In this document: positions 1 to 35,981 of the stretch, one piece after another | Numbering within the stretch: the stretch's first letter is position 1 | How the letters are laid out: each line of letters starts with the position of its first letter | Assembly (NCBI RefSeq): GCF_029265695.1 | Contig: NZ_JAJUHW010000030.1 | Span: 1 to 35,981 of the forward strand | From: Gracilinema caldarium | GTDB lineage: Bacteria > Spirochaetota > Spirochaetia > Treponematales > Breznakiellaceae | Direction: 5' to 3' | DNA: 35,981 nt | The notes under the pieces: model-generated | Seen by the model: the letters and a program-made list of their open reading frames with translations, nothing else | Told to the model about the DNA's origin: nothing | Databases searched by the model: none | Made by a program: the position numbers and the translations under genes

Positions 1-1
1 C

Positions 2-604
2 TCTACCGTTGTAGGTGTTACTGCAGTGGTGCTTTCTTTAATTTTAGGGCTCCCTGCAGCCTATGCGATTGCCCGTTATAAACAGGAAAAATTGGGACTT
101 TTAATTCTTATAGCCCGTCTCATGCCGGGTATCGCACTGCTACTGCCCTGGTATCTTCTTTTTTCACGGCTCATGCTGATAGATACCTATGTTTCGCTCA
201 TTTTAAGCCACATGCTGATAGGTCTTCCTATTGTAGTGTGGATCATGACTAGTTTTTTTGCCTCCGTTCCCTTAGAGATAGAAGAATCCGCCCGGGTAGA
301 TGGTGCGACCCGGCAGCGTACGTTCATGGAAATTGTTTTGCCGGTTTCAACGCCTGGCATTGTTACGTCAACGACGCTGGCGTTTCTTTTTTCGTGGAAT
401 AATTTTATGTTTTCTCAAGTTCTCAGTATGGAAAAAACGAAAACACTGCCTATTGCGGTATACAATTTTGTGTCCTATGCTGAGGTTGATTGGGGGGCCG
501 TTATGGCTGCTACAGTGGTCATTATAGCCCCGGCGATTGTGCTCACCATGTTGTTCCAGAAATATGTAGTCCGGGGCTTAACGATGGGAGCTGTTAAGGG
601 GTAG
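2..604 (+). CDS. Carbohydrate ABC transporter permease, MalG-type (5' truncated by window edge)
   Basis: The reading frame is open from base 2, so the N-terminal part lies outside the window. The visible 200 residues are very hydrophobic, with about four membrane segments. They contain the cytoplasmic EAA loop (residues EESARVDGATRQRTFMEIVLP, here split: EESARVDGA followed by LP about ten residues later) that docks onto the transporter ATPase. The C-terminus, with a hydrophobic helix followed by a VRGLTMGAVKG-like tail, is typical of the MalG half of the CUT1 sugar importers. By family knowledge it forms the inner-membrane channel with a MalF-type partner that should lie just upstream. The substrate cannot be read from this fragment. 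Its stop overlaps the tail of the convergent gene by 11 bases. Confidence 0.9.
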   Translation, partial: STVVGVTAVVLSLILGLPAAYAIARYKQEKLGLLILIARLMPGIALLLPWYLLFSRLMLIDTYVSLILSHMLIGLPIVVWIMTSFFASVPLEIEESARVDGATRQRTFMEIVLPVSTPGIVTSTTLAFLFSWNNFMFSQVLSMEKTKTLPIAVYNFVSYAEVDWGAVMAATVVIIAPAIVLTMLFQKYVVRGLTMGAVKG

Positions 605-1559
605 TTGCAGGAAGGTATGAGGCTTCCATCGCCTTTATCAGATTAAAGACAAGCTCGTTTGCCGGCGTGGCGACTCCGTATTTTTTTCCAAGTTCTACCA
701 CCGTACCGGCAAACATTTCAATTTCCGTTTTCCTGTTTGCAAGAACATCCTGGCACATGGAAGTCAGGTTATCCGGGTGCAGTCCCGCCAGCGTTTTTTC
801 CCAATTTGCAAGGTCCTGCTCGTTCAAGTTAATACCCATAGCCTGGGAAAGGGCTATGACTTCACGCTGCAGGGTTTCCATAACCGCCTTTGCTTCCGCA
901 TTGGTCTGAAAAAGTCGGTACGGAGCCCGCAGTATCGCTGAAGCTTGGTTTACCCCTACATTGATCATAAACTTAAACCAAAGAGAACGGAGCATGTTTT
1001 CTGGTATTTCATAAGGAAGAGCTGCTTTGTCAAAAAAGCGGGCTATCCGTGCAACCCGGGGGCTCAAAGCTGCTTTATTGTTTGTTGCCTCTCCAAAAAA
1101 AATCCTTCCTGTCGAAGCAAAACGGGTTTCGTTGCCGAGGCGGACCGCATCAATACCAAGAATCATAGCATAGGGAGGAAGCTTAACCCCCTCGGGTGCG
1201 CCGGGACCGGCACCGAAATGGGACCCCAGCTGTTCTTCGCTGGAAATACCGTTCATCAATGAAAGGATCGTTGTATTAGGTCCTACATGGGCTTTCATTT
1301 GATGTAAAGCTTCCTCCAGGTGATGATGTTTTACCGCTACAATGATGAGGTCAAACTGGCTGTGGGTAGAAACGGGAGAAACTACCGGAAAATGATAGGT
1401 TTTACCATTAACAATAAAACCATCTCGGCTATACCGCTCAAAACGCTCGCCATCGGCAAGAACGGAAACGGTTCCGGGCAATCTCTCGGTAATGATGGAA
1501 GCAATCGCTGCGCCCACTGCTCCGGACCCGACAATTAACACCTTCTCAATTTCTGTCAT
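594..1559 (-). CDS. panE: 2-dehydropantoate 2-reductase (ketopantoate reductase)
   Basis: This 321-aa protein matches the PanE/ApbA family, which reduces ketopantoate to pantoate with NADPH in the coenzyme A pathway. The N-terminus has the Rossmann motif GSGAVG right after the first beta strand. The middle has the conserved WFKFMINVGVN segment carrying the catalytic lysine and substrate-binding asparagine. The C-terminal helical domain contains SMCQDVLANRKTEIEMFAG, equivalent to the family's S-M-x-D-x-x-x-x-R-x-T-E-I signature. A longer frame opens at 1601, but I place the start at 1559 because AGGAGG (1564-1569) sits just ahead of that ATG and the Rossmann strand begins there. Family members that use other 2-oxo acids exist, so the exact substrate is inferred. 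Confidence 0.85.
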   Translation of the reverse strand: MTEIEKVLIVGSGAVGAAIASIITERLPGTVSVLADGERFERYSRDGFIVNGKTYHFPVVSPVSTHSQFDLIIVAVKHHHLEEALHQMKAHVGPNTTILSLMNGISSEEQLGSHFGAGPGAPEGVKLPPYAMILGIDAVRLGNETRFASTGRIFFGEATNNKAALSPRVARIARFFDKAALPYEIPENMLRSLWFKFMINVGVNQASAILRAPYRLFQTNAEAKAVMETLQREVIALSQAMGINLNEQDLANWEKTLAGLHPDNLTSMCQDVLANRKTEIEMFAGTVVELGKKYGVATPANELVFNLIKAMEASYLPATTP

Positions 1560-1652
1560 AGTTTCCTCCTCGCTTTTATCATTGTCTTTAGTATAAACCA
1601 CTTTTTAAGGTGCCGAAAGGGATGGACAATAGACGGAGTACAGCAAAAACCC

Positions 1653-1664
1653 TATGATATCCAT
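1653..1664 (+). promoter_or_regulatory. Candidate leaderless promoter of the trkH/ktrB gene
   Basis: TATGAT (1653-1658) ends exactly six bases before the ATG at 1665. TAGACG lies 17 bp upstream as a 4/6 match to a -35 box. No Shine-Dalgarno sequence lies at a usable distance. Transcription would start at or next to the A of the ATG. Confidence 0.45.
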
Positions 1665-2999
1665 ATGCGGCCTCTGTTTCGTTCCGACTCATGGTATCTG
1701 GTAGCTTTTTTTCTTGTGCTTATCAGTATCGGCAGCGTGTTGCTTGTCCTGCCTGTTGCTCAGGCTTCGCAGGATAGAACAGTGCGCCCCGTCTCATTTA
1801 TAGATGCTCTTTTTATGGCCACATCGGCGGTCTGTGTTACTGGTCTTGCAACCGTTGATTTAGGGCGTTTTAGTTCCTTCGGGCAAACGGTGATTTTACT
1901 ATTAATTCAATTTGGCGGGCTGGGAATAATCAGTTTTACCTCCCTTTTGCTTATTTTGCCTGGGGGGCGTATTCCGTTTCGGCGGCTTTCCACGATCCGC
2001 AGTTTTTATGTTGATGGAGTTGAGTATGATCCGCGAAAAATTCTTTTAAATATTATTTCTGCCACCCTGTGTATTGAAGCTCTTGGGGCAGTTATATTAT
2101 CGCTCTTATTTAAAAAGGCTGGTGTAGCGGATTATTTGTTTAACGGTATATTTCATGCGGTCTCTGCCTTTTGCAATGCAGGTTTGTCGCCATTTGCGGA
2201 TAGTTTGGAACGTTTTTCTGGGAATGCGGCCATTCTTACCGTTGTTATACTGCTCATTATTTTGGGAGGGCTTGGCTTTATTGTTTTGCAAGATGTATTT
2301 GATGTAATAAAAGGCAAGCATCGGTACCTTAATTATCACAGCCGGGTGGTGCTTTTAATGACGGCTGCGCTGATTGGTATAGGGTTTTTATTTTACTTTT
2401 TTATGGAAAAAAGTGCTGCATTTGCTCGATTATCAATAAATGACAGAATCATGAATGCCCTGTTTCAGGCGGTTACACCACGAACAGCGGGTTTTGATAC
2501 GGTCCCGCAAGCTTTGCTGAGCCAGCCGTCCAAGGTTTTTACAATCATACTTATGTTTATCGGCGCCGCTCCTGGTTCTATCGCGGGGGGTATTAAGATA
2601 ACCACCTTCTTTGTTGTTATCGTTATGATGACCCGGAACCCCGATCCTTTGGGGGATGTGCAAATCGGAAAACACCGTATTTCTTCTTATACCATGAACC
2701 GGGCTACCGTTTATCTTCTTAAGGCTGTTAGTTTACTTCTAATAAGCGCCCTCTTGCTCAGCCTCATTGAAGGGCCCCGAGGGGTGGCTTTTGATGAAAT
2801 AGTGTTCGAAGTAGTATCTGCCTTTGGAACGGTTGGTCTCAGTCTGGGTTTGACCCCCCATTTAAGCATAGCCGGTAAATTGGTGATTATCGGGATTATG
2901 TTTGCAGGACGGGTAGGCCTTATAGCCCTTTCGTTCTCGGTAGTTCGCCTTAAAAAATATGAAATAACCTATCCGGAAGGACAGGTTTTATTGGGGTAG
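1665..2999 (+). CDS. ktrB: Potassium uptake transporter, TrkH/KtrB family membrane subunit
   Basis: The 444-aa protein is strongly hydrophobic and has the four-repeat (MPM) architecture of the TrkH/KtrB superfamily. Each pore loop brings one glycine-containing selectivity-filter element, seen as SAVCVTGLAT, SAFCNAGLSP, VTPRTAGFDT and SAFGTVGLSL. Length and gene order (followed by an RCK-domain protein) fit KtrB rather than the longer E. coli TrkH. It would import potassium, probably coupled to sodium, in the inner membrane. The next gene, encoding its regulatory partner, starts three bases after the stop. The start at 1665 is the only suitable ATG; an ATG at 1654 is in another frame. Confidence 0.9.
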   Translation: MRPLFRSDSWYLVAFFLVLISIGSVLLVLPVAQASQDRTVRPVSFIDALFMATSAVCVTGLATVDLGRFSSFGQTVILLLIQFGGLGIISFTSLLLILPGGRIPFRRLSTIRSFYVDGVEYDPRKILLNIISATLCIEALGAVILSLLFKKAGVADYLFNGIFHAVSAFCNAGLSPFADSLERFSGNAAILTVVILLIILGGLGFIVLQDVFDVIKGKHRYLNYHSRVVLLMTAALIGIGFLFYFFMEKSAAFARLSINDRIMNALFQAVTPRTAGFDTVPQALLSQPSKVFTIILMFIGAAPGSIAGGIKITTFFVVIVMMTRNPDPLGDVQIGKHRISSYTMNRATVYLLKAVSLLLISALLLSLIEGPRGVAFDEIVFEVVSAFGTVGLSLGLTPHLSIAGKLVIIGIMFAGRVGLIALSFSVVRLKKYEITYPEGQVLLG

Positions 3000-3002
3000 A
3001 CC

Positions 3003-3719
3003 ATGAAACAGATTGCAATTTTAGGGGTTAGTTATTTTGGTTCCGCAGTTCTGGAGGAGCTGCTTGAAATGGATGTGGATATTCTTGTGATCGATAAGGA
3101 TCGGGAAGTGCTGGACCGGTATCGGGATGCGGTATCCGCTGCGATCGGTATGGATGTCATTAATTGGGATGCACTTGAAAAAACGCTGCCCAAAACCATG
3201 GATGCGGTTATTATTGATATGGGTAAAAATATAGAGTCATCCATACTGGCTGCAAGCTACTGCAGGAAATTGGGCATTAAAACCATTATTGCAAAAGCTG
3301 AAACAGAGGCCCATGGTGAGATACTCGGAATTGTAGGGGCCACCAAGGTGGTTTTTCCGAACCGGGAAGCTGCGAAGCGCATCGTACCGCAGATTGTTTC
3401 TAACTTAGTATTGAACTATCTTCCAGTCGGAGGAAACTTGGTAATTGCAGAAGTAGAAATACCTGAATCTTTTGTCGGAAAAACTGTACTGGAATTGGAT
3501 CTTCGCAAAAAATATGGGCTTAACCTTATTTCTGTTCGATCTGAACAGGAAGAGTACCGGCTTTTTTCGCCCGATTACCGGTTCGAAGCCCATGACATCG
3601 CCTTGGTTTCCGGTACAGAGGCCGATATAGACTCCTTTGCAGGACGGCTAGAAAAAGAAGGCAGTTCAAAGACGTTTATGGAATCAATTAAGCAGCTTTT
3701 TAGTAAAACCAAAGCATAA
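3003..3719 (+). CDS. ktrA: Potassium channel/transporter regulatory subunit, KtrA/TrkA RCK protein
   Basis: A 238-aa protein with an N-terminal RCK Rossmann domain (residues 1-130) and a C-terminal TrkA_C domain (about 140-225, with a VGKTVLELDLRKKYG segment). KtrA forms an octameric ring under KtrB and gates it in response to bound ATP/ADP or NAD(H). The nucleotide loop reads GVSYFG where KtrA proteins usually have GxGxFG, so the second glycine is a serine; the acidic residue at the end of strand 2 (VIDKD) is kept. It sits three bases after the ktrB stop, and its own TAA overlaps the next ATG by one base, so the three genes are probably one operon. Confidence 0.88.
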   Translation: MKQIAILGVSYFGSAVLEELLEMDVDILVIDKDREVLDRYRDAVSAAIGMDVINWDALEKTLPKTMDAVIIDMGKNIESSILAASYCRKLGIKTIIAKAETEAHGEILGIVGATKVVFPNREAAKRIVPQIVSNLVLNYLPVGGNLVIAEVEIPESFVGKTVLELDLRKKYGLNLISVRSEQEEYRLFSPDYRFEAHDIALVSGTEADIDSFAGRLEKEGSSKTFMESIKQLFSKTKA

Positions 3720-4417
3720 TGGTCTTTTTGTCTGAGCTTTCTGATTATGACAATGTCATCGATAGTCTTATCGATTCAGGATACAAAGAAGAATTTTGTG
3801 TTGCCGATTCATTCGAAGTTCCTGTAATCAGGTCCCTTATGGAAGCGGGATTTTTGGTTATGTCCTTTCAAAACGGAGAAGCACTCTTGCTGCCAAAATT
3901 GCATTGGGAACGGAGCGTACTTTTTTTTAAGGATCTGCACATTCCGAAATCTCTGAAATCCCGTCTTCATACCTATACCCTTAAGCTTTTTGACAGCCTA
4001 CAGCCCATCATTGAGGCCTGTATAGATGCCCATGGAGATGAATGGCTTACTGAGCCCCTGGTAAAAGCTTTAATTAAACTAGACCCAAGGTTGCATTCGG
4101 ATCAGAATGATATACCGCAGCGTGCTTTTTGTTCAGCCTTTGGTTTATACAAGAATAACAAGCTTGTTGCAGGAGAATTTGGGGTTTTCTGCGGCGGAGT
4201 ATATACGAGCTACTCAGGTTTTTACTGGGAAAGTAACGCCGGTACGATCCAAATGGTACTTACCGCCCGATTCCTAGAAGCAAGCGGATTTGCCTTTTGG
4301 GATCTCGGTATGCCTATGGACTACAAGAGCAGGCTTGGTGCAGTATCATTAGCCCGGCCGCATTTTATTAAGCTTTTTCGAGAGGCTCGTTTAGTTCGGC
4401 CGCTGCTTTCGGTGTAA
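3719..4417 (+). CDS. Divergent leucyl/phenylalanyl-tRNA-protein transferase-like (Aat-like) protein
   Basis: The 232-aa protein resembles Aat, which transfers Leu or Phe from tRNA to N-terminal Arg/Lys of proteins to mark them for ClpS/ClpAP. The match is clearest from residue 135 on: GEFGVFCGGVYTSYSGFYWES corresponds in order to the family G-G-L-Y-G-V...G-E-S block, and WDLGMPMDYKSRLGA to the D-x-Q...SLGA block. The N-terminal half follows the Aat layout weakly (SVLFFKDLHIPKSLKSR), but the WWSP motif is absent and the catalytic Gln of the D-x-Q motif is Gly here. It could be an active variant or a repurposed acyltransferase of the same GNAT-like fold. It is translationally coupled to ktrA (TAATG), and its last 50 bp overlap the convergent gene. 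Confidence 0.6.
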   Translation: MVFLSELSDYDNVIDSLIDSGYKEEFCVADSFEVPVIRSLMEAGFLVMSFQNGEALLLPKLHWERSVLFFKDLHIPKSLKSRLHTYTLKLFDSLQPIIEACIDAHGDEWLTEPLVKALIKLDPRLHSDQNDIPQRAFCSAFGLYKNNKLVAGEFGVFCGGVYTSYSGFYWESNAGTIQMVLTARFLEASGFAFWDLGMPMDYKSRLGAVSLARPHFIKLFREARLVRPLLSV

Positions 4418-5744
4418 GTGATTTATACTGTTCGAGCTCCTGTTTGCATTTCATATACTCGGCATTTAATTTTACGGTTCGTGCATTGAGCCTGGTGAGT
4501 CGCTGGGCTAAGAGCCGGGCGAGGAAGATACCATAATGGGGGTTCCTTTTAATCAGGTCAACAAAATCTTGTTTGGAAACCTTTATACAGGTACCCCCAT
4601 CCTTGGCGACCACCGTAGCGGTCCTCTGGTTGGACAGTAAGAAGGACATTTCACCAATAAACATATCGTCAGGAGTCAGATACGAAACACACCGATTGCC
4701 TGAAAAAACCAGATACCGACCAGATACTATGTAATACAAATAGTCCGAGGTATCCCCTTCCCGGACCACAATTTCTTTTGCCTTAAAATGGATTTCTTCT
4801 TGGTCGCTAAAAATTCGGGGAACCATATTGCTTGAGTCCTTCTGATGGAGGATAGAAAAACTCACCTCGTTTCCCTTGTCGTTGTAGCTTAGGTCCTGCA
4901 CATATACGCCAGCCATTCGGATTCCCATGCCATGGAGTCCGATGGTTGGTTTAGATTGAAGCCTGCTTCTCCAGTCAAAGCCGTCACCTTCGTCGGTGAT
5001 AGCAAAGGTTGATTTATCTGGACTTATGGTGTAGGAAAGCCTGACTTTTTTTGCAGCGATGGCAGGATCCTTGTTTTTTTCTCGGATAAGGTCCATAGCA
5101 TTCCTGCCCTGTTCAAGCCAAGCGGTCTTTTCTTCAAAACTGATTTTGCAGTTTCCGTGTTCTATGGCGTTTACCAGGAGTTCCTGAAGTGCCACATGCA
5201 GTTTCTCCCGATCATCCCGGCTCACCAGGTTTGCATTGTACAGATAGTTGGTAACAAGGTTTGTATAAACCACGATATCCAGTGGATCGTTGTCGATAAT
5301 AAAGGTTCCGGAGATGGTTCGTAAGAGATGCTGCTGCATGCCCCTTTGGAATAAAAACTGTTTATTATGGGTTAAAATCCGTAAAAGCCGACCGCAATTG
5401 GCTTTGAATTCGCTTTGATGAATAATAGCCAACACATTTGAGTCATGAAGATGCTCGGCCAGTTCCTTATCGCTTTCAGAATTATGAATAACAATGAGAC
5501 CGCCGTAATGGAGCCAGGGGTCATCTTTAATTGCCTCTAAAATGGCGATGGATGTTTCCTTGCAGGGACCTTCTTCGCAATAATCCAGGATTTTCATTTC
5601 AGGAAGCTCATATTTTAAATATTCCAATACTGGTTCAAGGCCTGAAAGGAAGACAGGTTGCAAGGTATTGTTCAATGGATATGATGCGGTTTGGATCAAT
5701 TCTATTAGTTCAAGATTCGTTGTGATAACAGGAACTCGAAACAT
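4368..5744 (-). CDS. Regulatory protein: receiver-like region, RsbW-type HATPase and cyclic-nucleotide-binding domain
   Basis: A 458-aa soluble protein. Residues about 1-125 look like a response-regulator-type alpha/beta domain (strands at KILDYCEE and GGLIVIHNS) without a clear phosphoacceptor set. Residues about 150-300 form a GHKL ATPase with N box QELLVNAIEHGN (187-198), G1 box DEGDGFDW (251-258) and G2-like GLHGMGIRMA, as in RsbW/SpoIIAB anti-sigma kinases. Residues about 310-415 are a cyclic-nucleotide-binding fold with the GEMSFLL...RTATVVA phosphate-binding cassette. The last 40 residues are predicted coiled coil. No HisKA dimerisation/phosphoacceptor domain is seen. A plausible role is ligand-controlled partner switching; the partner is unknown. 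AAGGGG precedes the ATG. The 3' end overlaps the Aat-like gene by 50 bp. Confidence 0.75.
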   Translation of the reverse strand: MFRVPVITTNLELIELIQTASYPLNNTLQPVFLSGLEPVLEYLKYELPEMKILDYCEEGPCKETSIAILEAIKDDPWLHYGGLIVIHNSESDKELAEHLHDSNVLAIIHQSEFKANCGRLLRILTHNKQFLFQRGMQQHLLRTISGTFIIDNDPLDIVVYTNLVTNYLYNANLVSRDDREKLHVALQELLVNAIEHGNCKISFEEKTAWLEQGRNAMDLIREKNKDPAIAAKKVRLSYTISPDKSTFAITDEGDGFDWRSRLQSKPTIGLHGMGIRMAGVYVQDLSYNDKGNEVSFSILHQKDSSNMVPRIFSDQEEIHFKAKEIVVREGDTSDYLYYIVSGRYLVFSGNRCVSYLTPDDMFIGEMSFLLSNQRTATVVAKDGGTCIKVSKQDFVDLIKRNPHYGIFLARLLAQRLTRLNARTVKLNAEYMKCKQELEQYKSLTPKAAAELNEPLEKA

Positions 5745-5797
5745 TCTCGGAACCCCTTTTAATTACACTTAAAATATGCACCATTATTCGCTAAATA

Positions 5798-5812
5798 TGG
5801 TATTATTGCAGT
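5798..5812 (+). promoter_or_regulatory. Candidate leaderless promoter of glgX (extended -10)
   Basis: TGG directly precedes TATTAT (5801-5806), giving an extended -10 element, and the hexamer ends six bases before the ATG at 5813. There is no purine-rich Shine-Dalgarno sequence between hexamer and start codon. Confidence 0.45.
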
Positions 5813-7966
5813 ATGATTCAATCTAAATATACCATAGAAAGTGGTAAACCCCTACCCCTAGGAACAGGAATAACCGGTACGGGGGTGAACTTTTCCCTTT
5901 TTTCTCGACATGCCACCGCGGTAACCTTAGTACTTTTTGATTCCCCCGATGCGATAGACCCTATGGAGCAAATCATTTTGGATCCCCATAAGAATAGGAC
6001 CGGGGATCTTTGGCATTGCCATGTAAAAGGCCTTGAACCAGGAGCTTTTTATTTATACCGGGTTGACGGGCCATACTTACCAGAAAAGGGGTTCCGATTT
6101 AATCCAAATAAGCTGCTTTTGGATCCTTATGCAAAGGCGCTAACTGACTTATCCGGCTGGGATCTGACAAAATCCATGGGGTATAACCCCAATATGCCCG
6201 ACGGAGACCTTTCTTTTTCCTATGAAGACGATGCGCCCTATCAGCCTAAGTGTATTGTAATCGATGATGAATTTAACTGGGAGGGGGATAAGCCTATCAA
6301 TTATCCGCTCCGTTTTAGTGTGCTTTATGAAACCCATGTTAAGGGCCTTACCATGCATCCGAGTGCAGGTGTAGACCATCCGGGAACTTACCGGGGGGTA
6401 ATTGAAAAAATACCGCATCTCAAGGAATTGGGTATTACCAGTCTGGAACTGATGCCGATCCAGGAATTTAATGAACAGGAAATTCCCCGTATAAACCCAA
6501 GAACCGGCGAAGCTTTAAAAAATTATTGGGGTTATTCTACTGTTGCATTCTTTGCGCCTAAAGGATCCTATGCTGCTGATAGGACTCCGGGGGCGCAGGT
6601 GAGGGAATTTAAAGAAATGGTGAAGGCCCTGCACCGAGCGGGGATCGAAGTCATTCTGGATATTGTTTTTAACCATACAGCGGAGGGCAATGAATTAGGG
6701 CCGACCTTCTCGTTCCGTGGCATAGATAATACGATTTATTATATGCTTGATGAAAACAAACGGTATTATAAAAATTATTCAGGCTGCGGAAATACTTTGA
6801 ACTGCAATCACCCCGTGGTCCGTACGTTTATTTTAGATTGCCTGCGTTATTGGGTCATAGAAATGCATGTGGACGGGTTCCGTTTTGATCTTGGTTCTAT
6901 ACTGGGGCGGGATCAGCAAGGCCGTCTTATGGAAAATCCCCCCATGCTGGAGCGGATTGCCGAAGATCCGGTACTCCGGAACACCAAGATAATCGCCGAA
7001 GCCTGGGATGCAGGCGGCGCTTACCAGGTTGGCTGGTTTCCCGGTGGGCGCTGGGCTGAATGGAATGACCGTTACCGGGATGATGTGCGCAAGTTCTGGC
7101 GGGGAGATGCCTTTGAAGCCCGCCATTTTGCAACCCGGCTCTCGGGGAGTTCCGATTTATACCTTCGGGATGGCAGGAAACCCTTTCATTCTATCAATTT
7201 TATAACAAGTCATGATGGGTTTACCTTACGGGATCTGGTCTCTTACTCGGAAAAACATAACGAGGAAAACGGGGAAGAAAACCGGGATGGTCATGGGGCT
7301 AACTTTAGCAGCAATTATGGTTTTGAAGGACCGACCACAAACCCTGCGATAGAAACCATACGATTTAGACAAATGCGCAATTTTATTTGTACTCTTATGA
7401 TTTCCCTGGGAACACCCATGCTGCTCGGGGGAGATGAGATGGGTAGAACCCAGCGAGGAAACAACAATGCGTATTGCCAGGATAACGAAATTTCATGGTA
7501 CGACTGGACCTTGCTCAATACCAACCGCGATTTCTTCCGCTTTGTACAGGAAATGCTGGCCTTTAGGAAACGGCACCCAGCCTTTTTACGGCCTGAATTT
7601 TTTACCGGTAAAGACGGAAGCTACAATGCAACACCGGATATCACCTGGTATGACGAACAGGGTAACAGTCCTGACTGGGCAAAGATTGATAAGCGGCTTG
7701 CTTATCGCCTGGATGGTAGCAAGGCCGACACCTTTGCAGACCGGGATGACAATGATTTTTACATTATGTTTAATTCCTGTAAGGAAGGCTGTCTGTTCAA
7801 AATTGCTGAGGCTCCCGTTGGGAAAAAATGGTTCCGGGTTGTGGACACAAGCCTCCCTTCTCCGGAAGACATTGTAAGTCCCGGATTGGAACAGGCTATT
7901 GCTTCCCAGAAAGAATATTATGTGAATGACAGGACGACGGTCATTCTCATGTCAAAGTGGATTTAA
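5813..7966 (+). CDS. glgX: Glycogen debranching enzyme GlgX (GH13 isoamylase type)
   Basis: A 717-aa protein of normal length for GlgX/isoamylase. An N-terminal carbohydrate-binding module (CBM48-like, residues 10-110, PLGTGITGTGVNFSLFS) is followed by the GH13 barrel. Region I is DIVFNH (283-288). The nucleophile is Asp359 in GFRFDLGS, the acid/base Glu396 in IIAEAWD, and the third carboxylate Asp468 in ITSHDG. The enzyme hydrolyses alpha-1,6 branches in limit dextrins during glycogen breakdown in the cytoplasm. No other glycogen gene is in the window; it appears monocistronic, ending seven bases before the convergent kinase gene. The ATG has no Shine-Dalgarno site, consistent with a leaderless transcript. 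Confidence 0.93.
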   Translation: MIQSKYTIESGKPLPLGTGITGTGVNFSLFSRHATAVTLVLFDSPDAIDPMEQIILDPHKNRTGDLWHCHVKGLEPGAFYLYRVDGPYLPEKGFRFNPNKLLLDPYAKALTDLSGWDLTKSMGYNPNMPDGDLSFSYEDDAPYQPKCIVIDDEFNWEGDKPINYPLRFSVLYETHVKGLTMHPSAGVDHPGTYRGVIEKIPHLKELGITSLELMPIQEFNEQEIPRINPRTGEALKNYWGYSTVAFFAPKGSYAADRTPGAQVREFKEMVKALHRAGIEVILDIVFNHTAEGNELGPTFSFRGIDNTIYYMLDENKRYYKNYSGCGNTLNCNHPVVRTFILDCLRYWVIEMHVDGFRFDLGSILGRDQQGRLMENPPMLERIAEDPVLRNTKIIAEAWDAGGAYQVGWFPGGRWAEWNDRYRDDVRKFWRGDAFEARHFATRLSGSSDLYLRDGRKPFHSINFITSHDGFTLRDLVSYSEKHNEENGEENRDGHGANFSSNYGFEGPTTNPAIETIRFRQMRNFICTLMISLGTPMLLGGDEMGRTQRGNNNAYCQDNEISWYDWTLLNTNRDFFRFVQEMLAFRKRHPAFLRPEFFTGKDGSYNATPDITWYDEQGNSPDWAKIDKRLAYRLDGSKADTFADRDDNDFYIMFNSCKEGCLFKIAEAPVGKKWFRVVDTSLPSPEDIVSPGLEQAIASQKEYYVNDRTTVILMSKWI

Positions 7967-7973
7967 CGCCGAT

Positions 7974-9968
7974 TCAAGCACCCTGGTTATTATAGGCGGG
8001 AAGCGTAACTGTAAAGGTGGTCAGCCCCGGTCTGCTTGTAAAGGTAATCGTGCCTGATAGGTCTTCTACGATTCGTTTACTCAAGTCTAATCCAATACCG
8101 GTACCGATCCCTTTGGGTTTTGTTGTAAAGAAGGGGGTAAATATTTTAGGTTTATTCTCTTCGCTAATACCTATCCCCGTGTCGGTAACTTGAACTTGAA
8201 TAAGATCTCTGTCGCTATGGAACTTTTCTATCCAGATCGTAAGGGTGCCGCCTGCTTCCATTGCCTGAATTGCATTGTTGATCAGGTTAACCCAAACCGC
8301 ATTAAGGCGTTCCGGGTTAGCAATTACCCAGCCAGGGTCCAGGAATTCACGGATAATCTGGATAGTATACTTGGTTCGGTTATAAAACATGGTTAAAATG
8401 GTTTCCATTTCTTCCTGTATTGATACTGGGACACGGGTCTCTTTTTCCTCATAGGTCCATTGTTTCAGCGCCTTAAGAGTCAGCGAGGCACGCTCTGCAG
8501 CGCTTTGTATTATCGCGTTGTCCTTTTCAAGGATGTTAAAGTAGTAGGCCGTTTTAACAATGTGCTGAACCTTATGAACCTTACAGAGTAGTTCGTATAT
8601 TTCTGTGGTATCTAATGGTATTTCCATATCAACGAGGTCATCGGTAATTTCTTCTGCATGTGTTATATGACGGGATTCAAGGTTATTGATGAAGCTAATC
8701 CGTTCTCTCAGGCTGCTCTGGCTCTGGCCGGATGCTTTCAGAAGGTTTAAAAATAGCTTTGTTTCTTCAGGATCGTTTTTAGATAAAAGATCACAGAGAT
8801 CTTTTTTTATTTGAACTATGGCAGCGCGTATTGTCTCGGCGGTTGAAATAATCGCTCCCAGTGGTGTATTTAGTTCGTGGGCCAGCCCGGCAGTCAGGTT
8901 CCCTAGGACTGCGAGTTTTTCGGAAACCAGAACCTTGTCCAGGGCAGTAGCAAGCTGCTGCCCCATGTTTTGTACCTGTTCTTCCAGCCGTTCATTCATA
9001 CTGGTAATCTCATTGGCTTTGGCATAGAAGGTTTTGGCCAGGAGCTGAATTTCTGCCACCCCTTGTATACTGGCAGGTACTTCGGGAAGCGTCTTGTTTA
9101 TCTCCCATTGGTTTAACGCTTTAATAAAATAATTGATCGGTTTTATAAGGAGAAAATCGAGTATAGAAAATCTTAACAGCAGAATGACAATAATGGCAGT
9201 CAGGGTTAAGAAGGCAAGAAATTGGATCTGTGTGTAAAAATATTGCAATTGGTTTGTCGGTGTCAGCAACACTATATCTGCCGAGAGCCATACGCTGGAC
9301 AAACGATTGATAATAAATTGTTTTTTATCAATGGTAATTGATGAACCTCTCGGTAAATTGATGATTTGGCTTGGTAAGTTACCGCCGATGCTGGTGTATG
9401 GAATGCCATCTGAGTTGGTAATGAGGACTATGGATCCATCAAATTGTACGAGCCGAGCTATTTCATTGTTAATAGAATCCAGTTTTATGCGGCCCACTAA
9501 CTGTTTGTCTGAGAGGGGAATGCTTAAATACAGACTTGGTTTTTCGTCCTCTGGTGCGTAAAAAACAGGGGATCTGCGGACCGTAGAAAAGTAAGTGGAA
9601 GCCAAGAACCGTGAAATATCTTTTGAAAAAACAAAACCGCGGAATAAAGCTGATCCTGGACTTGTTTTAATTATCTTCTCTATACTGTTTCCGGATATGA
9701 GGTAAATGTCCGAAAAATCGCTGATAAAACGTCCTGCTTCTAGATCACTGTATGCAGCGAGTTTTTCAAGATTTATAACCGCCTGCTGGAGCCGGTTGTA
9801 AAAAACCATTTCAATGCCGGTAATCTCAGATTTTCTGCGCTGAGAAAAATCGTTGGTGATTTTTTGCTGGATGTAATTAAAGGCTCCGTATACAAAAAGA
9901 AGGCTAAAAAAGATGGTGATAAACTCAAGGCTCAACAAATAAAACCGGAGTCCCTGGAGCTTTTTCAT
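7974..9968 (-). CDS. Membrane sensor histidine kinase, partner of the upstream binding lipoprotein
   Basis: A 664-aa kinase. TM1 is at residues 8-30, an extracytoplasmic sensory region (about 31-245, probably Cache-like) follows, and TM2 is at about 248-267. Next come a HAMP-like/coiled-coil stretch and a HisKA region with the phosphoacceptor His364 in GLAHELNTPLGA. A long helical insertion (about 380-510) separates this from the HATPase domain with N box NLINNAIQAMEAGG, G1 DTGIGIS, F box FTPFFTTKP and G2 GIGTGIGLDLSKR. It autophosphorylates on His and passes phosphate to a response regulator; none is encoded next to it. The start codon overlaps the stop of the lipoprotein gene by one base (TAATG), so the two are probably translated together and work as a sensor pair. 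Confidence 0.9.
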   Translation of the reverse strand: MKKLQGLRFYLLSLEFITIFFSLLFVYGAFNYIQQKITNDFSQRRKSEITGIEMVFYNRLQQAVINLEKLAAYSDLEAGRFISDFSDIYLISGNSIEKIIKTSPGSALFRGFVFSKDISRFLASTYFSTVRRSPVFYAPEDEKPSLYLSIPLSDKQLVGRIKLDSINNEIARLVQFDGSIVLITNSDGIPYTSIGGNLPSQIINLPRGSSITIDKKQFIINRLSSVWLSADIVLLTPTNQLQYFYTQIQFLAFLTLTAIIVILLLRFSILDFLLIKPINYFIKALNQWEINKTLPEVPASIQGVAEIQLLAKTFYAKANEITSMNERLEEQVQNMGQQLATALDKVLVSEKLAVLGNLTAGLAHELNTPLGAIISTAETIRAAIVQIKKDLCDLLSKNDPEETKLFLNLLKASGQSQSSLRERISFINNLESRHITHAEEITDDLVDMEIPLDTTEIYELLCKVHKVQHIVKTAYYFNILEKDNAIIQSAAERASLTLKALKQWTYEEKETRVPVSIQEEMETILTMFYNRTKYTIQIIREFLDPGWVIANPERLNAVWVNLINNAIQAMEAGGTLTIWIEKFHSDRDLIQVQVTDTGIGISEENKPKIFTPFFTTKPKGIGTGIGLDLSKRIVEDLSGTITFTSRPGLTTFTVTLPAYNNQGA

Positions 9969-11050
9969 TATTTAAATTCTCCAGCAATGTCATTTATGAA
10001 ATGGTACGATTCGGAAGTATCGCCAAAGGCATCAAAAGTTATGTTCCCCACCCGTGTCGCTATTGTTTTCTGAGCGAGGACCCATTGTTTGGTTTTTTCC
10101 GGTGTCGTGGCGCCCGCATTAAAAGCCATATCCAGTATTTCAAGAGCTTGGTACACCTTGAGACTAATAATAGTAGGGCTTAAATGAAAGTTTATTTCTA
10201 TACTTGTCATATAGTCATCGATTGTCTTATCTGCTTTTCGTGAAGGAAAAAGTGACGGCAGGATGGAATGGCCAATTGCAGGACCAGCGGTGTTCACGAG
10301 TTCCTTGTTGTTCATCCAGGGAGTGAAAACAATTGTTGCTCCGTTTTGAAACTGATGAGCATACTGGGCAATGTTACCGGCTATATTTTTGTAGCCCCCA
10401 ATAAGAAGATAAAGTACATTAAAATTGAAGGATGAAAGAATGTGATCTAGAGAATGTATTTCGAGTTTATTTGCATCAATATCAACAGAGCTCACCTTAA
10501 TATTTGGTGCGATGTTGTTGAGTTCAGCAAGAAAGGCTTCTTGAGCAGGAACAGTATAGCCTGAATTTGAAAGATCTCTAATGATCAGCAATTTTTGTGG
10601 ATATAGCCCTGCAATTTTTTGAGCAATAACGTTTTGTTCTCGTATTACATCAGGAATAACCCGCAGAATGTAATCGTCCTTACCGCTCAGCCGAGTGGTT
10701 GTCGCACCGGTTATAATGGTAAGCCGTTTATCCTTATTAATATCGTTGGCAATTTCATTCGCGCAGGTAGAGGTATGACTCGTAATAATGTATCGTATAT
10801 CGCTCCCTTGAATTTCTGCATAGGCTTGTTTGGTTCGGACCGGATCCCAGCCGTCATCAAAGGGTATAACCTGAATCTGGCTATATGGATGAAGCCGTTC
10901 AAATTCTTTTACCGCCGCTATTTCACTGGTACCGATAATTGATCCGGCGTCCAATTTGGTCATCAGTCCCACTTTAATTGCTGGTCTTGTGCAGCCAGAG
11001 AGCAACATAATTAAAAGAGCCCATAAGACGAACCGGGATGAATGACGCAT
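9968..11050 (-). CDS. Periplasmic binding-protein-like lipoprotein (receptor-family ligand-binding fold)
   Basis: A 360-aa exported lipoprotein: signal peptide with lipobox LLSGC (Cys about 20), then a two-lobe binding fold of the Leu/Ile/Val-binding type (Peripla_BP_6), beginning VGLMTKLDAGSIIGTSEIAAV and including DIRYIITSHTS and GATTTRLSGKDDYILRVIPD. These resemble the substrate-contact loops of LivJ-type receptors. In place of ABC permeases, the next gene is a histidine kinase, so I infer that it presents a ligand to the kinase sensor region and does not serve import. The ligand cannot be told from sequence. A strong AAGGAGAT ribosome-binding site lies before the ATG, and TATACT further upstream may be the -10 box. 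Confidence 0.78.
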   Translation of the reverse strand: MRHSSRFVLWALLIMLLSGCTRPAIKVGLMTKLDAGSIIGTSEIAAVKEFERLHPYSQIQVIPFDDGWDPVRTKQAYAEIQGSDIRYIITSHTSTCANEIANDINKDKRLTIITGATTTRLSGKDDYILRVIPDVIREQNVIAQKIAGLYPQKLLIIRDLSNSGYTVPAQEAFLAELNNIAPNIKVSSVDIDANKLEIHSLDHILSSFNFNVLYLLIGGYKNIAGNIAQYAHQFQNGATIVFTPWMNNKELVNTAGPAIGHSILPSLFPSRKADKTIDDYMTSIEINFHLSPTIISLKVYQALEILDMAFNAGATTPEKTKQWVLAQKTIATRVGNITFDAFGDTSESYHFINDIAGEFK

Positions 11051-11099
11051 ATGAAAAGATCTCCTTCCTTTAAGTATAGGATATTCTTTCCCTTCATGC

Positions 11100-11111
11100 T
11101 AGAATAAGCTT
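11100..11111 (+). promoter_or_regulatory. Candidate leaderless promoter of the ABC ATPase gene
   Basis: TAGAAT (11100-11105) is followed by six bases and then the ATG at 11112. No Shine-Dalgarno sequence is present, and no convincing -35 box was found. Confidence 0.35.
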
Positions 11112-11927
11112 ATGAGCGAAGGATTTTCTGTATTTCACCAGGTGAGTTTTCAGTACCCTGAATCTGAAACAGCAATTTTTTCTCATTTTTCGGCTGCCTT
11201 GCCCGGAGGTTTTGTAAGCCTTGTGGGGCCTAATGGGGCAGGTAAGTCCACTTTAATGCTCCTTGCTGCGGGCAGGCTCATCCCCCAGGAGGGAACCATT
11301 ACCCTGCTTAGCCGGGATACACGGCTTTTTTCCAGCGAGGATGAGCGAAATGCCTATGCGTCCTTTATCTATCAAAATATGGAATTCGAAACCGAGGAGC
11401 CCCTGGGTGCAATTTTGGAACAGGTATATGCCGGGGGCTTTCATGCCCTGAAGGGAGAAGATTTTTACCAAGAGGTTCTTAAGGTTTTTGAACTTACCGT
11501 TTTGCAGGATAGGCCTCTGGCCCGGCTTTCTAAGGGAGAAATGCAAAGAACCCTTCTTGCTTTTTCTGCCCTCTTCGGTTCCCGGTCCCTTTTTATGGAT
11601 GAACCGGTATTCGCCATGGAGGACCGGCAAAAAGAAGCAGCTCTGGATTTCTTTAGGTCCTACCAAAAAAAGACGGGGATTACCATTTATGTATCCCTCC
11701 ATGAGCTTGACCTCACCAAGAAATATGCAGAAACAGTGCTGCTTTTTAAGAAAGACCGCAGCATCGATATGGGGAGCCCTGCAGAGTTGCTTACTCCGGC
11801 TAAGCTGGAAGAGGCCTATGGGGTTCCGGCGGTGATGCTCAAGCAAAAGGAATACCTGGACCGGAAAAAGCTCGAAGAAGAGGCTGAAATGATTGCTGCC
11901 ATGGAAAAGGACCAGCACCATGGATGA
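11112..11927 (+). CDS. ABC transporter ATP-binding protein (orphan ATPase)
   Basis: A 271-aa nucleotide-binding subunit with Walker A GPNGAGKST (residues about 39-47), a Q-loop at IYQNMEF, signature RLSKGEMQR (LSKGE where most have LSGGQ), Walker B LFMDEP and a switch histidine in VSLHELDL. The overall pattern is closest to FecE/BtuD-like ATPases of metal-chelate or cobalamin importers. A charged C-terminal tail (residues 245-271) extends past the usual end. No membrane or binding subunit is encoded nearby, so the transporter it powers is unknown. The stop overlaps the next start by eight bases, linking it to the phosphatase and radical-SAM genes. Confidence 0.85.
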   Translation: MSEGFSVFHQVSFQYPESETAIFSHFSAALPGGFVSLVGPNGAGKSTLMLLAAGRLIPQEGTITLLSRDTRLFSSEDERNAYASFIYQNMEFETEEPLGAILEQVYAGGFHALKGEDFYQEVLKVFELTVLQDRPLARLSKGEMQRTLLAFSALFGSRSLFMDEPVFAMEDRQKEAALDFFRSYQKKTGITIYVSLHELDLTKKYAETVLLFKKDRSIDMGSPAELLTPAKLEEAYGVPAVMLKQKEYLDRKKLEEEAEMIAAMEKDQHHG

Positions 11928-12546
11928 AAGCAGTTTTATTCTTGGGGTTGACCTGGATGGTGTGGTGGGAGACTTTTATGGGGCCATGCGGGAAATAGCC
12001 GCCGAATGGCTTGACAGGCCCGTGGAGAGCCTTAAAAAAGATGTTTCCTTTGGACTTCATGAGTGGGGTATCGACGAATACGGCGGCTATGACCGGCTCC
12101 ACCGTTTTGCCGTTACCCAGCGGGACCTGTTCAAGGCTATGAAACCCATCAAAGATGCTCCGGCGACCTTAAGGAAACTTTCCACCCGGGGTATTCGGAT
12201 CCGGATTATAACCCACCGGCTTTTTTTAAAGTATTTCCATAAAACCTCTATAACCCAAACGGTGGAATGGCTTGATGCCCATGATATCCCCTATTGGGAC
12301 CTCTGTTTTATGAAGGATAAGGGTGCTGTTGGGGCCCATGTCTATATTGATGATTCCCCTGCTAATGTGGAGCGCCTGCGGGAACAGGGATGCCGCACCA
12401 TTGTGTTTACCAATTCGACAAACCGCAATCTGCCTGGGCCCCGGGCCGACTCCTGGCTTGATGTAGAAAAGCTGGTCTTAGAAGCCTATGACGAATGGCG
12501 AACCGGTACCCTGAATCTCTTTGGTGCAACGAGTTTTCCCCGATAA
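11920..12546 (+). CDS. HAD-family phosphatase, 5'(3')-deoxyribonucleotidase (NT5C) type
   Basis: A 208-aa HAD-fold protein. Motif I is GVDLDGVVGDF near the N-terminus (nucleophile Asp and acid/base Asp two residues later), motif II is the Thr of RIITHRL, and motif IV is HVYIDDSPANVE. The arrangement matches the NT5C family (PF06941), which removes phosphate from nucleotides, though many bacterial members are uncharacterised. I place the start at 11920 (MDESSF): the frame also opens at 11893, but that would lie deep inside the ABC gene, and AAGGA precedes 11920 at a suitable distance. It overlaps the ABC gene end by eight bases and is followed by the radical-SAM gene after nine bases. Confidence 0.75.
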   Translation: MDESSFILGVDLDGVVGDFYGAMREIAAEWLDRPVESLKKDVSFGLHEWGIDEYGGYDRLHRFAVTQRDLFKAMKPIKDAPATLRKLSTRGIRIRIITHRLFLKYFHKTSITQTVEWLDAHDIPYWDLCFMKDKGAVGAHVYIDDSPANVERLREQGCRTIVFTNSTNRNLPGPRADSWLDVEKLVLEAYDEWRTGTLNLFGATSFPR

Positions 12547-12555
12547 GGCTTTTCC

Positions 12556-13992
12556 ATGGCCGATATAGTTCTTGCTACCATTAACGCGAAATGGATACAT
12601 CCCTCGCTGGCCCTGCGCCTGCTGCAGGCGAACCTCGGCGAATTGGCGGTAAAAAGCCGTATACTTGAGTTTGCCCTGCGCCAGCCCCTTGAAGAGAAGG
12701 TCTCTGCAATTTTAGCAGAAGCACCGCGGATACTCGCTTTTTCCGTATCTATCTGGAACCATGAGGCTACCCTGGCATTGCTGGATGCCCTTGAATTTCA
12801 TTGGCAGGTCACTTCCAAAACAGAATCGGCCAGCGGCACCTGCTCAAGGCCCATTATTGTCCTTGGGGGGCCTGAAGTCTCCTATCTATCTGAATCGGCG
12901 CCCCTCATACAAAAGGCCGACTGGGTGGTCCGGGGCGAAGGGGAAGAGGTTTTTCCTGTGCTGTGCGAGCATCTTTTATGGGGGAAAAATTTAAAGTCCC
13001 TTGAACCATTTGGGTCTACACGGGGCAAATGGATTTACGCAAGGCCTGTGTCTTTAGAAGAGATAAAAAGCGCTTATCACCTCTATACCGACGAAGATAT
13101 TGCCCGAAAGCTTATCTATGTAGAAGCATCACGGGGCTGTCCCTTCGGTTGCGAATTTTGCCTCAGTTCTCTGGACCGGAGGGTACGCACTATTCCGCTG
13201 GAACAATTTCTTCTGGATATGGACTACCTCTTTTCCCGGGGGGCTCGGTCTTTTAAATTCTTAGACCGGACCTTTAACCTTGATACAGAGCGGGCCGAAA
13301 AGATACTTCAATTTTTTATTGAACGGATTAAACCCCCGGCCTATGTACATTTCGAAATGGTGCCATCTCGGTTCCCCGACAGTGTACGGATCCTGCTCAT
13401 GCAGTTCCCTCCAGAGACGCTGCGGCTTGAGGTAGGAATCCAGACTTTTACGCCTGAGGTCGCAAAAACTATCGGGAGGCCCAGTAATCCCGAAAAGGAA
13501 CAGGAAGCCCTGCGATTTTTAAGGGAAAAGACCCATGCTATAGTTCACGCGGACCTTATCGCAGGGCTCCCGGGGGAAACTTTGGAAAGTTTTGCGCGGA
13601 GCTTTAACCTGCTTTGGTCTGCGCGGCCTACGGAAATTCAACTGGGAATCCTTAAAAAACTTCCTGGAGCTCCTATATCCCGGCATGATGAGCCCTTTGC
13701 CATGGTCTACGATACACGGCCCCCCTACGAAGTTTTGGAGACGGGCACCATGGCCCGGGCAGAGCTCGATGCTCTTAAAAATTTTGCCCGGTTCTGGGAA
13801 CTCGTGGTAAACCGAGGTCACTTTGATGATCTTGTGCCTCTCTTGCTTCCCGAATCTGCCGATGCTTTTGGAGCCTTTATGGACCTATCCCAGCATCTCT
13901 TGGGGCGTTTTGGCCGGAACTGGGGCATAGATCGGCAAGAACTCCGGCAGGCCCTGTCAGAATGGTGCGGAGGCTCAGAAGGTCAGAGCTAG
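12556..13992 (+). CDS. B12-binding-fold radical SAM protein with DUF4080-type C-terminus
   Basis: A 478-aa protein. Residues 1-130 form a cobalamin-binding-like Rossmann domain (IVLATINAKWIHPSLALRLL) without the DxHxxG base-off motif. The radical SAM core has the CX3CX2C cluster motif at Cys195, Cys199 and Cys202 (GCPFGCEFC), which binds the [4Fe-4S] that cleaves SAM. The remainder is a barrel with LRLEVGIQTF, a HADLIAGLPGE segment typical of B12-radical SAM enzymes, and a C-terminal domain matching the DUF4080 group. The substrate is unknown; relatives methylate or rearrange unactivated carbons. It is the last gene of the ABC-phosphatase unit and overlaps the convergent MTHFR-like gene by four bases. 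Confidence 0.82.
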   Translation: MADIVLATINAKWIHPSLALRLLQANLGELAVKSRILEFALRQPLEEKVSAILAEAPRILAFSVSIWNHEATLALLDALEFHWQVTSKTESASGTCSRPIIVLGGPEVSYLSESAPLIQKADWVVRGEGEEVFPVLCEHLLWGKNLKSLEPFGSTRGKWIYARPVSLEEIKSAYHLYTDEDIARKLIYVEASRGCPFGCEFCLSSLDRRVRTIPLEQFLLDMDYLFSRGARSFKFLDRTFNLDTERAEKILQFFIERIKPPAYVHFEMVPSRFPDSVRILLMQFPPETLRLEVGIQTFTPEVAKTIGRPSNPEKEQEALRFLREKTHAIVHADLIAGLPGETLESFARSFNLLWSARPTEIQLGILKKLPGAPISRHDEPFAMVYDTRPPYEVLETGTMARAELDALKNFARFWELVVNRGHFDDLVPLLLPESADAFGAFMDLSQHLLGRFGRNWGIDRQELRQALSEWCGGSEGQS

Positions 13993-14723
13993 CTAAAGAG
14001 TCCCTCGAGATAGGTTTCCAAGTCGACCTTAATAGGCATGAGATAAAGGTCAAATCGGTGGGTTTTGCAGAATTGGAGAACCTGCCGGCCAAAGCTGATG
14101 TTCCAGTGCAGGTCGGGCCGGAAGGAGCGGGGAAAGATTGCCCGGTTCCGGGCTTCCCAGTAGTTGCGGCTATTTTCCGAAAGCACCGGTGACACGCCCC
14201 AGAAAACGCGGCGGCCTTCCAGGTATTCGGCATAAATTTCTAGGAGCCGTACATCAAAAAAGGGCTGGCTCATGAATCCGTCGGCCCCGCTGTCCTCCTT
14301 TGCCTTAAGGTAGTCCAGTTCATAGCGGATGTTGGACCGGTAAGGATCAAAGGCCGCATAAACGGTTAAATGCGGGAGTTCTTTTTTTAATTTTTTAATG
14401 AAATCCGTTGTGTGGGTGGGATAAACCCGATGTTTCATATCCTGGGGCGGGTCTCCCGCGACCACCAGAACCGTATCAATATGGTGCTCCTTGAAATAGG
14501 AGGAGAGGGGAAAGGGTTCATCCATGCTAAAGTCGATGGCCCGCAGGTGGGGAATGCTCCGGTACTGCTGGGGAATATAGGCACAGGCCTCCCATGACCG
14601 GATCGGAAAGCGGAGCAGGTCTGGAATGTTGATATATGAAATGTCTGAAAAACGAAAAACAGCGGAAAGTCCAGCTTTAATGGAGGCTTCGTCCCGGGGG
14701 ACTAGTTCGAGGGATATGTTCAT
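13989..14723 (-). CDS. Short methylenetetrahydrofolate reductase-like protein
   Basis: The 244-aa sequence follows the MTHFR barrel in order. ISLELVPRDEAS at the N-terminus corresponds to the family SFEFFPP block with the catalytic Glu. VLVVAGDPP corresponds to LRGDPP, which contacts FAD and folate, and GADGFMSQPFFDV to the GADFIITQLFFD block. It is about 40-50 residues shorter than MetF and ends in a distinct LYLMPIKVDLETYLEGLF segment. By homology it would reduce methylene-THF to methyl-THF, the substrate of MetH, whose gene lies less than 1 kb away on the other strand. Whether the shorter form binds FAD is uncertain. A GGAG site lies eight bases before the ATG. Confidence 0.68.
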   Translation of the reverse strand: MNISLELVPRDEASIKAGLSAVFRFSDISYINIPDLLRFPIRSWEACAYIPQQYRSIPHLRAIDFSMDEPFPLSSYFKEHHIDTVLVVAGDPPQDMKHRVYPTHTTDFIKKLKKELPHLTVYAAFDPYRSNIRYELDYLKAKEDSGADGFMSQPFFDVRLLEIYAEYLEGRRVFWGVSPVLSENSRNYWEARNRAIFPRSFRPDLHWNISFGRQVLQFCKTHRFDLYLMPIKVDLETYLEGLFS

Positions 14724-14745
14724 CGATCATACTCCGTATGTAGTA

Positions 14746-15534
14746 TTATGCTCCGCAGCGCAGTTCCGCCCGGAAGGCACTTTGTTCAGAGTCGGTATGT
14801 TTACCCTCAAAGGCCCAGCATTCTGTTACTTCAAAGGGTGCAAAGAGTCTTGTTTCATTAACTGTTTGGTCAAGTTCATCTGCAGAACCTAACCAGAGCG
14901 AAATAGTTTCCTGGGGCCGAATTTCTGCAAGATAGTTTATGTCGAGCCTGAAATGGTTTGATTCTTCCAGAACCCGTTCATCAAGCATATCCTGTATCCA
15001 CTGGATATATCGGGCGTTGTTCACATGTCCGTTGTAGTCGATGTCCGAATAGGCAGCCCGGCGGCTCCCCGCGGGCTCTAGCTTGGTTCGGGCGGAAAGT
15101 GCACCGGCTCCGTCGCTGATAGCCGGCATGTCCGTATTGGTCGGTAGCTTTTCTGTCAGGACCTGGGGGCGGAGGGGCCTGAGTTTTTCAAGATCCACCA
15201 AAAGCCAGGCGCTGCGGCCCTGGGCAATGGTAGCCCCAAAACCATCGATAATATCGTAATCCCGGATTGCAAAGAGCTTTTCAGTTCCCCGGGGCCAGGT
15301 CCGGACCGTTATCATTTCTTGCCAACCGGGGCGGCGATACATAAGAGCCGTCATACGGGAAAGAACCCAAGCTTGATTACCTCGGAGCAGTGCGTCTTTG
15401 CCAACACCGAGCTCGGTTGCGTGGTTTCCTGCAACTTCCTGAAAAAAATTAAAAAGAGATGCAGGACTCAGCCGGTTGTTCCGGTCCACATCCCAACTTC
15501 TTACGATGAATTGTTCGGTCCATATGGATTTCAT
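14746..15534 (-). CDS. Acyl-ACP thioesterase (FatA/PF01643 type)
   Basis: A 262-aa double hot-dog protein. The first hot-dog begins at WTEQFIVRSWDVDRNNRLSP, typical of bacterial acyl-ACP thioesterases. The second carries YSDIDYNGHVNNARYIQW, with the Asp/Asn and His of the proposed catalytic set. It would release free fatty acids from acyl carrier protein, setting chain length for lipid synthesis. The open frame extends to a TTG at 15603, but I choose the ATG at 15534 (MKSIWTEQF) because homologous sequence begins there and GGAAAC precedes it. It is divergent from metH with a 119-bp gap, and is followed on the same strand by the MTHFR-like gene after 22 bp. Confidence 0.8.
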   Translation of the reverse strand: MKSIWTEQFIVRSWDVDRNNRLSPASLFNFFQEVAGNHATELGVGKDALLRGNQAWVLSRMTALMYRRPGWQEMITVRTWPRGTEKLFAIRDYDIIDGFGATIAQGRSAWLLVDLEKLRPLRPQVLTEKLPTNTDMPAISDGAGALSARTKLEPAGSRRAAYSDIDYNGHVNNARYIQWIQDMLDERVLEESNHFRLDINYLAEIRPQETISLWLGSADELDQTVNETRLFAPFEVTECWAFEGKHTDSEQSAFRAELRCGA

Positions 15535-15620
15535 AATGTTTCCATGGTGACAAAAAGGATTGGTAACGTCAATAAGTATTCTCAAAGAACGGGGTTTAAG
15601 CAAATAGCTTCGCTTATCTT

Positions 15621-15653
15621 TTTACAGAGCAGTCTTTTCAGTACAATAGGTGC
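15621..15653 (+). promoter_or_regulatory. Candidate leaderless promoter of metH
   Basis: TTTACA (15621-15626), a 15-bp spacer, then TACAAT (15642-15647), which ends six bases before the ATG. Only a weak AGG lies between. The gap to the divergent gene has no room for a cobalamin riboswitch, and none is recognisable. Confidence 0.4.
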
Positions 15654-18600
15654 ATGACTGTTCGCGAACGATTAAATGCCCTTGCGGCAGAACGGATACT
15701 GCTTCTGGATGGTGCTATGGGTACCATGATACAGAAGTTCGGCCTCACTGAATCTGATTTCCGGGGCACTGCCTTTGCTTCCCATGGAAAACCACTTGCA
15801 GGGTGTAATGATATACTCAGTATTACTCGTCCGGGTGTTATTGCGTCGATACATCAGGCTTATCTGCGCTCCGGTGCGGACATCATCGAAACAAACTCGT
15901 TTAATGCGAACGCTATATCCCTTGAAGACTACGAACTGGCGGACCGGGCCTATGAGATAAGTTTAGCCGCAGCACAGGTTGCCCGGGAATCTGCTGATTT
16001 GTACAGCACTGAAGAAAAACCCCGTTTTGTGGCGGGTATTCTGGGGCCTACAAGCAAAACCGCAAGCATATCTCCCGACGTAAACGATCCGGGGGCCCGT
16101 TCGGTTAGCTGGGATGAGCTTGAGGCGGCTTATTACGACAATGCCCGGGGGTTATTAGACGGCGGCGCCGACATCCTCATGATTGAGACCATTTTTGACA
16201 CCCTGAACGCCAAGGCTGCCATTTCGGCAATCCAAAAGCTGCTTGAGGAACAAGAAGCAGCGGATCCCACCGGTGCGGCGTCTGGAAAGTATGATGTACC
16301 TATTATGATTTCCGGAACCATTGTGGATGCCGCAGGCCGCACCCTTTCAGGCCAAACCGTGGAAGCCTTCTGTGTTTCGGTGCTGCATGCCAAGCCCTGG
16401 TCTATCGGTCTAAACTGTTCCCTCGGGGCGGAACGGCTCTACCCCCATGTGGCTGCCCTGGCCGAAATAGCCCCCTGTTTTGTAAGCGCCCATCCCAACG
16501 CGGGGCTCCCCAACCGTTTTGGCCAGTATGATGAATCGGCCCAGACGATGGCTGCTAACATTCAAGGTTTTCTAAAAAATGGCCTTGTGAACATTGTAGG
16601 GGGCTGCTGCGGTTCAACCCCCGCTCATATTGCGGAGATTGCCCGTCTCGCGGCCAATTACCGGCCCCGGGCCATACCGGATATACCGCCGAAAACCGTG
16701 CTTGCGGGACTCGAACCACTCATTGTGGATCCTGCGATCGGTTTTTTTGATGTGGGAGAACGGACCAATGTGGCGGGGAGCCGGAAATTCCTCAGGCTCA
16801 TTAAAGAAGACCGGTATGACGAAGCCCTGAGTGTTGCCCGGGAAATGGTGGAAGCGGGAGCCTCCATCATCGATGTCTGTATGGATGATGCCCTGCTGGA
16901 TGCTCCGCAGGCGATGCGAAAGTTTTTAAACCTTGCCCTGGCGGACCCAGAAATTGCCCGGCTCCCCGTCATGGTGGACAGTTCCCGCTGGGAGGCCATA
17001 GAGGCGGGGCTTAAGTGCCTCCAGGGAAAGGGGATCGTTAATTCTATCAGCCTTAAGGAAGGGGAAGCAGAATTTTTGCGCCGCAGCCGCATTGCCCGCC
17101 GGATGGGTGCCGCGGTGGTGGTTATGCTCTTTGATGAACGGGGCCAGGCCGATACGTATGAACGGAAAATCGAGGTTGCAGGCCGTTCTTTTAAGCTATT
17201 AACCCAGGACGGTATGCGGGGCGAGGATATTATTTTTGATCCCAACGTGCTTTCAATTGCCACAGGCATACCCGAACATGACCGGTATGCCGTGGACTTT
17301 ATCGAAGCCTGCCGGTGGATACGGAGCAACTGCCCGGGGGCAAAAATATCCGGCGGGGTTTCTAACCTTTCCTTTAGTTTCCGGGGCAATGACCTGGTCC
17401 GGGAGGCTATGCACGCGGTGTTCTTAAAATATGCCATAGAGGCGGGGCTTACTATGGCTATAGTGAATCCGGCGGGTCTGGTCCCCTACGATGAACTGGA
17501 TCCCCGGTTGAGAGAAGCTGCGGAAGATGTGGTACTGGCCCGCCGGAGCGACGGTGCGGAGCGGCTTTTGGCGCTGGCTGTGGAACTAAAAGAAGCCGCT
17601 GAAACTGGAGCCGCTAGCGGTCAAGATGCTAAAAATGCCTCTCAAAGCGACAAAAACAGCTGGCGAAACCTGCCGGTGGAGGAGCGTATCCAATATGCCC
17701 TGGTAAAAGGTATCGAAGATTATATAGAAGCTGATGTCCTTGAAGCCAGGACCCATTTTGAAAAATCCTTGGAAGTGATCGAAGGCCCCCTCATGAAAGG
17801 GATGAACGAGGTAGGGGACCGTTTTGGGGCGGGTAAAATGTTTTTACCCCAGGTTATCCGCAGTGCCCGGGTCATGAAAAAGGCCGTGGCGGTCCTTGAG
17901 CCCTATATACAGGAAGAGAAACGGGCCGATGCTCAGCCTGCCGGGGCTGCAAAAATTATTATGGCCACTGTAAAGGGCGATGTTCACGATATCGGGAAAA
18001 ACATTGTAGGTGTTGTGCTGGGCTGCAATGGGTACGAGGTGCAAGACCTGGGCGTCATGATTCCATCCGACGAAATTGCTGAGGCAATTATCCGGGAAAA
18101 GGCGGATCTGGTCGGGCTTTCGGGCCTCATTACGCCTTCATTGGACGAAATGGTCCATACGGCCCGGGAACTGGAACGGCGGGGTATATCAATCCCCATT
18201 TTGATAGGCGGAGCTACCACCAGCGAAGCCCATACGGCGCTGCGGATAGCCCCTGAGTATTCGGGGCCTGTGATCTATGTAAAGGATGCAAGCCGCGCCG
18301 CTGCGGTCGTTCGGGCCCTCTTATCGGAAAACGAAAAGGGCCGGTTTTTAGAACAGATAGAAGCCCAGTATTCACAAGCTATTGCCCGGCATGAAAAGCT
18401 CAGAGAACGTATAGAACTGCTTCCCCTGGAAAAGGCCCGAAATAATCGAATCGTAACTGACTGGGCCCATGCGGAGCTTCCTGAACCACGGCAAAAGGGC
18501 TTAATAGAATTCCGCAATTTCCCCCTGGAAGAATTGGTCTCGTATATTGACTGGTCTTATTTCTTTTATGGATGGGATCTTGGCCATGGCTTTGAGCGGA

Positions 18601-19481
18601 TACTACAGGATAGTGAAAAAGGAGAAGCGGCTCGAAAGCTCTACGAAGATGCCCAGGCTCTTTTACAGCGGATCATTTCAGAAAAAATACTAACAGCCCA
18701 CGGCGTGGCGGGCCTTTTCCCGGCCTTCTCCCAGGGTGATGACATTGTGCTGTTCAAAGCTGGATCTGTTTCTGAATCAGATTCTCAAGAAATGATAGCC
18801 AGGTTTTCATTCCTGCGGAATCAGGAGAAAAAACTCGCAGGGGGCTATAATCCCTGTCTTGCGGACTTTATTGCCCCCACGGAAGCGTACCGCCTGTCGG
18901 AAAATCAGGTTGACCGACAAACGGTACGACTGGCAGCCTGCCAGGCAGCAAGCAAGGCAGCATGCCAGGCATTATGCCGGGACTGGATGGGCCTCTTTGC
19001 GGTCACCGCCGGCCATGGGCTCGACGCTTTTGTGGCTGAATGCAAAGCCCGGGGCGACGATTATACAGCCCTGCTTGCCGCATCCCTGGCGGACCGTCTG
19101 GCAGAAGCCTTTGCGGAAAAGCTGCACCACCTAGTACGGACCGAACTTTGGGGATATGCGCCTGAAGAAAAGCTCAGTACCAAAGAACTATTTGAAGGAA
19201 AATATCGGGGTATCAGGCCCGCCTTCGGGTATCCAGCCTGCCCGGACCATCATGACAAAAGGATAGCGATCGAAGTCCTGGAAGCCGAGAAGCGGTGCGG
19301 CATCAGACTGACTGAATCATCTATGATGCAGCCCGCTGCATCGGTCTGCGGCATGTATTTTGCCCATCCCGCTTCTTATTATTTTGGGGTAGGGCAGATT
19401 GGGGATGATCAGCTTTCTGATTGGGCCGAACGGAAAGGAATTAGTATAGAAGAAGCGAAAAATAGGATCGGAAAATTATAA
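15654..19481 (+). CDS. metH: Cobalamin-dependent methionine synthase, full length
   Basis: A 1275-aa enzyme with all four modules in order. The homocysteine-binding barrel (residues 1-330) has zinc ligands Cys255 (NCSLGAE) and Cys318/Cys319 (GGCCGST). The methyl-THF pterin-binding domain follows (about 355-625, with [14 protein letters not shown]). The cap and B12-binding domains (about 670-900) include [12 protein letters not shown], with axial ligand His778. The SAM-dependent reactivation domain (about 950-1275) has [12 protein letters not shown]. It transfers the methyl group of methyl-THF via cobalamin to homocysteine. An alanine/serine-rich linker (about 640-665) separates the folate and cap domains. 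The MTHFR-like gene nearby fits the same pathway. It appears monocistronic. Confidence 0.96.
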
Positions 19482-19495
19482 ATTAGCTAAAGAAA

Positions 19496-19525
19496 AACCG
19501 GCCCGCGGTTTTAACGGGGCCGGTT
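19496..19525. terminator. Bidirectional hairpin terminator between metH and the DOMON gene
   Basis: AACCGGCCC (19496-19504) pairs perfectly with GGGCCGGTT (19517-19525) around a 12-base loop. Read on the minus strand the stem is followed by TTTTTCTTT, a good intrinsic terminator for the DOMON gene. On the plus strand the stem follows the metH stop but lacks a T tract. Confidence 0.75.
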
Positions 19526-19537
19526 ATACAGAACCGC

Positions 19538-20047
19538 TTATGGCATTGTAATAACAAGTGAACCTCTTGTTTTGTGTTTTGTGGTAAAATTATCACTATC
19601 CGAGGCAGCTACCAGAATTTTGTAAGTCCCTGGTGTGAGGGGTCTATCGTTTTTATCGTTGGTTTGTCGGGGAATGACAAAGGTAATGCTTGTATAGCCC
19701 TTTTCTTCCTTTCCAGAATAAGAAAGGATGTCCGAAGTTCCGCCGAGCCGTGTATCTTCAGCATGGCTTACAAGACCGTTTCCATAATCGTCCCTGATAT
19801 ATACCACACCATCTTTGACATAAGCAATTTTATAGTCCGCATCTTTCATCATGTTGGAGGGATTAATTCCGATAGCTATCCAGCCAGTAACCGCGGCCTC
19901 CATGGTAACCTCTACCGTATCCCTTTGAACCGTAAAGGAGACTTTAATTCCGTTAGATTCTCCTGCTACCCGCTGTTGGGCAAAAAGCAGCCCAGAAAAC
20001 CCGGTCAGCAAAATAAAAGAGATAATAAACCGAAGTGTTCTTTTCAT
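19538..20047 (-). CDS. Exported DOMON-domain protein
   Basis: A 169-aa protein with a signal peptide (residues 1-23, ending GLLFA before QQ) and a single DOMON beta-sandwich. Recognisable features are GWIAIGINPSNMMKDADYKI, the DG-VYIRDDYGNG turn and the GYTSITFVIPR strand, which match the heme- or sugar-binding DOMON domains of cellobiose dehydrogenase-like and DM13-linked proteins. The Met in SNMMKDAD aligns with the region that supplies an axial heme ligand in some members, so heme binding is possible but unproven. It is probably periplasmic. AAGGAG precedes the ATG and TATATT lies upstream as a -10 candidate. It appears monocistronic, closed by the hairpin at 19496-19525. Confidence 0.78.
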   Translation of the reverse strand: MKRTLRFIISFILLTGFSGLLFAQQRVAGESNGIKVSFTVQRDTVEVTMEAAVTGWIAIGINPSNMMKDADYKIAYVKDGVVYIRDDYGNGLVSHAEDTRLGGTSDILSYSGKEEKGYTSITFVIPRQTNDKNDRPLTPGTYKILVAASDSDNFTTKHKTRGSLVITMP

Positions 20048-20130
20048 GACTTACGCTCCTTGGTTTTAATATACCAATATATATTACTAAAATGCAAATC
20101 TATTAGGGTTACTACATTTAGGTTTTTTTA

Positions 20131-20145
20131 TGGTATAATCTAAAT
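20131..20145 (+). promoter_or_regulatory. Candidate leaderless promoter of the D-2-hydroxyacid dehydrogenase gene
   Basis: The perfect consensus TATAAT (20134-20139), preceded by TGG as an extended -10, ends six bases before the ATG at 20146 (spacer CTAAAT). No Shine-Dalgarno sequence is present. Confidence 0.6.
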
Positions 20146-21123
20146 ATGAATACTGAAAATTCTCTTATCGTTCTGGCCTTGCCGGAACAGCGGATTCCCC
20201 AGGATGCACAAAAACGGCTTCAGGACCGTGCCGCAGGCAGAAAGGTCATGATTGTCACCGACAAGGGTAAACTCGATTCCCTCTTAGACCAAATTGAAAT
20301 TGTAGGCGGCGAATTTCCCCCGCCCCTCATTGCCCGGTCTCCGAACCTAAAGTGGTACCAGTCTTGGTATGCCGGGGCAGACTGGCTCCAGAAATTTCCC
20401 GAAACAAAAACCCATCCCTTTGTACTTACCAACTCATCGGGAATTCACGGGGTCCAGATGTCAGAACACCTCTTTGGTATGCTGATATCGTGGTACCGAA
20501 AATTCCCGGCCGCCTTTACGGCCCAGGGCCGGCATGAGTGGCTTACGTTTACCTATCCCGATATGGATGTACTGGCAGGCAAGACCATGCTCATTATCGG
20601 CTATGGTACGATAGGAAAACGGGTAGCCAGGATAGCCCAGGCCTTTGAAATGAAGGTGGTAGGGGTAAAACGTAGCCCAGCTACTGAACAGGATCCCTAT
20701 GGGGCTACTCAGGACGTGTTCGCAAATTTGAACAAGCGGCTTGCGGAAGCTGATATTGTAGTAAATATTTTGCCCCTCACGGCTGAAACCAAGGGCCTGT
20801 TTAACCGGACTATTTTCCAGGCTATGAAAAAAGATGCAATCTTTGTAAATATTGGCCGCGGAGGTTCGGTAAACGAAGAAGATCTCGTGGATGCACTGAA
20901 GAAGGGAACAATTAAAGGGGCGCTTTTAGATGTGACTGTTGAAGAACCGCTTCCTGCCTCATCTCCGCTGTGGGATCTGCCAAACCTTATGCTGACGAGC
21001 CATTTCTCCGGTTTTCATCCCCAGTATGATGAATTAGCGTTCCAGGTTTTTTTGGAAAACCTCGAACGATACAACCGGGGAGAATCCTTGCGGAATGTTA
21101 TAGATAAAAATCTAGGGTATTAA
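20146..21123 (+). CDS. D-isomer-specific 2-hydroxyacid dehydrogenase
   Basis: A 325-aa NAD(P)-dependent oxidoreductase. The nucleotide-binding domain (residues about 105-290) has IIGYGTIGKRVA, and the catalytic set is Arg in VNIGRGG, Glu in VTVEEPLP and His in TSHFSGF. The flanking substrate domain is divergent, with WYQSWYAGADWLQKFP in the position of the substrate loop. The family reduces 2-oxo acids such as glyoxylate, hydroxypyruvate or pyruvate. The divergent N-terminus resembles the group often annotated as phosphoglycerate-dehydrogenase-like or glyoxylate/hydroxypyruvate reductase A, so the substrate is open. It is a single-gene unit, with a GC-rich palindromic patch following its stop. 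Confidence 0.85.
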   Translation: MNTENSLIVLALPEQRIPQDAQKRLQDRAAGRKVMIVTDKGKLDSLLDQIEIVGGEFPPPLIARSPNLKWYQSWYAGADWLQKFPETKTHPFVLTNSSGIHGVQMSEHLFGMLISWYRKFPAAFTAQGRHEWLTFTYPDMDVLAGKTMLIIGYGTIGKRVARIAQAFEMKVVGVKRSPATEQDPYGATQDVFANLNKRLAEADIVVNILPLTAETKGLFNRTIFQAMKKDAIFVNIGRGGSVNEEDLVDALKKGTIKGALLDVTVEEPLPASSPLWDLPNLMLTSHFSGFHPQYDELAFQVFLENLERYNRGESLRNVIDKNLGY

Positions 21124-21154
21124 GTCTATTCAAGGGAGCTATTAATCGGGGGTA

Positions 21155-21239
21155 TGTGCGAGCGCTACAATGCCGAGCGCGTTTTGGCGCCGCGCATGGA
21201 CGCCGCCCATGGACGCGTAACGCACGGGGGCGTCGCACA
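21155..21239. repeat. GC-rich nested inverted repeat (85 nt cruciform-like)
   Basis: Paired arms from outside in: TGTGCGA (21155-21161) with TCGCACA (21233-21239); GCGTT (21179-21183) with AACGC (21219-21223); CGCG (21191-21194) with CGCG (21214-21217); CATGG (21195-21199) with CCATG (21207-21211), leaving a 7-base loop. The patch is far more GC-rich than its flanks and lies between two convergent genes. An overlapping open frame (21156-21365) has no ribosome-binding site and runs into the end of the neighbouring gene, so I do not call it. Confidence 0.5.
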
Positions 21240-21257
21240 CACGCTCAAGCCTGTCTG

Positions 21258-23303
21258 CTAGACAGAACGGTTTTTAAGGGATTCTCTGAACAGCGCGTCC
21301 GGATCGATATCTGTCTGGGTACCATACAGGGGGATGACCCCTTCGCCATTTACGCTTCTAAATAATATCCCTGCGTCATTTGTGTATGCCCAGCTGTATT
21401 CGTTGTTGATGATGTAATCGAGTACTGTGGTAACCGCTAAGGTAAAATAAACCAGGGCAGCATTGGTTCGCTGTTTAGAGTTTTTACCTCCTAATAGGGC
21501 GTCGATTCGGGTGGAAAGCGGGGTAGGTACCTGGAACAGGTATTGATCCCAAGGATTGTCTATACCGTCGCAGCTCGCATTTTGTTCTGCCCCTCCAGCC
21601 TTTTGAGCCTTGTCGATGGAAGCAGCTATAGTAGTAAGGAAGCGCTTAAGCGTATGAACTTCAGAATAAAAGGGTGGTATGTCAAGCTTGTGGATGGTTG
21701 GGGCAGAAAAGGACTCAAACTTGAAATAGGGTAAAAAGAAAAGCCGTTTAATCCAATTTAAATCAAGAAGTATCCGTTTAGGATATGCGGCGGTCCGGGA
21801 TTCGGTCGAAGATTCCAGTATTTGGCAGTATTCGTTGAGCCGATGCAGGTACTCCTTTTCGAAAACCTGTTCTATATACCGGGGCCAGTTCCCGATTATT
21901 CTGTTAATGATGGTATCCACCGGTTCTGCTTCCTGGTCGGTAACATGAATAGCACTAAAGGAAACATAACGGAGTCCGTAAAAAAGCTCTTCCAAAATAT
22001 GCATCAGAATAACTACTTGCTGGATAGGATCCGTGGGTGCAACGAGTTCGTATTCCTTTTTTAAGTCAAACAGCTTGGAAAAATAGGGGTATAGGTCAGG
22101 ATAGGTTGAAAGCCGCTGCCAGGGAAGACCGGGGAAGAGGCGCTCCAAGGTTTCAAGCCCTTTAATGACCCCTTTGCTGATCGGTTCTTGTTCTTTTGCA
22201 TGAGCTTCCGCTTTATGGTCCGCCGCTTCCTCTGGCTTTTCTGTTTCTGAAACAGTTGTTTTTTCCTTTACCGCGTTGATCCGAGGCGGGACCGGCTGGA
22301 GTTTATCCTTCTCCGTAATATTTAAAAATGCAAGTATCCGCTTCCGGCGGGAAGAAAAAAAACCTTCATAGCTATAATAGGTGTCGGAGACCAGTTTCAT
22401 AAGGAGCGGGTAGAGTAAGAAGCGGATGCTTTTTTGGATAATCGAATAAGCAATCAATGCAAAACGAATAGAGCCCTGATGTTTTTCTTTCGCTTCTACC
22501 GGATCTTCTTCGGCAAGGAGTGAATAGAGCCGTTTGTATGCTTCCTTAATATCATTTTCCGTATCCAAGGCTTCCAGAAGCAGTATGGGCCGGTATATTG
22601 CCTTTATTATATCTGAAAAATCGCTAACCTTCACCGACCGGGGTCGGGCTTGAAGCCGGCTTAATTCTGTGTTGATGAGTTCTATGTTCCAGAAGCGGAT
22701 GGTGTCAATTATTGCAAATGCTTCCGGATGCAGTTTTTTAAAGTGTTCGGTCCGTCTTATGTTTTGCCTCGGCAGAAGTGATCTTGTGGCTATAACCAAA
22801 GATTCAAAACGGCCATAGTACTCGTTCATGCGGCGGCTTACAAAGTCCGGATTCACCATATCCGGAGGCTCGGAAAAGAGGGAAAAGCGGGAGACCAGAA
22901 CCTGGAGGGGTGTTTTTATCTCAAATTCTACCTGAGCGGCCAGCTTATCCATTTTTATCCGTTCGCGGTAACTTGTTTTCAGCGGCTGATCCGGATCATC
23001 GCCCTTATCAATTCTGCTGGTTCGTTTTACCTTGAGCGGATTTGGTTCTTCTTTTTCGATTACCTCTACCCGATGTTTGGGAACTCCGGGGCCGGATTTG
23101 CCTTTAATGCTTACATTTACCGTTTCATTTCGTCCATGACCGCTTCGTTCCGGTTTGGGCGGTTCGGGCAGTTTTTCAATTCCTATTTCTCCGCCGAGCT
23201 TTTCTGCTATAGCCCGGGCTTCTTCGGGATCCAAATCTCCGAGGCGTTTTCTCGTACGTTCTAGCTCGCCAGGCTCATAAATCGCCTTAGGTTTTTTTGC
23301 CAT
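21258..23303 (-). CDS. Conserved hypothetical protein, 681 aa, spirochaete type
   Basis: I do not recognise a named family. Residues 1-110 are charged and probably disordered (rich in Lys, Glu, Pro, Arg). Residues 115-345 form a long helical region with KTPLQVLVSRFSLF, LLPRQNIRRTEHFKKLHPEAF and a hydrophobic stretch FLLYPLLMKLV that is too short and isolated for a membrane protein. A second charged linker (about 350-395) is rich in Glu and Ala. A C-terminal helical domain follows (about 400-681, EELFYGLRYVSFSAIHV). No signal peptide or catalytic motif is visible. AAGGAA precedes the ATG. It lies 17 bp after the DUF2804 gene and is probably the third gene of that operon. Confidence 0.7.
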   Translation of the reverse strand: MAKKPKAIYEPGELERTRKRLGDLDPEEARAIAEKLGGEIGIEKLPEPPKPERSGHGRNETVNVSIKGKSGPGVPKHRVEVIEKEEPNPLKVKRTSRIDKGDDPDQPLKTSYRERIKMDKLAAQVEFEIKTPLQVLVSRFSLFSEPPDMVNPDFVSRRMNEYYGRFESLVIATRSLLPRQNIRRTEHFKKLHPEAFAIIDTIRFWNIELINTELSRLQARPRSVKVSDFSDIIKAIYRPILLLEALDTENDIKEAYKRLYSLLAEEDPVEAKEKHQGSIRFALIAYSIIQKSIRFLLYPLLMKLVSDTYYSYEGFFSSRRKRILAFLNITEKDKLQPVPPRINAVKEKTTVSETEKPEEAADHKAEAHAKEQEPISKGVIKGLETLERLFPGLPWQRLSTYPDLYPYFSKLFDLKKEYELVAPTDPIQQVVILMHILEELFYGLRYVSFSAIHVTDQEAEPVDTIINRIIGNWPRYIEQVFEKEYLHRLNEYCQILESSTESRTAAYPKRILLDLNWIKRLFFLPYFKFESFSAPTIHKLDIPPFYSEVHTLKRFLTTIAASIDKAQKAGGAEQNASCDGIDNPWDQYLFQVPTPLSTRIDALLGGKNSKQRTNAALVYFTLAVTTVLDYIINNEYSWAYTNDAGILFRSVNGEGVIPLYGTQTDIDPDALFRESLKNRSV

Positions 23304-23320
23304 ACCGGTTCCTTATAATA

Positions 23321-24370
23321 TTATACCCGTAAATAAATCTGTTCTCCCGTACCCCATACATTCCTGAGGTTTATCTTTTCACCATCTTTGGTTTGGAGCA
23401 TTCCGTTATAGACTCCAAAGGGTGAAATATATTCGCTGCGGGTAATAATGAAATCGAACCCTGTCTTTATTGGCTCCTTGGGGGTGAACGTCAGGTCCAC
23501 CATACCTTCCAAATCCTGGATAACCCAGTCAGAATCAGGCCCTTCGGGCATGGTAATGCGGACCGGCGGCAAGGGGGTGAGCTGCCCTGCAAGCCACAGT
23601 CCGTTTTCGTTATACCGGAAACTGTCCCGGGTCTGGCTTTCTACAACACTAAAGCCGAAGGGACGGCCGTCGTTATGGAAACCATGGCCGGTACACCAGG
23701 TTTGACGCATCCGGTAGGGAAAATAGCCCTTGTAGTCCATAAAAAATCCGAAGGTTTTGTCCAGGGAAAGGCTTACATGTTTACCCCCGAACACTAAATC
23801 TCCCCGCACAGGAACCATAGCTTTATAGTTGTACATGCACCGCCGTTCAGCGAAGGGAAGGCAGGTAACGAGGGGCGTTGTTTTTAGCCGGGAAAAATCA
23901 AATTCCAAATGGGCTGTAAAGGAGGGCCGTTTCAGTTTTGGCTCAATATCTAAATCCAGTTCAATCAGGTCCGCATCGAGCCAGTTATGGATTCGGAAAT
24001 AAAATCCGTAGCTTCGGCTTGTGATAGAAGAGTTGGAAAGAGACCGGGGAAGTTTCCATGCCCCGAAGGGGAGGGATTTCCGAAAGAGGAGGCTTTCTTT
24101 AGTTTCCTTGTTCCAGAGAAAAACCTGGGCAAGGCGGTAGTATTTTGCATTAGTAAGAACCGCAATAAGGAAGTAGGTCTCATTCTGTATATGAAAGGTT
24201 TGCCATTCTTTGACCCGTAAGTTCCGGATCCATTTCATGGTAGGGATAAAAAAGGGGTGTTTAACACTGAGCAGATCTACATCGTCGAAGGGCCGGGTCC
24301 AGGTACCGAATACCGGAATGCCCTTATCGAGGGGGCTGGAGCGGGGCGGAGAAATATCGCGCTGGTACAT
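23321..24370 (-). CDS. DUF2804 domain protein
   Basis: A 349-aa protein matching the DUF2804 family along its length. The N-terminus has a conserved entry (KGIPVFGTWTRPF) followed by RNLRVKEWQTFHIQNETYF. The middle contains GKHVSLSLDKTFGFFMDYKGYFPY, and the C-terminus has GVYNGMLQTKDGEKINLRNVWGTGE. The beta-rich pattern suggests a lipocalin-like or carotenoid-isomerase-like fold, as in some related AttH/DUF proteins. The function is unknown; no signal peptide is seen. Its ATG shares one base with the stop of the dehydrogenase gene (TGATG), so translation is likely coupled. Confidence 0.75.
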   Translation of the reverse strand: MYQRDISPPRSSPLDKGIPVFGTWTRPFDDVDLLSVKHPFFIPTMKWIRNLRVKEWQTFHIQNETYFLIAVLTNAKYYRLAQVFLWNKETKESLLFRKSLPFGAWKLPRSLSNSSITSRSYGFYFRIHNWLDADLIELDLDIEPKLKRPSFTAHLEFDFSRLKTTPLVTCLPFAERRCMYNYKAMVPVRGDLVFGGKHVSLSLDKTFGFFMDYKGYFPYRMRQTWCTGHGFHNDGRPFGFSVVESQTRDSFRYNENGLWLAGQLTPLPPVRITMPEGPDSDWVIQDLEGMVDLTFTPKEPIKTGFDFIITRSEYISPFGVYNGMLQTKDGEKINLRNVWGTGEQIYLRV

Positions 24371-25332
24371 CAGAGCTGCCTCGCAAGGTAAAGCAGATAT
24401 AGAGCCTGGGTCCCCAGGTCCGCCCCCGATTGGGCTTCTTCAGGGAAAAGCGGCGCTGAAAGCCCTGAGAATTGGGCTTTTTCGATTTCAGCAGCAATTT
24501 TAGTAAGGGCTTGAGAATTAAGGGCTGCCAGCTTGCGATAGAGGGTTTCTGCCTGGGCAAGGCCCGGCAAGTGTAGCCCCAGTTCCCGGGCGCTTTCCAG
24601 GGCGATGCCCATATCTTTGATAAAGTGCTTTACATAAAAGCCGGGCTTTACGTTTCCATCCAGCATCCGGGGGAGTAGGTTGGAAAGGGACCAGCTTCCG
24701 GCCGCGCCGGATTCTATACTGGCGAGCATAGTCCGGGGCTCAAGGCCAGATGAAATACCGTAGGCCAGGGCTTCAGCAACCCCCATCATGGTAGATGCAA
24801 TAACGATCTGGTTGCACATTTTGCAGTGCTGGCCGCTGCCCGGTCCGCCCTGGAGGAAGATGGTCTTCCCCATTTTTTCAAAAATCGGCTGAGCGCGTCT
24901 AAAAGCCTTTTCGCTGCCTCCAACCATTATGGAAAGGGTTCCGTTCCGGGCTCCTATGTCGCCGCCAGAAACAGGCGCATCCAGGGCCTCTAGCCCCCGG
25001 GCTGCAGCCGCCTCGGCAATACGCTGCGCAAGGCTTGGGCTGGATGTGGTCATATCGATAAGGATTGTACCGCTCCGTGCAGTATCGATAATGCCCTGCG
25101 GTCCCAGGTAAAGCGCCTCTACATCCTGAGGGTAGCCAACCATAGTTATGACCACATCCGCCTGTTTGACCGCTTCAGCCACTGAAGAAGCCCACTGAGC
25201 CCCCTGATCCAAAAGGCCCTGGGCCTTGCTTTTTGTTCTTGTATACAAAGAGACCGGATAGCCTGCCGCAAGGAGGTGTCCTGCCATACTGCTGCCCATG
25301 ACTCCGGTACCGATAAACGCTATCTGTTCCAT
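24370..25332 (-). CDS. Beta-hydroxyacid dehydrogenase (3-hydroxyisobutyrate dehydrogenase-like)
   Basis: A 320-aa NAD(P)-binding protein with FIGTGVMGSSMAGHLLAAG at the N-terminus (GxGxMG dinucleotide motif), the substrate motif DAPVSGGDIGARNGTLSIMVGG, and the catalytic lysine region GSGQHCKMCNQ. The family oxidises 3-hydroxyisobutyrate, tartronate semialdehyde, 6-phosphogluconate and similar acids; these motifs do not separate the substrates. The last 35 residues (after AALNSQAL) are longer than usual and end in a hydrophobic helix. It is the first gene of an operon with DUF2804 and the 681-aa protein. The ATG has no Shine-Dalgarno site. Confidence 0.87.
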   Translation of the reverse strand: MEQIAFIGTGVMGSSMAGHLLAAGYPVSLYTRTKSKAQGLLDQGAQWASSVAEAVKQADVVITMVGYPQDVEALYLGPQGIIDTARSGTILIDMTTSSPSLAQRIAEAAAARGLEALDAPVSGGDIGARNGTLSIMVGGSEKAFRRAQPIFEKMGKTIFLQGGPGSGQHCKMCNQIVIASTMMGVAEALAYGISSGLEPRTMLASIESGAAGSWSLSNLLPRMLDGNVKPGFYVKHFIKDMGIALESARELGLHLPGLAQAETLYRKLAALNSQALTKIAAEIEKAQFSGLSAPLFPEEAQSGADLGTQALYLLYLARQL

Positions 25333-25369
25333 GAAAACAAGTATACACCGAACTAAGGAACTGGTGCAA
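25333..25369 (-). promoter_or_regulatory. Promoter of the beta-hydroxyacid dehydrogenase operon, leaderless arrangement
   Basis: On the minus strand TTGCAC (25364-25369) is followed by an 18-bp spacer and TATACT (25340-25345). The hexamer ends seven bases before the ATG at 25332. No ribosome-binding site lies in between. The same gap holds the divergent start of the beta-CASP gene. Confidence 0.6.
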
Positions 25370-25381
25370 ACCGTTCAAAAG

Positions 25382-25399
25382 TATAGTATGGTATAGTTT
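25382..25399 (+). promoter_or_regulatory. Candidate near-leaderless promoter of the beta-CASP operon
   Basis: Three overlapping -10-like hexamers (TATAGT 25382-25387, TATGGT 25387-25392, TATAGT 25392-25397) crowd the 18 bases before the ATG at 25400, again without a Shine-Dalgarno site. TATGGT would give a seven-base gap, like the other units here. Which one is used is unclear. Confidence 0.3.
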
Positions 25400-26812
25400 A
25401 TGGCGATTACACTTTATTCCCTCGGTGCGGCCGAGGAAGTTACGGGCTCCAAGCATGTGCTCGAAGTGGATGGCAGGTCATACCTGATCGATTGCGGTGC
25501 CTTTCAGGGCAAACGGGCCGAAGCGGACCGGAAAAACCGGGAATTCGGCATTGATACAGACCGGATAGAATCGGTCGTACTGACCCATGGACACTTTGAT
25601 CATTGCGGCCTCTTACCGCTCCTCCCCAAGCGGGGCTACAAGGGAACCATATATACAACCCCGGCGACCAGGGACATTGCAATCCTTGTTATGATGGATT
25701 CAGCCCGGATCCAGGCCCGGGACGCCGAATATTTGGGAAAACAGGCCGTAAAAAAGGGTGAACAGTTTTCCTGGCAGCCCCTCTATACCGAACAGGATGC
25801 GATTACTGCCACAAGCCAGATGGTCTCTGTTTCCTATGAGCGGCCTCTCTGGATCGGTGATGGTGTACAGCTCGAGTTTTATGAAGCGGGGCATATTTTA
25901 GGATCCGCTATGGCGGTCATCAAAATAAAAAAGAACGGATCGGAGCGGATTATTGCCTATACTGGAGACCTGGGACGCAAGGGAAAACCAATTATCCGCG
26001 ATCCGGCAACGAATCTCCCTGCGCCGGATTACCTGGTCTTGGAAAGCACCTATGGGGACCGCAGGCACGATTCTACCGAAGATGCAATGAAGCGCCTTGC
26101 CGAAGTGATCCGCCGGGCTGTAAAAACCAAGGGCCGTATCCTCATCCCCTCATTTGCGATTGAACGGACCCAGGAACTGGTATATTACTTCCACATGCTG
26201 GCGGACCGGGGAGAAATCCCGGAAATTCCGATTTATGTGGATTCGCCCATGGCAACCAATGCGACAACGATTTTCCAGGTACATCCTGAGTGCTACGATG
26301 AAGAAACCCACGAAGCGTTCATCAAACATCATAAAAATCCCTTTGGTTTTAACGCCCTCCATTTCACCACCAGTGTGGATGAATCTAAGGCGCTCAATGA
26401 TATGGATGGACCACTCGTCATCATTTCTGCCGACGGTATGTGTGAAGCGGGCCGTATTCAACACCACCTGATACACAGCATCGGCGACCCGAATACGACG
26501 ATTCTTATTGTGGGCTATATGGCAGAGAATACCCTGGGCAGGCGGATTCGGGACAAGGAAAATGAGGTGAAAATTCACGGCGAGTGGTTTAAGCGACGGG
26601 CCCAGGTCGAGGCTATCGATGCCTTCAGCGCCCACGCGGATTACCAGGAAACCATCGACTGGCTAAAAGAAATCGATACATCCCGGCTTAAAAAGATTTT
26701 CCTGGTCCACGGAGAAAAGGATGCCCAAAAGGTATTCAGTCAGCATCTGGCAGACCATGGCTTTACCAATACGGAAATTGTGCGCTATGGTGCTACCTAC
26801 GATTTGGAGTGA
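25400..26812 (+). CDS. Metallo-beta-lactamase/beta-CASP hydrolase, RNA exonuclease type
   Basis: A 470-aa protein. The metallo-beta-lactamase core binds two zinc ions through HGHFDH (His63, His65, Asp67, His68), the His of EAGHILGSA and the Asp of YTGDLGRKGKP. The beta-CASP insert is present (LESTYGDRRH, SFAIERTQEL, DSPMATNAT), and the C-terminal motifs are SADGMCEAGRI and DAFSAHADYQE. This set is that of the Ysh1/CPSF73-like bacterial group, which process RNA. The cellular target is not known. It heads an operon with rlmB (three-base gap), which also points to RNA metabolism. Confidence 0.88.
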   Translation: MAITLYSLGAAEEVTGSKHVLEVDGRSYLIDCGAFQGKRAEADRKNREFGIDTDRIESVVLTHGHFDHCGLLPLLPKRGYKGTIYTTPATRDIAILVMMDSARIQARDAEYLGKQAVKKGEQFSWQPLYTEQDAITATSQMVSVSYERPLWIGDGVQLEFYEAGHILGSAMAVIKIKKNGSERIIAYTGDLGRKGKPIIRDPATNLPAPDYLVLESTYGDRRHDSTEDAMKRLAEVIRRAVKTKGRILIPSFAIERTQELVYYFHMLADRGEIPEIPIYVDSPMATNATTIFQVHPECYDEETHEAFIKHHKNPFGFNALHFTTSVDESKALNDMDGPLVIISADGMCEAGRIQHHLIHSIGDPNTTILIVGYMAENTLGRRIRDKENEVKIHGEWFKRRAQVEAIDAFSAHADYQETIDWLKEIDTSRLKKIFLVHGEKDAQKVFSQHLADHGFTNTEIVRYGATYDLE

Positions 26813-26815
26813 TAG

Positions 26816-27544
26816 ATGGCATATTTGACCGGTTTTCATGCAATTGAGGAACTGATCCGTTCAGGCAAGGCGAAGGGCCCACTCCTGGTGGCCAACGCGG
26901 TACCCCGGGCCCGGACGATCATGTCCTTGGCTACGGATCACAAAATACGGATTGACCGGGTCGGTGAACATGAGCTGAACCGGCTGGCGCCGGACAACCG
27001 GGGCATTGCCCTCATGGTGGAGGGCAAGGATACGAACAACGAAATTACGGTGCAGGAATTTATTGCCGGTCTTGAACCTGAGGCGGATGCGCTGGTAGTA
27101 GTACTGGACAGTATCACCGATCCCCATAACTACGGGGCTATCCTCAGGTCCTGTGATCAGTTTGCCGTAGATCTGGTGGTGGTGGGTAACCGGCGTTCAG
27201 CCAAGGATGCGGAGGTGGTGTCAAAAACGAGCGCCGGCGCAGTTGCCTGGGTGCCCATCGCTACGGTGTCCAACCTGGTTCGGGCGGTTGAACAGCTAAA
27301 AGAATCGGGCTTTTGGGTATACGGCGCCGATATGAAAGGAGATGCGGTCTACGATAAGGATCTTTCAGGCCGGGTGGTCCTGATTATGGGAAGCGAAGGC
27401 TCGGGTATTTCCCGGCTTCTTAAAGAAACCTGCGACGGCATGGTGTCCATCCCTACTGGCGGTAAAGTCGATTCGCTTAATGTATCGGTGGCTGCGGGGG
27501 TTCTCCTGTACGAAGCCCGCAGGCAGCGTCACGGGAAACAGTAA
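26816..27544 (+). CDS. rlmB: SPOUT RNA 2'-O-methyltransferase, RlmB (TrmH) type
   Basis: A 242-aa protein. The N-terminal substrate-binding region (residues 1-75, GFHAIEELIRSGKAKGPLLV) is followed by the SPOUT domain with all three knot motifs: DSITDPHNYGAILRSC, VLIMGSEGSGIS and IPTGGKVDSLNVSVAAGVLLYE. The family methylates ribose 2'-O in 23S rRNA (Gm2251 for RlmB) with SAM; tRNA TrmH relatives share the motifs, so the exact site is inferred. GGAG in the end of the upstream gene serves as ribosome-binding site, and the genes are three bases apart. Confidence 0.88.
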   Translation: MAYLTGFHAIEELIRSGKAKGPLLVANAVPRARTIMSLATDHKIRIDRVGEHELNRLAPDNRGIALMVEGKDTNNEITVQEFIAGLEPEADALVVVLDSITDPHNYGAILRSCDQFAVDLVVVGNRRSAKDAEVVSKTSAGAVAWVPIATVSNLVRAVEQLKESGFWVYGADMKGDAVYDKDLSGRVVLIMGSEGSGISRLLKETCDGMVSIPTGGKVDSLNVSVAAGVLLYEARRQRHGKQ

Positions 27545-27569
27545 ATATTGAAACATCAGGAGTAAAAAA

Positions 27570-28760
27570 GTGAAAGAGTCACGGGTAGTGCTGCTTCGCT
27601 GTGAGAGCTATGATGACGATACGGTGTTCAAGACGGTCAGTCGGGGGCTCGAGCTCCTTGGGGGGCTCGAATCGCTTATCCATATTGATGAACGGGTACT
27701 GCTTAAGGTCAACAACTTGGCGTCTTCAAAGCCCGAAGAGGCGGTGACAACCCATCCTGCGGTTTTCCGCGCCGTCGGGAAGCTTTTTAAGGAACTGGGC
27801 TACCGGAAGCTCTCCTACGGCGATTCTCCCGGCTTTGAAAAACCCGCCGCAAGCCTTGGTAAATCAGGCTACACCCGCATCGCGGAGGAACTTGATATCC
27901 CTCTGGGAGACTTTGATACGGGCAAGCGGATTGATTTTCCCGAAGGGAGGGCCTGGAAAAGTTTTGATATTGCCACGGCGGTTTTGGAATGTGACGCCCT
28001 CGTTTCTCTTTCTAAAATGAAGACCCACGCCCTGGCACGGATTACCGGTGCGGTCAAAAACCAGTTCGGCTGTGTCTATGGGCTAAACAAGGCAGCATTC
28101 CATGTAAAGCTGCCTTCGGGCACCCAGTTCTCCCGGATGCTGGTGGACCTGAACCGGCTCTTAAAGCCGCGGCTCTATATTATGGACGGCATTGTGGCTA
28201 TGGAGGGAAACGGTCCCCGGGGAGGCGTTCCGCGGCCAATGAATTGCCTCTTGTTTTCCACCGATCCGGTAGCTTTGGACGCCACCTTTTGCAGGCTCAT
28301 CAATCTGGAGCCTTCCTATGTGGCAACTAATTTTTATGGTGAGGAGTATGGACTCGGGACCTACCGTTCGGAAAACATTGAACTTTTAGGGGACCCCATA
28401 GAGCCTTTTATCGCCTACGATTTCGATGTGGTGCGAAAACCCTTGCACTTTAAAAGTGACAACGGAAACGAGGTCCTTGTTCCCCAGGCTGCACGCACCC
28501 TGGGATCCTATGTTACTCAGCGCTGGGCTCCCCGGCCCCGCATCATAGCGGAAAAATGCATCAAATGCGGTATCTGTGTGGATGCCTGTCCTGTGGAAGG
28601 CAAGGCGCTCCAGTTTAAAAAGCCGGGCCGTAAAGCACCGCCTGAGTACAATTACTCTAAATGTATTCGCTGTTTTTGTTGCCAGGAGATGTGCCCCCAA
28701 AAGGCAATAGAAGTTGAGACGCCGCTCATTTATAGGTTCTTCGGAAATAAAAAGGAATAA
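27570..28760 (+). CDS. DUF362 protein with C-terminal two-[4Fe-4S] ferredoxin domain (GTG start)
   Basis: A 396-aa protein. Residues 1-300 are the DUF362 domain (VLLKVNNLASSKPEEAVTTHP, SLSKMKTHALARITGAVKNQFG, DGIVAMEGNGPRGG). Residues about 328-380 hold two CxxCxxCxxxCP clusters (CIKCGICVDACP and CIRCFCCQEMCP), binding two [4Fe-4S]. Such proteins are probably redox or metal-handling enzymes of anaerobes; no reaction is established. I use the GTG at 27570 because AGGAG lies eight bases before it and the homologous sequence starts at once. It is 25 bp after rlmB and three bases before the lacI-type gene, so it appears to be in the same operon. Confidence 0.85.
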   Translation: MKESRVVLLRCESYDDDTVFKTVSRGLELLGGLESLIHIDERVLLKVNNLASSKPEEAVTTHPAVFRAVGKLFKELGYRKLSYGDSPGFEKPAASLGKSGYTRIAEELDIPLGDFDTGKRIDFPEGRAWKSFDIATAVLECDALVSLSKMKTHALARITGAVKNQFGCVYGLNKAAFHVKLPSGTQFSRMLVDLNRLLKPRLYIMDGIVAMEGNGPRGGVPRPMNCLLFSTDPVALDATFCRLINLEPSYVATNFYGEEYGLGTYRSENIELLGDPIEPFIAYDFDVVRKPLHFKSDNGNEVLVPQAARTLGSYVTQRWAPRPRIIAEKCIKCGICVDACPVEGKALQFKKPGRKAPPEYNYSKCIRCFCCQEMCPQKAIEVETPLIYRFFGNKKE

Positions 28761-28763
28761 ACC

Positions 28764-29852
28764 ATGACGGTTAAAGAAATAGCCCGCCTTGCTGGGGTTT
28801 CTATCGGTACGGTGGACCGGGTGCTTCACGGCCGCGGTCGGGTATCGGCGGAAACAAAGGAAAAAATCGAGCAGATAATTAAAAGCACCGGTTTTACCCC
28901 CAACCCAATAGCCAGGGGGCTCAAACGGAGCAGGCCCTACACTTTTGTGGCCCTTTTGCCAAACCGGTTTCAGGATTCAGGCTATTGGGGTCAGGGCTAT
29001 GGAGGCCTGCAATCTGCGGCTGACGAACTTTCTGCTTTAGGAATTAAGACCCTATGCATCGAATATGACCGCTACGATCCAAAATCTTTCCGGGACGCTC
29101 GGGCAAAGTTTTCCGTCATTCAGAGTGACGGCCTTCTTTTACCCCCCATTATGCCGGAAGAAAGCCGCGATTTAATAGAAAGCATAGAAGGAAAAATCCC
29201 CTACATTTATTTTGATGCGGATCTACCGGGTACCAGTCCCCTTTGTGTGATTGGTCAGGATGCTTTCCGGGGCGGTATGCTTGCGGGACGCCTGGCCCAG
29301 CTCCTTTCTGCGGGTAAACAGGGTTCGTTTGGCGTTTTGGTTGCCCATCAGGAAGATTACCACATCCTGCGGCGCCGGGATGGTTTTTATAACTACGCTT
29401 TAGAGCATGATATAAAGGTATTCCAGCAGCAGGGAGTAGATTTGGAGCATCCCGATGCAGCCCGGGAACTTATTAAAAGCCTGCTCAATTCCCATAATGA
29501 CCTGCTTGGCGTTTTTGTAACAAGCGCCTCGGCCCATAGAATTGCTGAAGCTGCCCGGGAGATAAGGAAAACGAACAGGTTTATCATTATTGGCTATGAC
29601 CTGGTTCCGGAAAACCACCGTCTTTTGCAGGAAGGTCATATTGATGCAATTATTTCCCAGCGGCCCGAATATCAGGCTCGTCGGGGCCTATTGAACCTGT
29701 ATCGTGCAATCGTACTTGGCAAGACTATACAAAAACGGGAAGAAATACCCCTGGATTTGTATCTGCCCGAAAATGCGCCACCCTTTCATGCGGAGCATGG
29801 GAAGCGGGGCGCAGCTGCTCATCATGATGCTTTGTCTTCCGTTGCACAGTGA
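28764..29852 (+). CDS. LacI-family transcriptional regulator
   Basis: A 362-aa regulator. The DNA-binding helix-turn-helix is at residues 2-22 (VKEIARLAGVSIGTVDRVLHG), with the hinge helix NPIARGLKRSRP at about 47-58. The periplasmic-binding-like effector domain (60-340) is closer to the ribose/xylose-binding group (DGLLLPPIMPEE, FIIIGYDLVPENHRLL, ISQRPEYQARRG) than to LacI itself, which suggests a pentose-like or related sugar as effector. Its gene converges on the FGGY kinase, with an 17-bp gap, and a palindrome upstream of that kinase is a candidate operator. The last 20 residues (His/Ala-rich) are an unusual tail. Confidence 0.88.
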   Translation: MTVKEIARLAGVSIGTVDRVLHGRGRVSAETKEKIEQIIKSTGFTPNPIARGLKRSRPYTFVALLPNRFQDSGYWGQGYGGLQSAADELSALGIKTLCIEYDRYDPKSFRDARAKFSVIQSDGLLLPPIMPEESRDLIESIEGKIPYIYFDADLPGTSPLCVIGQDAFRGGMLAGRLAQLLSAGKQGSFGVLVAHQEDYHILRRRDGFYNYALEHDIKVFQQQGVDLEHPDAARELIKSLLNSHNDLLGVFVTSASAHRIAEAAREIRKTNRFIIIGYDLVPENHRLLQEGHIDAIISQRPEYQARRGLLNLYRAIVLGKTIQKREEIPLDLYLPENAPPFHAEHGKRGAAAHHDALSSVAQ

Positions 29853-29869
29853 CGCCTCTTATACGCGCA

Positions 29870-31486
29870 CTATTTTAAGCTTTTTACCGCTTCCCGCTCG
29901 ATACCGAGACAGGCTTTGTATCGGTTAAAATAGGCTTCAAAACCGGCCACATCCCGGGGATCCGGATGCAAAGGTTCACATATACTCTGCGCGATGAGGC
30001 TATCCAGGAAGTCGGGGAGGCTCAGTTTTTTTTGTTCCCGCACAAGATAGGCTGCAAGGAGGGCCATACCCCAGGCCCCACCTTCTCCCGCGGTAGCGGG
30101 AAGACTCACCGCTGTATTCGTTGCTGCAGCCATGAGGCGCTGACCTGTCTTCCCTTGCTTAAAGAATCCTCCGTGTCCCCGAATTTCTTTTACCTGAACT
30201 CCCTCTTCTTTGGTAAGTACATCTAAGCCAACCCTGAGGGCGCACAGGGATGTGAACAGGAGGGAGCGAATGACGTTTTCTAAGGTAAAGGTGCTGTCTG
30301 GGGTACGGACAAAGAGAGGCCGTCCCTCGCTAAAGCCGGTCAGGTGTTCGCCGGAAAGGTAACTAATGTGGAGGAGATTTCCCGCGTCAGCGTTCCCCTG
30401 CAAAGCTAAAGGTGTTAAGGTTTCGTAAAGCTTTCCTGTCGGGACATCAATACCGAGCACTTTGGCCGCCTGGCCGAAAATACTTATCCAGGCATCGAAG
30501 TCAGAAGATCCATTGTTCGAATGGGCCATGCCGACCGGTTTCCCGTCAGGGGTAGTAACCACATCGATTTCTTCATGTGGTTTGGAAAGATTTTTTTCTA
30601 GGACTATCATGGCAAAGACCGAGGTCCCTGCGGAGACGTTGCCTGTGTTGGGCCGCACGCTGTTGGTTGCCACCATGCCGGTACCCGCATCCCCTTCCGG
30701 TGGGCAGAGGGGGATGCCTGCTTCTAGGTTGCCGCTTGGGTCGAGGAGCCTGGCGCCAGAAGGGCTCAGCTTTCCCGCTTCTGCTCCCGCGGGGAGTACC
30801 CTGGGCAGTATATCCCGGAGTTTCCAGGGATACTGCCGGGGCGCCACAAGCGTATCAAAGGCAGCCATCATCCTTTGGTCATAATCACCTGTGTCAGGAT
30901 TGATAGGGAACATACCCGATGCATCACCCACACCGAGGACCCGCTGGCCGGTAAGTTTCCAGTGGACATAGCCCGCAAGGGTCGTGAGGTAATTGATCCG
31001 GGACACATGGTTCTGATTTTCTAAAATAGATTGATATAAATGGGCGATGCTCCAGCGCTGGGGAATGGCGAAGTTAAATAGTTTACTGAGTTCAGCGCAG
31101 GCTTGTCCTGTAATATTATTCCGCCAGGTTCTAAAAGGGGTGAGGAGATTTCCTTCTTTATCGTGAACAATGTAGCCGTGCATCATGGCGCTGAAACCCA
31201 TGGCTGCATACCGTTTGGGTGTTAGTCCGTAAGTTTTTTGAACCTGTGCTGTCAAATCTGCATAGCAGCCTGCAAGCCCCTTCCACACCTCTTCGAGATC
31301 ATAGGTCCAAATTCCTTCCCTCAGGCTGTTTTCCCATTCATAAGACCCCGATGCAAGGGGTGTACTGTCCGGGGCAATAAGGGCAGCCTTAATTCGTGTG
31401 GACCCGAATTCGATACCCAGAATAGCTTTGCCGGATGCGATCATTTCCTTGCTAGCCTGGGGGCTTAGTTTTGATGTTTGGTTCAT
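29870..31486 (-). CDS. FGGY-family carbohydrate kinase
   Basis: A 538-aa sugar kinase. The N-terminal domain starts [16 protein letters not shown] (phosphate-1 motif, with the D of DxGT replaced by E) and includes [16 protein letters not shown], the hinge-side sugar contact of xylulokinase-like enzymes. The C-terminal domain has [18 protein letters not shown] and [27 protein letters not shown], which bind ATP. It phosphorylates a sugar or polyol; the length and hinge differ from classic XylB, so I leave the sugar open. GGAG precedes the ATG. The convergent LacI regulator and the palindrome at 31510-31529 suggest local control. Confidence 0.83.
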
Positions 31487-31509
31487 TGGAGGCTCCTTTT
31501 ATGGATACG

Positions 31510-31529
31510 AAGCGTGTACGTTAACGCTT
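31510..31529. promoter_or_regulatory. Candidate LacI-type operator ahead of the FGGY kinase
   Basis: A 20-bp imperfect palindrome, aagcgtgtacgttaacgctt, with 16 of 20 positions symmetric around a central ACGT, 24 bp upstream of the kinase ATG. This spacing and symmetry suit a LacI-family site. A TTGCAC element lies further upstream on the minus strand, but the -10 is weak. Operator assignment is inference. Confidence 0.4.
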
Positions 31530-31673
31530 ATAGACTAACATATTGTTAAAAATCGTGCAAGACTTGAGTTGTGATAGTTTATAAAGAGACTTCTGCTGAG
31601 ATGAAAATGATGTGTTGCAAAGCTTTTTTATTTTCTTAATTTATACACTATACAGAGTTCTTCTGCCCGATTC

Positions 31674-31907
31674 TTAAATCGCTTTATTACTTCTTTGTTT
31701 TATGCTGCATCTCATACCAGGGCATGATGGATGTTTATTTTTAAATTCTGGGCTGCCATATCTGGGGCATTTAGAGCTTCCTTCAGTATTGAATCGAGGA
31801 TACAAACAGCAATTTAAGCCACATAATGCATAGTACGGTTCTTTTCTAGATAGAGTAGAATCAAGTTCGCAATGAATTATGGATGATCTGGATTTACAAT
31901 GACCCAA
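31674..31907 (-). pseudogene. Decayed DUF3795 protein, distal integron cassette remnant
   Basis: The reading frame gives 77 residues, of which about 15-77 match the N-terminal part of DUF3795 proteins (RKEPYYALCGLNCCLYPRF, TEGSSKCP, KHPSCP). Two positions that are usually Cys (C-x-L-C-P and CPGCG) read Tyr, each explained by one G-to-A change. The frame stops well before the usual C-terminal Cys cluster. It lies just downstream of attC A on the same strand and in the AT-rich zone, so I take it as what is left of the oldest visible cassette. No attC could be found after it. Confidence 0.55.
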
Positions 31908-31983
31908 CAGACGTCAAATTGCGAACAAGACTTGACACTATCCTGACTGAAGCAGAACCTGTTTTGCTCAAGTACAGCCTCCA

Positions 31984-32093
31984 CCGTTACTATTTGCTTC
32001 ACCTGCATGGCGTGAATTGGCACGTATTCTTGCAAACCTAAGGTGCAGCAAGAATCGTGACATAGCTGAGTCAAGTTGAAGCAGTTGTTAGAT
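31984..32093 (-). other. attC site A (degenerate outer core)
   Basis: On the minus strand the site starts with R'' ATCTAAC (32093-32087) and the left arm ACTGCTTCAAC, shares the GTCACG/AGAAT central stem with the other sites, and returns with GGTGAAGC. The expected outer core GTTRRRY is GTAACGG here, so recombination at this end is probably lost. The TAA of the preceding ORF lies inside R''. Confidence 0.7.
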
Positions 32094-32409
32094 TTCTTTC
32101 AATTTTTTATTACTATTAATATAATTCCTATGATATTTATTTAAAACTTCAATTAACACATCTTGTTTTAATCCATAAGTATTTGGTAATACCGAATTAA
32201 TAGACCATATTTTTGATATTACTTTTATTAATGAGTTCTTTTTTATATTCATCAGTATAAACGTATCCAACTATTTTATTTCCACTAATCGAAATTCCAT
32301 ACAATTCTTTAATATTTTTCCATTTTCTAGGTAGTTTTTCTTCATTTTTTCCTTCCGTATTTTCGTTGTTATATTTTTCTAAACAGTCATGAATTTTATA
32401 GAGCGAAAT
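32088..32409 (-). pseudogene. Frameshifted cassette ORF between attC B and attC A
   Basis: Two overlapping minus frames are read. The upstream one (32409-32197, 70 codons, without an ATG) includes KELYGISISGNKIVGYVYTD. The downstream one (32270-32088, 60 codons) includes SVLPNTYGLKQDVLIEVLNKYH and ends in a TAA that sits inside attC A. Both have the AT-rich codon use of the other cassette genes, and their ends overlap, so one frameshift in about 32197-32270 would join them. I do not recognise the protein. The short downstream frame could also be a small intact gene, but its ATG lies in the middle of the upstream coding pattern and has no good ribosome-binding site. Confidence 0.45.
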
Positions 32410-32438
32410 TTATTTATTGATTACCGCCGTAGGCATGA

Positions 32439-32569
32439 ATCTAACGTACGCTTAACCGGTAACGCGTATATGGCGCGATTTTTGCCGAGGATCGTTCCCA
32501 ACGAAGTTCGGGCGTGACGACCGGCAAAAATCGTGACATGACCGAGTCAGGTTGAAGCGGTTGTTGAGC
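32439..32569 (-). other. attC site B
   Basis: 131 bp. On the minus strand R'' is GCTCAAC (32569-32563) and R' is GTTAGAT (32445-32439), both fitting the consensus. L'' CGCTTCAACC pairs with L' GGTTAAGCG, leaving one unpaired C in L'', which fixes the orientation as minus. The centre has a perfect 12-bp stem (CGATTTTTGCCG with CGGCAAAAATCG). Confidence 0.88.
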
Positions 32570-32610
32570 GATTATTACCGATATGTATTTCTTTATATTA
32601 ATTCACACTT

Positions 32611-33132
32611 CTACCATGTATTCCAATGAATATTTTCGATTTTGTATTTATCAATTGGTATCATGTTTTTGTTCTTTGGCACACCAATTGCAATAACATT
32701 TAGTGGGATTATATTATTGGGAATATTGCATTCTATCCTAACATCATTTATTCTTTTTTCTTCAGGGTATACAGCTGTCCACACGGCGCCATACCCAAGT
32801 GAATGAGCTGCAAGTAAAATATTTTCAGATGCTGCTGAACAATCTTGTATCCAATATTTATTTGCAAAATGCATATCTTTATCAGGTACCCCACAAACAA
32901 TTATTGCTGCACCAGATTGTTCAAGCATTTTAGCATAGGGTAATAATTTTGATAGATTTATTAATTTATCCTTTTTATTAATTATAATAAATGCCCAAGG
33001 TTGAACATTCACTGCAGAAGGAGCAGCCATTCCGGCTTTGACTATTAATTCAATATCTTCATTTTTTATTATTTCACCAGTGTAGTCTCTTATACTATGA
33101 CGTGAAAAAATCAAATCTAATAGCGTGTTCAT
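32611..33132 (-). CDS. Nitroreductase-family protein (integron cassette gene)
   Basis: A 173-aa FMN-dependent nitroreductase-type protein. SRHSIRDYTGEII at the N-terminus carries the phosphate-contacting RxSxR-like motif, MAAPSAVNVQPWAFIII the flavin-stacking block, and LLAAHSLGYGAVWTAVYPEE the C-terminal flavin and dimer contact; the length suits the small single-domain group. Such enzymes reduce nitro compounds, quinones or dehalogenate small molecules with NAD(P)H. AAGGAGAT precedes the ATG. The gene occupies one cassette (33208-32445): its stop is 42 bp from R'' of attC B, and the start follows attC C by about 70 bp. AT content is much higher than in the backbone. Confidence 0.85.
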   Translation of the reverse strand: MNTLLDLIFSRHSIRDYTGEIIKNEDIELIVKAGMAAPSAVNVQPWAFIIINKKDKLINLSKLLPYAKMLEQSGAAIIVCGVPDKDMHFANKYWIQDCSAASENILLAAHSLGYGAVWTAVYPEEKRINDVRIECNIPNNIIPLNVIAIGVPKNKNMIPIDKYKIENIHWNTW

Positions 33133-33202
33133 ACTTATCTCCTTACCTTATTCATTGTATTGTATTGTTTGGTATATATATATATTAGCGCATAAGGCGT
33201 CG

Positions 33203-33333
33203 ACCTAACATTTCGCTTAACCTGCGAGGCGTAATAGCGCGATTCTTGTCATGGAGCGTTTCCAACGAAGTTGAGGCATGAAGACCAGCAAGAATCGTAA
33301 CATAGCCGAATCAGTTTGAATCGGTTGTTAGAT
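33203..33333 (-). other. attC site C
   Basis: 131 bp. Minus-strand R'' is ATCTAAC (33333-33327) and R' is GTTAGGT (33209-33203). Outer arms CGATTCAAACTG and CAGGTTAAGCG pair with an extra base on the left arm. CGATTCTTG and CAAGAATCG form the central stem. The TAA of the upstream cassette gene is inside R''. Confidence 0.88.
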
Positions 33334-34146
33334 GCCAATTTCTGTATTTTTAATTGTATCCTGTATGATATTGTGACAGCATTTACCTAATGGATTTTTG
33401 TGTAAGCAATCGGAGTTTTTCATAGACCCCGTAATTTTATTGATGTCTTTTACTGTTTTTGCTTGATGAGTTTTTATAGCTTCAATTACATTTTCTTTTG
33501 TTACTTTACTACAATAACACGCATAAATTGTCTTAGAATCTGATTTATACCACAACGGGACTACCAAATCTTCACAATTATAAAACCTATTTGAATTGAG
33601 ACTGAAGTATGAAACTGAACATTTTGGATTCATACATAAAGAATATTCTCCTTTAATGAAGTTCTTTTTTTTATCTTCTTTAAGTAAAGAAAAAACAGTA
33701 TCTATTTTTACACGTTCTCCATGTTTTCTACATTTTGGACAATTCTGACTGAAAATTGAAACTGCGCTTATTTTTATAGCTTTTAGACTATTTTTAAATC
33801 CGCCTGTTATTAAACTATACTCATCTTTTTTGTGAAGATCTAAAAAATTACTATATCTGCTACTTATGTAATTAGTGGATAACACACCAGTTATTGCACC
33901 GTCTATGTTATATAATCTACATGAAAATCTGTAGTTATCTGGACTTAGTCCAGTGTATAAATCTATACCATTTACTAATATGGAAGGCGAACCTTGAAAA
34001 TGAAGATCACGAGCCATATTTTCATTTTCTATTAATGTTATAACCAACTGATCATTAGGAATATTATAGTTAAACATAAAATCACGCAAGTTCTTTAAGG
34101 TTTCATTTGCGTTTGGGCAATCTTTAAAATATTGAAACTCTATCAT
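33328..34146 (-). CDS. Thioredoxin-like domain fused to CopZ-like zinc/[2Fe-2S] domains (integron cassette gene)
   Basis: A 272-aa protein with three parts. Residues 1-70 resemble the small thioredoxin-like DF/mercury-associated proteins (EFQYFKDCPNANETL, FQGSPSILVNG). Residues about 130-205 match the zinc-binding domain of archaeal and bacterial CopZ copper chaperones (CPKCRKHGERVKIDTVFSLL, SLCMNPKCSVSYFS, VPLWYKSD). Residues about 208-265 are a BFD-like [2Fe-2S] domain with cysteines CYC...C...CC (YACYCSKVT, DCLHKNPLGKCC). CopZ has a third HMA copper domain, which is absent here. A role in metal (copper, mercury) or redox handling is inferred. GAGGAT precedes the ATG. The stop TAA lies within attC C. 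Confidence 0.68.
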   Translation of the reverse strand: MIEFQYFKDCPNANETLKNLRDFMFNYNIPNDQLVITLIENENMARDLHFQGSPSILVNGIDLYTGLSPDNYRFSCRLYNIDGAITGVLSTNYISSRYSNFLDLHKKDEYSLITGGFKNSLKAIKISAVSIFSQNCPKCRKHGERVKIDTVFSLLKEDKKKNFIKGEYSLCMNPKCSVSYFSLNSNRFYNCEDLVVPLWYKSDSKTIYACYCSKVTKENVIEAIKTHQAKTVKDINKITGSMKNSDCLHKNPLGKCCHNIIQDTIKNTEIGI

Positions 34147-34202
34147 TTAGGATCCTCTTACTAAGGTTATTCATCTATTACTATTCTTTGCTCGAAGGGT
34201 CT

Positions 34203-34312
34203 ACCTAACATTCAGTTAACCCGCGAGGCGGCATGGTGTGCTTTTTTGTAGAGCGAAGCGACAAGCAAGTTTCGTGACAATAGCCGCGTCATGGTGGAAG
34301 CGATTGTTAGTT
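34203..34312 (-). other. attC site D
   Basis: 110 bp. Minus-strand R'' is AACTAAC (34312-34306, one mismatch to RYYYAAC) and R' is GTTAGGT (34209-34203). Left arm CGCTTCCACC faces GGTTAACTG with one extra base. The conserved TGACGCGGCTATTGTCACG block shared with the other sites is present. It begins 8 bp after the stop of the upstream gene. Confidence 0.85.
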
Positions 34313-34319
34313 GAAAAGA

Positions 34320-35420
34320 TTAGTCAATTATTGATATACGTTGTGCATCATTATTATTAAAAATTATATGTATAGTAGCCAATCTTCTTGAAGCCCAATC
34401 AGGGGTTTTGGGAGTTAAAGTATAAATTATTTCGCTTTTATTATTTGTTATTTTGACAACACCTGTAATAATATTTTTATGTTTATTAATATCTATTGAA
34501 AAAGTTGTTTCTGTTCCAGCAACACTAGACAAATATAATCCCGGTGAAAAGTTCATCACAAGGGTATCATTATTATTATCTTTTAAAAAATAATGAATAC
34601 TATTTATTATAATTTCATTTTTGTCTGCCGTAGCATGTATTAGACAATTATCGCCTCGGATAATAATCTGATTATTATCAATAGCTATTTTATACGAAAA
34701 TGTTTTTTCACCCAATTTATATATCAGAGCTTCATCATTGGTCAGAAGAATTGAACTTGTTAGAAAATAAATCGGATCGTTTGATGCGCGTATTATACCT
34801 ATTAAAAATGATTCTGAATAGTAACTTTTTAATGCTACAAAAAATGGTGCTTTATTAATTTCCACTGGAATATTCATTTCCTTATTATCAATGGTTAGTT
34901 TAACATTTTTACTTCCCAGGGTACTTTTTTCACGATACATTATTGGAAAAGAGGTATGTTCAGAGTGTCCTTCGGGATTAATTAAACCGCCATATTTCTC
35001 AGAAGGGTTACCAACACATTGAAAGAACCAAGATATCAGTTCTTTATCATTTGTAGTAAAATTAATTGTTATTTCTGGTTTCGCTTTTTTTGTATTTAAT
35101 TTACATTCTATTGGTGTAAATACAAGGTGTCGATTTTTTGATTCTTCTTTCATTGAAAGAAAGACATCTTCATTATTCAAATAATCTATTTGTGTTTTGT
35201 CTTTAAATGTCAGTATAATTCTAACATTATCTGTATCTTTAATCATCGCTTCAATGCATTCATATTTCTCATGATTTGTAAAATAACTGATTATGTGATA
35301 GTCATATTTTTCAAAATGGACGAAAAATGGATCTATCAGCGTGTTTCTCAAACTGATACCTTCTGAAAATGTTGTAATAGATAGACTAATAAACAATAAA
35401 ACCAATATTTTTGTTTTCAT
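34320..35420 (-). CDS. Exported protein of unknown function (integron cassette gene)
   Basis: A 366-aa protein with a signal peptide (MKTKILVLLFISLSITTFS, then EGISLRN), no lipobox and no other membrane segment, so it is probably periplasmic or outer-membrane associated. The mature part looks beta-rich, with many short hydrophobic strands and Asn/Lys/Ile-rich composition. I recognise no family; short stretches such as DDKEL-like TTNDKELISWFFQC and GGLINPEGHSEH may be conserved loops. I choose 35420 over the ATG at 35426 because the AAGGGGG site is then seven to eight bases away, while it almost touches the earlier ATG. The gene fills one cassette of about 1.26 kb (35466-34209). Confidence 0.7.
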   Translation of the reverse strand: MKTKILVLLFISLSITTFSEGISLRNTLIDPFFVHFEKYDYHIISYFTNHEKYECIEAMIKDTDNVRIILTFKDKTQIDYLNNEDVFLSMKEESKNRHLVFTPIECKLNTKKAKPEITINFTTNDKELISWFFQCVGNPSEKYGGLINPEGHSEHTSFPIMYREKSTLGSKNVKLTIDNKEMNIPVEINKAPFFVALKSYYSESFLIGIIRASNDPIYFLTSSILLTNDEALIYKLGEKTFSYKIAIDNNQIIIRGDNCLIHATADKNEIIINSIHYFLKDNNNDTLVMNFSPGLYLSSVAGTETTFSIDINKHKNIITGVVKITNNKSEIIYTLTPKTPDWASRRLATIHIIFNNNDAQRISIID

Positions 35421-35460
35421 ATTCATTCCCCCTTTCTTCTATATTGAGCGCGCAGCGTCA

Positions 35461-35563
35461 ATTTAACATGCGCATAACTGGCGAAGCTTGATTGGCGCTG
35501 TTTGTGCCATCAAATTGAAACGCACAAACCGTGACATAGCTGAGGCTAGTTGAAGCATTTGAT
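35461..35563 (-). other. attC site E (inner core R'' altered next to an IS end)
   Basis: Minus-strand R' is GTTAAAT (35467-35461), a consensus core. Arms TGCTTCAACTAGC and GCCAGTTATGCG pair with the usual extra base in the left arm, and the conserved GCTATGTCACG block is present. The R'' position reads GTATC where the sister sites have CTAAC. The IS110-like element starts within a few bases of it. Confidence 0.78.
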
Positions 35564-35564
35564 A

Positions 35565-35625
35565 CTCATAAAGGCCCTATAATAGTACTAACTACACTCA
35601 AACTATCAAGGAGGACCTTTATGAG
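35565..35625 (+). promoter_or_regulatory. Hairpin covering the transposase RBS and start, with an internal -10 box
   Basis: The right arm (35609-35625) includes the AAGGAGG ribosome-binding site and the ATG at 35621; the left arm lies upstream of TATAAT (35578-35583). A transcript entering from outside would fold and hide the site, while one started at the internal -10 would lack the left arm. No clear -35 box is seen. Confidence 0.5.
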
Positions 35626-35703
35626 ATTTTTTAAATAACAGCTCCAATTCTACATCGGAATAGACTTGCACGCAAGAACCATGTATGTCTGCGTTGGTGT
35701 GTA
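35621..35703 (+). pseudogene. IS110-family transposase, N-terminal fragment with in-frame stop
   Basis: The frame reads MRFFK, stop, then QLQFYIGIDLHARTMYVC and a terminal stop after VGV. GIDLHARTMYVC is the first DEDD strand of IS110/IS1111 transposases, with the first catalytic Asp. The stop at codon six (35636-35638) and the loss of the rest behind a second element show that it is dead. AAGGAGG sits eight bases before the ATG. Confidence 0.7.
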
Positions 35704-35710
35704 AATAGAC

Positions 35711-35977
35711 ATGGTACCCCCCTGGGTCTACCCCGATCCAACGGATACGGGAATTAGATCTACCGCACGGAAGTATGGGACGACGGTAAAGACGGTGAGG
35801 AAGTGGCTGCAGCGCTATGAGGCAGAAAAGAAAGCAGGGCTTATCGAACAAAGCCGTCGGCCCCACAGCAGTCCTAGAGCCACAAAGCCCTGGATACGCT
35901 TTAAGCTTAAACAAGCGGTAAAGGATCTGCAGCGGGCAGGCAAACGAAAGAGTGTAACGCGATTAAAGCAAGAATGA
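35711..35977 (+). pseudogene. IS481-like transposase, N-terminal helix-turn-helix fragment
   Basis: Eighty-eight residues are read before the stop near the window edge. GIRSTARKYGTTVKTVRKWLQRYEAE is a helix-turn-helix of the type that opens IS481/IS3-group transposases, followed by the basic GLIEQSRRPHSSPRATKP linker. The frame ends at VTRLKQE with TGA, where family members carry on into the integrase core; inserting one base there (QEL-R in place of QE-stop) would keep it open, so a frameshift is likely. No ribosome-binding site is seen before the ATG. The catalytic core would lie beyond the window, so this could alternatively be the first frame of a frameshifting transposase. Confidence 0.55.
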
Positions 35978-35981
35978 GAGC

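Follow-up and report, generated by a model that had tools for sequence, protein, structure and literature searches.

Organization of the locus

The stretch of DNA analysed here (the window) is the complete contig C5 (35,981 bases). It belongs to a draft genome that totals 3.04 Mb in 88 contigs and is 95.3% complete. Between an FGGY kinase gene (29870–31486) and the contig end, the minus strand carries an array of five attC sites (A–E), which are 105–129 bp long and homologous over their full length when aligned, and the genes between these sites have a GC content of 23–32%, compared with 49% in positions 1–31486 (Table 1). The preliminary description had claimed five minus-strand attC-like elements of 103–131 bp separating AT-rich genes, and all five were found. 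Of the span it gave for the array (31674–35563), positions 31674–31983 contain a short degenerate ORF without an attC site.

Table 1. Features of the array and its borders (window coordinates; scores of attC sites are those of covariance model R1 on the minus strand)
Feature	Coordinates	Strand	Description
FGGY carbohydrate kinase	29870..31486	-	Pfam FGGY; chromosomal gene at the distal array end, outside the integron
Gene 5, cysteine-rich ORF remnant	31674..31907	-	Between array and kinase; without an attC of its own
attC E	31984..32091	-	Most distal site; R' AGTAACG, without GTT; 56.1 bits, E 5e-14
Cassette gene 4	32088..32345	-	Frameshifted remnant, GC 23%
attC D	32439..32567	-	Best-kept site; 62.7 bits, E 5e-16
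Cassette gene 3	32611..33132	-	Nitroreductase family, 173 aa; Pfam Nitroreductase 4e-21; GC 32%
attC C	33203..33331	-	CTAACAAC...GTTAGGT; 52.8 bits, E 4e-13
Cassette gene 2	33328..34146	-	272 aa; thioredoxin-like N-terminus and CopZ-type zinc / [2Fe-2S]-binding domain
attC B	34203..34310	-	R boxes intact; 28.5 bits, E 8e-6 (window), 7e-4 (genome-wide)
Cassette gene 1	34320..35426	-	368 aa; N-terminal signal-like stretch; GC 27.5%
attC A	35461..35565	-	R' GTTAAAT intact, R'' diverged (GTATCAA); 52.2 bits, E 7e-13
IS481-family element, left end and transposase start	35692..35981	+	NCBIfam transpos_IS481 1e-12; element cut by the contig end

Orthologues of the kinase were found in five relatives. 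No attI was seen on the window contig, on which the IS481 end lies at 35692 and which stops at 35981. The same IS481 end recurs at three other contigs of this genome (C88, C78, and C84), and joining the end of C5 to other contigs through the IS481 copies failed, most copies found lying at contig ends where they could not be paired.

Gene 1 had no match in Pfam, NCBIfam, PADLOC, or PDB, and the gene 5 ORF had no family match in Pfam. Gene 2 matched Pfam zf_CopZ (4e-15) and, below the cut-off, NCBIfam CopZ_Nterm_CU (2e-45). It was absent from viral contigs, and plasmids yielded distant matches to its CopZ half only. A homologue with 49% identity lies in the intI-linked array of Treponema caldaria (L051:2072-2866), where an internal TAG separates its two domains. 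Gene 4 is split into two open segments that overlap and lie in different frames.

Identity and polarity of the attC sites

Inspection of the site sequences revealed a GTTRRRY ending in A (GTTAAAT), B and C (both GTTAGGT), and D (GTTAGAT), in agreement with the four of five sites initially reported; E reads AGTAACG. An AAC-type R'' box starts B, C, D, and E, so that B, C, and D have both boxes, A has R' only, and E has R'' only. The extra left-arm base, described at first for each site, is clear in D and also present in the family consensus (CGCTT-C-AACC facing GGTTAAGCG). Of the two sequence blocks said to be shared by the sites, GTCACG occurs in A, B, D, and E, with C reading GTTACG, and GAATC proved not to be general. 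The central stem of B is largely broken.

The covariance model R1 rests on nine attC sites, eight from the intI-adjacent array of T. caldaria H1 (G014) and one from another genome with intI (G013); no window site was used in training. On the minus strand of the window, R1 scored all five sites, including B, C, and D (28.5, 52.8, and 62.7 bits). Sites A–E were also the five best matches in the whole 3.04-Mb genome, with E values of 4e-14 to 7e-4, and the sixth lay on contig C19. Plus-strand scores were lower for D (32.7 vs 62.7 bits), E (19.7 vs 56.1), and A (13.4 vs 52.2), and B and C had no plus-strand match in the window. Because plus-strand scores were much lower or absent for every site, the polarity is fixed, the orientation agrees with the direction of the genes as originally proposed, and the strand folding for recombination would be the plus strand of the window.

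Unconstrained DNA folding of single sites gave a convincing attC hairpin for D on the plus strand of the window (z −4.25) and moderate results for C and E. The folds of A and of B, the weakest R1 site, hardly exceeded those of shuffled sequences. Without constraints, the bottom strand of B did not form the paired arms. Since single-site folding was weak for A and B, the covariance model was used in its place. In an alignment of 14 sites (the five window sites and nine from relatives), 92.6% of the cells in the R, L, and central helices were paired, 15 pairs had two-sided changes, and the covariation score was 0.338; slid controls gave 26–39% paired cells and covariation of at most 0.127, a comparison that is somewhat flattering because the structure was derived from the same alignment. 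Covariation across the 14 sites thus backs the R and L arms and the extrahelical base.

State of the array

The window sites scored 28–63 bits with R1, compared with mostly 75–104 bits for full-length sites of other arrays, a gap that is partly bias, since the other loci had been selected through a 5' motif and the training set of R1 included T. caldaria sites. The array gives the impression of partial decay: E has no GTT, R'' of A has diverged, the stem of B is broken, gene 4 carries a frameshift, and only a remnant of gene 5 persists. Such a state suits an array's old distal end as well as an array that has been abandoned.

Search for the integrase and synteny with relatives

A profile search with PF00589 and TIGR02249 found no intI in the 95%-complete assembly. 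Its sole matches were two Xer-like recombinases on contig C49, which fell far below the integron cut-off and were rejected, and the 35,981-base window contig contained no tyrosine recombinase. Three genomes of the same genus, that of T. caldaria among them, do have intI, with scores of 373–385 bits against a curated cut-off of 265. In the integrases of this genus (L050–L053), the SAM-like domain is preceded by about 100 additional residues, and intI is divergent from the array in G014 and G015 (L050–L052) and on contig C203 of G016 (L053).

Comparison with relatives revealed where an integrase would be expected. The genes of window positions 21.4–28.7 kb and those of contig C44 of the present genome have counterparts in T. 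caldaria that flank araA, about 5 kb apart. C44 ends inside araD, and araA was not found when the present genome was searched for it, a negative answer that is weak by itself and agrees with C44 ending within araD. Together with the T. caldaria synteny, these observations make the gap between C5 and C44 the expected place of intI. G015 has the orthologue of the window kinase directly next to araA in divergent orientation, and no cassettes separate the two genes. G016:C203 has the order araD-araA-intI on one strand, followed on the far side by an attI-like GTTAGAT near the contig end. The last two arrangements point to an integron between araA and the kinase, with intI reading away and the array extending toward the kinase; the window array adjoins the same kinase and has the orientation expected of such an integron. 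Synteny with G015, G016, and T. caldaria thereby backs the initial suggestion that the integrase side is to the right.

Some observations weaken this placement. G016:C203 is only 75% identical to the present genome, compared with about 95% for the other G016 contigs examined, and such divergence raises the possibility that the contig belongs to another species and was misbinned. The intI genes of T. caldaria and G015 adjoin lipA rather than araA. At the lipA locus of the present genome, the start of a transposase-like ORF lies at a contig end, in the position that intI occupies in those two genomes.

Cassettes elsewhere in the clade and beyond

The match on C19 of the present genome (G000:C19:32721-32852; L093:4722-4853) is a single weak attC (28 bits) with a Phd/ParE toxin-antitoxin pair, which stands alone between HD-GYP-like and MFS-like genes. 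The orthologous place in G016 (G016:C216; L090:4998-6188), with flanks about 95% identical, contains different toxin-antitoxin cassettes and an attC of 91 bits, and both loci share an attC remnant at the right edge. In G015, contig C58 has two attC-like matches of low score (32 and 19 bits) among small genes (L094:6485-7262), a few kilobases beyond the orthologous kinase. The T. caldaria array contains two apparently identical toxin-antitoxin-like cassettes (L051:3177-3927 and 5895-6645), each with small CopG-like and PIN-like ORFs and with identical attC sequences.

Sites of the window family were also found in L018–L044, often several per contig and mostly in metagenome bins, labelled Treponema, Bacteroidota, Cloacimonadota, Deltaproteobacteria, Caldisericales, and the archaeon Methanofastidiosum, whose contig (L032) carries five full attC sites.

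Discussion

That sites A–E are attCs appears practically certain. The alternative reading, in which the repeats would be intergenic hairpins of some other kind (REP-like or RNA elements), could draw on the folds of A and B, which barely exceed shuffles, yet an Rfam scan of the window gave no match, the sites fit a model of intI-linked attCs with E values down to 5e-16, and there is one site per gene in fixed polarity, with only one further cassette elsewhere in the genome. The model search and the intI-linked array of T. caldaria rule this reading out for practical purposes. The shared attC family and the homologue of cassette gene 2 further tie the window array to a complete integron of the same genus.

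Integrases generally insert circular cassettes at attI and cut one strand of the folded attC, and the distal cassettes of an integron are the oldest and least expressed. Nothing suggests that the window array departs from this mechanism. We propose that in the host, a species of the T. caldaria genus, an integron separates araA from the FGGY kinase gene. Read from left to right in the direction of the kinase, the layout would be araA (reverse), intI (reverse), attI, further cassettes, IS481, attC A–E with the four cassette genes, and the kinase. The integrase gene would lie next to araA in the assembly gap, so that an insertion sequence (IS481) and a contig end would separate the array from it. 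IntI would capture circular cassettes at attI, and by cutting attC in its folded bottom strand, here the plus strand of the window, it would release or rearrange them. As the five sites appear old and partly decayed, the distal cassettes may now be moved rarely or never.

On balance, and with moderate confidence, we take the window array to be the distal part of a sedentary chromosomal integron; its intI would be in the gap or would have been there until recently. The preliminary description had left a choice between a distal array with its integrase to the right and an integrase-less cluster, and this pair of options is supported. The lack of intI in a 95%-complete assembly, the possible misbinning of C203, and the position of intI at lipA in T. 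caldaria and G015 count against a split integron. Possible, though we rate it lower, is a true cluster of attC sites lacking integrase, left to decay at the ara locus after intI was deleted or destroyed by insertion sequences. The missing intI, the IS481 end near the array, the transposase-like ORF start at the lipA position, the loss of GTT in E, the frameshift in gene 4, the remnant state of gene 5, and the low scores relative to intact arrays (28–63 vs mostly 75–104 bits) all agree with such decay. However, the expected place of intI is an assembly gap that has also swallowed araA and part of araD, complete integrons can have decayed distal cassettes too, and the difference between the C19 cassette locus and its G016 counterpart suggests a recently active integrase in the clade. 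It is improbable that the array was built far from intI by insertion of cassettes in trans at an attG-like site upstream of the kinase: small toxin-antitoxin cassette loci without a local intI do occur in this genome and in G016, but a contig binned in G016 has intI at araA in an orientation suiting a kinase-ward array, and five consecutive sites fit an array better than repeated insertion in trans.

IntegronFinder defines a CALIN as at least two attC sites without a neighbouring integrase, and draft genomes split integrons into apparent CALINs (PMC9024848). With five attC sites and no intI on its contig, the window falls into this class subject to that draft-genome caveat, and it is probably a split integron rather than an evolutionary CALIN. 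T. phagedenis has an attC cluster with cassettes in a place syntenic with the integron of a relative, and no intI was found there (PMC3607928); in contrast, the host genome here is a draft with the position of intI in a gap.

The closest complete system is that of T. caldaria H1 (genome of 3,239,340 bp; PMC3739177), in which a minus-strand intI neighbours lipA and the array runs on the plus strand from an attI-like GTTAGAA. It resembles the window in genus, attC family, the cassette 2 homologue, and AT-rich cassettes behind intI, and differs in having intI at lipA and in scores of 75–101 bits (most of these sites being training sites), compared with 28–63 bits in the window. Chromosomal integrons are known in T. 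denticola, T. vincentii, T. succinifaciens, and T. brennaborense and, like the one proposed here, are sedentary, with similar attC sites along the array and diverse cassettes (PMC3607928). The divergent intI of T. caldaria, G015, and the C203 contig differs from that of oral Treponema, which reads in the same direction as the array. A divergent intI is the usual integron arrangement.

A broader picture can be put forward tentatively, in which the T. caldaria genus would have two integron lineages, one at lipA and one at ara. Their intI would be divergent from the array, in contrast to oral Treponema, where the two share one direction, and satellite loci would pass toxin-antitoxin cassettes between sister species with no integrase at the site. 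The window would then hold an array of the ara type.

Integrons in Treponema, the loss of intI with retention of attC sites in T. phagedenis, and CALINs created by draft assemblies are already published (PMC3607928, PMC9024848). Details that go beyond the 2013 survey (PMC3607928) are the host itself, the location at ara, and a divergent intI in the T. caldaria genus. The window also provides a worked example of a draft-genome 'CALIN' that, judging from synteny, would be the end piece of a split integron. The present analysis adds non-oral treponemes, those of the T. caldaria group, to the carriers of integrons, and because their loci and intI orientation differ from those of the species surveyed in 2013 (PMC3607928), it suggests that spirochaete integrons arrived or moved more than once.

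What the first reader, a model, noticed from the sequence alone, without database searches (positions are those of the whole stretch)
35461..35703. IS110/IS1111-type element sits at an attC site and its R'' box is altered
The remnant starts within a few bases of the position where attC E should have CTAAC but has GTATC. A subgroup of IS1111 elements (the IS1111-attC group) is known to insert specifically into attC sites, so this may be the same kind of targeting in a spirochaete array, and it may explain the lost R''.
Basis: partly seen in the sequence, partly recalled or inferred. Interest (0 to 1): 0.62.

Follow-up and report, generated by a model that had tools for sequence, protein, structure and literature searches.

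The report
Jumping gene aimed at integron sites
The fragment is the dead left end of a jumping gene that had landed precisely in the recombination site of an integron cassette, and related copies in several bacterial phyla sit at the same spot, so the damaged site is the insertion scar of an element that homes to these sites.

Summary
On the + strand attC E (35462-35561) ends ...AGCATTTG, and an IS left end (ATACTCATAAAGG, 35562 to about 35693) follows directly, with some 25 codons of an IS110-superfamily transposase (stop at codon 6); an IS481-like element then runs to the contig end. The box reads GTATC because the IS supplies TAT and the attC CAA; homologous attC sites mostly read TTG|TTA there. 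I compiled 26 distinct insertions of this transposase clade in four phyla: 21 in attC R'' boxes in one orientation (17 supported by calls, 4 by eye), 1 unclear, 4 elsewhere. Left flank is xTG in 26 of 26; right flank TTA in 16 of 16. The targeting idea is supported, but the target is a short linear TG^TTA. Membership of the IS1111-attC group is not shown: the transposase matches IS5075 (IS1111 family) at 23% over 120 aa, and end extensions are 8/6, not 7/3. Relatives also share a promoter across the circle junction, a left-end hairpin over the start codon, and candidate guide motifs in the 3' noncoding region.

The parts
35462..35561 (-). attC E (fifth attC of the array; cassettes read on the minus strand): R', L', loop, L'' and the CAA half of R''
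   Evidence: Sequence; folds as a closed attC when the usual TTA is put after TTG; 66-83% similar to attC sites in the window and in G001
35561..35565 (-). altered R'' box: GTATC where CTAAC is usual; the junction lies between 35561 and 35562
   Evidence: sibling sites 1, 3 and 4 read TTG|TTAG
35562..35693 (+). remnant of an IS110-superfamily element: left end, 5' UTR and first codons of tnp, orientation opposite to the cassettes
   Evidence: same left end at attC in L007, L008 and relatives
35565..35578 (+). left arm of the hairpin (sub-terminal repeat)
   Evidence: MFE -18.7 kcal/mol, pairs with 35610-35625
35608..35625 (+). Shine-Dalgarno and start codon of tnp, paired with the left end
35621..35695 (+). 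tnp 5' fragment (MRFFK*QLQFYIGIDLHARTMYVCV); TAA at 35636-35638; not functional
35694..35981 (+). IS481-like element interrupting the IS110 remnant, runs off the contig; ORF from 35711
   Evidence: Pfam PF13011, PF13518; its end recurs once at G000:C8:39244-39270
31987..32091 (-). sibling attC 1, TTG|TTAG present (far end degenerate)
32440..32568 (-). sibling attC 2 (box reads TTG|TTGAG)
33204..33331 (-). sibling attC 3, complete R''
34204..34310 (-). sibling attC 4, complete R''

Best explanation
A mobile element of the IS110 superfamily inserted, by its usual site-specific route, between CTAA and CAA of the R'' box of attC E (TTG^TTA on the other strand), with its transposase gene opposite to the cassettes. 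Its left end stayed joined to the attC body, so the box now reads TATCAA; the missing half would lie at the element's right end. Later the tnp gene got a stop and was interrupted by an IS481-like element, and the contig breaks there. Shown: exact junction, same junction in relatives, fixed orientation at attC sites, intact homologous sites. Inferred from relatives: the circle intermediate makes a junction promoter (TTGAC in the right end, GATACT completed by the left end); the left end masks the start codon in read-through RNA; an RNA from the 3' noncoding region finds the target by pairing to GTTAx.
For: Exact junction. Same left-end/attC junction in an unrelated Smithella contig and in G081. 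26 distinct left junctions (window and 25 relatives): 21 at attC R'', always with the left end against the attC body; left flank TTG in 23, ATG in 2, GTG in 1; right flank TTA in 16 of 16 right ends read. Complete boxes in homologous attC sites. Intact relatives carry PF01548 and PF02371. Junction promoter: TTGAC, spacer 17-18, GATACT/GATAAT/GAAAAT in 8 of 9. Hairpin: all 3 AUG bases pair with the left end in 12 of 13, 1 of 3 in the other.
Against: 4 of 25 relatives lie outside attC (L035, L037, L110, L124). The window copy lacks its right end and noncoding region, so its own guide and the other half of R'' cannot be seen. No strictly orthologous empty site was found: the same cassette ORF in G017 has no recognisable attC beside it. 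My first attC score discriminated poorly, and the fold test failed to separate L008, L017, L037 and L038 from controls. Insertions outside cassette arrays may be lost by selection, which would inflate the attC share.
Confidence: 0.92

Rival explanations
1. The element is a true member of the described IS1111-attC group (ISPst6, ISKpn4, ISPa21, ISPa25) in a spirochaete host.
For: Same kind of target (one end of attC), short left end and long 3' noncoding region, sub-terminal inverted repeats (group features from PMC11187229).
Against: Transposase 23% over 120 aa to IS5075, an IS1111 family member, and on a separate branch; end extensions 8 and 6 bp in 11 of 11 against 7 and 3 (or 6 and 3) stated for IS1111.
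Confidence: 0.12
2. The IS has no preference for attC as such; it uses any xTG^TTA, and copies survive mainly in cassette arrays because insertions there are harmless.
For: 4 off-attC copies; in the 3 of them whose right flank was read the joined target is xTG|TTA; only about 5 bases are near-invariant in the flanks.
Against: 21 of 26 at attC although TTGTTA is a common 6-mer (214 instances in 11 loci served as controls); the guide motif extends complementarity past TTA.
Confidence: 0.3
3. The altered R'' arose by point mutation and the IS remnant lies next to it by chance.
For: None found.
Against: The changed bases are the first bases of the IS left end in other attC insertions.
Confidence: 0.01
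4. Another attC-targeting element, such as a class C-attC group II intron (recalled; also named in PMC9229058, passage read), caused the scar.
For: Such introns insert at attC sites.
Against: The sequence at the scar encodes the start of an IS110-type transposase; Rfam found nothing in three relatives' loci.
Confidence: 0.01

Closest known systems
IS1111-attC group (ISPst6, ISKpn4, ISPa21, ISPa25; [quoted passage not shown]
   Same: IS110-superfamily transposase type, insertion at one end of attC in a fixed place, long NCR downstream of tnp, sub-terminal inverted repeats
ISGsu4-like IS110 elements (Paraburkholderia AP028202, P. aeruginosa NZ_CP093017 plasmids)
   Same: Nearest named transposases outside the clade, 33% over the full length
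   Different: The two loci read (L031, L033) show no attC at the ends, judged by eye
IS621 and ISCro4 (IS110 group, solved structures)
   Same: C-terminal transposase domain matches; RNA-guided recombination is established for IS621 (PMC11208160, passages)
   Different: The IS110 group carries its RNA in the left end; here the long noncoding region is on the right

Membership tests
IS110 superfamily (DEDD/RuvC transposase) | PF01548 and PF02371 domains | tested here: met
   Met in intact relatives L020 and L022, and NF033542 for L020; the window fragment itself is too short (0 Pfam families)
IS1111 family | Longer noncoding region downstream of tnp | tested here: met
   Right ends 451-572 nt in seven copies measured from the stop or close to it against 73-113 nt 5' of tnp in 12 relatives
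IS1111 family | Sub-terminal inverted repeats of 11-13 bp | tested here: inconclusive
   Present but uneven: perfect run 4-14 bp in 11 copies
IS1111 family | Terminal extensions 7 bp left, 3 bp right (or 6 and 3) | tested here: not met
   8 and 6 bp in 11 of 11 copies; definition from PMC11187229
IS1111 family | Transposase related over its full length to IS1111 members | tested here: not met
   Against IS5075: 23% over 120 aa only, separate branch; one reference member only
IS1111-attC group | Insertion at a fixed position and orientation in attC | tested here: met
   21 of 26 distinct sites at attC R'', one orientation
IS1111-attC group | Transposase groups with ISKpn4, ISPst6, ISPa21, ISPa25 | not testable with these tools
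   No sequence of these could be obtained; two plasmids guessed from memory showed none among the annotated features of the stretches read, and a tblastn with IS5075 named only IS5075 and IS4321 in the 60 rows shown
IS110 group in the narrow sense | Longer noncoding region upstream of tnp | tested here: not met
RNA-guided target choice (seekRNA or bridge RNA) | NCR segment complementary to the target that changes with the target | tested here: inconclusive
   xTAACT motif in the NCR; x complementary to the base after TTA in 12 of 15 copies for the first motif; Fisher p 0.026 on 14, not corrected for ancestry

The most novel reading that the evidence does not exclude
A lineage of IS110-type elements separate from the IS1111-attC group has independently come to target integron attC R'' boxes in at least four phyla. 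Its guide RNA follows the R'' type of the host integrons (CCTAAC against CATAAC), and its two ends double as a circle-only promoter and a lock on the transposase start codon.
Probability: 0.35. Interest if true: 0.72.

Novelty: new variant of a known kind. Interest (0 to 1): 0.5.

Why it matters
attC targeting by IS elements is known mainly from IS1111 members. Here a transposase clade only distantly related to the IS1111 member tested does the same at the R'' box, in spirochaetes and several other phyla. Many natural insertions with readable targets and noncoding regions make guide-target pairing in this branch directly testable, and the insertions break R'' and so may freeze cassettes. The window copy alone is a dead fragment.

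Tried and rejected
Pattern scans: the viral-contig hits L014-L016 and the spirochaete-side hits L009, L010 and L013 carry the pattern inside other sequence, not at an attC, judged by eye; another viral scan gave nothing. Blastn of plasmids with the remnant found nothing useful; E. coli genomes hold no similar DNA; phages hold one distant transposase. My first attC arm score did not work: only the window, L019 and L022 reached P of about 0.05 or less. The fold test (214 controls that include true attC sites) showed closed attC folds for the window, L007, L019, L021, L024, L041, L043 and L047; of these L019 was beaten by 16% of controls. L022 has a low z but an open box, L023 pairs only its inner arms, L008, L017, L020, L035, L037 and L038 gave no closed attC fold, and L049 could not be scored. 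For L021 the repeat hit does not reach the junction, so it rests on the fold. Searches of the flanks of L047 and L038 in their own genomes gave one partial hit and none besides themselves. Empty orthologous site: not found. ISKpn4 reference: not obtained. Rfam: no match in three loci. Papers: Tetu and Holmes 2008 is not held. Searches bearing on whether the clade is in print; none showed it, but the library lacks most subscription journals.

Full report
Observation. The cassette ORFs of this array lie on the minus strand, so attC sites are read on that strand; I describe junctions on the + strand, which is the IS orientation. attC E spans 35462-35561 and ends ...GTTGAAGCATTTG; the next base, 35562, starts ATACTCATAAAGGCCCTATAATAG. 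The transposase start codon is at 35621 behind AAGGAGGA; codon 6 is TAA; similarity to IS110 transposases stops near 35693, where an element with an IS481 leucine zipper and HTH begins and runs to the end of the contig at 35981. Sibling sites 1, 3 and 4 read TTG|TTAG and site 2 reads TTG|TTGAG.

Same junction elsewhere. A scan of the genome-contig collection (84,980 species) with a left-end pattern found one stretch, in a Smithella MAG, with attC...CCGTTG|ATACTCATAAAGGTCC. DNA similarity in 97 genomes found one case besides the window's own, in G081 of another family...AAGCAGTTG|ATACTCATAATAATCG plus a decayed transposase start. The 26-codon fragment found 14 plasmid records: Vibrio campbellii, Salinivibrio, Pseudoalteromonas, Alteromonas, Catenovulum and Candidatus Manganitrophus. 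I read loci from 11 of these 14 records and from one further Manganitrophus record. A profile of five of their transposases (A1) was run on 392 genomes of the phylum (10 with E<=1e-20) and 390 of the order (14 with E<=1e-24); many of these hits are more distant IS110 elements or pieces without a left end.

Counts. I took every copy of the clade whose left end I could read: 26 distinct sites, the window included. Merged as one site: L017, L018 and L032 (same flanks); L022 and L034; L035 and L036 (two further Alteromonas records of 145,308 bases and the second V. campbellii record were not read). Supported as attC by a call are 17: window, L007, L008, L019, L020, L021, L022, L024, L041, L043, L047, L049, L109, L112, L113, L117, L120. 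The support is a similar repeat in the array, or in another array, with TTG|TT at the junction, a closed fold, or arms identical to an intact site in G348. By eye only are 4: L023, L038, L111, L118. Unclear: L017. Outside attC are 4: L035 (inside an IS3-type transposase gene, by eye), L037, L110, L124. In the attC cases the left end abuts the attC body, so orientation is fixed. Left flank: TTG 23, ATG 2, GTG 1. Right flank: TTA in 16 of 16 (14 copies with both ends, 2 right ends alone).

Empty sites. Seven homologous attC rows in same-genus genome G001, 71-83% identical over the aligned part, read TTG|TTAG in 6 and TTG|TTC in 1. Of the ten hits shown for the window site (two in the window, eight in G001), eight read TTG|TTA, one TTG|TTC and one TTG|TTG. 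These are homologous sites, not the same locus: the 87% identical cassette ORF in G017 lies outside any recognisable attC.

Mechanism in relatives. Copies have 73-113 nt before tnp (12 relatives) and about 450-570 nt after it. The ends carry an inverted repeat starting 8 bp from the left and 6 bp from the right in all 11 copies compared. Joining right and left ends gives TTGAC, 17-18 bp, then GATACT, GATAAT or GAAAAT in 8 of 9; Catenovulum, with a duplicated right end, is the exception. RNA from outside the element should fold its left end over the Shine-Dalgarno region and the AUG: all three AUG bases pair with the left end in 12 of 13 copies and one in Manganitrophus; leaving out the first 12 nt, roughly what a junction-promoter transcript would lack, lowers the computed AUG pairing in 13 of 13, strongly in most, weakly in Pseudoalteromonas THAF3 and Manganitrophus; pairing of the Shine-Dalgarno region changes little. 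This suggests a switch that is on mainly in the circle; it is computed, not measured.

Guide. The downstream region of 15 of 16 copies examined has one or more xTAACT motifs. For the first, x is complementary to the base after TTA in 12 of 15; exceptions are V. campbellii, Salinivibrio and G591. Fisher p is 0.026 on 14 copies, without correction for ancestry. Gammaproteobacterial and Manganitrophus copies have CTAAC and mostly sit at GTTAGG; copies in genus g66 have CATAAC and mostly sit at GTTATG or GTTATA. That fits pairing of an RNA to the R'' box, as shown experimentally for IS1111 and IS110 elements in PMC11187229 (passages and section 9 read) and PMC11208160 (passages read), but is not proof.

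Classification. Intact relatives are IS110 superfamily. Within the plasmid set identity falls from 46-100% in the clade to about 31-35% for ISGsu4-like and other elements. IS5075 of the IS1111 family matches over 120 aa at 23% and branches elsewhere in a 16-row tree in which 7 of 13 inner branches are open. So the element works like the IS1111-attC group, but membership is not shown. PMC3607928 (passages read) mentions a few transposases in the T. succinifaciens integron and, in the passages seen, no attC targeting; PMC9229058 (passages read) found no IS interrupting attC in Shewanella.

Names. G handles carry no organism names.

Noticed in passing
35562-35625 and 12 relatives: The left end of the element pairs with the Shine-Dalgarno and start codon of its own transposase in all clades although the sequences differ, which looks like a lock against read-through translation.
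   Followed up: partly
right ends of L017, L019-L022, L035, L068, L070: TTGAC in the right end and GATACT completed by the left end form a promoter-like pair at 17-18 bp only in the circular form.
   Followed up: partly
G000 whole genome: No integron integrase at E<=1e-20 in this assembly although three same-genus genomes have one over the cut-off; it may lie beyond the broken contig end or be lost.
   Followed up: partly
35694-35981 and G000:C8:39244-39270: An IS481-like element interrupts the IS110 remnant; its end recurs once elsewhere as a solo end.
   Followed up: partly
L074 1521-2621 (G017) against window 34320-35426: The cassette ORF next to attC E has an 87% identical homologue in another genome with no recognisable attC beside it.
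   Followed up: no
L008 2100-2217: The attC of the Smithella contig is 71-77% similar to attC sites of this window and its genus, across phyla, suggesting shared cassettes.
   Followed up: no
L024, right end: The Catenovulum copy has a duplicated right end (GACCTCGGGGAGGCTCATATGTG twice).
   Followed up: no
L020 1568-2584: A second, different IS110-family transposase (grouping with IS5075 in the tree) lies just upstream of the attC-inserted one on plasmid pVIBHAR.
   Followed up: partly
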